From Sporichthya sp. (GTDB taxonomy: Bacteria > Actinomycetota > Actinomycetes > Sporichthyales > Sporichthyaceae), in assembly GCF_013815995.1 (NCBI RefSeq), contig NZ_JACDFE010000012.1, positions 1 to 38,365 of the forward strand: a stretch of 38,365 nucleotides of DNA. Reading direction: 5' to 3'. The notes under the pieces were generated by a model. The model was not told the DNA's origin, made no database searches, and was given only the letters and a program-made list of their open reading frames with translations. Positions 1-38,365 of this stretch are shown in pieces. The translations under genes were made by a program, and so were the position numbers. The first letter of the stretch is position 1. The number at the start of each line of letters is the position of its first letter.

Positions 1-923
1 ACGACCACGACCTCGGCCACCCCCGGGTGCCCGGCCAGGACCTGCTCCACGCTCTGCGCCGGCACGTTGACCCCGCCGGAGAGGATCACGTCGTCGGCCC
101 GGCCGAGGACGGTGAGCACGTCGCGCCCCTCGCCGTCCGGGTCCAGGCGGCCGAGGTCGGAGCTGACGAACTCGCCGCCGAAGTCGGGCCCGCCGAGGTA
201 GCCCCGGGCCAGTACCGGTCCGGTGATCGCGACCAGTCCGTCCTCGGTGATCCGCAGCCCGACCTTCTCCAACGGCAGCCCGTCGTACACGCAACCCCCG
301 CAGGTCTCGGTCATTCCGTAGGTGCGCACCACCCGCGCCCCGGCCGTTGCGGCGCGGTCGACCAGTCCGGCCGGGATCGGCCCCCCGCCGAGCAGGATGG
401 CGTCCAGGCCGGTCAGGTCGACCCCCGCGTCGAGCAGGCGGATCAGCTGGGTCGGGACCAGGGAGACGTAGCGCCGCTCGCCGGTCATCCCGGCCACTGT
501 CGCGGCGAACGCGTCGGGCCGGAACCCGGCCGAGGTGTCCAGCACGGCGGGCTCGATGCCGGCGGCGCGGGACCGGAGCACCACCTGCAGGCCGGCGATC
601 CGCGCCGCCGACATCGCCAGCAGCCATTGGCCTTCGCCGCCGAGGAACTCCTGCGTGGCCCGGGCCGAGTGCCGTAAGGCCCGGGCCGAGATCCGCACCC
701 CCTTCGGGGTACCGGTCGACCCCGAGGTCGCGACCACCACCGCGGTCCCGGCCGGCACGCCCCGCGCGGCCGCCGGACCCAGCGCGCTCACCAGTCGGGC
801 GCCCTCCGGGCCGGGCGGCACCAGCAACAGCGCCGGCCCGCGGCCACTCATGGCCGCATCCAGGCCGGGAATCTCCGCGGTGCCCGGAGGCACCGGGACG
901 GGGACCAGATCGTGCGCGCTCAT
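1..923 (-). CDS. menE: o-Succinylbenzoate-CoA ligase MenE (3' end beyond window)
   Basis: This is an adenylate-forming (ANL) enzyme that activates o-succinylbenzoate to its CoA thioester in menaquinone synthesis, in the cytoplasm. Translating from the ATG at 923-921 gives an open frame to the window edge. It carries the AMP-binding P-loop ATSGSTGTPKGV at about residues 67-78, the TYGMTETCGG motif, and LGRADDVILSGGVNV near the cut end. The N-terminal region is short for an ANL enzyme, as is usual in actinobacterial MenE. The C-terminal lid domain lies outside the window. The MenE assignment over a generic acyl-CoA synthetase rests on menB, menC and menD lying within 9 kb. It lies 133 bp downstream of the damaged LLM gene, separated by a long inverted repeat. 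Confidence 0.85.
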   Translation of the reverse strand, partial: MSAHDLVPVPVPPGTAEIPGLDAAMSGRGPALLLVPPGPEGARLVSALGPAAARGVPAGTAVVVATSGSTGTPKGVRISARALRHSARATQEFLGGEGQWLLAMSAARIAGLQVVLRSRAAGIEPAVLDTSAGFRPDAFAATVAGMTGERRYVSLVPTQLIRLLDAGVDLTGLDAILLGGGPIPAGLVDRAATAGARVVRTYGMTETCGGCVYDGLPLEKVGLRITEDGLVAITGPVLARGYLGGPDFGGEFVSSDLGRLDPDGEGRDVLTVLGRADDVILSGGVNVPAQSVEQVLAGHPGVAEVVV

Positions 924-967
924 CGGGCGCCACGGTAGGGGGCGGCATGGTCGTCGACCCGGCTACC

Positions 968-1040
968 CCAGACCACAACCGAAAGAGCTGAGGTGCTCGG
1001 GGGCTGCTCAGTCGTCCCACCAGGCACGGTTGTGGTCTGG
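968..1040. repeat. Long inverted repeat between LLM pseudogene and menE
   Basis: The arms CCAGACCACAACCG (968-981) and CGGTTGTGGTCTGG (1027-1040) are perfect 14-bp complements separated by 45 bp. The loop contains a smaller CTGAG/CTCAG pair at about 989-993 and 1007-1011, so the transcript could form a branched hairpin. It fills most of the gap upstream of menE. It could be a transcription terminator/attenuator or the footprint of a small palindromic element. There is no T-run on the menE strand, so a classical intrinsic terminator is unlikely. Confidence 0.6.
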
Positions 1041-1056
1041 CCCAGTGCCTCCGGTG

Positions 1057-2095
1057 CTACGGAAGGCGGGGGAGGACCTCGGCGCCGATCAGCTCGACCA
1101 TCTCCAGGAACTCGTGCTGCGGCTGCCCGCCCATGTCGAGGTAGAGCAGGTTGGTGTCGGCGTGCAGCATCTCGGCGCTGGTGGCCAGCCGTTCGACCAC
1201 CTCGGCCGGGCTGCCGACCAGGGCCGGCCCCTTGGTCGTGAGCAGCTCGAAGTTGAACGGCTTCTTGATGAACGGCGGCGGGTCGGGGTTCACCCGCGGG
1301 ATGATCTCGGCCATCAGCTCGAAGTAGGCGCGGTAGCGCGGTTCCCAACGGGCCCGGGCGCCCTGCGAGGTCTCGGCGACATTGACGTGCCAGCAGGCGC
1401 CGATCCGCGGCGTACGCGAGTGCCCGTAGGAGGCGTACCGCTCCCGGTACTGCTCGACGATCGGCGCGAACATCGCTGGATTGCCGAACGCGCTCGGCAG
1501 CATGAGATCCAGCCCGAGCCGGGCGGCCAGTTCCAGGCTGGACGGGGAGGCACCGCCGCCGATCCAGATCGGCATCGGGCCGACCGGCGGGGCTGCACGG
1601 TGAAGTCGACGATCGGAGCCCGGTGTCGCGAGCCCGGCCAGTTCACCGTCTTGCCGCTGCACAGCTCGACCAGCAGCTCGACGTTCTCGCCGAACAGCTC
1701 GTGCGAGTCCTGGATGTCCCGGCCGAACAGGTCGTAGGTGGAGACGAAGAAGTTGCCGCGGCCGACGACGATCTCGCAGCGGCCGCCGGAGAGCGCGTCG
1801 ACGGTGGCGTAGTCCTCGGCGACCCGGACCGGGTCGAGGTTGGCGGCCAGGGTCACTGCGGTGGAGAGCGTCAGGTTCCGGGTGCGTTCACCGATGGCGG
1901 CCAGCACCACCGGGGGCGCGGAGGTCGTGTACTCCAGGCCGTGGTGCTCGCCCACGTACACCCCGCCGAAGCCCACCTCGTCGGCCACGGCCGCGGCCTC
2001 GACGATCGCGCGGTGCCGCTGCGCGGCGCTCTCTGCCGGGTGCCGGTCACCGGGTCGGTGACCTGGTCGCCCAGGGACATCAGACCGACCTTCAC
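1057..2095 (-). pseudogene. LLM-class F420-dependent oxidoreductase, two frameshifts
   Basis: This is a luciferase-like (LLM) TIM-barrel oxidoreductase, a family that usually uses F420 or FMN. The GTG at 2095-2093 overlaps the TGA of the upstream hydrolase as GTGA and opens with KVGLMSLGDQVTDP. The frame is lost near 2034-2036, where restoring one base gives ESAAQRHRAIVEAAAVADEVGF. It is lost again near 1590 in a C4 run, where restoring one base gives QPPPVGPMPIWIGGGA. The remaining segments read through typical LLM sequence (GVYVGEHHGLEY, GRCEIVVGRG) to the TGA at 1059-1057. With both bases restored the gene is 347 codons, a normal family length. Either the gene is dead or two consensus deletions are present. 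It would be co-translated with the hydrolase. Confidence 0.8.
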
Positions 2096-3300
2096 GCCCG
2101 GCTCCTCATGTGGCTGTGTCCGAGGTTGTGCTTGCTCAGCCAGCCGTGCACCAGGTCGGCGGCGGTGCCGAGGTGCGAGGCCTGATCGTCGCCGGCGAAG
2201 TAGTGGTTGGCCCCGGGCAGCTCGACTAGGTCCTTGTCGTTGTGCCCGATCGCCTCGAAGACCTGGTGCGGGTGGCTGACCGGCACGGCGTCGTCGCGGC
2301 CGTTGATCAGGACGAACGCCGGCACGCTGACCCGGGGCGCGGCATCGGCGGCGTCCACCTGCGCGGTCTCCAGCGACCACTGCGAGAGCCAACTGCGGGT
2401 GGTGGTGAAACGCATCATCGCGCCGGGGCTGGTGTTGGCCACCGCCGGATCGCCGAGGTAACTCCAGCCGGGCCGGCGACCGTTCGGTTCCACCGTCGGG
2501 TCCAGCCAGCGCGGGTCGGCCATCGTGCCGTGCACGACAAAGGCGTGCTCGTCGTGCGCGCGACCGGCGGCCTGCAGGGCGGCGAGCTTGTCCTGCGCGT
2601 ACGCGGTGATCCGTGCGCTGCGTTCGCGCTGGCGCTCGCGGTAGGCGAGGAGGAAGTCGGCGGAGTACGGCGGCCGGTTCGGGTTCGCCGGGTCGTAAAG
2701 GTCGAACTCGTTCGCGCGGTTGCGGTCCGGGTCGGCCTCGTCGGTGATGGAGGCGTCCAGGAAATCGCTGAGCAGGCGGTGTCGGCTGCGCGGGGCAGCC
2801 AGCAGCATGACCGCGTCGGCCGCCGGGAGCTCGGTGTCACTGAGCGGGGTGGGCTCACCGGCGCCGGTGCGCGTGATGGCCGGCTTCTCCGCCTCGGCCT
2901 GGTAACCCATCATCGGCGAACCGCCGCCGCTCCAGCCGGCCAGCACGACCTTGCGGTAGCCGAGTCGCTCCTGGGCGTCGCGCACGCAGGCGCCGATGTC
3001 GAGCAGCACGTTCTCCATCTGGAGCGCCGCATCGCCCACGGTGTAGCGACTGGTGGAGCCGATGATGTGCAGTCCGGTGCGGGCCAGTTCGGGGAACAGC
3101 GGCAGGTAGGCGGGCGAACCGATCGGGTGCATGCAGATGATGACGGTGTCGGAGTCCGCCTCGCCGCGCAGCAGTTGCGCCTGCCGGGCGACGTGGTCGC
3201 CGACCGAGCCGTAGACGTCCTTGCGGACCGCGGACTCCTGCGTCACCACCAGGAACGGCGTGCGCCGGTACTTCACGCGGGGGACCTGCGGATCCGGCAT
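2092..3300 (-). CDS. Alpha/beta-hydrolase family protein
   Basis: This 402-residue protein has the features of an alpha/beta-hydrolase. The nucleophile elbow is AGWSGGG with Ser124. A candidate acid is Asp336 or Asp337 in NGRDDAVPVSHP, and a candidate histidine is His366 in GANHYF. An early CMHPIGSP segment could form the oxyanion side. No signal peptide is visible, so it is likely cytoplasmic. The substrate is unknown; esters, lactones or CoA thioesters are possible. The ATG at 3300 lies six bases downstream of a good -10 box, which suggests a leaderless transcript. Its stop overlaps the start of the LLM gene, so the two form a bicistron. The TetR gene directly upstream and an operator in the promoter suggest local repression. 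Confidence 0.75.
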   Translation of the reverse strand: MPDPQVPRVKYRRTPFLVVTQESAVRKDVYGSVGDHVARQAQLLRGEADSDTVIICMHPIGSPAYLPLFPELARTGLHIIGSTSRYTVGDAALQMENVLLDIGACVRDAQERLGYRKVVLAGWSGGGSPMMGYQAEAEKPAITRTGAGEPTPLSDTELPAADAVMLLAAPRSRHRLLSDFLDASITDEADPDRNRANEFDLYDPANPNRPPYSADFLLAYRERQRERSARITAYAQDKLAALQAAGRAHDEHAFVVHGTMADPRWLDPTVEPNGRRPGWSYLGDPAVANTSPGAMMRFTTTRSWLSQWSLETAQVDAADAAPRVSVPAFVLINGRDDAVPVSHPHQVFEAIGHNDKDLVELPGANHYFAGDDQASHLGTAADLVHGWLSKHNLGHSHMRSRA

Positions 3301-3306
3301 GGCGGG

Positions 3307-3336
3307 ACTATACCAAATGCTGTTTGGTTATGTCGA
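3307..3336 (-). promoter_or_regulatory. Leaderless promoter with TetR-type operator for hydrolase
   Basis: On the minus strand a -35-like TCGACA (3336-3331) is separated by 18 bp from a -10 TATAGT (3312-3307), with only CCCGCC between the -10 and the ATG. This is the arrangement of leaderless actinobacterial mRNAs. The spacer contains the inverted repeat ACCAAA-N5-TTTGGT (3312-3328), so a bound repressor would block RNA polymerase. The TetR protein encoded immediately upstream is the obvious candidate. Confidence 0.65.
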
Positions 3337-3350
3337 TGTCGCGCTGGGAA

Positions 3351-4013
3351 TCAGGCGGTACGGGCCTTGCCGCGCCGGGTCGCGGGCTTGGCGGCAGCGG
3401 GAGATGCCGCGGCGTTCTCGCGGGCGACCTTCACGGTGGCCGCGACGATCTGCTCGCAGACCAGGTCGAAGATCTCGTCCGCGCTCAGCGCCCGCTCCGC
3501 CTCGGCCTGGGCCATGTGCGGAGCCCGCTTCGGGTCCGGCTTCGTCGCGCCGGCGGCGGACTCGTGCAACGCACTGCCGATCGCGTACAGCTCGAGTGCC
3601 TCCATCATCGGCGCGATGGCGCCGATCGGGACGCCCTCCTCGGCGAGCATCGCGAAGGTCGCGTCCAGCTGCGAGGTGCCGATGCCCAGCGGCTCGCGGC
3701 GAAGCATCACCGGGACCAGGTCCGGGTGGTCGCGGAAGGCGGCCCGCAGTCGCCGCGCGTTGCGCAGCAGCCAGACCTGCCAGGGCTCCTCGTGGCCCTG
3801 CGGGACCCGGACCTCCTCCAGGGCCAGCTTTGCGGCGCCGACGACGATCTCTTCCTTGTTCTGGAAGTGGTGGTAGAGCGAGGCGCCGTTGACGCCCAGG
3901 CGTTCGGCGAGGCGGCGGATGCTGAGCCCGTCGATGCCCTCGGTGTCGATGATGTCCAGTGCTGCCTCGAGCGCCGCGCGCTTGGAGATCAAGGGGACCT
4001 TCGGACGTGCCAC
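3351..4013 (-). CDS. TetR-family transcriptional regulator
   Basis: This is a 220-residue TetR-type repressor. The N-terminal helix-turn-helix is clear: ALDIIDTEGIDGLSIRRLAERLGV followed by SLYHHFQNKEEI, the recognition-helix signature of the family. The C-terminal part resembles the TetR_C ligand domain, and the tail is Ala/Lys/Arg rich. I chose the GTG at 4013 because AGGGAG lies nine bases upstream and VARPKVPLISK is a plausible start; the frame extends further upstream but without a good ribosome site. It begins 13 bp after the hydratase stop and ends 50 bp before the hydrolase, whose promoter holds a matching inverted repeat. The ligand is unknown. Confidence 0.85.
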   Translation of the reverse strand: MARPKVPLISKRAALEAALDIIDTEGIDGLSIRRLAERLGVNGASLYHHFQNKEEIVVGAAKLALEEVRVPQGHEEPWQVWLLRNARRLRAAFRDHPDLVPVMLRREPLGIGTSQLDATFAMLAEEGVPIGAIAPMMEALELYAIGSALHESAAGATKPDPKRAPHMAQAEAERALSADEIFDLVCEQIVAATVKVARENAAASPAAAKPATRRGKARTA

Positions 4014-4026
4014 GTCGACGTTCTCC

Positions 4027-4767
4027 CTAGCTCGGTGCGGTGATGTTAGCGAGCAGGCCCAGAAACACGGTGCGGTCGAGCTCCAGTCGTGATTCAACCG
4101 TGAGCGCGGTCTGGTCGTGCAGCAGCGCGCGGGCCGCGAGCAGCGCCGCCCGCGGCTTGGCCGCCAGCGCGGCGGTGCGCTCAGCCACCAGGGCGTCGAG
4201 TTCCTCGGCCGAGTCCACCACGGCGGTCACCAGGCCGATCCGGTGCGCCTCGGCGGCCGGGATCCGCTCGCCCAGCAGCATCAGCTCCGCGGCTTTCTGA
4301 TGACCCGTCAGGCGAGGGAGCAGCAGGGTGGACGCCGCTTCCGGAACCAGCCCGAGGTCGACGAAGGGGAAGCCGAAGATGCTGCGGTGCGTCGCGTAGA
4401 CCAGATCGCAGTGTAACAGCACCGTCGAGCCGATCCCGAGGGCCGGGCCGTCGACGGCTGCGACCAGCACCGAGCGCAGGGCGGTCAGCGCCTGCAGAAA
4501 CCGGCCCGGCGGCGAGTCCTCGCCGCGCACCGGATTCGCAGCCATGTCCCCCAGGTCGTTGCCCGCGGTGAAGGCACCGCCGGCGCCGGTGAGCACCAGG
4601 ACCGCGGCACCATCGGCGTCGGCCTTGCCGAGTTCGTCGGCGAGGCGGGCGTACATCGCCGTGGTGATCGCGTTGCGCTTCTCCGGCCGGTTGAACCGGA
4701 TCGTCAGCACGTCGCCGACGCGCTCGACCTCGATGTCGGAGGAGACGTCGGAGGAGAGATCACTCAC
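4027..4767 (-). CDS. Enoyl-CoA hydratase/isomerase family protein
   Basis: This 246-residue crotonase-fold protein would hydrate or isomerise an enoyl-CoA in beta-oxidation. The N-terminal VLTIRFNRPEKRNAIT is typical. The first oxyanion-hole segment is AFTAGNDLGDM, and the second is GPALGIGSTVLLHCDLVYA. The usual first catalytic Glu region reads FPFVDLGLVPEAAS, which contains a Glu in the right place for a PECI or delta-isomerase type enzyme. The GTG at 4767-4765 overlaps the TGA of the upstream dehydrogenase fragment (GTGA), indicating former co-translation. The exact substrate is unknown. Confidence 0.85.
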   Translation of the reverse strand: MSDLSSDVSSDIEVERVGDVLTIRFNRPEKRNAITTAMYARLADELGKADADGAAVLVLTGAGGAFTAGNDLGDMAANPVRGEDSPPGRFLQALTALRSVLVAAVDGPALGIGSTVLLHCDLVYATHRSIFGFPFVDLGLVPEAASTLLLPRLTGHQKAAELMLLGERIPAAEAHRIGLVTAVVDSAEELDALVAERTAALAAKPRAALLAARALLHDQTALTVESRLELDRTVFLGLLANITAPS

Positions 4768-5249
4768 GAGCGCCGCACGTCCTTCCAGGGGATGTCCTTG
4801 TCGACGCGGGGTTCGCCGGGCAGGCCGAGCACCCGCTCGCCGAGGATCGTGCGCTGCACCTCCGAGGTGCCGCCCTCGATCGAGTTGGCCAGCGAGCGCA
4901 GCCACGACTTGCGCACGTCCTTGACCCCGTCGAGCGCGGTGCCGGTCGGCGCGAAGCGCTCGTAGGTGTCCATCAGGAGGCCATCGGTGCCGAGCAGTTC
5001 GACGCAGAGTTCGTAGACGGCCTTGTTGAGCTCGGCCATCTGGAGCTTGGCGATCGAGCCCTCCGGCCCGGGGGTGTCCCCCGCCGACCCGCCCCCCGAC
5101 GACGCGCGCAGGCTGGTCAGGCGCGCGGCCTCGGCCTGCGTCCAGAGCAGCATCAGCCGCTCCAACGTCACGGCGTCCGTGCGCCCCTCGGTCGCCGCGG
5201 CCTTGAACGTCTCCACCGCGCGGGCGATCGAGCCCTCAACCGCCGTAGG
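4764..5249 (-). pseudogene. Acyl-CoA dehydrogenase, C-terminal fragment
   Basis: About 160 codons of the C-terminal four-helix domain of an acyl-CoA dehydrogenase survive, from EGSIARAVETFKAAATEG to the TGA at 4766-4764. Family signatures are LMLLWTQAEAARL, the helical segment with KLQMAELNKAVYEL, and the FAD/tetramer-contact region ANSIEGGTSEVQRTILGERVLGLP. The N-terminal and central FAD/acyl-CoA domains are missing, and no start codon belongs to this piece. Immediately upstream the sequence switches to a SnoaL-type reading frame whose TGA (5238-5236) lies at the junction. The simplest explanation is a deletion that joined two neighbouring genes. It is not catalytically competent alone. Confidence 0.8.
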
Positions 5250-5370
5250 GCAGGTCGGCCGGCTCGTGCACGACGCAGTCCGGGCTGACCAGTTCCTGCA
5301 GGGTCGCGACGTCGTTGCCGAGGACAGCCTCGAAGAATCGCCCGACGATGCCGATTTCTGCGGATGACAT
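5236..5370 (-). pseudogene. SnoaL-like protein, N-terminal fragment
   Basis: Starting at the ATG 5370-5368, with GAGGAG seven bases upstream, 44 codons read SSAEIGIVGRFFEAVLGND then LVSPDCVVHEPADLPYGG before a TGA. This is the opening helix pair and first strand of a SnoaL/NTF2-like (cone-fold) protein, whose usual length is 120-150 residues. The rest is missing, and the next bases belong to the acyl-CoA dehydrogenase fragment. It begins 10 bp after the menB stop, so it was likely co-transcribed with menB. A function for the remnant is unlikely. Confidence 0.7.
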
Positions 5371-5380
5371 CCGTTGCTCC

Positions 5381-6280
5381 TCAGAAGTACCAGGGGTAGG
5401 GGGACCAGTCCGGATCGCGCTTCTCCAGGAAGGCGTCGCGGCCCTCGACGGCCTCGTCGGTCATGTAGGCCAGGCGCGTGGTCTCGCCGGCGAAGATCTG
5501 CTGCCCGACCAGGCCGTCGTCGATCAGGTTGAACGAACACTTCAGCATCCGCTGCGCGGTCGGGCTCTTGCTGTTGATGATCTTCGCCCAGCGCAGCGCC
5601 TCGGCCTCGAGCTCGGCGTGCGGGACGACGCGGTTGATCGCGCCCATCCGGTAGGCGTCCTCGGCCGAGTACTCCTCGCCGAGGAAGAAGATCTCGCGGG
5701 CGAACTTCTGCCCGACCTGCCGGGCCAGGTACGCCGAGCCGTAGCCGCCGTCGAAGGATCCGACGGCCGCGTCGGTCTGCTTGAACCGCGCGTGCTCGCG
5801 GCTGGCGATCGCCAGATCGGAGACGACGTAGAGCGAGTGCCCGCCGCCCGCTGCCCAACCCGGGATGACCGCGATCACGATCTTCGGCATGAAGCGGATC
5901 AGCCGCTGCACCTCGAGGATGTGCAGCCGTCCCGCCTGCGCCGGGTCAACCGTGTCCGCGGTCTCACCCGAGGCGTACTGGTAGCCCGTGCGCCCGCGGA
6001 TGCGTTGATCCCCGCCGGAGCAGAACGCCCACACGCCGTCCTTGGGCGCCGGCCCGTTGCCGGTCAGGAGCACGCAGCCGACGTCGGAGCTCATGCGGGC
6101 GTGGTCCAAAGCCCGGTACAACTCGTCGACGGTTCCCGGCCGGAACGCATTACGCACCTCGGGCCGGTTGAACGCGATCCGCACCGCGCCGGTGCCCAGG
6201 GCGCGGTGGTAGGTGATGTCGGCGAAGTCGAACCCGTCGACCTGCTTCCACGCGCTGGCGTCAAAGATCTCGGAGACCAT
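5381..6280 (-). CDS. menB: 1,4-Dihydroxy-2-naphthoyl-CoA synthase MenB
   Basis: MenB is a crotonase-fold enzyme that cyclises o-succinylbenzoyl-CoA to 1,4-dihydroxy-2-naphthoyl-CoA in menaquinone synthesis. The 299-residue product has the diagnostic MenB blocks: [15 protein letters not shown] (oxyanion hole and mobile loop), [42 protein letters not shown], and the C-terminal [20 protein letters not shown]. Length and the long N-terminal extension match the family. The ATG at 6280 is the clear start. It is divergent from the LLM-menC-menD operon and followed by the catabolic remnant block on the same strand. Confidence 0.96.
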
Positions 6281-6325
6281 CGCGCCACCGTACTTACCCG
6301 TTGCGTCCGACCAGACGTGGGCTAT

Positions 6326-6349
6326 CGGACGCCGGCGGTCGGGCGTCCG
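6326..6349. promoter_or_regulatory. Inverted repeat in menB / LLM-menCD divergent promoter region
   Basis: CGGACGCC (6326-6333) and GGCGTCCG (6342-6349) are perfect 8-bp arms with an 8-bp spacer. They lie midway in the 113-bp gap between the divergent starts of menB and the LLM gene. It could be a shared operator or a leader hairpin. Flanking GCGTCCGA (6304) and GGCGTCGG (6369) resemble additional half-sites. No assigned regulator. Confidence 0.4.
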
Positions 6350-6393
6350 CGCTGCGCGGGGCGTCGGAGCGGGGATGGGAGACTGCCAGCGCC

Positions 6394-7377
6394 ATGAGCC
6401 TGCCGCTGTCCGTCCTCGACCTCGCCCCCGTCGTCAGCGGGACCTCCGCCGCGGAGTCGGTGCGCCGCACCGTCGACCTGGCCCAGCTGGCCGAGCGCCT
6501 CGGCTACGTCCGCTACTGGTTCGCCGAGCACCACAGTCTGCCCAGCGTCGCGAGCAGCTCGCCCGAGGTGCTGATCGCGCACGTCGCCGCGCACACCGAA
6601 CGGATCCGGGTCGGCTCCGGCGGGATCATGCTGCCCAACCACGTGCCGCTGCGGATCGCCGAGGCGTTCCACACCCTGGCCGCGCTGCACCCCGGCCGGA
6701 TCGACCTCGGCATCGGCCGCGCCCCGGGCTCGGAGCCGATCGCCTCCCAGGCGCTGCGCGCCTTCGACGGCAACGCGTTCTCCTCCTTGATGTCCGAGCT
6801 GATGCAGCTCTCCCGCGGCCTCTACGAACCCGGGCATCCGTTCCACACGCTGACGGTGATGCCGCCGGACGTCGAGCGGCCGCCGATGTTCCTGCTCGGC
6901 TCCTCCGGTGCGAGCGCGACGAGCGCCGGCCGGGCCGGCCTGGGCTACGCCTTCGCCTCGCACTTCTCCGCGACGGACCCGGCTCCGGCGATCGCGACGT
7001 ACCGGGAGAACTTCCAGCCGGGCGAGGCCTTCGCGAAACCGCACGCGATCCTCGGGGTCGCGGCGGTCTGCGCAGAGACCGACGAGGCGGCGCAGCGGCT
7101 CGCGACCACGATGGAGCTGGCTTGGCTACGCATCGAGCAGGGCGAGTTCCTGCCGCTGCCGAGTCCCGAAGAAGCCGACGCCTACGCCTTCACCGCCGGC
7201 GAACGGGCCTCGATCCAGCGGCGCCGCCAGCTGACGGTGACCGGCAGGCCGAAGACCGTGCGCGAGGAGATCGAACGCCGGGTCGTGGCCGCGGGCGCGG
7301 ACGAGGCCATGGTCGTCACCAACATCTGGAGCCACGAGGCCCGGTTGCGTTCTTATGAGCTGCTGGCAGCAGCGTGA
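6394..7377 (+). CDS. LLM-class flavin-dependent oxidoreductase, MsnO8-type
   Basis: This 327-residue luciferase-like oxidoreductase is of the group often annotated as MsnO8. Seen: [10 protein letters not shown] at the N-terminus, [48 protein letters not shown], and a C-terminal [11 protein letters not shown] segment, all family hallmarks. The ATG at 6394 is chosen because the conserved N-terminus begins there; upstream in-frame codons are poorly conserved-looking. Its TGA overlaps the GTG of menC (GTGA at 7374-7377), so translation is coupled to menC and menD. Known members use reduced flavin, or in actinobacteria sometimes F420. The reaction is unknown, and the position suggests a link to quinone metabolism. 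Confidence 0.85.
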
Positions 7378-8315
7378 GCGCCGAGCTCTTCGTCTACTCC
7401 ATCGAGATGCGGACGAAGTTCCGCGGCATCACCGTGCGCGAGGGCGCCCTGATCAAGGGGCCCGCCGGGTGGGGGGAGTTCGCGCCGTTCGCCGAGTACG
7501 ACCCGACCGAGTGCGTGCCCTGGCTGCGGGCCGCCCACGAAGCCGCCTTCGAAGGCTGGCCGGAGCCCGTCCGTGACCGCATCCCGGTCAACGTCACCAT
7601 CCCCGCGGTCGGGCCGCAGGAGGCCTACGACCTGGCGGCGGCCTCCGGGTGCGGGACGGCCAAGGTGAAGGTCGCCGAGCGGGGCCAGAGCCTGGCGGAT
7701 GATCTCGAACGGGTCGAAGCGGTCCGCGACGCGCTCGGTAAGGCGGGCAAGCTCCGGATCGACGCCAACGGCGGCTGGGGGACCGACGAAGCCGTCGCGG
7801 CCATCGCGCTGCTGGACCGCTTCGATCTGGAGTACGTCGAGCAACCGTGCGAGACGGTGTCCCAACTGGCCGCGGTGCGCCGCCGGGTCGAAGTGCCGAT
7901 CGCCGCCGACGAGTCCATCCGCCGCGCCACCGACCCGTTCCTCGTCGCCAGCCAGAACGCCGCGGACATCGCGGTGATCAAGGTGGCTCCGCTGGGCGGG
8001 GTCCGGGCGGCGCTGGAGATCGTCGAGCGGATCGGGCTGCCCGCGGTGGTCTCCTCCGCGTTGGAGACCTCGGTGGGCATCGCCGCCGGCGTCGCGCTCG
8101 CAGCCGCCCTGCCGGAGCTGCCCTACGCCTGCGGGCTGGCCACCGTCGCGCTGCTGGAGCAGGACGTCGTGGCCGAGGGGTTCCTGCCGGTCGACGGCTA
8201 CCTGACGGTCCGTCGCCCCGAGCCCGATCCGGCGCTGATGGCAGCGGCGACGGCGGGCGCGCACACCCGGGATCAGTGGCAGGCGAGAATCAGGGACGTG
8301 GAGAAGGCGCAGTGA
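7374..8315 (+). CDS. menC: o-Succinylbenzoate synthase MenC
   Basis: MenC is an enolase-superfamily dehydratase that converts SHCHC to o-succinylbenzoate. The 313-residue product is of the short actinobacterial type. It shows the TAKVKVAE catalytic-lysine strand, the metal ligands in IDANGGW, VEQPC and AADES, and the second lysine in [12 protein letters not shown]. The N-terminal [24 protein letters not shown] capping segment is typical. The GTG start overlaps the LLM stop, and the TGA overlaps the menD GTG (8312-8315). All ligand positions are intact. Confidence 0.95.
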
Positions 8316-9991
8316 ACCCGGCCACCGCCCAGGCGCGGGTGCTCGCCGACGAACTCGCCCGCAGCGGAGTGCGCGAGGCCGTGATCGCGCCCGGCTCCCG
8401 CTCCGGCCCGCTCGCCCTCGCCCTGCTCGACGAGCCGCGGATCCGCGTCCACGTCCGCATCGACGAACGCTCCGCCGGCTTCCTCGCGCTCGGCCTGGCC
8501 GCCGCGAGCAGGACATGCGTCCCCGTGGTCTGCACCTCGGGCACTGCCGCCGCGGCGTTGCACCCCGCCGTGGTCGAGGCGGACGCCGCCGGGGTCGGCC
8601 TGCTGGTGCTGACCGCCGACCGGCCGCCGGAGCTGCGCGGCACCGGCGCCAGCCAGACCATCGACCAGGTCGGTCTCTACGGGCGCGCGGTGCGGATGTT
8701 CACCGAGGTCGGGGTCCCCGAGCCGATCCCCGGCCAGGTCGCCTACTGGCGTTCTCTGGTCGGGCGCGCGGTCGCCGCGAGTACCGACGGCCCGGTCCAC
8801 CTCAACGTGCCGTTGCGTGAACCGCTGACGCACGACGGCGACCTGTCCTGGTGCGAGCCGCTCGACGGCCGCGCCGACAACGCCCCCTGGGTTCACCTCC
8901 ATCGAGCCTCGGATCGCCGCGGCCCGCGGTTCGGGGGGCCAGATCTGGGCGCGGCGCCCGAGCGCGGCGTGGTGGTGGTCGGGGACGGAGCCGCTGATCC
9001 GCTCGCGGCCGTCGCGCTGGCCGAGGCCCTCGGCTGGCCGGTGCTCGCGGAGCCCGCGAGCGGCGCCCGGCAGGGGCCGAACGCGGTCGCCGGCTACCCG
9101 TTGCTGCTGGCCGACGCCGTGGCCGGTGACCTCGTGCCCGAACTGGTCATCAGCGTCGGCGGCCCCGGTCTGTCCCGCTCGCTGCTCGCGTACGTCCGGA
9201 GCGCCGAGCGCCACATCGTCGTCGACCCCAGCCACCGCTGGGCCGATCCGACCCGCACCGCCTCGCTGGTGCTCGACCTGGTCCCGCGGCCGGGCGACGG
9301 AACCCCGCCGGGGCCGTGGCTCGAGCGGTGGCGCGAGCTCTCGAAGGTGGTCGGCAACACGATCGACGGCGTCCTCGACGACGCCATCGAGGCCGGCGAC
9401 CTGCCGGAACCCGCCGTGGCGCGGGCGCTCGGGCGCGCGATGCCCTCCGGGTCGCTGCTGGTGACGGGGCCCAGCCGCTCGGTGCGGGACCTCGAATTGT
9501 GCCTGCCCGCCCGGGACGACATCGTCGTGCTGGCCAACCGCGGCGCGAACGGCATCGACGGGGTGGTGTCCACGGCGATCGGGGCCGCGCTCGCGCACCA
9601 GGTCGGTGGCGACACCGACCCCGCCTACGCGCTGATGGGCGACCTGACCTATCTCTACGACCGCAACGGCCTGGTGCTCGGCCCGGACGAGCCTCGCCCG
9701 GACCTCACTCTCGTCGTGGTGGACAACGTCGGCGGCGGCATCTTCTCGATGCTCCCGCAGGCCGGGGTAGCCGGTTTCGAGCGCGTTTTCGGCACCCCGC
9801 ACTCCCTGGACCTGGTCGCCGACGCGGCCGCCGCCGGGATCCCGGCCACCACCGCGAGCACCGCAGCCGACCTCGAGGCCGCGCTGATTCCCGGCGTCGG
9901 CCTACGGGTAATCCGCGTCCGCACCGACCGGGACGCCACCGCTGAGCTGCACCGCCGATTGCAGAAGGCGGTCACCGCCGCCCTGCGGTAG
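8312..9991 (+). CDS. menD: SEPHCHC synthase MenD
   Basis: MenD is a thiamine-diphosphate enzyme that joins 2-oxoglutarate to isochorismate, the first committed step to menaquinone. The 559-residue product starts at the GTG overlapping the menC stop. It shows VIAPGSRSGPLALAL, the catalytic-glutamate strand VRIDERSAGFLALGLA, CTSGTAAAALHPAVVEA, NRGANGIDGVVSTAIG, and the ThDP/Mg segment GDLTYLYDRNGLVLG followed by VVDNVGGGIFSMLP. Length matches the family. The middle domain is degenerate, as usual. Confidence 0.96.
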   Translation: MNPATAQARVLADELARSGVREAVIAPGSRSGPLALALLDEPRIRVHVRIDERSAGFLALGLAAASRTCVPVVCTSGTAAAALHPAVVEADAAGVGLLVLTADRPPELRGTGASQTIDQVGLYGRAVRMFTEVGVPEPIPGQVAYWRSLVGRAVAASTDGPVHLNVPLREPLTHDGDLSWCEPLDGRADNAPWVHLHRASDRRGPRFGGPDLGAAPERGVVVVGDGAADPLAAVALAEALGWPVLAEPASGARQGPNAVAGYPLLLADAVAGDLVPELVISVGGPGLSRSLLAYVRSAERHIVVDPSHRWADPTRTASLVLDLVPRPGDGTPPGPWLERWRELSKVVGNTIDGVLDDAIEAGDLPEPAVARALGRAMPSGSLLVTGPSRSVRDLELCLPARDDIVVLANRGANGIDGVVSTAIGAALAHQVGGDTDPAYALMGDLTYLYDRNGLVLGPDEPRPDLTLVVVDNVGGGIFSMLPQAGVAGFERVFGTPHSLDLVADAAAAGIPATTASTAADLEAALIPGVGLRVIRVRTDRDATAELHRRLQKAVTAALR

Positions 9992-10069
9992 CGCCGCATC
10001 CGGTCCGGTGGACGAACCCGGGCCCGAGTTTCCTGGCCGTCGAGGGGTGACGGGCGGGTCCGCGTAGGG

Positions 10070-10085
10070 CAGGGTCACGACCCTG
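10070..10085. promoter_or_regulatory. Palindrome abutting the start of the SCP2-like gene
   Basis: CAGGGTC-AC-GACCCTG is a 7-bp-arm inverted repeat ending on the base before the ATG at 10086. Any ribosome site (AGGG) lies inside the left arm. It could be an operator of the 10-15.7 kb gene set or an RNA hairpin that hides the translation start. Confidence 0.5.
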
Positions 10086-10664
10086 ATGACTGCCGTGGGT
10101 CGCGTCCTGCTCCGCGTGCTGCTGAGCGCCCTCGGGCTGCTGCTGTTCGTGGGCAGTCGGGTGAGCCGCCGGTTCCGCGCGCAGATCACCCGGGACGTCG
10201 TCATCGAGGTGACGAGTGAGGACGGGGTCGCCCATCACTACGCGTTCACGGGCCTTACCCGGTCGGTTCGGTCCGGCCGGGGCCGAGCACCGGCCCCGGC
10301 CGATCTGGCCGTCACCTTCGACACCGCCATGCTCGGCTTCCGGACGCTGATCCGCACCGACGCGGTCGGGACGGTCATCGGGCTGATGCACCAGCGTCGC
10401 GTGACCTACACCGGCAACGCCGTCTACGTGCTCTGGTTCTGGGGCCTGACCCGGATGGTGCTGCCGTACGGGCGGGAGCGCCGCGACCGGACGCCGCTGC
10501 CCGGCGCCCTGCTCGCGCCCGACCCCGCCAGCAAGGTCGCCGACCGGATCACCCGCGAGCCGGTGGCCAGCACTCTCGACGCGGCCTGGCCCGAGGCGCA
10601 CGTCGCGCAGCGCGCGTTGCCTTTGGTCCGCGGCTCCAGCGGCGAGGACGTGACGATGTGGTGA
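10086..10664 (+). CDS. SCP2-like protein with N-terminal membrane anchor
   Basis: The 192-residue product begins with a hydrophobic helix (about residues 5-24, VLLRVLLSALGLLLFVG) followed by basic residues, so it is probably anchored to the membrane with a cytoplasmic C-terminal part. The central region (VVIEVTSEDGVAHHYAF, ADLAVTFDTAMLGFRTLI, then LMHQRRVTYTGN) resembles sterol-carrier-protein-2-like folds that bind lipids. I recognise this only by pattern. The ATG directly follows a palindrome. Its TGA overlaps the GTG of the next gene (GTGA), so it is coupled to the LDI-like protein. A lipid- or isoprenoid-binding accessory role is inference. Confidence 0.55.
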   Translation: MTAVGRVLLRVLLSALGLLLFVGSRVSRRFRAQITRDVVIEVTSEDGVAHHYAFTGLTRSVRSGRGRAPAPADLAVTFDTAMLGFRTLIRTDAVGTVIGLMHQRRVTYTGNAVYVLWFWGLTRMVLPYGRERRDRTPLPGALLAPDPASKVADRITREPVASTLDAAWPEAHVAQRALPLVRGSSGEDVTMW

Positions 10665-12280
10665 CCGACCCCGACACCCTTCCCCGCCTCGACGACCGGG
10701 CCCGCGGCTGGCTGCGGTTCATCTGGGAGAAGGCGACGACCCCGGACGACTGGTCCAGCGCCGGCGAGCCGAATCCGTGGTGGGACAGCACCTCCACCCC
10801 GCCGATGTGCAGCCTGGGCCGGTTCGACCTGCACGAGACCGGCTACGTGCTGCCGGTGATGTGCGACCTGACGCCGGCCTGGCGGGAGGGCTACGCCCGC
10901 ATCGCGGACGAGCTGGTGGGTCGCTACACGACCTTCTGGGCCGCGGTGGACTGGCTGACCACGATCGGGCCCGATCCGAACCAGGAGAACTATCCACCGC
11001 TCTGGCAGGCCTACCTGCCGGAGTTCCTCCGCGGCAGTTACGACGTCCCCGGCTGGACCGCGAACGGCGTCGCGCCGTGGGGTCTGCAGCCCGACCCGAT
11101 CGGGGCCGACGGCAACAACTTCTTCCGCGGCTTCTTCAACCTGCTGATCGGCTTCTACGACTACGTCGCCGGCGACGACAAGTGGGCGTCGCCATTCAAG
11201 GTGACCGGCTACCAGGACCGGCTCTTCGACTGGGACCGGCACCGCATCGTCAACTTCATGGTCGACCAGTGGGCCGAGCGGCCGGCCGGAGTGCACTGCG
11301 AGAACACCAAGGTCTGGCCGTTCTGCGTCTCCGGCGCCGGGCTCGGTCTCCAGCTCTACGACAAGCTGCACGGCAAGGACACCCACTACGTGTTCGGCCG
11401 CTGGGCGCAGTACTGCCGCGAGAACTACCTCAAGACCAACCGCCGCGGCGAGATCACCCAGTTCACCTTCTACTACGACCCGTTGGAGAAGGCCCACTTC
11501 CGGTTGCGGGACGAGGTCTCGGCGTACGCGTCGCTGGCCATCACCCCGTACGTGGTGCCGCAGGACCGCGAGCTGGGCGAGCTGCTCTACACGTCCTCGG
11601 TGCGCCGCCTCGGCTGGGACGACCCCCGCAAGCCGCTGCTGCAGCTGCACCCGGACCCGCGCTTCCTGCTGGTCGCGCTGGTGGTGGCCCGCGAGCTCGG
11701 CGACCACGAGACCGAGGCGCGCCTGCGCGCGGTGGCCGAGCGGGACTTCGAGCCCCGGTTCTTCGGCCCGGACGCCGACATGTTCGGCTGGTTCTTCGGC
11801 AACGGAGAGCCCTGGCCGCGGGGCCAGCTGGCCAGCCTGATGATGCTCAGCGAGCTCGGTGAGCCCGGTGCGTGGGGCCGGGTCTTCAACGAGCCCAACG
11901 TCGCCAAGTTCAGCCAGCCGACGGTCACCGGGGTCGACTACCCCCGCCTGGGGATCGCCCAGGCCTGGAATGCCCTCGACGCCGGGGTGCTCTGGGTCGA
12001 GACCTACGCGGGGACCACCGCGGCCCGCGGCGCCGCGACCGCGTTCTCGGTCACCCAGCTCCCGCACGTCGCCGACCTGGAGATCTCCTGCGACGGGGCC
12101 GAGTTCCCCGGCTGGCGGGCGTCCGGGCCGGATTCGATCGAGATCACCACGACGGTGGACGCCCACCGGTTCCGGATCCTGACCCGCTTTCACGGCTCGG
12201 ACGCCGCGACACGCGCGGTCACCACCACCACTCCGGGAACCGTGTATTCGCCCTCGGCCTGTGGCGGCGGGTGCTGCTAG
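10661..12280 (+). CDS. Linalool dehydratase/isomerase-like protein
   Basis: The 539-residue product looks like the (alpha/alpha) barrel family of Castellaniella linalool dehydratase-isomerase. Seen: FWAAVDWLTTIGPDPNQENYPP, an aromatic-rich NNFFRGFFNLLIGFYDYVAGDDKW segment, and GVHCENTKVWPFCVSG with Cys213 and Cys222. The spacing of nine residues between these cysteines equals that of the two active-site cysteines described for Ldi. No signal peptide is visible, whereas Ldi is periplasmic. The C-terminus is unusual: SACGGGCC. The GTG at 10661 overlaps the upstream stop. Neighbours (SCP2-like, DUF3556, phytoene-desaturase-like) suggest isoprenoid or other lipid chemistry, but the substrate is unknown. 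A different barrel family cannot be excluded. Confidence 0.6.
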   Translation: MTDPDTLPRLDDRARGWLRFIWEKATTPDDWSSAGEPNPWWDSTSTPPMCSLGRFDLHETGYVLPVMCDLTPAWREGYARIADELVGRYTTFWAAVDWLTTIGPDPNQENYPPLWQAYLPEFLRGSYDVPGWTANGVAPWGLQPDPIGADGNNFFRGFFNLLIGFYDYVAGDDKWASPFKVTGYQDRLFDWDRHRIVNFMVDQWAERPAGVHCENTKVWPFCVSGAGLGLQLYDKLHGKDTHYVFGRWAQYCRENYLKTNRRGEITQFTFYYDPLEKAHFRLRDEVSAYASLAITPYVVPQDRELGELLYTSSVRRLGWDDPRKPLLQLHPDPRFLLVALVVARELGDHETEARLRAVAERDFEPRFFGPDADMFGWFFGNGEPWPRGQLASLMMLSELGEPGAWGRVFNEPNVAKFSQPTVTGVDYPRLGIAQAWNALDAGVLWVETYAGTTAARGAATAFSVTQLPHVADLEISCDGAEFPGWRASGPDSIEITTTVDAHRFRILTRFHGSDAATRAVTTTTPGTVYSPSACGGGCC

Positions 12281-12439
12281 CTGCGGCTTTACCGGCCGGG
12301 GTGCGCAGGACTGTGCCCGAGTCACAAGAACTGGCGGCTAGTTCGTGGGCCGCGCCTAGTGGCCCTCGTCACAGCCTGTCCTAGCGTGGGCAGGACCCTC
12401 ATATCCACCTGAATCACGTTCGTCCCGGGAGTGCCAAGC

Positions 12440-14290
12440 ATGGGATTCAAGACGCCTGATTTCCCGCCGGTCGATCCGGAGACGTTCCTCGACAAGCCGC
12501 TGATGGAGCGCACGAAGACCCTCGCGCTGCACTGGTGCGAGTACGGCTTCGGAACGCCGAAGATGGTCCACACCATCTACATCCTCAAGCTGCTGTTCTT
12601 CTACATCGGCGTGGGCGTCTGCCTCGCGGTGCTGACCTCGGACGTCGGGGCGCCGTGGGAGATCGACGGCTGGTGGGACGAGCCGATCGTCTTCCAGAAG
12701 TTGGTCCTGTGGACCATGTTGCTGGAGACCCTGGGTGTGGCCGGGTCCTGGGGCCCACTTTCCGGCACCTTCAAGCCGATGACCGCCGGCGTCCTTTTCT
12801 GGGCGCGGGTCGGCACGCTGCGGGTCCGGCCCTGGAAGGCCGTCCCCGGAACCAACGGTGACTCCCGGACGATCGTCGACGTCGGCCTCTACCTCGCCTT
12901 CCTGGCCACCATGCTGCTCGCGATCGTGGTGCCCGGTAAGGACAGCGGGTCGCTGAACGCGGTGCTGCCGGACAACGAGGCCGGCTTGATCCGACCGGCG
13001 CTGCTGATCGCCCCCATGGTGCTGATCGTCCTCATCGGCCTCCGCGACACGATCGTGTTCCTGGCCGCGCGCTCGGAGCAGTACCTGCCGTGGATCTTCT
13101 TCTTCACGGTGCTGGACTTCACCGACATGATCGTCGCGGTCAAGATCTCGATCTGCCTCATCTGGATCGGGGCCGGGGTCTCGAAGTTCGGCCACCACTT
13201 CAGCAGCGTCGTCGCGCCGATGATGTCCAACTCCCCGGCGCTGCCGTCCAAGAAGATCAAGCGGTGGATGTACCGGGACTTCCCGAATGACATCCGCCCC
13301 GGCAAGCTCGCCCAGTTCCTGGCCCACGGCGGCGGCAGCTTCGTGGAGATCACCGCGCCGCTGGTGCTGCTGTTCTCCACCAACCGTGAGCTGACCATCG
13401 CCGCGGTCGTGCTGATGGTGGTCTTCCACGTCTTCATCATCACCGCGTTCCCGCTGGCGGTCCCGCTGGAGTGGAACGTGATGTTCGCCTTCGCGACGGT
13501 CTTCCTGTTCGCCGGCTTCCCGGCGCAGGACGGGTTCGGTGTCGGCGACATCTCCGGCGGCTGGCTGGTCGCGGTCCTCGTGATGGGCCTGTTCTTCCCG
13601 ATCCTGGGCAACCTGCGGCCGGACCTGGTCTCGTTCCTGCCGTCCATGCGGCAGTACGCGGGCAACTGGGCCTCGGCGCAGTGGGCCTTCTCCTCCCTGG
13701 CGGCCGAGGCCAAGCTCAACAAGCTGACCCCGCGGCCCCACGTCAACCAGATCGACCAGCTGACGACCGGCATGGGCTACCCGCAGGCGATCGCGGAGAC
13801 CACGCTGCAGCAGACGATCGGCTGGCGGACCATGCACAGCCAGGCCCGTGGCCTGTACTCGCTGCTCATGCACCACGTGCCGAACCTGGACAAGGCGACC
13901 GTCCGCGAGGCCGAGTTCGCCTGCAACTCCATCGTCGGGTTCAACTTCGGCGACGGCCACTTCCACGACGACGACCTGCTCGCCGCCATCCAGAAGCGGT
14001 GTGGCTTCGAGCCGGGCGAGTTCATCGTGGTCTGGGTGGAGTCCCAGCCGATCCATAAGCCGACCCAGACCTACAAGGTCATCGACGTCGCAACCGGCGT
14101 CCTGGAGCGGGGCACCTGGAACGTCGCCGAGGCCGTCAACGAGCAGCCCTGGCTGCCCAACGGCCCGATCAACCTCAACGTCACCTGGACCCGCGAGGGC
14201 TACGTCCGGCCCGGGAACTACGTGGTCCCGGACTCGCTGCGGGTGCAGGCGGCCAAGGCAGCGGCGAACGAAGTCGGGCAGCCTGCTTGA
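12440..14290 (+). CDS. DUF3556-type multi-spanning membrane protein
   Basis: The 616-residue protein has about eight to ten hydrophobic segments between residues 50 and 390, for example LKLLFFYIGVGVCLAVL, FLATMLLAIVV, LLIAPMVLIVLIGL, ICLIWIGAGVSKF and MFAFATVFLFAGF. A roughly 220-residue soluble C-terminal domain follows, with NFGDGHFHDDDLLAAIQ and GEFIVVWVESQP. It resembles the uncharacterised actinobacterial DUF3556 family, with an HTTM-like arrangement. I place the start at the ATG (12440); a GTG nine bases upstream is in frame. A 159-bp gap separates it from the LDI-like gene, with an inverted repeat GTCCT/AGGAC at 12378-12396, so it may have its own promoter. Its last codons overlap the next gene (TTGA). 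Function unknown. Confidence 0.7.
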   Translation: MGFKTPDFPPVDPETFLDKPLMERTKTLALHWCEYGFGTPKMVHTIYILKLLFFYIGVGVCLAVLTSDVGAPWEIDGWWDEPIVFQKLVLWTMLLETLGVAGSWGPLSGTFKPMTAGVLFWARVGTLRVRPWKAVPGTNGDSRTIVDVGLYLAFLATMLLAIVVPGKDSGSLNAVLPDNEAGLIRPALLIAPMVLIVLIGLRDTIVFLAARSEQYLPWIFFFTVLDFTDMIVAVKISICLIWIGAGVSKFGHHFSSVVAPMMSNSPALPSKKIKRWMYRDFPNDIRPGKLAQFLAHGGGSFVEITAPLVLLFSTNRELTIAAVVLMVVFHVFIITAFPLAVPLEWNVMFAFATVFLFAGFPAQDGFGVGDISGGWLVAVLVMGLFFPILGNLRPDLVSFLPSMRQYAGNWASAQWAFSSLAAEAKLNKLTPRPHVNQIDQLTTGMGYPQAIAETTLQQTIGWRTMHSQARGLYSLLMHHVPNLDKATVREAEFACNSIVGFNFGDGHFHDDDLLAAIQKRCGFEPGEFIVVWVESQPIHKPTQTYKVIDVATGVLERGTWNVAEAVNEQPWLPNGPINLNVTWTREGYVRPGNYVVPDSLRVQAAKAAANEVGQPA

Positions 14291-15705
14291 GCACAGCGCT
14301 CGTGGTGGGGGCGGGCCCGAACGGGCTCGCCGCCGCCGCGGTCCTGGCCGAGGCCGGGGTCTCGGTCACGGTGCTGGAGGCCACCGCCGAGATCGGCGGT
14401 GGCACCCGCACGTCCGAGGCGATCGTGCCCGGCCTGCTGCACGACCAGTGCTCGGCGGTGCACCCGATCGCGGTCGGCTCCAGGGTCCTGCGTGACCTGG
14501 AGCTGGAGAAGCGCGGGCTGAGCTGGTGCTGGGCCGAGATCGACTGCGCCCACCCGCTGGACGGCGGCAGCGCCGCGCTGCTGCACCGGTCGGTTGCCGA
14601 GACCGCCGGTGGTCTCGGGGCGGACGGGCAGCGCTGGCGCCGGCTGTTCGAGCGCACCTCGGCCGGCTACGACGACCTCTCCGAGGACATCCTCCAGCCA
14701 CTGATCCGCTTCCCCTCCCACCCGGTCCGCCTGGCCCGGTTCGGGATCCCGACGCTGCTGCCGGCCACCGCGCTGGCCCGCGGCTTCGACACCGAGGAGG
14801 GCCGGGCGCTCTGGGGCGGGGTGGCGGCGCACGCCATGCGGCCGCTGAACCGCCCGCTGACCTCCGCGATCGGCCTCGGCATCCTGACGGCGGGTCACCG
14901 CCACGGCTGGGCGGTCGCCGCGGGCGGGTCCCGATCGATCACCGATGCGCTGGCGTCCGTGGTCACCGAGCACGGCGGCACCATCGAGCTGAATACCTAC
15001 GTCCGCGCGGCCGCGGACCTGCCGCCCGCCGACGTCGTGCTCTTCGACCTGGCCCCGGCCGCGGTCGCGGACATCCTGGGGCACACGTTGCCCCGCCGGG
15101 TCGCGCGGGCCTACCGGAAGTTCAAGCACGGCCCCGCGGCGTTCAAGGTCGACTACGCCGTGGACGGCGGCGTTCCGTGGATGAACGCCGAGGTCGGCCG
15201 CGCCGGCACCGTGCACCTCGGCGGCACCTTCGCCGAGATCGCGGCCAACGAGCGCGAGGTGCACGCCGGCCGGATGCCCGAGCGCCCCTTCGTCCTGGTC
15301 GCCCAGCAGTACCTGGCCGACTCCGGCCGCTCCGTCGGCGACATCCACCCGCTCTGGACCTACGCCCACGTCCCGGCCGGCTACACCGGCGATGCCACCG
15401 AGGCGATCACCGCCCAGATCGAGCGCTTCGCCCCGGGGTTCCGGGACCGAATCGTGGGCCTGGCGGTGCGGACCCCGACCGAGTTCGCGCGCTACAACCC
15501 GAACTACGTCGGCGGCGACATCGTCACCGGCGCCAAGACCGGGCCGCAGCTGCTGCTCGGCCCGCGGCTGACCGCGCAGCCCTACGACACCGGGGTGCCC
15601 GGGATGTACCTGTGCTCGGCCGCGGTGCCGCCCGGCCCCGGCGCCCACGGCATGTGCGGCGGACACGCGGCAGCCCGGGCGTTGAAGCACCTCAAGTTGA
15701 GCTGA
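14287..15705 (+). CDS. NAD(P)/FAD-dependent oxidoreductase, phytoene desaturase-like
   Basis: The 472-residue flavoprotein has an N-terminal dinucleotide-binding motif, VVGAGPNGLAAAAVLAEAG, ending in VTVLEATAEIGGGTRT. A C-terminal FAD-contact segment, GMYLCSAAVPPGPGAHGMCG, ends in the helix HAAARALKHL. This is the architecture of CrtI/phytoene-desaturase and amine-oxidase relatives. The start is TTG at 14287, overlapping the stop of the DUF3556 gene as TTGA. No membrane segment is visible. Enzymes of this group desaturate or isomerise isoprenoid chains or act on other lipids. Which reaction occurs here is unknown. It ends the gene set, followed by a hairpin. Confidence 0.8.
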   Translation: MSTALVVGAGPNGLAAAAVLAEAGVSVTVLEATAEIGGGTRTSEAIVPGLLHDQCSAVHPIAVGSRVLRDLELEKRGLSWCWAEIDCAHPLDGGSAALLHRSVAETAGGLGADGQRWRRLFERTSAGYDDLSEDILQPLIRFPSHPVRLARFGIPTLLPATALARGFDTEEGRALWGGVAAHAMRPLNRPLTSAIGLGILTAGHRHGWAVAAGGSRSITDALASVVTEHGGTIELNTYVRAAADLPPADVVLFDLAPAAVADILGHTLPRRVARAYRKFKHGPAAFKVDYAVDGGVPWMNAEVGRAGTVHLGGTFAEIAANEREVHAGRMPERPFVLVAQQYLADSGRSVGDIHPLWTYAHVPAGYTGDATEAITAQIERFAPGFRDRIVGLAVRTPTEFARYNPNYVGGDIVTGAKTGPQLLLGPRLTAQPYDTGVPGMYLCSAAVPPGPGAHGMCGGHAAARALKHLKLS

Positions 15706-15731
15706 CCCAGCGTCAGGACCTGTGGACAACT

Positions 15732-15760
15732 AACCATTAGGCGTGACACGCCTACTGGTT
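15732..15760. terminator. Hairpin between convergent genes
   Basis: AACCATTAGGCGT (15732-15744) and ACGCCTACTGGTT (15748-15760) pair over 13 bp with one mismatch around a GAC loop. It lies between the FAD oxidoreductase stop and the livF stop, which converge, so it could serve as a bidirectional terminator. No long T-run follows. Confidence 0.65.
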
Positions 15761-16461
15761 CAGTGGCCGACGTCGGCCCCGACGTACTCGGCGAAGACGT
15801 CATCGCCATCCAGCTCGGACGGTTGGCCGACGAACGCGACCTCGCCCTTGTTGAGCAGGTAGACGTAGTCGGCGACCTCGAGGGCGCGGGTGACGTACTG
15901 CTCGACCAGGAGCAGGCTTGAGCCCTGGTCGCGGAGCAGGGCGAGGAACTCGAAGATCTCGTCGACGATCTTGGGCGCGAGGCCCATCGAGACCTCGTCG
16001 AGCAGGGCGACCTTGGGGCTCTGCACGTAGGTGCGTGCGAGGGCGACCATCTGCTGCTCGCCGCCGGACATGGTGCCGCAGGCCTGGCCCAGCCGCTCGC
16101 CGAGGCGGGGGAAGGCGGTGCAGGCCTTCTCGATGGATTCCTTCTCCTCGCCGGCGGGGGACTGCAGGATCAGGTTCTCCCGCACGGTGAGGTTGGGGAA
16201 GATGCCCCGGCCTTCGGGGACGTGGCAGATGCCGCGCTTGACGAGTTGGTGCGGCGCCTTCTTGGTGACGTCCTCACCGTCGAGGACCAGCTGGCCTTCG
16301 GTGGCGTGGATCAGGCCGGAGGCCAGGCGCAGCAGGGTGGTCTTACCGGCGCCGTCGGCGCCGAGCAGAGCGACCACCGAGCCCTCGGGCACGACGAGGT
16401 CGACCCCGCGCAGCACGGTGGTGCCGGCATAGCCGGCATGGACGCCCTTGAGCTCGAACAT
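15760..16461 (-). CDS. livF: Branched-chain amino-acid-type ABC transporter ATPase, LivF-like
   Basis: This 233-residue ABC ATPase belongs to a high-affinity uptake transporter. Walker A is GADGAGKTT (34-42), the signature is MSGGEQQMVALAR, and Walker B is VALLDEVSMGLAP, typical of LivF. HVPEGRGIFPNLTVRENL is the family Q-loop region. A conserved H-loop equivalent is VEQYV, a known LivF/LivG feature where the His differs. It lies directly downstream of a damaged LivG. No permease or binding-protein gene is adjacent, so the transporter is incomplete in this window. In catabolic regions LivF-type proteins may import aromatic or steroid-like acids; the substrate is unknown. Confidence 0.85.
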   Translation of the reverse strand: MFELKGVHAGYAGTTVLRGVDLVVPEGSVVALLGADGAGKTTLLRLASGLIHATEGQLVLDGEDVTKKAPHQLVKRGICHVPEGRGIFPNLTVRENLILQSPAGEEKESIEKACTAFPRLGERLGQACGTMSGGEQQMVALARTYVQSPKVALLDEVSMGLAPKIVDEIFEFLALLRDQGSSLLLVEQYVTRALEVADYVYLLNKGEVAFVGQPSELDGDDVFAEYVGADVGH

Positions 16462-16473
16462 GGAGACCGCCTC

Positions 16474-17349
16474 TCAGACCTGGGCCGCGTCGAAGTTTTC
16501 ACCGAGCGCGTCCTCGACCGCTTCACTGCCGAGGTAGGCCGCGCGGACCAGGTCGGAGGTGCCGACCTCACGTGCGGTGCCCTCGAAATTGGCTTACCGA
16601 AGTCCAGGACGTGGATGTAGTCACACGTGGACATGACCAGGGCCATGTCGTGCTCGACGATGAGGATCCCGACGCCGCGGTCGGCGACGAGGGAGCGCAG
16701 GATCTCCCCGAAGCGCTTGGTCTCGGGCTTGTCCAGGCCCGGAGGACGGCTCGTCGAGCAGCATGATCTGGAACCCGCCGGCCATGCAGCGGGCCAGTTC
16801 GACCAGGCGGCGCTGACCGGTGGACAGGTCGGCGGGACGGCGGTCGATCAGCTCGCTGATCCCGCAGGCGTCGATGGCCTCTTCCACGGCGCTGGCGACC
16901 GTGGCCGCGTCCGAGCGCTTGCCCAGGATGTGGCGCCACGGCTTGGACCCCGCGAGGCCCGCTTCTCGGCCGAGGGAGACGTTGTCCCGCACCGTCAGGG
17001 AGTCGAACAGTTCCATGCGCTGGAAGGTGCGCCCGAGGCCCTTCTGGGCCCGGTGGTGCGGGGTCGTCCCGGTGACGTCCTCACCGAAGAGGTGCACCGT
17101 GCCGGAGGTCGGGCGCAGTAGGCCGGTGCAGGCGTCGGCCCAGACGCCCTGGAAGAAGCTCGACATCGCGATGAGGGCCGCACCCATGCGGATCCCGTCG
17201 GTGTTCGCGTTGTACATGTCGGCGATCTCGCTCGCGGTCTGGTTCGCCTCCGGGGGAGGGAGCCACCCGGCCGCGAGGATGCCACCGAAGAAGACCGCGA
17301 CGAAGATCGGTCCACTCCACAGGCACGCGCGTTGGATTCCCGGCGTCAT
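16474..17349 (-). pseudogene. Chimera: membrane-protein N-terminus fused to LivG-like ATPase C-terminus, frameshifted
   Basis: From the ATG at 17349, about 70 codons (MTPGIQRACLWSGP, a membrane helix, then LPPPEANQTASEIADMYNANT) match the N-terminal pattern of the membrane protein at 25009-25746. Near 17120-17130 the frame continues without a break into the interior of a LivG ATPase (TGLLRPTSGTVHLFGEDVTG). Walker A is therefore absent, while the signature LSTGQRRLVELARCM and Walker B IMLLDEPSSG remain. An extra base near 16738 and a missing base in a T run near 16586 break the C-terminal part, which otherwise reads VGTSDLVRAAYLGSEAVEDALG to a TGA at 16476-16474. Without Walker A it cannot act as an ATPase. 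Confidence 0.8.
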
Positions 17350-17415
17350 CTGCCCAGCCAAAGTGTGTTTGTAACGTGGCTTCCATACTGAAAGTTCGCT
17401 CTAGAAAAGCGGGAG

Positions 17416-17455
17416 TTGACCGGCGGGCGACCATCTCGGACAATGTGTCCAGACT
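17416..17455 (+). promoter_or_regulatory. Promoter and operator A of the P450 operon
   Basis: A -35-like TTGACC (17416-17421), a 17-bp spacer and a -10-like GACAAT (17439-17444) precede the P450 gene. A perfect inverted repeat GGACA-ATG-TGTCC (17438-17450) overlies the -10. The reverse complement of 17436-17455 is AGTCTGGACACATTGTCCGA, identical at 19 of 20 bases to the site at 30601-30620. A repressor binding both sites, probably of TetR type, is inferred. Confidence 0.65.
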
Positions 17456-17497
17456 CTTTGTGTATCACGGTTTCAGGCTGCTGCGGAAGGACGCCCG

Positions 17498-18754
17498 ATG
17501 GGCCACCCCAAGCCCGACTACGACCCGGTCTCCCTCTCCCCGCTCGCGTTCTGGTCGAAGAACCCGCGCGGGCGCGACCAGGAGCTCTCGATCCTGCGCC
17601 GCGAGCGGCCGCTGAGCTGGCACCCGCCGGCGGAGGGCTCGATGATGGAGCCCGACGAGCAGCAGGACGGCTTCTGGGCCGTCACCTCCAACGCTCTGAT
17701 CAAAGAGGTGTCCACCCGCCCCGAGGACTTCTGCTCCGGTAGCGGGATCACCCTCGAAGAGGTCCCGACGGAGATCCTCGAGACGGTGAGCTCGTTCCTC
17801 GCCATGGACGCTCCGCGGCACACCCAGCTGCGCAAGCTGGTCTCCACGGCCTTCACCCCGCGCCGGGTGAAAATCATCGAGGAGCAGATCCACGCGCGCG
17901 CCGTCCGCATCGTCGATGACCTGCTGACCAAGCCCGAGGGCGACTTCGTCCACCAGGTCTCCATGCGTCTTCCGATGGAGACGATCTTCGACATGATGGG
18001 CGTGCCGGAGGAGTTCCACGCCGACACCGTCAGCGGCGTCGAGGGCATGGTCGCCTGGGCGGACGAAGAGGTCCGGGCCGGGCGTGCGCCCGAGGAACTT
18101 CTGATGGACTCCCTGCTGACCCTGCTCCGGGTCGCCACCACGCTGAGCGCGGACCGCCGGGAGAACCCGAAGGACGACCTGATGACCAACCTGGTCCAGG
18201 CCGAGGTCGACGGGGTCAAGATCACCGACGACGAGATCGCGGGCTACTTCTGCCTGCTCGCCGTCGCCGGCAACGACACCACGCGCAACACCACCTCCCA
18301 GACCGCGAAGGCGCTTACCGACTTCCCGGCGGCGCGCAAGCTGCTGATCGAGGACTTCGACAGCTACGCGGCCACGGCGGCCGAGGAGATGGTGCGTTGG
18401 GCGACCCCGGTCATGACCTTCCGGCGGACCGCGACCCGCGACACCGAGCTGAACGGCATCGCGATCTCCGAAGGGGACTGGCTCGGACTGTTCTACGAGT
18501 CCGGCAACCGGGACGAGGCCGCCTTCGCCGACCCCTGGACCTTCGACGTCAGCCGGAACCCGAACCCGCACGTCGGTTTCGGCGGCGGCGGACCGCACTT
18601 CTGCATGGGCAGCATGCTGGCCAAGACCCAGTTGCGGCACCTGTGGAAGGAGATCCTCACCCGCGCGCCGAACTTCGAGGTGGGCGAGCCGGAGTACCTG
18701 GTGGGTAACTTCATGTGTGCCACCAAGCGGCTGTCGTACAAGCTGAACCTCTGA
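17498..18754 (+). CDS. Cytochrome P450
   Basis: This 418-residue soluble bacterial P450 has the I-helix oxygen-activation motif AGNDTT (257-262), the K-helix ExxR as Glu297-Arg300, and the heme-binding loop FGGGGPHFCMG with Cys369 as axial ligand. Length and lack of membrane anchor fit class I bacterial enzymes, which need separate ferredoxin partners; none is visible nearby. WATPVMTFRRTATRD and FYESGNRDE are segments shared with the CYP125/CYP142-type steroid and terpene hydroxylase groups. The ATG at 17498 has GGAAGG upstream. It heads an operon with MaoC, two hydratases and an SDR, so the hydroxylated product is probably processed as a CoA ester. Operator A covers its promoter. Confidence 0.9.
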   Translation: MGHPKPDYDPVSLSPLAFWSKNPRGRDQELSILRRERPLSWHPPAEGSMMEPDEQQDGFWAVTSNALIKEVSTRPEDFCSGSGITLEEVPTEILETVSSFLAMDAPRHTQLRKLVSTAFTPRRVKIIEEQIHARAVRIVDDLLTKPEGDFVHQVSMRLPMETIFDMMGVPEEFHADTVSGVEGMVAWADEEVRAGRAPEELLMDSLLTLLRVATTLSADRRENPKDDLMTNLVQAEVDGVKITDDEIAGYFCLLAVAGNDTTRNTTSQTAKALTDFPAARKLLIEDFDSYAATAAEEMVRWATPVMTFRRTATRDTELNGIAISEGDWLGLFYESGNRDEAAFADPWTFDVSRNPNPHVGFGGGGPHFCMGSMLAKTQLRHLWKEILTRAPNFEVGEPEYLVGNFMCATKRLSYKLNL

Positions 18755-18776
18755 CTCAGAACACCAGGAGCGTCCC

Positions 18777-19229
18777 GTGCGTGTTTTCGCCACCCTCGAC
18801 GAGTTCGTCGCGGCGTCCGGTACCGACCTCGGATCCTCGGACTGGTTGACCGTCGACCAGAAGCGGATCGACACCTTCGCCGAGGCCACCGGCGATCATC
18901 AGTGGATTCACGTCGACCCCGAGAAGGCGGCGAGCGGGCCGTTCGGCACGACCATCGCGCACGGCCTGCTGACGCTCTCGCTGTACCCCGTCCTGATGTT
19001 CGAGGTGTACGAGGTCCAGAACATCAAGATGGGCCTGAACTACGGGTTCAACAAGGTGCGCTTCCCCTCTCCGGTCCCGGTCGATTCCGAGGTGCGTCTG
19101 ACCGTCTCGATCGGCGAGGTGACCACCTTCAACGGTGGGGCGCAGGCGATCATGCCCAGCGTGATGGAGATCAAGGGCGCGGCCAAACCGGCCGCGGTGC
19201 TCGAGGCGATCGTCCGGTTCATCGCGTGA
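18777..19229 (+). CDS. MaoC-family (R)-enoyl-CoA hydratase
   Basis: This 150-residue single hot-dog-fold hydratase adds water to 2-enoyl-CoA. The hydratase-2 motif is FAEATGDHQWIHVD, with the Asp40/His45 catalytic pair followed by the serine/glycine segment FGTTIAHGLLTLSL. The GTG start has AGGAG six bases upstream. It lies 22 bp after the P450 stop and overlaps the next hydratase by GTGA, so it is part of the P450 operon. Length is standard for the family. Confidence 0.92.
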   Translation: MRVFATLDEFVAASGTDLGSSDWLTVDQKRIDTFAEATGDHQWIHVDPEKAASGPFGTTIAHGLLTLSLYPVLMFEVYEVQNIKMGLNYGFNKVRFPSPVPVDSEVRLTVSIGEVTTFNGGAQAIMPSVMEIKGAAKPAAVLEAIVRFIA

Positions 19230-19999
19230 GCTCGGGCGACGAGGTCCTGGTCTCCGCGGACGACCGGGTCGGCCGGATCACGCTGAACCGGCCGGAAGCC
19301 AAGAACGCCATCACCGTCGAGCTCAGCCACGGGCTGGCCGCGGCCGTGCGCGAGCTCGAGGCCGACGTCGACGTCATCGTCATCCGTGGCGCCGGCGGCA
19401 CGTTCTGCGCGGGTGGCGACGTAGCCCAGCTCGACGCGCTGCGGGCCAAGGGTCGCGAGGACCTGGCCTCCCTGTTCTCCGCCTTCCGGGACGCCCGGGC
19501 CGCGATCGCGGCCGCCGAGGTGCCGGTGGTCGCGGTGGTCGAGGGCCACGCCGTGGCCGGCGGGTTCGAGCTGCTGCTGTCCTGCGACATCGTGTTGGCT
19601 TCGGAGTCCGCGGTGCTCTCGGACATCCATGCCCGGTTCGGTCAGATCCCCGGTGGCGGTGGGACGCAGCTGCTGCCGCGCCTCGTCGGGCTCAGCCGGG
19701 CGTCCGGACTGGTGCTGACCGGTGACGCCCTGACGGCCCATCAGGCACTGGAGTGGGGCCTGGTCTACGCCGTCGCTGCGGATGACGCGCTCGAAACGGA
19801 GCTGGACTCGCTGATCAAGCGCCTGACGGCGCGTGGGTCGCGGGCCGCCCGGACCCAGTCCAAGCGGCTGATGCGGGCCGGCCTCGAGATGCCGCTCGAG
19901 CACGGGCTCGACCTGGAGGCCGAGGCCGTGATCGACCACATCCTGGGCGACGCCGGGCAGGCCGCCACCGACGCCTTCACGAACCGGAAGGACAGCTGA
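19226..19999 (+). CDS. Enoyl-CoA hydratase/isomerase
   Basis: This 257-residue crotonase-family protein shows RITLNRPEAKNAIT, the oxyanion-hole segment FCAGGDVAQLDAL, and a second GHAVAGGFELLLSCDIVLAS. The catalytic region FGQIPGGGGTQLLPRLVG lacks the classical second glutamate (GGGG where PGxGG/E usually sits), which is common in side-reaction members. It starts at the GTG overlapping the MaoC stop. The reaction is unassigned; hydration or C-C hydrolysis is possible. Confidence 0.85.
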   Translation: MSSGDEVLVSADDRVGRITLNRPEAKNAITVELSHGLAAAVRELEADVDVIVIRGAGGTFCAGGDVAQLDALRAKGREDLASLFSAFRDARAAIAAAEVPVVAVVEGHAVAGGFELLLSCDIVLASESAVLSDIHARFGQIPGGGGTQLLPRLVGLSRASGLVLTGDALTAHQALEWGLVYAVAADDALETELDSLIKRLTARGSRAARTQSKRLMRAGLEMPLEHGLDLEAEAVIDHILGDAGQAATDAFTNRKDS

Positions 20000-20001
20000 A
20001 C

Positions 20002-20817
20002 TTGACCGAACCCAAGGCCCTGATCGCCGACGGGGACGTGCTGCTCGACCTCCACGAGGACGGCATCGGACACCTGCGCCTGAACCGGCCGGACGCGTCG
20101 AACGCGATGAGCAACGAGTTCCTGAAGGCGTTGTTCGACGCGGTGATGCGTTGCCACGGCGAGTCCGCGATGCGGGTGGTGGTGCTCTCGGGTGAAGGCC
20201 GGCACTTCTGCGCCGGCGGCGACATCAAGGACTTCGCGTCCAAGGGCGAGGGCCTGCCGGACTACCTGCGCGAGGCGACCACCTGGCTGGGGATGGTCGC
20301 GGGTTCGCTGATCCGCCTGCAACAGCCGGTCGTGGTCGCGGTGCAGGGTTACGCCGCCGGCGGCGGCGGGCTCGGCCTGGTCTGCGCCGGCGACCTGGTT
20401 GTCGCCGGCCAGGGCGCGAAATTCATGTCCGGCGCGACCCGGGCCGGGATGGCCCCCGACGCCGGATCCACCGTCGCGCTGCAGCGGATCGTCGGCTTCC
20501 GCAAGGCGATGGAGATCGTCCTGCTCAACCCGATCCTGAGCGCCGATGACGCGCTCGGCCTCGGGCTGGTCAACAAGGTGGTCGACGACTCCGCCGTGCT
20601 CGACGAGGCGTTCGAGATCGCGCGGGTGTTGGCTGCCGGCGCCCCGCTCGCGATGGGCGCGGCCAAGCGGCTGATGTGGGACGGCGTCGGCCGCTCGATC
20701 GAAGAAGCGTTCCCGGACGAGTCGCGCACCGTGTCCGCGCTGTCCGGAACCGCGGATGCCCGCGAGGCCCTGGCTGCGGTGATCGAGCGGCGCAAGCCGG
20801 AGTTCAAGGGTCACTGA
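20002..20817 (+). CDS. Enoyl-CoA hydratase/isomerase family protein
   Basis: A second, 271-residue crotonase-fold protein of the operon. Seen: LRLNRPDASNAMS, FCAGGDIKDFASKG, GYAAGGGGLGLVCAGDLVVAG and the acyl-pocket region ATRAGMAPDAGSTVALQRIVG, ending in the common RKPEFKGH tail. It starts at a TTG two bases after the previous stop and overlaps the SDR gene by TGATG. Having two paralogous hydratases plus MaoC suggests several double-bond steps, or ring opening, in one pathway. Confidence 0.85.
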   Translation: MTEPKALIADGDVLLDLHEDGIGHLRLNRPDASNAMSNEFLKALFDAVMRCHGESAMRVVVLSGEGRHFCAGGDIKDFASKGEGLPDYLREATTWLGMVAGSLIRLQQPVVVAVQGYAAGGGGLGLVCAGDLVVAGQGAKFMSGATRAGMAPDAGSTVALQRIVGFRKAMEIVLLNPILSADDALGLGLVNKVVDDSAVLDEAFEIARVLAAGAPLAMGAAKRLMWDGVGRSIEEAFPDESRTVSALSGTADAREALAAVIERRKPEFKGH

Positions 20818-21551
20818 TGCCGGACTTCAGCGGGCGTACCGCGGTCGTCACCGGGGGCGGTCGGGGCATCGGTGCCTCGATCTGCCGGGAGCTCGCGGCC
20901 GGCGGTGCCGCTGTGTATGTGGTCGACCGCGACGCCGAACCGGCCGAGGCTGTCGCTGCCGAGATCGGCGGCAAGGCCCTGGCGCTCGACGTCTGCGACG
21001 CCGACGCCGTCGAGGCCGCGCTGATCCCGCTGAACGCGGACATCCTGGTCAACAACGCCGGCTTCGACGAGCACTGCTGGTTCACCGACGCGACGCCGGC
21101 CTACTGGCGACGGCTGATCGCAGTGAACCTCGAGGGCGTCTTCGCCTGCACCCACGCCGTGCTGAAGGGGATGCAGGAGCGCAGCTACGGCCGCCTCGTT
21201 CACGTCTCCTCCGAGGCCGGCCGGATCGGTTCGAAGGGCAACGCCGTCTACTCCGCCGCCAAGGGCGGGGTGATCGTGTTCTCCAAGTCGATCGCCCTGG
21301 AGAACGCCCGTTTCGCCATCACGTCGAACACGATCCTCCCCGGCCCGATCGACACCCCCCTGCTCGATCAGGTCCGCGCCCACCCCAAGGGCGAGGAGAT
21401 GATCGCCGCGATGAAGAAGCTCACCCCCCTCGGCCGCCTCGGCACGCCTGAGGAGATCGCCCACGCCGTCGCCTTCCTCTGCTCCGAGCAAGCCGCGTAC
21501 ATCACCGGCGAAACTCTCGGCGTCTCCGGCGGCATGGGTATCGGCGCCTGA
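20817..21551 (+). CDS. SDR-family dehydrogenase, BadH-like
   Basis: This is a 244-residue short-chain dehydrogenase/reductase. The Rossmann motif is TGGGRGIG (12-19), NNAG is at about 79-82, the catalytic serine is in VSSEAG (131-132), and the YxxxK is Tyr145-Lys149. The Asp in VVDRDAE at the end of beta-2 favours NAD. The overall sequence (GFDEHCWFTDATPAYWRRLIAVNL, PLGRLGTPEEIA, VSGGMGIG) resembles 2-hydroxycyclohexanecarboxyl-CoA dehydrogenases of the BadH type. It is the last gene of the P450 operon, overlapping its neighbour by one base. Oxidation of a beta-hydroxyacyl-CoA, perhaps alicyclic, is inferred. Confidence 0.88.
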   Translation: MPDFSGRTAVVTGGGRGIGASICRELAAGGAAVYVVDRDAEPAEAVAAEIGGKALALDVCDADAVEAALIPLNADILVNNAGFDEHCWFTDATPAYWRRLIAVNLEGVFACTHAVLKGMQERSYGRLVHVSSEAGRIGSKGNAVYSAAKGGVIVFSKSIALENARFAITSNTILPGPIDTPLLDQVRAHPKGEEMIAAMKKLTPLGRLGTPEEIAHAVAFLCSEQAAYITGETLGVSGGMGIGA

Positions 21552-21602
21552 TCGCATGTCACGGCTGCGCCCCGCGCCATCACACTCGGCGAGACTAGAG
21601 GC

Positions 21603-21973
21603 GTGACCGACAAGTCAGTGGCGGAGTGGGCGGCCACGTATCGAGCCGAGCTGGTAGCCATGGACTCGATCCCATTGGGCGACGGCAAGCCGCGCCAGTG
21701 GAACCGCCACGTCCACCGGATGCAGCGCGCGCAACTGCAATTGCGTTTGACCCAGGAGGGTCGCGACGCCATCACGCGGATGATCGACGATCCGGTTGCC
21801 ACAGTCGCAAGTTGGTCTGCGGTCCACGCGCTGTTCTGGCACCGGAGGTTGCTCGGTCCTACCTTGGGCGAGAAGGTCAGGGCGCGGATCTCCGCGCGTC
21901 AGAAGCGCAGATCGCGTTGCGCGAGTTCGATGCAGGACGACTGCGCACGGATTGGCAGCCGAAGGGTCGATAG
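21603..21973 (+). pseudogene. DUF2019-like small protein, frameshifted
   Basis: The GTG at 21603 opens VTDKSVAEWAATYRAEL and continues through RMQRAQLQLRLTQEGRDAI to AVHALFW. One base appears to be missing at about 21838; restoring it gives APEVARSYLGREG then LRASEAQIALREFDAGRL to the TAG at 21971-21973, total 123 residues. The pattern of amphipathic helices ending in an LREFDAGRL tail resembles DUF2019/HEAT-like small proteins often found as immunity genes near polymorphic toxins. That assignment is tentative. Base composition is less GC-rich than the flanking operon, consistent with transfer. Confidence 0.5.
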
Positions 21974-21985
21974 CGATCCGTCGAA

Positions 21986-22703
21986 TCATTTCGTGCATGG
22001 CATGGCGGCCTTGAGGGTGGCGATGACTTCGTCCTTGTCCCGCCAGGTCAGGGTCTGGGTGCCGTCATGGTTTGTCCCGAATGTTCGCCGAGCGCCGCTC
22101 GTTGGCGACCTTTTCCCGGTCCAGAGTTCCGTCGGGGTCGATCGCGGAGTCGATCCGCTTGCTCAACTTGGCCAGGTCCTCGGCGTTCAGGACCCGGGCG
22201 TGCTCGAGCAGGAACCCTTCGGCCCAGCGGGTGGCTTCGTAGGTGGCCTTGGAGGGCAGACCCTCGATGATGCGCGAGATGGCCGCGGCCTGCTCGTAGT
22301 TCACGCCGCCGTTGCCGAGGGCGGCCCCGGTGTCGGTGCATTTCTCGTGCAGGGACCGGGCCAGCTTGTCCATCGCCTTGGCCTCACGTGGCGAGAGCCG
22401 CATCGCACCGGAGATCCAGGCCCGCAGCGAAGTCGCTCCGAGGCTGGCCGGGATCGAGCGGGAGTCGACCTCGCGAACCAGGCGCAGCTGCACCCCTTGG
22501 GCTTGGCAGGTCATCGTGTGCAGGCGACGGGTCAGGTCGACGACGTCCGTCTCGGCGAGCTGCCACGCGTCGTCCTGGACGCGTTTGGCCACGTCGGAGA
22601 ACGCGGCCTCCAAGGCCGCGAACGCTTCGAGCAGGTCCCCACCCACATGATCAACGTAGACCCTGCCACTGACAGTTCTCTCCAGCCCCCGGAGGCCCAG
22701 CAA
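21986..22703 (-). pseudogene. DUF222 / 13E12-type HNH endonuclease, N-terminal remnant
   Basis: About 210 codons match the DUF222 half of the DUF222-HNH (13E12 repeat) family: LLEAFAALEAAFSDVAKRV, ETDVVDLTRRLHTMTCQAQG, GAMRLSPREAKAMDKLARSL, NYEQAAAISRIIEGLP and EDLAKLSKRIDS. An extra base near 22083 shifts the frame; correcting it extends the match through GTQTLTWRDKDEVIATLKAAM. The sequence then ends at a TGA (21988-21986) with no HNH motif, so the catalytic half is missing. The start is uncertain: TTG 22703 follows an in-frame stop, and GTG 22646 is an alternative. These proteins are multicopy in actinobacteria. Confidence 0.7.
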
Positions 22704-22780
22704 TCACTACCGTCTGCATTATCTGACGCCTACTCATTTGCGAGAACCACACTTGGTCCTGTCTCTGATTGAGCTCGCTT

Positions 22781-22792
22781 CGCGCGCGCGCG
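22781..22792. repeat. CG dinucleotide run upstream of the Imm7-like gene
   Basis: Six consecutive CG dinucleotides lie 28 bp upstream of the Imm7-like start, inside a short region of otherwise ordinary composition. Alternating CG favours Z-DNA and replication slippage. Confidence 0.5.
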
Positions 22793-22820
22793 CCAGTCGG
22801 CGAGCGCTACGGTAGATCTC

Positions 22821-23237
22821 GTGTTCGAGTACCACGGCTGGGCCACCTCCGAGACGCGCAGGAGTTAGACGACGCCGCACCCGCTGGAGACGGTCTGAGC
22901 GTCCCCAGCCTGGAGTCCATCCGCGCGCTGATCGAGACGGACGCCCTTCAGAACCCGGCTCAATCCGCTGTGCTCAGGGGCCAACGGGTCTTGGCGCCTC
23001 CACCTCAGTGGCCTTCGGAACCATCGTCAGCAGCTCGTCGTGGACCTATGGCAACGAGTGGGCGAGCTCGCGCCCGCTTCGTATGGCCTTCTTTACATTC
23101 AAGATGACGAGGATCCAGCTCACGGCAACGAGTGGGTGGCTTGGCCGCTTCGTCGCGGTTCGACGAGAGCGGAGGCCGACCCATTCCTGTCGCCCGTGGT
23201 CCCTGCTCTTCAAGATCCGGAACCCTGGGAGCAGTAG
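22821..23237 (+). pseudogene. Imm7-like immunity protein, two frameshifts
   Basis: From the GTG at 22821 the product reads FEYHGWAT, then one missing base (near 22846) and one extra base (in the G run near 22979) must be corrected. The reconstructed 138-residue protein continues with LRDAQELDD, NGSWRLHLSGLRNHRQQ, VDLWQRVGELAPASYGLLYI, DDEDPAHGNEWVAWPL and ends DPFLSPVVPALQDPEPWEQ. The FEYHGWA start, SYGLLYxxDDED centre and DPFLSP end are the signature blocks of the Imm7 family, which protects against secreted polymorphic toxins. No toxin gene is beside it. As sequenced it is not translatable in full. Confidence 0.7.
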
Positions 23238-23274
23238 TGATGCAGCGCTTCTCGTTCCGGGGGTTGTGAACCCG

Positions 23275-23655
23275 TTAGATGGTGATGAGGCGCAGCGTCG
23301 GGTCGATCCGTCGCAGGTCGTCTGGGTCACTGGTCACGACGGCTTGTCCGGCGCGCTGGGCGCACACCACGACGTGGGCGTCGACGACATCCGACGTACC
23401 GCTGGCGGCGAGCGCCCGGCCGACCACGGTCGCGTCATCCTGGTCGAGGCCGACGACGCTCGTTGACCGCCGGCGCAGCAACCGGGACAACCGGACCTGC
23501 CGAGCTGGGTCGCGGATGACTTGCGCAAACGCGCCCGCAGGCACGGTCACGGTGGCGAGTTCTGCGTGGGCGAGATCCAAGATCCGAAGGACTTGCCGAT
23601 CGCTGCGCTCCAACGCGATGAGGGCACCGGCGTCGAGGATGACGCCGGACGTCAC
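23275..23655 (-). CDS. vapC: PIN-domain toxin VapC
   Basis: This 126-residue PIN-domain ribonuclease has the acidic active-site residues in place: Asp8 in ILDAGALIALE with Glu16, Asp92 in SDVVDAHV, and Asp110 in VTSDPDDL. The GTG start overlaps the VapB stop (GTGA, 23652-23655), the standard antitoxin-toxin coupling. The targets of such toxins are tRNA or rRNA. A weak GGGTT/AACCC hairpin (23261-23273) lies just past the stop. Confidence 0.9.
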   Translation of the reverse strand: MTSGVILDAGALIALERSDRQVLRILDLAHAELATVTVPAGAFAQVIRDPARQVRLSRLLRRRSTSVVGLDQDDATVVGRALAASGTSDVVDAHVVVCAQRAGQAVVTSDPDDLRRIDPTLRLITI

Positions 23656-23909
23656 GGTGCTTGCTCGGGCACGACTCCGTTGAGGACGGCCTGCGCCCAG
23701 GCGCGTTCCTCTGGCGTGATCGGGCCGCCATTCTCGAGTAGGGCCTGCGCGATCATCGAGCCCCAGGCGGCGTCCTCCGCGAGGGCGAGCTTGATCGCGT
23801 GTTGGACGAACTCCGCGACGTTGGGTGCTTGGCCGCGATCGACCAGGTCACGGATCTCGGCAAGCTGCTCCGCCCTCAGGGTCACCGTGACCTTCTGCGC
23901 CTTCGTCAT
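23652..23909 (-). CDS. vapB: Ribbon-helix-helix antitoxin VapB
   Basis: The 85-residue antitoxin has an N-terminal ribbon-helix-helix: KVTVTLRAEQLAEIRDLVDRG then NVAEFVQHAIKLAL. The C-terminal half, ending NGVVPEQAP, would wrap the toxin. It precedes and overlaps VapC. The ATG lies six bases after a TATCGT -10-like box, suggesting a leaderless transcript probably autoregulated by the VapBC complex. Confidence 0.88.
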   Translation of the reverse strand: MTKAQKVTVTLRAEQLAEIRDLVDRGQAPNVAEFVQHAIKLALAEDAAWGSMIAQALLENGGPITPEERAWAQAVLNGVVPEQAP

Positions 23910-23915
23910 GGGACG

Positions 23916-23921
23916 ACGATA
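23916..23921 (-). promoter_or_regulatory. -10 box of vapBC, leaderless arrangement
   Basis: TATCGT on the minus strand is followed by CGTCCC and the vapB ATG, the same geometry as the hydrolase promoter at 3307. No convincing -35 was seen. Confidence 0.45.
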
Positions 23922-23963
23922 CGCGTGGAGTTCGGTCGTTGCCGGGGCCTGTGGATAGAGCGG

Positions 23964-25007
23964 TCAGGACGCAATCGCAGCGAGCTGCTCGATGAGCTTG
24001 GTGAGACCACCGGGCTCCAGGGGGCGGCCCATGGGGCTGACGACCATGGTGGTGATGCCGGCCTCGGCGAAGGCCGACATGCGCTCCTTCACTTTCCCTG
24101 CGGGGCCGACGGCGGTGACGCCCTCGACGAACTCGTCGGGAACCGCGGCCGCGGCGCCCTTCTTGTCCCCACCCAGGAAAGCGTCCTGGATCTCCTTCGC
24201 CTGCGCCTCGTAGCCGTAGCGGATGGCGAGTTCGTTGTAGAAGTTGTTGTCGCGCGGGCCCATGCCGCCGACGTAGAGGGCGAGCTTGGCCCGGGCTTCC
24301 TTTTCGGCGGCCGCAATCGCGTCCGGGTCGTCGCTCACGCACACGCCGACCTCGGCGACCACCTGCAACGGCCCCAGCGTGGGGTCGCGTTTCGCCAGCC
24401 CGGCAGAAAGCGCGGACCCGAACGCGCGGTGCGCTCGCCCGGCGTCGAAGTGGATCGGCAGCCAGTACTCGGCGATCTCCGCGGCGAGGGCAATGTTCTT
24501 CTCGCCGATCGAGGCCAGCATCACCGGGATCCGCTCCCGGACCGGAGTGTCCGCGAAGGTGCGGGGACCGCCGGACAGCGGCACCGTGTAGTGCTTGCCG
24601 GCGTGCTGCACCTTCTCCTTGCGCCACACCGACCGGCAGATCTCGACGATCTCGCGGGTCCGCCCGAGCGGGGCGTCGAAAGGCACGCCGTGGAAGCCCT
24701 CGATCACCATCGGACCGGACGCGCCGAGGCCGAGCACGAACCGGCCGTCGGAGACCAGGTCGAGTCCGGCCGCGGTCATTGCGGTCAGGCCCGGCGTCCG
24801 GCTGTAGATGGCGAGGATCCCCGAGGCCAGCTGCACCGACGAGGTCTTCGCGGCCAGGTAGCCGAGCCGGCTGACCGCGTCGACGCCGTAGAACTCCGGC
24901 ACCAGGGCCATCCCCAGGCCGGCCGACTCCAGGTCGGCGAGTTCATTCGCGGACGCCGCGAACTCCGCCGGGTTGGCGGTGGACCGGACCAGGTAGGCGA
25001 GCTGCAT
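23964..25007 (-). CDS. LLM-class F420-dependent oxidoreductase
   Basis: This 347-residue luciferase-like oxidoreductase shows MQLAYLVRS, ESAGLGMALVPEFYGVDAVSRLGYLAAKTS, LASGILAIYSRTP, GRFVLGLGASGPMVIEGFHG and IPVMLASIGEKNI, typical of F420-dependent actinobacterial members. Cytoplasmic. It is the last gene of the minus-strand operon that begins with the acyl-CoA dehydrogenase at 28751. The gap to the membrane-protein stop is one base. The substrate is unknown; members act on hydrophobic alcohols, ketones or acyl-CoA derivatives. Confidence 0.88.
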   Translation of the reverse strand: MQLAYLVRSTANPAEFAASANELADLESAGLGMALVPEFYGVDAVSRLGYLAAKTSSVQLASGILAIYSRTPGLTAMTAAGLDLVSDGRFVLGLGASGPMVIEGFHGVPFDAPLGRTREIVEICRSVWRKEKVQHAGKHYTVPLSGGPRTFADTPVRERIPVMLASIGEKNIALAAEIAEYWLPIHFDAGRAHRAFGSALSAGLAKRDPTLGPLQVVAEVGVCVSDDPDAIAAAEKEARAKLALYVGGMGPRDNNFYNELAIRYGYEAQAKEIQDAFLGGDKKGAAAAVPDEFVEGVTAVGPAGKVKERMSAFAEAGITTMVVSPMGRPLEPGGLTKLIEQLAAIAS

Positions 25008-25008
25008 C

Positions 25009-25746
25009 TCAGGATGTTCGCATCTCGTTCAGGGCGGCCTGCCGGACGGCCCAGGCGAGCAGGAGAACCCACCCCCCGAACACCAGCAGCGGGATCCAGA
25101 ACGGGAACATCCCGTGGTAGCTGAACACCCCGGAGTGGAAGAAGATCAGCGCCGCGGCGGGGATGAACAGAGCCTCGGCCCAGATGTTCACGTAGGCCAG
25201 CCAGCGCGGGAAGACCGGGTTCGGACCGGGGTCCTGAAAGATCGCCACGGCCATCGCCGTGGCGAACATCGCGAAGACCAGGAACGGGAAGAACGCTGAG
25301 ATCCAGTCGAGGTCGTGCAGGGTCTGGGTGATCTCGGGCGAGCGCTCCGGGCGGTAGGCCGCGACGGTCAGGACGATCGTCGGCAGAAGCACGAACATCC
25401 AGGCGGCGCCGCCGCTGAGCATCAGGATGTTGGTCATGATCGGTCGGACGCCCTCGATCCGCTGCATCTGCGTTGCGATGCAGGCGACCAACGTTCCCCA
25501 CCCGGCCCACGAGATGAACATCAGCAGGAGCCCGGCGCGGATCCGGCCCGTGTGGTTGGCGTAGAAGTCCGCGATGTCCTGCGCGGACGCGTCCGCCTTC
25601 GGCGGCGGGATGAAATCCGCGATGACGAACGCCAGCCCGCTCAACAGGATGCAGACGATCGAGGTCCACGCACAGACGACCTGCGTCCGGCTGCTCAGGC
25701 TCAGCGAGCGCGCCTGGGTGGGCGGCACCCACGGGGTTCTCGGCAA
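25009..25746 (-). CDS. Four-to-six-helix membrane protein, uncharacterised
   Basis: The 245-residue protein has hydrophobic segments at TSIVCILLSGLAFVIADF, LLMFISWAGWGTLVACI, MFVLLPTIVLTVAA, ISAFFPFLVFAMFATAM, and ALIFF to the C-terminal WIPLLVFGGWVLLLAWAV. A conserved loop, FIPPPKADASAQDIADFYANHT, recurs in the truncated protein at 17.3 kb, so a family exists. The start is uncertain. TTG 25746 gives an intact frame with little ribosome-site support. ATG 25756 overlaps the upstream stop as ATGA and opens MTALAENPVGAAHPGALAEP, but would need a one-base correction near 25690. Function unknown; it accompanies catabolic operons here twice. Confidence 0.7.
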   Translation of the reverse strand: MPRTPWVPPTQARSLSLSSRTQVVCAWTSIVCILLSGLAFVIADFIPPPKADASAQDIADFYANHTGRIRAGLLLMFISWAGWGTLVACIATQMQRIEGVRPIMTNILMLSGGAAWMFVLLPTIVLTVAAYRPERSPEITQTLHDLDWISAFFPFLVFAMFATAMAVAIFQDPGPNPVFPRWLAYVNIWAEALFIPAAALIFFHSGVFSYHGMFPFWIPLLVFGGWVLLLAWAVRQAALNEMRTS

Positions 25747-25752
25747 GCGCGG

Positions 25753-26977
25753 TCATGATCCCAACCTCTCCAGTACTCGCTCGACGACGAGCCTCGACGT
25801 CTCGGCGCACGCGGTCGTGCCGCCGTTGGCGTACTCCTTCACCCCGTCGCCGAGGTTCCACAGGTTCGGTAGCGGCGTCTCGGGCGTCAGGTCGAACCCG
25901 GCGACCGCGCGCTGCGGTGGCCAGGCGTCCCGGGTGATCACGACGGAGAGAACGCGCGCTCGGCTGTCGAAGTCCCCGACCGCGGGCCGCGGCACGGCGG
26001 TGGCCACGTAGAGGTGCCAGCCGGGCGGCGCCATCTCCGGGCACAGGTCGGTGAAGTTGGCCATGTAGGCCAGCCGCCGCGACTTGGCGAACCCGAGCAT
26101 GCCCGGCTGCTCCAGCAGGCGCTCCTGACTGGCGAAGTTGACGGTGATCATCGCGCTCGGCCGGTCCGCCCGCTTGACCGCGAGCAGGTAGTCGGCGTCG
26201 AAGTGCTCCTCGCCCACCAGGCGTACGGTGCCCGACGGGCCGACGTTGCTGAGCACCACGCGGGCGGTGACGGTGCTGCCGTCGCCCAGCACGGCGGTCG
26301 CCGAGTCCGGCTCCATCGCCAGGCTTGTCACCTCGGTGGACAAGCGAACTTCGCCGCCATTGGCGACGGTCGCGTCCGCCAGTGCGCGCCAGAGACCGAT
26401 CGTGCCTTCCGGGTGGTAGCCGAATCGCTTGAACGCGCTCTTGCGGGTGAAGTAGGTCAGGAACACCCGGGCCGGTAGCTCATCGGAGCCGACGGCGAAG
26501 ATCGAGGCGCACATGTTGCGGAAGATGCCGTGCACCGATTCGTTCTTCGTGTACGTGTTCAGCCACTGCTCGAGCGTCTGCTCGTGCTCGGGCAGACCGT
26601 CGTCGGAGCGGGCCGCACCGATGCCGCCGAGGATCTTCGCCCCTGACCGCGACATCTTCGACAGCAGCAGGCCCCAGCCGCCACCGGTGACGTCGACGTC
26701 CTTCTTGCCGACGCGGTACAGGATCGGCGGCGAGGGCTCCCGGATGTCGAAGCGCGCCCCGACCTCCCTGCAGGTCTCTTCGGTGATCCCGCCGACCTCG
26801 ATGAACGATCGCGCCGTCGTTGACCTTGAAGCCGTCGACCTCGGTGGTGGACGCGCGCCCGCCGACCTTGTCCAGGCTCTCGACGACCAGCACCCGCCGG
26901 CCGGCCTTGGCCAGCCGTGCGGCGGCGAACAACCCGCCGGCGCCGGCGCCGATCACCAGAACGTCGTAGTCGGTCAT
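25753..26977 (-). pseudogene. FAD-dependent oxidoreductase (CrtI/amine-oxidase type), one frameshift
   Basis: The ATG at 26977, overlapping the TetR stop as ATGA, opens DYDVLVIGAGAGGLFAAARL with the FAD motif and VVESLDKVGGRAST. After KVNDGAIV one extra T near 26804 shifts the frame. Removing it gives IEVGGITEETCREVGARFD and continuous sequence to the TGA at 25755-25753. The C-terminal FAD segment NLWNLGDGVKEYANGGTTACAE is intact. Corrected length is 407 residues, normal for this phytoene-desaturase-like group. As sequenced the gene is broken. A consensus error is as likely as decay. A coupled membrane protein follows. Confidence 0.8.
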
Positions 26978-27588
26978 GATTCCTCCGAAGGTGCGCTCAA
27001 GCCCTGACGAACCATCAGCTGGGCCGTCGCGATGGTGCGGGTCAGCGACCCGCGGGACGGGTTCCACCACTCGGCGGCCCAGTTCAGGGCGCCGAGGATG
27101 AGCATCCGCGCCGCCGGGGCGTCCAGCGCGGAGTTGATCTGACCGGCGCGGTCCGCGTCGGCGATCAGCGTCCGCCAGATCACGCCGTAGCGGCGCTCGT
27201 CGACCAGCTGTGCCTCGCGGATCGCGGGCGGCAGTGAGGAAGCGAGCCGAATTGCCACGGCGCCGTACTTCGAGTCGCGCAGGGTGGCCTGCAGATGGGC
27301 CGCGACGGCGGCGGAGATCCGGTCCATCGGCGAGGCACCGGCGGGCAGTGCCGCGAGGGCCTCCTGGACGGAGGCCAGGACGCGGCGCAGGCCTTCCTGC
27401 ACGGCCTCGCCGATCACCAGGTCGCGCGAGTCGAAGTAGTAGTAGACGGCGGTGGGTTGGACGCCCGCGACCTCCGCGATGTCGGAGAGCCGAGTGCCCG
27501 CGTAGCCCTTGGTGTTCAGTACCTCGGCGGTCGCGTCGAGGATGCGCTCGCGGGTCGCCTCGCTCTTGGAGAGGGTGCGGGTGGCCAT
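26974..27588 (-). CDS. TetR-family transcriptional regulator
   Basis: This 204-residue regulator has an N-terminal helix-turn-helix, RERILDATAEVLNTKGYAG then LSDIAEVAGVQPTAVYYYF, typical of TetR. The C-terminal part resembles the TetR_C domain of KstR2-like regulators of catabolic operons. The ATG at 27588 overlaps the dehydrogenase stop (TGATG) and its stop overlaps the FAD oxidoreductase start, so the regulator is embedded inside the operon it probably controls. The ligand, likely an acyl-CoA, is inferred. Confidence 0.88.
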   Translation of the reverse strand: MATRTLSKSEATRERILDATAEVLNTKGYAGTRLSDIAEVAGVQPTAVYYYFDSRDLVIGEAVQEGLRRVLASVQEALAALPAGASPMDRISAAVAAHLQATLRDSKYGAVAIRLASSLPPAIREAQLVDERRYGVIWRTLIADADRAGQINSALDAPAARMLILGALNWAAEWWNPSRGSLTRTIATAQLMVRQGLSAPSEES

Positions 27589-28751
27589 CAGTAGGAGGCC
27601 GGCAGCTTCAGGCTGTGCTGGGCGACGAAGTTGAGCACCATCTCCCGGCTGACCGGCGCGGTCTTGAGCATGCGCGCGACGAACCACAGGTCGGCCAGGC
27701 CGTACTCCAGCGACATCCCGTTGCCGCCGTGGGTCTGCATCGCCTGGTCCAGAGTGCGCAGTGAGGAGTCCGCGGAGACGAACTTGGCGATGTTGGACGC
27801 CTCGCCGGCCTCCAGCCCGAGGTCGTAGAGCTCGGCCGCCCGGTAGGTGGTCAGCCGCGCGACCTGGGTGCCGATGTAGCACTCGGCAAGTGGGTGGGAC
27901 ACGCCCTGGTGCGCGCCGATCGGGGTGTTCCAGACCTGCCGCTCGCAGGCGTAGCGGACCGCCTTGTTCAGGGCGTAGCGGGCGATGCCGTTGCTGATGC
28001 AGGCCGCCGTGATGCGCTCCGGGTTCAGCCCGGCGAACACCTGGCGCAGGCCCTGACCCTCGACGCCGATCAGCGCCTCCGGCCCGATCGCGACGTCGTC
28101 GAAGAACACGGTGAACTGGTGCTCCGGCTGGGACAGGGCCGACGGGATCGGAGTCCAGCTGAGCCCCGGGGCGTCGGTGGGGACGACGAACAGCGAGAGT
28201 GCGTGCTTGCCGTTGGGCTCCGGCTCGGGCCGGCGGGCCACGACCAGTACCCCGTCGGCCTCGTCGATCGCGGAGGTCCAGTACTTGGTCCCGCTGACCC
28301 GCCAGCCGTCCCCGGAAGGGTGCGCGGTCGTGGTGACCAGGTGGCTGTTGGAGCCGGCGTCGGGCTCGGTGATGGCGAAGGCCATCTTGAGCGAGCCGTC
28401 GGCGATGCCGGGCAGCCAGTGCGACTTCATCTCGTGGCTGCCGTGCTTGTCCAGGATGGTGCCGCAGATCGCGGGGGAGATGACGCTCATCAGCAGCGGG
28501 CAGCCCTGGGTCGCGGTCTCCTCGATCGCCACCGCGAGGTCGGTCATCGTGCCGCCGCCCCCGCCGTACTCGGCGCAGAGGTGCACGCCGAGGAACCCGG
28601 CCGCGCCGAGGTCCTTCCACAGCTCGGTCGGCTCTACGTGCCGGGTCGCGCAGTCGGCGAAGTAGGCGTGCCCGTACCCGCCGACGAGTTGGCCGACGGC
28701 TTGGCGCAACAGCGCGCGCTCCGGGCTGTCGACGATCAGCGAGCTGTCCAT
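27588..28751 (-). CDS. Acyl-CoA dehydrogenase
   Basis: This 387-residue FAD-dependent acyl-CoA dehydrogenase introduces the 2,3 double bond. Seen: the N-terminal helical domain ELWKDLGAAGFLGVHLCAEYGG, the FAD/substrate loop AFAITEPDAGSNSH, KYWTSAIDEADGVLVVAR in the beta domain, and the C-terminal QAMQTHGGNGMSLEYGLADLW. The ATG has GGAG six bases upstream. It is the first gene of the minus-strand operon 28751-23964. The 67-bp leader contains TCGGACA, a half-site of the 20-bp operator seen elsewhere. Confidence 0.92.
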   Translation of the reverse strand: MDSSLIVDSPERALLRQAVGQLVGGYGHAYFADCATRHVEPTELWKDLGAAGFLGVHLCAEYGGGGGTMTDLAVAIEETATQGCPLLMSVISPAICGTILDKHGSHEMKSHWLPGIADGSLKMAFAITEPDAGSNSHLVTTTAHPSGDGWRVSGTKYWTSAIDEADGVLVVARRPEPEPNGKHALSLFVVPTDAPGLSWTPIPSALSQPEHQFTVFFDDVAIGPEALIGVEGQGLRQVFAGLNPERITAACISNGIARYALNKAVRYACERQVWNTPIGAHQGVSHPLAECYIGTQVARLTTYRAAELYDLGLEAGEASNIAKFVSADSSLRTLDQAMQTHGGNGMSLEYGLADLWFVARMLKTAPVSREMVLNFVAQHSLKLPASY

Positions 28752-28818
28752 CGGGTCTCCATCTCTTTGTGTCCGAAGGAGCGAGCGCTATAGCTCACGC
28801 CGCCTCGGACGTTGCGTG

Positions 28819-29997
28819 TCAGTGGCCGCGGAACTCTGGGCGGCGGCGGGCGGCGAAGGCGCTCATGCCCTCGCTCAGGTCATCGGTGCGGGCGATCTCG
28901 TCGACCTCGCGCAGCTCGGCGGCGAGCTGGTCGCGCAAGGAGTTGTCGTAGCTGTCCCGCAGCAGGCGGCGCATCGCGGCGAACGCGCGGGTCGGCCCGG
29001 CCGCGAGCTTGGCCGCGATCCGGGCGGCCTCGGCGTCGACCTCGGAGGCCGGGACGACCTCCGAGACCAGACCCCACTCCAGCGCCTCGACTGCGGTCAG
29101 ACGCTTGTTGAGCAGGAACATCTGCTGGGCCCGACGCAGGCCGACCAGGCGCGGCAGGTACCAGGAGTTGGCGCCGTCGGAGGTCATTCCCAGCGCTGCG
29201 TAGCCGAGCGCGAAGGCGGCGTCGTCCGCGGCGATCGCGACGTCGGCGGCGCAGACCAGCCCGAGCCCGCCCCCACCGGCCGAGCCGCTGACCGCGGCGA
29301 CCAGGGGAGCGTCCAGTGAGGCGAGCCGCTCGAGGGCGACGTGGTAGTCACCGATCATCCGGTGCAGCGTGGCCGCCCGTTCGCCGGAATCCTGGGGCCC
29401 GAGGAACCGCATGTCGCCGCCGACGGTGAAAGCGCCCTTGGCCCGCAGCAGCACGCAGCGCACGTCGGGATCGCGGGACAGTCGGGTCGAGAGCTCGAGC
29501 AGGTCGTCGGTCATCGTGACGTCGAAGGCGTTCCCGACGTCGGGCCGGTTCAGCGTGACGGTGGCGACGCCGTCGGCGACCTCCAACGTCATGGAGCGGA
29601 ACGGGGAGGCGGCATCCCGCCAGAGCGCGGTGTCGCTGACCTGCTCGATGCCGCTGATCCGGTTGTCGCGGAAGCTGAAGACGTGGGTGTAGGCCGCATC
29701 GAGCGGCCCGCCGCCGCGCCGGCCGTGCCCTTGGTACCGACCACTGACCAACAGACGCCCGTCGACCAGGGCGGTCATCTCGGTCGGCTTCGGCCCGGCA
29801 GCGAACGCGCGCCCGATCTGAGCCCACCCGTCGGACCACATCGCGTCCGCTCCGTCGTGCTGACCGGCTCCCGCCGGCATCCCCTCGGCGATCACGCCGC
29901 GGAAGTCGGGGTGTAGCAAGGCCGAGATCGCGGCGGCGTCGCCGGTGGCGAGCGCGTCGTAGAGCTTCCGGACCAGGTCGTCGGCATGGCCTTCCAT
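28819..29997 (-). CDS. SnoaL-like domain fused to enoyl-CoA hydratase
   Basis: The 392-residue protein has two domains. Residues 1 to about 130 form a SnoaL/NTF2-like cone: ADDLVRKLYDALATGD, ALLHPDFRGVIAEGMP, AYTHVFSFRDNRISGIEQ. From about residue 134 a complete crotonase domain follows: ATVTLNRPDVGNAF, FTVGGDMRFLG, GSAGGGGLGLVCAADVAIAAD and SEGMSAFAARRRPEFRGH. The junction is smooth and in frame, with GGAGG five bases before the ATG at 29997, so this looks like a true fusion, unlike the fragments at 5.2 kb. It may act on a beta-keto or unsaturated ring CoA ester. It is divergent from the SnoaL gene at 30055 across a palindrome. Confidence 0.8.
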   Translation of the reverse strand: MEGHADDLVRKLYDALATGDAAAISALLHPDFRGVIAEGMPAGAGQHDGADAMWSDGWAQIGRAFAAGPKPTEMTALVDGRLLVSGRYQGHGRRGGGPLDAAYTHVFSFRDNRISGIEQVSDTALWRDAASPFRSMTLEVADGVATVTLNRPDVGNAFDVTMTDDLLELSTRLSRDPDVRCVLLRAKGAFTVGGDMRFLGPQDSGERAATLHRMIGDYHVALERLASLDAPLVAAVSGSAGGGGLGLVCAADVAIAADDAAFALGYAALGMTSDGANSWYLPRLVGLRRAQQMFLLNKRLTAVEALEWGLVSEVVPASEVDAEAARIAAKLAAGPTRAFAAMRRLLRDSYDNSLRDQLAAELREVDEIARTDDLSEGMSAFAARRRPEFRGH

Positions 29998-30016
29998 TGC
30001 CACCTCCGCGTGAGCT

Positions 30017-30040
30017 AGTTTTGAATCTAGATTCAAAACT
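30017..30040. promoter_or_regulatory. 24-bp perfect palindrome between divergent genes
   Basis: Twelve-base arms AGTTTTGAATCT and AGATTCAAAACT meet without spacer in the 57-bp gap between the SnoaL-hydratase fusion (minus) and the SnoaL gene (plus). This is a classic dyad operator of TetR type and would repress both directions. The regulator is not known; the TetR gene at 26974 is the nearest. Confidence 0.8.
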
Positions 30041-30054
30041 GTCAGGGAGTCAAG

Positions 30055-30516
30055 ATGACCGCGGACCGCACGCCGCTGGACCGGGACTTCGCCGTCGACT
30101 GGTACGCCAACGGCTGGATCGCGGCCTGGAACCAGAACCGGCCCGAGCTCTGCTTCGACATCCTCACCGAGGATTTCGTCCTGGACAGCCCGACCACCCG
30201 GCACACCGGCTGGAAGGTGCAGGGCCGGCAGGCCGCTGCGGACTACATCGGCTACGTACTGGGCGCCTACCCGGATCTGCAGTGGGAGGTCACGGACCCG
30301 CCGATGTTCCGCGACGACCTGGCTCGGGCCGCCTTCAGCTGGCGGGGGACCGGGACGTTCTCGGGCCGGCTCGACCCGCCCGGGATCGAGGGCACCGGGA
30401 AGGCTTTCGACTTCTCCGGCCTGGAGGTCTTCGACTTCCGCGGCGACCGCGCCTGCTACCTCTACGCCACCTACGACCTCCTGGGCCTGATGAAGCAGAT
30501 CGGCGTCTACCGCTGA
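30055..30516 (+). CDS. SnoaL-like polyketide-cyclase/NTF2-family protein
   Basis: This 153-residue single-domain cone-fold protein reads VDWYANGWIAAWNQNRPELCFDILTED, FVLDSPTTRHTGWKVQGRQAAADYI, and YPDLQWEVTDPPMFRDD. The fold binds small hydrophobic molecules or acts as isomerase or dehydratase in related pathways. The ATG has AGGGAG eight bases upstream. It is alone before a 155-bp gap holding operator B. No catalytic residues can be named with certainty. Confidence 0.8.
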   Translation: MTADRTPLDRDFAVDWYANGWIAAWNQNRPELCFDILTEDFVLDSPTTRHTGWKVQGRQAAADYIGYVLGAYPDLQWEVTDPPMFRDDLARAAFSWRGTGTFSGRLDPPGIEGTGKAFDFSGLEVFDFRGDRACYLYATYDLLGLMKQIGVYR

Positions 30517-30576
30517 CCCCTTCGGCTCGCCCCACCACCTGTGGCGATGAGGCGGGCCGCCCGGGCTGGATGGCGC

Positions 30577-30628
30577 TTGGCGGGCTTCCTGCGGAGTGGT
30601 AGTCTGGACACACTGTCCGATCAGTGTG
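30577..30628 (+). promoter_or_regulatory. Promoter and operator B of the Rieske operon
   Basis: TTGGCG (30577-30582), 17 bp and TAGTCT (30600-30605) form a possible promoter. AGTCTGGACACACTGTCCGA (30601-30620) contains GGACA-CAC-TGTCC. A second, overlapping repeat CACACTG-N6-CAGTGTG spans 30609-30628. The 20-bp block matches operator A in inverted orientation with one mismatch. Confidence 0.65.
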
Positions 30629-30671
30629 ACCGACGTGTTACCGAGAACCGCCCCACCACCGGAGGACCTGC

Positions 30672-31223
30672 ATGCCGCAGGGGATCGTGGCGTACGCCGC
30701 GTACCTGCCCGCGCACCGCCTTGCGCTGGCCGATGTCGCAGCGACGCTGGGTGCGAGGCTCTCGCTGGTGGCCGGTCCGGGCAGCGGCGCCTCCGACCCG
30801 GGTTATGACTACACCTCCTTCCCCGAGGTGGTCGTGAGCTCGAACGACGCCTACGCGCAGGCCGGAATCTCGGCGACGGACCTCGACCTGGCCGAGGTGC
30901 ACGACTGCTTCACCCCGACCGAGATCGTCCTGATGGAGGACCTCGGGTTCTCCCCGCGGGGCAGTGCTTGGAAGGAGGTACTCACCGGCGACTTCGACCT
31001 CGGCGGGCGGATCTCGGTCAACCCCGACGGCGGGTTGAAGTCCTTCGGCCACCCTGTCGGGGCCAGCGGTCTGCGGATGCTCTTCGAGTGCTGGCTGCAG
31101 TTCCGCGGCGAGGCCGGGGAGCGCCAGCTCGACGATCCCAAGCTCGGTCTCACGCACAATCTGGGCGGTCGCCCGGGTAGTTGTGTCTCGTTCGTGTCCG
31201 TGGTCGGCAAGGAGCTGTCATGA
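30672..31223 (+). pseudogene. Chimera: HMG-CoA-synthase-like N-terminus joined to thiolase C-terminus
   Basis: The frame is open for 183 residues, but two families meet. Residues 1 to about 27 (MPQGIVAYAAYLPAHRLALADVAATLG by pattern) match the start of hydroxymethylglutaryl-CoA-synthase-like proteins. From about residue 30 (LSLVAGPGSG, DYTSFPEVVVSSNDAYAQAG, AEVHDCFTPTEIVLMEDLG, GGLKSFGHPVGASGLRM, LTHNLGGRPGSC) it is the C-terminal half of a thiolase/lipid-transfer type enzyme. The N-terminal catalytic cysteine domain of the thiolase is absent. The two genes normally lie side by side, so a single in-frame deletion near 30750-30760 explains it. A functional enzyme is unlikely. It overlaps the Rieske gene by ATGA. 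Confidence 0.75.
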
Positions 31224-32479
31224 CGTCCTTAGATGAAGCCGTCGGAAGCAAGTACGACGCGCTGATCCAGTCCGACCGGGTGCACGGGTCGCTCTACACC
31301 GACCCGGAGATCTTCGCCGAGGAGATGGCGAAGATCTACTACACCACGTGGGTCTACGTCGGACACGAGTCCGAGGTGCCCGAGCCCAACGACTACGTGG
31401 TCAAGCCGTTCGGTCCGCAGTCGGTGATTCTGAGCCGGGCCAAGGACGGGTCGATCCACCTCTTGCAGAACCGCTGCGCGCACCGCGCGAACCTGGTCTG
31501 CGACGCCCCCAAGGGGAACTCGACGGCGTTCCGCTGCCAGTACCACGGCTGGACCTACGCCAACGACGGCGAGCTGCTCGGTTTCCCCTACAAGAAGGGC
31601 TACGAGGGCGCCGACAGGTCCCAGCTCGGGCTGGGCAAGGTGCCGCGCGTGGAGTCCTACCAGGGCTTCGTGTTCGGCAGTTTCGCAACTGAGGGTCCCT
31701 CACTGACGGAGCACCTCGGGGACGCCGCCGGCGAGATCGACCGCCTGGTCCGGCTCTCGCCCACCGGCAAGATCAAGCTGACCGCGGGCTGGCTCAAGCA
31801 CAAGGCCAAGGCCAACTGGAAGATGCTGCTGGAGAACGAGACCGACGGGTATCACCCGCAGTTCGTGCACTCCTCGGTCTTCGCCGCCGCCGACAGCGGC
31901 ATCGGCGCGCTCTACTCGGACAACGCCGACGCGGTCAGCCGCGACCTCGGCGGTGGGCACACCGAGAATGACCTGCGCCCGGAGTTCCGCCGCCTCGGCA
32001 ACGTGATGGGCTGGTTCGGCACCACCGAGGACAAGGTGCCGAACTACGTCGCGAAGATGCGCGAGCTGCACGGGGAGAAGGCCGACGAGATCCTCATCGA
32101 GGGCTCGCCGCACCTGATGGTCTTCCCGAACCTGTTCATCGCGGAGATTCAGATCTTCGTCATCCAGCCCCTCGCGGTGGACGAGACCGTCCAGCACGTG
32201 ACGGCCATTCAGTTCGAGGACGGCGAGGAGATGAACCGCCGCCTGCTGCAGCAGACCATCGGCTCGGTCGGCCCGGCCGGCTTCCTGCTGGCCGACGACT
32301 CGGAGATGTACGAGCGGAATCAGCGCGGCGTGCAGGCCCGCAACCCGGAGTGGCTGGTTATCAACCGCGGCGCCAACCGGGAGCGCGTCGACGAGAACGG
32401 GCACCTGATCGGATACAACACTGACGAGGTCCCGATCCGGGCGATCTGGAAGCACTACAAGACCCTGATGGAGAAGTGA
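31220..32479 (+). CDS. Rieske oxygenase large (alpha) subunit
   Basis: This 419-residue ring-hydroxylating oxygenase alpha subunit has the Rieske [2Fe-2S] ligands Cys86-His88 (RCAHRA) and Cys106-His109 (CQYHGW). The mononuclear iron site is formed by His212 and His217 in ETDGYHPQFVH, with a bridging acid (Asp209 or Glu207) and a distal acid not securely identified. Cytoplasmic; it needs ferredoxin and reductase partners that are not in view. The ATG overlaps the thiolase chimera stop. The beta subunit follows (TGATG). The substrate is probably an aromatic or cyclic acid and is unassigned. Confidence 0.92.
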   Translation: MTSLDEAVGSKYDALIQSDRVHGSLYTDPEIFAEEMAKIYYTTWVYVGHESEVPEPNDYVVKPFGPQSVILSRAKDGSIHLLQNRCAHRANLVCDAPKGNSTAFRCQYHGWTYANDGELLGFPYKKGYEGADRSQLGLGKVPRVESYQGFVFGSFATEGPSLTEHLGDAAGEIDRLVRLSPTGKIKLTAGWLKHKAKANWKMLLENETDGYHPQFVHSSVFAAADSGIGALYSDNADAVSRDLGGGHTENDLRPEFRRLGNVMGWFGTTEDKVPNYVAKMRELHGEKADEILIEGSPHLMVFPNLFIAEIQIFVIQPLAVDETVQHVTAIQFEDGEEMNRRLLQQTIGSVGPAGFLLADDSEMYERNQRGVQARNPEWLVINRGANRERVDENGHLIGYNTDEVPIRAIWKHYKTLMEK

Positions 32480-33003
32480 TGACGGCGGTGGCCGAAGGGT
32501 CGATCGAACTCGGGACCATCGCTCAGGCCGAGGCCGAGCAGTTCCTCTACCGCGAGGCCCGCCTCGCCGACGCCCACGACTACGACGGGTGGGAGGCGCT
32601 GTGGACCGACGACGCCATCTACTGGGTCCCCGCCGGGGGTGAGTCCGCCGAGGACCCGAACACGCAGGTCTCGGTGCTCTTCGACAACCGGTCGCGGATC
32701 GGCACCCGGATCCGTCAGCTGAAGTCGGGCAAGCGACACTCGCAGACCCCGAAGTCCAACGTGGTGCACCAGATCACCAACGTCGAGGTCCTCGGTTTGC
32801 AGGAGAACGGCGACACCGAGGTCGTCGCCTCGCTGCTCGCGGTCGAGTCGCGCGAACGCGGCACCACGTTCTGGGCCGGCCGCGTCGAGTACCGGCTGCG
32901 GCGGGTCGACACCGATCAAGGGTCGGAGCTTCGCCTGGCCTTCAAGAAGGTCACCCTGGTCGACCGCGACCAGCCGCTCTACACGCTCTCGTTCCTGATC
33001 TGA
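32479..33003 (+). CDS. Rieske oxygenase small (beta) subunit
   Basis: This 174-residue NTF2-fold beta subunit shows AEQFLYREARLADAHDYDGWEALW, the DDAIYWVPA strand, TRIRQLKSGKRHSQTPKSNV and the C-terminal KKVTLVDRDQPLYTLSFLI. It forms the alpha3beta3 core with the preceding protein. The ATG at 32479 overlaps the alpha stop as TGATG; a GTG three bases earlier is in frame. A nine-base gap separates it from the next small gene. Confidence 0.92.
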   Translation: MTAVAEGSIELGTIAQAEAEQFLYREARLADAHDYDGWEALWTDDAIYWVPAGGESAEDPNTQVSVLFDNRSRIGTRIRQLKSGKRHSQTPKSNVVHQITNVEVLGLQENGDTEVVASLLAVESRERGTTFWAGRVEYRLRRVDTDQGSELRLAFKKVTLVDRDQPLYTLSFLI

Positions 33004-33012
33004 GACGGCGAC

Positions 33013-33243
33013 ATGGACGATCCGTCGATCGAGCCCCTGGGCGTCGTCGAGAACGAGTTCGCCGCGGTGCACCTCTCGATCGACCGCCGCGGCAACGGTC
33101 CCCGGCTACGCATCGAGGATCTGACCAACGAGCGGGTGTCCTACCTGGACGCGCTTACCCTGGAGGCCCTGGCCTGGGCGAGCGAGGACCGGATCCGGTC
33201 CCTGCTCGACCCGTCCGACGAGCGCTGGCGCGACCAGCCCTGA
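33013..33243 (+). CDS. Small conserved protein of the Rieske operon
   Basis: The 76-residue protein reads ENEFAAVHLSIDRRGNGPRL, RIEDLTNERVSYLDALTLEAL and AWASEDRIRSLLDPSDERW. It is acidic, has no membrane segment and no motif I can name. Similar small proteins are encoded at the ends of actinobacterial Rieske operons, where automated annotation sometimes calls them dihydrodiol dehydrogenase, which its size makes implausible. The stop overlaps a terminator hairpin. Confidence 0.6.
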   Translation: MDDPSIEPLGVVENEFAAVHLSIDRRGNGPRLRIEDLTNERVSYLDALTLEALAWASEDRIRSLLDPSDERWRDQP

Positions 33244-33262
33244 CCTCGGGTCAGATCTTTTT
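33240..33262 (+). terminator. Intrinsic terminator of the Rieske operon
   Basis: CTGACC-TCG-GGTCAG (33240-33254) is followed by ATCTTTTT. The hairpin carries the stop codon TGA of the plus-strand gene and, on the other strand, the TGA of the convergent HTH gene (33253-33251). Confidence 0.75.
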
Positions 33263-33496
33263 CAGGCTCGCTCCGCTGCCAGGATGAAGTTCGAGGTGCA
33301 GCCCGAGCGTCGTGATGACCGCGATTACCTTGTCGAGTCGGACGGTGGTCTTGCCGTTCTCCATGGCGTGGATGAAGCGCTCAGAGACTCCGGCCAGGTC
33401 CGCGAGGTCTCCCTGCCTGAGGCCGAGGGTCGTGCGTCGAAGCCGGATTACGCCCGCACGACCGGCCCGGTCCTCGGTTCCGAGCACGGCGTTCAT
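33251..33496 (-). CDS. HTH XRE-family regulator, HipB-like
   Basis: This is an 81-residue Cro/C1-type helix-turn-helix protein: GVIRLRRTTLGLRQGDLADLAGVSERFIHAMENGK, then TTVRLDKVIAVITTLGLHLELH. This matches the antitoxin-like HipB/y4mF group, usually paired with a HipA kinase; no HipA is visible downstream. A strong AGGAGG lies eight bases before the ATG, and a perfect 16-bp palindrome lies just upstream, suggesting autoregulation. It may be an orphan antitoxin. Confidence 0.8.
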   Translation of the reverse strand: MNAVLGTEDRAGRAGVIRLRRTTLGLRQGDLADLAGVSERFIHAMENGKTTVRLDKVIAVITTLGLHLELHPGSGASLKKI

Positions 33497-33510
33497 CTGC
33501 GACCTCCTGC

Positions 33511-33526
33511 CCGCACGATCGTGCGG
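33511..33526. promoter_or_regulatory. Perfect 16-bp palindrome upstream of the HTH gene
   Basis: CCGCACGATCGTGCGG is fully self-complementary and lies 14 bp before the HTH start. XRE proteins bind such dyads, so it is the probable autoregulatory operator. Confidence 0.65.
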
Positions 33527-33560
33527 ATCTGGAGACGGTAGGCCGCTGAAAGGGCGGCAG

Positions 33561-33727
33561 CTACGAGTCCAGGTCGAACGGCTCGCCGTGGGCGGTCGGC
33601 AGCACCCAGATCGCCCCGGCGCGTTCCTCGACCGACACCGCGCTCAGGCCTCGCCCACGGACATGTCCGGGTTCGCCATCAGGTCCAGCAGGCGGGTGGC
33701 GACGTCGAGCTCGAGGGTCCGGTCCAT
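33561..33727 (-). pseudogene. Small unknown protein, one frameshift
   Basis: The ATG at 33727 opens MDRTLELDVATRLLDLM and NPDMSVGEA, where a TGA appears. Restoring one C near 33649 gives LSAVSVEERAGAIWVLPT and HGEPFDLDS to the TAG at 33563-33561, total 55 residues. The coherent two-part reading suggests a real small gene, possibly paired with the HTH gene downstream on the same strand. No family recognised. Confidence 0.4.
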
Positions 33728-33770
33728 GGGTCGAGCGTAGATAGGAGTGCCTTCCAAAAACAAGAGTCAC

Positions 33771-33784
33771 TCGCAACATTGCGA
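33771..33784. promoter_or_regulatory. Palindrome upstream of TetR gene
   Basis: TCGCAA-CA-TTGCGA is a perfect dyad located nine bases before the GTG of the TetR gene. Probable autoregulatory operator; it may also serve the divergent small gene. Confidence 0.5.
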
Positions 33785-33793
33785 TGGCGTACC

Positions 33794-34426
33794 GTGAACG
33801 ACGTGCCGGGTCAGTCGAAGGTCGAGCTGCGTCGCTCCCGGGTCCGGCGGGATCTGGCGCATTGCGCGGTCACGTTGATGACCGAGCAGGGCTTCGAGGC
33901 GACCACGGTCGCGGACATCGCCGCGGCCGCCGACTACCACCCGAGCAGCTTCTTCCGGTACTTCGCGGCCAAGGAGGACGCCGTCTTCATCGGTGTTCCG
34001 GAGGCGAGCGAAGCGTTCCGGGCTGCGTGTGCCGGAATCAAGCGCGGCGACGATGCCTGGCCGGTCGTGCGCGCCGGGGTGGTGGCGGGCGTCGAACACT
34101 TCACCGAGGCCGACCCGGACTTCTTCGCCGCCCAGTTCGGACTCTGGCTCTCCGACCCCGCCCTGCAGGGCCCGATGGCCACCAACCTGATCGTGTGGGA
34201 GCAGGTCATCGCCGCCGCCTTCGCGACTGCGGCCGGCTTGAAGCGGCCCGACCTGCACTGCTACGTCGTGGGCGGCGCGATCGTCAGTTCCTTACGGGCC
34301 TGCGTGCACGCGCAAGGCCAGGACTCCGACACCTTCACCGTCCGGGTCGAGCGGGCGATCGCCATGCTCGAGCAGGGGCTGCGGACCGGGCCGACCCGAC
34401 GAGGTAAACCGACCAACAGCCGTTGA
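33794..34426 (+). CDS. TetR-family transcriptional regulator
   Basis: This 210-residue regulator shows the N-terminal HTH: RVRRDLAHCAVTLMTEQGFEA then VADIAAAADYHPSSFFRYF and AAKEDAVF. The C-terminal part, PDFFAAQFGLWLSDPALQGP, is of the type seen with mycofactocin- or P450-linked TetR proteins. I chose the GTG at 33794; an in-frame TTG (33779) and a GTG (33803) are alternatives. A palindrome precedes it. SRPBCC follows 58 bp later, and the BVMO/P450 pair beyond is a likely target. Confidence 0.85.
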   Translation: MNDVPGQSKVELRRSRVRRDLAHCAVTLMTEQGFEATTVADIAAAADYHPSSFFRYFAAKEDAVFIGVPEASEAFRAACAGIKRGDDAWPVVRAGVVAGVEHFTEADPDFFAAQFGLWLSDPALQGPMATNLIVWEQVIAAAFATAAGLKRPDLHCYVVGGAIVSSLRACVHAQGQDSDTFTVRVERAIAMLEQGLRTGPTRRGKPTNSR

Positions 34427-34484
34427 CACTCCGGTCGGTGCGTGACTGGATGCCCTAACGCCCCCCGACATATTTGGAGCCCCC

Positions 34485-34961
34485 ATGGCTGAGCGCCTGA
34501 CCGTCACCGGATCCGTGTCCGCCTCGCCCTCGGCGGTCTTCGCCGTGCTGGCCGACCCCAACCGGCACTGCGACATCGACGGCGCGGGTCAGCTGCAGGG
34601 CCTGGTCGACGGCAGCCCGATCAGCGCGGCGGGCCAGAGCTTCGACATGGACATGAACCAGGACCCGCTCGGCGACTACCGGATGCGCAACACCGTCACC
34701 GAGTTCGAGCCGGACGAGCGGATCACCTGGTCCCCGATGATCGAGCCGCCCGGGTCGATGGACCACATGTTGGGCGGCATTACGCCCGGCGGGCACGTCT
34801 ACAGCTGGGTGCTCACCCCGAACGCCGACGGCGGCACCGACATCGAGCACTACTGCGACTGGAGCGCCTGCCCCGACGAGCGGTTCAAGGGCTTCTTCCC
34901 GCGGGTGACCGCCGAGCAGATGGCGGCCTCGATCGAGACGGTCGGCAAACTCGCCAACTGA
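34485..34961 (+). CDS. SRPBCC-family (START/Bet v1-like) protein
   Basis: This 158-residue single-domain helix-grip protein reads AERLTVTGSVSASPSAVFAVLADPNRHCDI, FDMDMNQDPLGDYRMRNTV, EFEPDERITWSP and YSWVLTPNADGGTDIEHYCDWS. The fold holds a hydrophobic ligand in a deep cavity. The ATG is preceded by GGAG. A TTGACA (34423) overlaps the TetR stop region. It converges with the BVMO gene after 19 bp. Ligand unknown; the oxygenase genes nearby suggest a pathway intermediate. Confidence 0.85.
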   Translation: MAERLTVTGSVSASPSAVFAVLADPNRHCDIDGAGQLQGLVDGSPISAAGQSFDMDMNQDPLGDYRMRNTVTEFEPDERITWSPMIEPPGSMDHMLGGITPGGHVYSWVLTPNADGGTDIEHYCDWSACPDERFKGFFPRVTAEQMAASIETVGKLAN

Positions 34962-34980
34962 CTGCTCGACGGCTTGACGA

Positions 34981-36447
34981 TCAACCGACCCGAGCGGGCG
35001 TGCGGGTCCGCGTGCTGAAGACGATGTCCTCGGTGATGTCGGCCCGGCGTGCGGCCAGGACATCGCCCAGGTAGTTCTGCGTGACCAGCCACGGGCCGGA
35101 GGTGCCCGCCTTCGGGAACTGCGCGATGCCGCGCTGGACGTAACCCGAGCTCAGGTCCAGGAACGGCCGGCGTTCCATCCCGGCCGGCGGGGTGGGCAGG
35201 GCGGTGTCGTAGCCGTGAGAGGCGAGGTGCCCGAGCAGGCGGGTCAGGTACCGCGCGGACAGGTCGGCCCGCAGCGTCCACGAGTTGTTGGAGTACCCGA
35301 AGCAGAAGCCGAAGTTCGGCACGCCGGAGAGCATCCACGCGCGGTAGGTCAGGGTGTCCGCGATGTCGACGGACTTGCCGTCGACCTCGAGCGTCAGCCC
35401 GCCCAGCGGCTTGAGCGCCAGCCCGGTCGCGGAGACGATGACCTCGGCCTCGAGGAACCGGCCGGACGTCAGCCTGATACCGCCCGACTCGAACCGCTCG
35501 ATGTGGTCGGTGACAACGTCGACGGAGCCGCCGCGGATCGCCTTGAACAGGTCGCCGTCCGGCACCAGGCACAGCCGCTGGTCCCACGGCTCGTAGTTCG
35601 GCGTGAAGTGCTCGTCGACGAGGGCGGAGTCCTTGAGGAAGTGCAGCGCGGTCCTGCGACAGATCCTTTTGAAGGTGTCCGGCCGCCGGCGGCTGAGCGC
35701 GTACATGGCCTGGATGGTCAGCACGTTCTTGGCCCGCACGACGCGGTGGGCGGCCCCGGCCGGCAGCACCTTCTGCAGGACGACGGCCAGTTGGTCGACC
35801 GCGGGCAGTGAGAGCACCCAGCTCGGCGTGCGCTGCAGCATCGTCACGTGCCCGGCGGTCGGGGCCATCGACGGCACCAGCGTGATCGCGGTGGCGCCGC
35901 TGCCGATGACCACGACGCGCTTGCCGGTGTAGTCCAGGTCCTTCGGCCAGAACTGCGGGTGGACGATCGTGCCCGCGAAGTCCTCCTGGCCGGGGAAGTG
36001 CGGGGTGTGGCCCTTGTCGTAGTCGTAGTAGCCGGTGCACAGGTAGACGAAGTTGGCCGTGATCTCGACCGGCGCTCCGGCGCTCTCCGCGCGGACCGTC
36101 CAACGCGCGTCGGCGGAGGACCACGAAGCGCCGAGCGCCTTGGTGCGGTACCGGATGCGGGAGTCCACGCCGGACTCGCGGGCCAGGTCGCGGATGTAGG
36201 TGCGCAGCGAGTCGCCCGAGGTGATCGACTCCCGGCCCTTCCACGGCTTGAACGAGAAGCCCATCGTGAAGGCGTCGGTGTCGGAGCGGATCCCGGGGTA
36301 CTGGAACAGGTCCCAGGTCCCACCGATCGCGTCCCGGGCCTCCAGCACCTCGTAGCTGAGGCCGGGACGCTCGCGCTGCAACCGGGCTGCGGCGCCGATG
36401 CCGGAGAGACCCGCACCGATGATCAGAACGTCGACGTGGTCACTCAT
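34981..36447 (-). CDS. Flavin-containing monooxygenase, Baeyer-Villiger type
   Basis: This 488-residue flavoprotein has two Rossmann motifs, GAGLSG (11-16) and GSGATA (182-187), flanking the Baeyer-Villiger fingerprint FAGTIVHPQFWP (Phe157, Gly159, His163, Trp167, Pro168). GGTWDLFQYPGIRSDTD is the family FAD/NADPH region and resembles the EthA-type enzymes. It would insert oxygen next to a ketone, forming an ester or lactone. The ATG at 36447 has GGAGG six bases upstream. The P450 upstream ends 30 bp away, so the two are likely co-transcribed. The hydrolase at 2092 could open such an ester, but that is speculation. Confidence 0.88.
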   Translation of the reverse strand: MSDHVDVLIIGAGLSGIGAAARLQRERPGLSYEVLEARDAIGGTWDLFQYPGIRSDTDAFTMGFSFKPWKGRESITSGDSLRTYIRDLARESGVDSRIRYRTKALGASWSSADARWTVRAESAGAPVEITANFVYLCTGYYDYDKGHTPHFPGQEDFAGTIVHPQFWPKDLDYTGKRVVVIGSGATAITLVPSMAPTAGHVTMLQRTPSWVLSLPAVDQLAVVLQKVLPAGAAHRVVRAKNVLTIQAMYALSRRRPDTFKRICRRTALHFLKDSALVDEHFTPNYEPWDQRLCLVPDGDLFKAIRGGSVDVVTDHIERFESGGIRLTSGRFLEAEVIVSATGLALKPLGGLTLEVDGKSVDIADTLTYRAWMLSGVPNFGFCFGYSNNSWTLRADLSARYLTRLLGHLASHGYDTALPTPPAGMERRPFLDLSSGYVQRGIAQFPKAGTSGPWLVTQNYLGDVLAARRADITEDIVFSTRTRTPARVG

Positions 36448-36477
36448 CAAGGACCTCCGAAACAGCTCGAGCCGGGT

Positions 36478-37806
36478 TCAGGAAGGAAAGGGGCGGCACG
36501 GCATCCGCTTCACTACATGGAAGAAGTTACCAGGAGTAAGTTCTACTTCGCCAGCCTCGATGCCCGGGCAGCGGGTGAGCAGTTCGGTGAACAGGGCGCG
36601 GATCTGGAACCGGGCCAGCTGATTGCCCAGGCAGTGGTGGATGCCGCCGCCGCCGAACGCGACGTGCGGGTTCGGGTGCCGGGACAGGTCGAGTTCGTGC
36701 GGGCGCTCGATGGCCAGCTCGTCCCGGTTGGCGGAGGAGTAGAAGAGCACGACCTTGTCGCCCTTGGTGATCCGGATGCCGTCGAGTTCGCAGTCCCGCG
36801 AAGCGGTGCGGCGGAAGGTCATGATCGGGGTCGCCCAGCGCACCATCTCCTCGGCGGCGGTGGACATCCGTCCCGCCAGGTCCTCCAGCAGCCAGGCGCG
36901 CTGCTCGGGGTGCGTGGTGAGCGCCCGCATGCCGTGGGCGAGGGACTGCCGGGTGGTGTCGTTGCCGGCGATCGTGAGCAGGACGAAGAACGACCCGATC
37001 TCGTGGTCGGTGAGCTGTTCGCCGTCGACCTCGGCGGCGCACAGGGACGAAAACAGGTCCGGCCCGGGGTTCGCGCGACGCTCCTCGATCAACCCGCCGG
37101 CCAGGTCGTGCATGTAGACGACGGCGTCGAAGAGCATCGTGATCGCGTCGTCCTTGGTGGGTCCCGCGTACTCCGGGTCCCCCCAGGAAGTGGCCTTCAT
37201 CATCCACTCGGCGGCTTCCTGCCGCTGCCCGTCCGGGATGCCCATCATGTCGTTGATGTTGTGCATCGGCAGCGGGGCGGCGCACTCGGCGACGAAGTCG
37301 ACCCACCCGTCCGGGGACTCTTTCGCCTTCTGGATCAGGTTGTCCACGACCATCGCCGCGTTGGCGTTGATCTGATCCTCGATCGTGCGCATCTGACGGG
37401 GCGTGAAGGCGGAGGCCATCAGGCGCCGCAGCGGCGGGTGGCGGGGCGCGTCCATCGCGATGATCGACTGCGCGGCGTCGATGACCTGGACCGGCAGGTT
37501 CTCCATCAGGATGGACGGCGCGGACAGGAAGTCCTCGGGGCGCCGGGTCACCTCGACCAGGTGCCGGTGCGTGGTGATCGCCCAGTAGCCGTAGTCCTCC
37601 GGCTCGTCGATCAGCCCGTCCTCGAAGGGCGGCTGCCAGGTGATCGGCCGCTCCGTGCGCAGCACCGCGAAGGTCTTCTCCCGCTCGTCCATCGTGGTCC
37701 ACCAGAACTCTTTGGTGGAGAGGTTGATGGCGTCGTGTGGGCGGTCCGGGTTGCCGCTGGCGTTGGAGGCGGTGTCCTCGTCCTCGAACCAGGTGCTGGT
37801 GCTCAT
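36478..37806 (-). CDS. Cytochrome P450
   Basis: This 442-residue P450 has AGNDTT (280-285), ExxR as Glu320-Arg323, and the heme loop FGGGGIHHCLG with Cys392. Several blocks, such as EEMVRWATPIMTFRRTASRD, NRDELAIERP and SRHPNPHVAFGGGG, closely match the P450 at 17498, so the two are paralogues of one family. The N-terminal 30 residues are longer than in the other. The start is the ATG at 37806. Class I soluble type; no ferredoxin is nearby. It precedes the BVMO, suggesting hydroxylation followed by oxygen insertion after further oxidation. Confidence 0.9.
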   Translation of the reverse strand: MSTSTWFEDEDTASNASGNPDRPHDAINLSTKEFWWTTMDEREKTFAVLRTERPITWQPPFEDGLIDEPEDYGYWAITTHRHLVEVTRRPEDFLSAPSILMENLPVQVIDAAQSIIAMDAPRHPPLRRLMASAFTPRQMRTIEDQINANAAMVVDNLIQKAKESPDGWVDFVAECAAPLPMHNINDMMGIPDGQRQEAAEWMMKATSWGDPEYAGPTKDDAITMLFDAVVYMHDLAGGLIEERRANPGPDLFSSLCAAEVDGEQLTDHEIGSFFVLLTIAGNDTTRQSLAHGMRALTTHPEQRAWLLEDLAGRMSTAAEEMVRWATPIMTFRRTASRDCELDGIRITKGDKVVLFYSSANRDELAIERPHELDLSRHPNPHVAFGGGGIHHCLGNQLARFQIRALFTELLTRCPGIEAGEVELTPGNFFHVVKRMPCRPFPS

Positions 37807-38182
37807 CGAAGTCCTCACTCTAAGCGCGGGACGCAGCAACCCGGCGGACGGCCGCCGCGATCTGCGCCGCCGCGCTCGGGTCAGCGCCACCGGCACACGG
37901 ACACAGAGAATCACCTCGCGTGACCGGGATCACCCTCGGTAACCCGCTCACCGGCGTGTTATCACGGTGCGCACTCGGCCGGGCGCGTTCCGCGGTGCCG
38001 TTTTGTCACGATCTGGCAACCGAAGGGGCCGCGGGACGCAGGTGGTCAGCGGGGGTGGTCCGGTGAGCCCAAAGTCGGCATCCGACGTTGTGCCCGCCAC
38101 ACAGTGACCCCAGTCACGTCCCCTTCGTACCTTTGACCCCACGTCTTTGGTCCCTCAGCACAACAAGTGTTCGGAGTTGCGC
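37807..38182. other. Intergenic region between divergent P450 and lipoprotein genes
   Basis: The 376 bp hold no convincing gene; the short open frames have no family signature. It contains an inverted repeat GTGAC-CCCA-GTCAC (38104-38117), a second TGACCCCA copy near 38135, and the promoters of both divergent genes, which I could not place with confidence. Confidence 0.6.
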
Positions 38183-38365
38183 GTGCCCTCAACTCGTTCC
38201 GTCACGTCGATCCGGTTGATCGCCCTGGTGGCGACCGGTGCCCTGATCTCAGCCTGTGGTGCCTCCCAGGAGGTCAAGGAGTCCGTTGCGGCCCAACGCG
38301 CGGCCGGGCCAGCGGCTGCTGCCGGCGCCGGCCCCGACATCGGCGCGGCTCCCGCGGTCGACGCC
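38183..38365 (+). CDS. Lipoprotein N-terminus (cut by window end)
   Basis: From the GTG at 38183, with GGAG seven bases upstream, 61 codons are open to the window edge. A signal peptide with Arg near the start, a hydrophobic core IRLIALVATGALISAC and a lipobox LISAC ending in Cys mark a lipoprotein. An Ala/Gly-rich linker follows, ESVAAQRAAGPAAAAGAGPD. Such linkers precede periplasmic-type binding domains in actinobacterial ABC transporters, so a substrate-binding protein is possible, but the domain is not in the window. Confidence 0.7.
   Translation, partial: MPSTRSVTSIRLIALVATGALISACGASQEVKESVAAQRAAGPAAAAGAGPDIGAAPAVDA

What the first reader, a model, noticed from the sequence alone, without database searches (positions are those of the whole stretch)
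17436..17455. Operator A: 20-bp motif shared with the Rieske operon, 13 kb away
The reverse complement here, AGTCTGGACACATTGTCCGA, differs by one base from 30601-30620. Both sit over a likely promoter upstream of catabolic operons and both centre on GGACA-N3-TGTCC. By chance a 19/20 match at two promoters is very unlikely. This points to one regulator linking the P450/MaoC/hydratase operon with the Rieske operon.
Basis: seen in the sequence. Interest (0 to 1): 0.7.

Follow-up and report, generated by a model that had tools for sequence, protein, structure and literature searches.

The report
Shared repressor operator for catabolic operons
The short DNA motif found in front of two degradation operons is a real, conserved switch site, and the protein that most likely binds it is an EthR-like TetR repressor encoded nearby (just outside this window), which appears to control a genome-wide set of degradation genes and its own gene.

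Summary
It is an operator. Both sites overlap the -10 of promoters with 17-bp spacing, and they are islands of conservation at the orthologous promoters in congeneric genomes. In a complete congeneric genome 14 sites lie within 2 mismatches (reversed-pattern control: 1); 12 of 14 precede genes. Orthologous sites precede an SDR, a PPDK-like enzyme, an ADH-P450 operon and a TetR gene.

That TetR (P0001, contig C381) is the likely regulator: its promoter carries the site, it lies about 25 kb from the Rieske operon in relatives, and among 60 class genomes only the five with this TetR have the exact motif. The two TetRs inside the window fit poorly (one absent in two motif-bearing genomes, the other in one). 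P0001 folds like EthR.

New detail: a second, weaker GACA-N3-TGTC lies exactly 13 bp upstream, also in unrelated genomes, so two dimers probably bind.

New member of a known kind (TetR/EthR-type catabolic regulon). Substrate and ligand unknown; binding untested.

The parts
17436..17454 (-). Operator core of the P450 operon, GTCTGGACACATTGTCCGA (core GGACA-N3-TGTCC)
   Evidence: the same 19 bp at the orthologous promoters of G001 and G002
17455..17461 (-). Left extension ACA-N4, the upstream weak half of a second GACA-N3-TGTC box 13 bp from the core
17416..17421 (+). Predicted -35 (TTGACC) of the P450 promoter
   Evidence: TTGACC also present 18 bp before GACAAT in G001 and G002
17439..17444 (+). 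Predicted -10 (GACAAT), inside the operator; 17-bp spacer
17498..18754 (+). Cytochrome P450; closest solved structure CYP268A2, then CYP124/CYP125
18777..19229 (+). MaoC-type hydratase
19250..19999 (+). Enoyl-CoA hydratase/isomerase
20002..20817 (+). Enoyl-CoA hydratase/isomerase
20676..21551 (+). Short-chain dehydrogenase, last gene of the P450 operon (domain begins at about residue 55 of this ORF)
30602..30620 (+). Operator core of the Rieske operon, GTCTGGACACACTGTCCGA
   Evidence: same 19 bp in G001, G002, G003
30627..30633 (+). Additional half-site TGACCGA 13 bp downstream of TGTCCGA, conserved in G001, G002 and G003
30577..30582 (+). Predicted -35 (TTGGCG) of the Rieske promoter
   Evidence: TTGGCA in G001/G002
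30600..30605 (+). Predicted -10 (TAGTCT), overlapping the operator; 17-bp spacer
30672..31223 (+). First ORF of the Rieske operon: apparent fusion of the first ~28 aa of an HMG-CoA-synthase-like/DUF35 protein to the last ~150 aa of a thiolase (two separate full genes in G001 and G002)
31181..32479 (+). Rieske ring-hydroxylating oxygenase alpha subunit
32476..33003 (+). Ring-hydroxylating oxygenase beta subunit
33779..34426 (+). MftR-like TetR regulator; judged NOT to be the regulator of this operator
3351..4097 (-). TetR_C_1-type regulator; judged NOT to be the regulator of this operator

Best explanation
The two 20-mers are operators of one EthR-like TetR repressor, P0001. It is encoded outside the window (G000:C381:2416-3045), in the same catabolic gene cluster as judged from relatives. 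A dimer binds GGACA-N3-TGTCC. A weaker GACA-N3-TGTC exactly 13 bp upstream probably takes a second dimer. The operator covers the -10 of both promoters, so the bound repressor would block RNA polymerase at the P450-MaoC-ECH-ECH-SDR operon, the HMGCS/DUF35-thiolase-Rieske operon and its own promoter, which is divergent from a thiolase gene. An inducer, most likely a pathway intermediate such as an acyl-CoA, would release it. Shown here: the sites, their conservation, their position at predicted promoters, the autoregulatory site, the co-occurrence with P0001, the EthR-like predicted fold and the 13-bp repeat. Inferred: that P0001 binds, that it represses, and the ligand.
For: (1) Rare, promoter-placed sites. 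The own genome has 5 sites at 0-1 mismatch to the 19-mer: two in the window, plus C304, C374 and C381. C381 lies before the TetR P0001 and C304 before an SDR (Pfam of its G001 orthologue). G001 (complete, 5.5 Mb) has 14 sites at up to 2 mismatches against 1 for the reversed pattern; 12 of 14 lie before gene starts and 2 in coding DNA. (2) The orthologous promoters in G001-G004 keep the site while flanks diverge; orthology. (3) Exact TCTGGACANNNTGTCCGA occurs in 5 of 60 class genomes, exactly those with P0001 at E<=1e-30. The extended motif at up to 2 mismatches occurs 32 times in those 5 genomes (24.6 Mb) and 6 times in the other 55 (about 230 Mb). (4) P0001 orthologues at 50-68% in Pseudonocardia, Paraconexibacter, Patulibacter and Solirubrobacterales occur with Rieske, HMGCS/DUF35, thiolase or ECH orthologues and motif sites, often on the same stretch. 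Mycobacterial relatives (about 43%) are divergent from a P450 with TCTAGACA-N3-TGTCTAG or close variants between. (5) Negative control: a Pseudonocardia plasmid carrying the orthologous enzymes, from which the plasmid search returned no P0001 match, has no site within 2 mismatches in the 25 kb read. (6) The second box at -13 bp: permutation p<=5e-5 in 23 family sites and independently in 17 outside sites. (7) P0001 is EthR-like by Pfam EthR_C, PDB sequence search and AlphaFold/Foldseek.
Against: No binding or expression data exist. The five genomes sharing motif and regulator are one family, so common descent contributes to the co-occurrence, and the motif was partly learned from them. At 1 mismatch the 18-mer alone has a chance background of under one hit per genome in genomes without P0001. 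G001 and G002 carry paralogues of P0001 (35-42% identity) that could share some sites; one lies next to a site at G001:728507. At the window's Rieske site the upstream box is weak (AGT in place of ACA). Only the 25 kb around the enzyme cluster of the Pseudonocardia plasmid were scanned for the motif.
Confidence: 0.84

Rival explanations
1. One of the TetR proteins encoded inside the window (3351-4097 or 33779-34426) binds the operator.
For: They are physically close and of the right protein family.
Against: The MftR-like TetR is absent (E<=1e-25) in G003 and G004, and the 3351-4097 TetR is absent in G003, although G003 and G004 keep the operators at the orthologous promoters. No site within 4 mismatches lies at either gene's own promoter. 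P0001 is present in all five genomes and has the site at its own promoter.
Confidence: 0.06
2. Several paralogous EthR-like TetRs (P0001 and its 35-42% paralogues) share the sites, so this is an overlapping regulon and not a one-regulator switch.
For: G001 and G002 carry further P0001-like genes (five and three), some in tandem; one tandem pair lies beside a site (G001:728507) upstream of a periplasmic binding protein.
Against: At the E<=1e-30 cut-off G000 and G003 carry only P0001, yet keep the motif at the same promoters.
Confidence: 0.25
3. The site is an activator box, or a site for a global regulator, and not a repressor operator.
For: The site's orientation relative to the gene differs between promoters and genomes, and some TetR proteins activate (general knowledge).
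Against: Overlap of the operator with the predicted -10 at both promoters and its presence at the TetR's own promoter fit repression; the targets are largely catabolic and the exact motif is restricted to genomes with P0001.
Confidence: 0.05
4. The 19/20 match is chance or a duplicated promoter fragment.
For: Two sites alone could come from a recent duplication.
Against: Flanks of the two sites are unrelated. The sites are conserved at separate promoters in other genomes, and shuffles give no second match.
Confidence: 0.01

Closest known systems
EthR of Mycobacterium tuberculosis (TetR family, EthR_C)
   Same: Same predicted fold over the full length (Foldseek top matches all EthR, E 2.8e-7, TM about 0.75-0.83; phmmer E 2.7e-10); EthR is reported to octamerise on its operator (title of Engohang-Ndong et al., cited in PMC5517500), comparable to the multi-box operator here
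   Different: About 25% identity; divergent from a thiolase gene and not from the ethA monooxygenase; predicted to control several operons through a GGACA-N3-TGTCC core
CprB / QacR type dimer-of-dimers TetR operators (PMC4150764)
   Same: A 22-28 bp operator bound by two dimers is a model for the two boxes at 13-bp offset seen here
   Different: Different ligands and targets; binding by two dimers is only inferred here
ipfABDEF ibuprofen cluster (Sphingomonas Ibu-2, Rhizorhabdus wittichii; PMC9195938, PMC6063337)
   Same: Enzyme logic: two-subunit Rieske oxygenase with a thiolase and a partner protein, proposed to oxygenate an aryl-CoA ester and remove the acyl-CoA
   Different: Here with a CYP268/124/125-like P450, MaoC and ECH genes and a TetR operator; ipfA expression was reported as not regulated by ibuprofen. 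No direct sequence comparison with ipf genes was made; that IpfE is a DUF35 protein is from memory

Membership tests
TetR family, EthR-like subgroup (regulator P0001) | TetR_N helix-turn-helix plus EthR_C domain above the curated cut-offs | tested here: met
   TetR_N 32.4 bits (cut-off 24), EthR_C 31.8 bits (cut-off 27)
TetR family, EthR-like subgroup (regulator P0001) | EthR fold over the full length | tested here: met
   AlphaFold2 model pLDDT 91.5; the top 25 Foldseek PDB matches are all EthR
TetR family, EthR-like subgroup (regulator P0001) | Cooperative multimer (octamer) on a long operator | not testable with these tools
   Only sequence evidence: a second box 13 bp from the core
EthR orthologue in the strict sense | Divergent from an ethA-type Baeyer-Villiger monooxygenase | tested here: not met
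   P0001 is divergent from a thiolase gene; an FMO-like gene is in the cluster at 34981-36450 but without the operator
Autoregulated TetR operator | Operator at the regulator's own promoter | tested here: met
   Sites upstream of P0001 in G000-G004 and several outside orthologues
ipf-type aryl-CoA oxygenase/retro-aldol cluster | Rieske alpha and beta subunits plus thiolase plus DUF35 partner in one operon | tested here: met
   All four adjacent in G001-G004; in the window the DUF35 and thiolase genes appear as a truncated fusion
ipf-type aryl-CoA oxygenase/retro-aldol cluster | Activity on 2-arylpropionyl-CoA | not testable with these tools
   No enzyme assay possible

The most novel reading that the evidence does not exclude
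A single EthR-like TetR family, recognising a two-box operator with 13-bp pitch (GACA-N3-TGTC-N2-GACA-N3-TGTC), governs a conserved but undescribed catabolic regulon in Actinomycetota. The regulon joins P450 side-chain oxidation, CoA-ester ring dioxygenation and retro-aldol removal of the acyl-CoA. Its relatives occur in the ibuprofen degrader Patulibacter medicamentivorans I11, and a pathway CoA ester is the inducer.
Probability: 0.4. Interest if true: 0.6.

Novelty: new member of a known kind. Interest (0 to 1): 0.45.

Why it matters
The operator ties scattered genes (P450, Rieske, SDR, PPDK-like, ADH-P450, MaoC-like) into one probable pathway and names its regulator, so the regulon becomes a list of genes to test together for an undefined aromatic or branched-lipid degradation route. 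The same regulator-operator pair recurs in Pseudonocardia, Paraconexibacter, Patulibacter and, in altered form, mycobacteria. There a change in the recognition helix region (SRST to SRAS) goes with a change in the operator (TCTGGACA to TCTAGACA), which makes the recognition code testable.

Tried and rejected
The core TGGACA-N3-TGTCC alone (1 mismatch allowed) is too loose: 121 hits in the genome against 26 for the reversed control; exact core matches L007 (C212) and L010 (C350) lie in coding DNA, and L006 (C169) lies outside the predicted coding part but has no matching flanks. Sites C31:8906, C148:22060 and C191:5468 (2 mismatches) fall inside ORFs and were set aside; most 3-mismatch hits are coding. 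Hits that share only GTCCAGACCC-TGTCCGA (C217, C334) were left unassigned. Literature searches for the motif in print and for an actinobacterial P450/Rieske TetR regulon found nothing relevant in the results listed. The first TetR alignment held one wrongly oriented sequence and was replaced.

Full report
Observation. Both sites are exactly as described: 19/20 identity, opposite strands, centred on GGACA-N3-TGTCC. Dinucleotide shuffles of the window give no match at up to 3 mismatches. In the own genome (4.50 Mb, 383 contigs) the 20-mer at up to 3 mismatches has three places, and the reversed pattern none.

Promoter position. The P450 site ends 42 nt before the P450 start codon, the Rieske site 51 nt before the first ORF of its operon. 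At the P450 operon TTGACC (17416-17421), 17 bp and GACAAT (17439-17444) put the -10 inside the operator. At the Rieske operon TTGGCG (30577-30582), 17 bp and TAGTCT (30600-30605) put the -10 across its edge. TTGACC/GACAAT (18 bp apart) and TTGGCA/TAGTCT are kept in G001 and G002. These promoters are sequence predictions. In G003 the P450 site has the opposite orientation to that in G000-G002, as expected for a near-palindromic operator.

Genome-wide regulon. With GTCTGGACANNNTGTCCGA the own genome has further sites at 1 mismatch on C304, C374 and C381. In the complete congeneric genome G001 there are 14 sites at up to 2 mismatches against 1 for the reversed pattern. Twelve lie before gene starts: P450 operon, HMGCS/DUF35-thiolase-Rieske operon, TetR P0001 and the divergent thiolase (two sites), SDR, PPDK-like enzyme, ADH-P450 operon, a PEP-utilizer-domain protein, a periplasmic binding protein, a MaoC-like gene, and two sites before a small, apparently secreted protein. 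Two lie in coding DNA (810086, 4520451). The SDR, PPDK-like and ADH genes have orthologues with sites in G000, G001 and G002.

The regulator. The C381 sites lie between a thiolase gene and a TetR gene, P0001 (210 aa; TetR_N, EthR_C). In G001 and G002 this TetR lies about 25 kb beyond the Rieske operator on the same contig, so C29 (the window) and C381 are probably neighbouring parts of one cluster. Among 60 genomes of the class, exact TCTGGACANNNTGTCCGA occurs in five, the same five that hold P0001 at E<=1e-30. The extended motif at up to 2 mismatches occurs 32 times in those five genomes and 6 times in the other 55. These five are one family, so relatedness contributes. Outside it, P0001 orthologues (50-68%) in Pseudonocardia, Paraconexibacter, Patulibacter and Solirubrobacterales genomes occur with the same enzyme genes and sites, often on the same stretch. 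The window's own TetRs fail this test: one is missing in G003 and G004, the other in G003. A Pseudonocardia plasmid with P450, MaoC, Rieske alpha and beta, ECH, ECH and an SDR (75% identical to the C304 SDR) in one string, plus orthologues of the thiolase (71%) and acyl-CoA dehydrogenase (78%), shows independently that the operator-linked genes belong together; it gave no P0001 match and has no site within 2 mismatches in the 25 kb read.

Operator anatomy. In 15 representative sites the conserved part is TGTCTGGACA-N3-TGTCCGA with a further ACA at -7 to -5. This reads as two copies of GACA-N3-TGTC with centres 13 bp apart, the upstream copy weaker. Shuffling only the left flank gives p<=5e-5 in 23 family sites and, independently, in 17 sites from outside genomes. 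The pattern NACANNNTGTCTGGACANNNTGTCC at up to 3 mismatches gives 22 hits in G001 and 15 in G000, with 1 reversed hit each. The Rieske operators of G000-G003 carry a third half-site, TGACCGA, 13 bp downstream. Mycobacterial relatives of P0001 that are divergent from a P450 have TCTAGACA-N3-TGTCTAG-TCA-N3-TGTC or close variants with the same 13-bp pitch, and there the helix region reads SRAS in place of SRST. Two dimers on one operator is known for QacR and CprB (PMC4150764). For EthR an octamer is reported (title of Engohang-Ndong et al., cited in PMC5517500); that paper itself was not read.

Fold. The AlphaFold2 model of P0001 (pLDDT 91.5) matches EthR best, the top 25 PDB matches being EthR at E 2.8e-7 to 6e-6 with about 25% identity; the sequence search agrees (E 2.7e-10).

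Pathway. The P450 is closest to CYP268A2 and then CYP124/CYP125, the latter two named as methyl-branched lipid and steroid hydroxylases in the PDB. The Rieske alpha subunit is related to phenylpropionate and naphthalene dioxygenases. The HMGCS/DUF35 protein carries ChsH2-like domains. The Rieske alpha/beta, thiolase, DUF35 set resembles ipfABDE, for which dioxygenation of an aryl-CoA ester and removal of the acyl-CoA are proposed (PMC6063337). Patulibacter I11, reported to raise a Rieske protein, an acyl-CoA synthetase and an ECH with ibuprofen, holds a 68% orthologue of the Rieske alpha with operator-like sites and P0001 relatives. Whether that is the induced protein is not known, so the substrate remains open.

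Verdict. Operator: very likely. P0001 as its regulator: likely. Repression, two-dimer binding and an acyl-CoA-type inducer: reasonable inference. This is a new, well-delimited example of a known kind of system.

Noticed in passing
30672-31223: The first ORF of the Rieske operon joins the first ~28 aa of the HMGCS/DUF35 protein to the last ~150 aa of the thiolase; G001 and G002 have two full genes there, about 2 kb more. Real deletion or assembly artefact.
   Followed up: partly
16621-17361: The ABC-type ORF divergent from the P450 joins parts that lie about 8 kb apart in G001 (residues 2-92 and 76-215 match different genes); a second apparent deletion fusion next to an operator.
   Followed up: partly
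1057-1988: A luciferase-like monooxygenase is split over two reading frames, which suggests frameshifts or assembly indels in this contig.
   Followed up: no
10658-12280: ORF with a linalool dehydratase/isomerase (Ldi) domain match, followed by a DUF3556 gene; hints at terpenoid chemistry in the cluster.
   Followed up: no
L108, L109, L115, L117-L120, L123, L127, L128: Mycobacterial P0001 relatives sit divergent from a P450 with TCTAGACA-N3-TGTCTAG or close variants between; a matched change of recognition helix and operator.
   Followed up: partly
L183:4091-5292 (G001:728590-729827): Tandem TetR paralogues of P0001, the second with an in-frame TGA, beside an operator-like site upstream of a periplasmic binding protein.
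   Followed up: no
G001:C1:2576701-2576726: A strong two-box site (ACAGAGTGTCTAGTCATTGTGTCC) about 7 kb from P0001, between divergent genes; TCTAG variant as in mycobacteria, also in G002.
   Followed up: no
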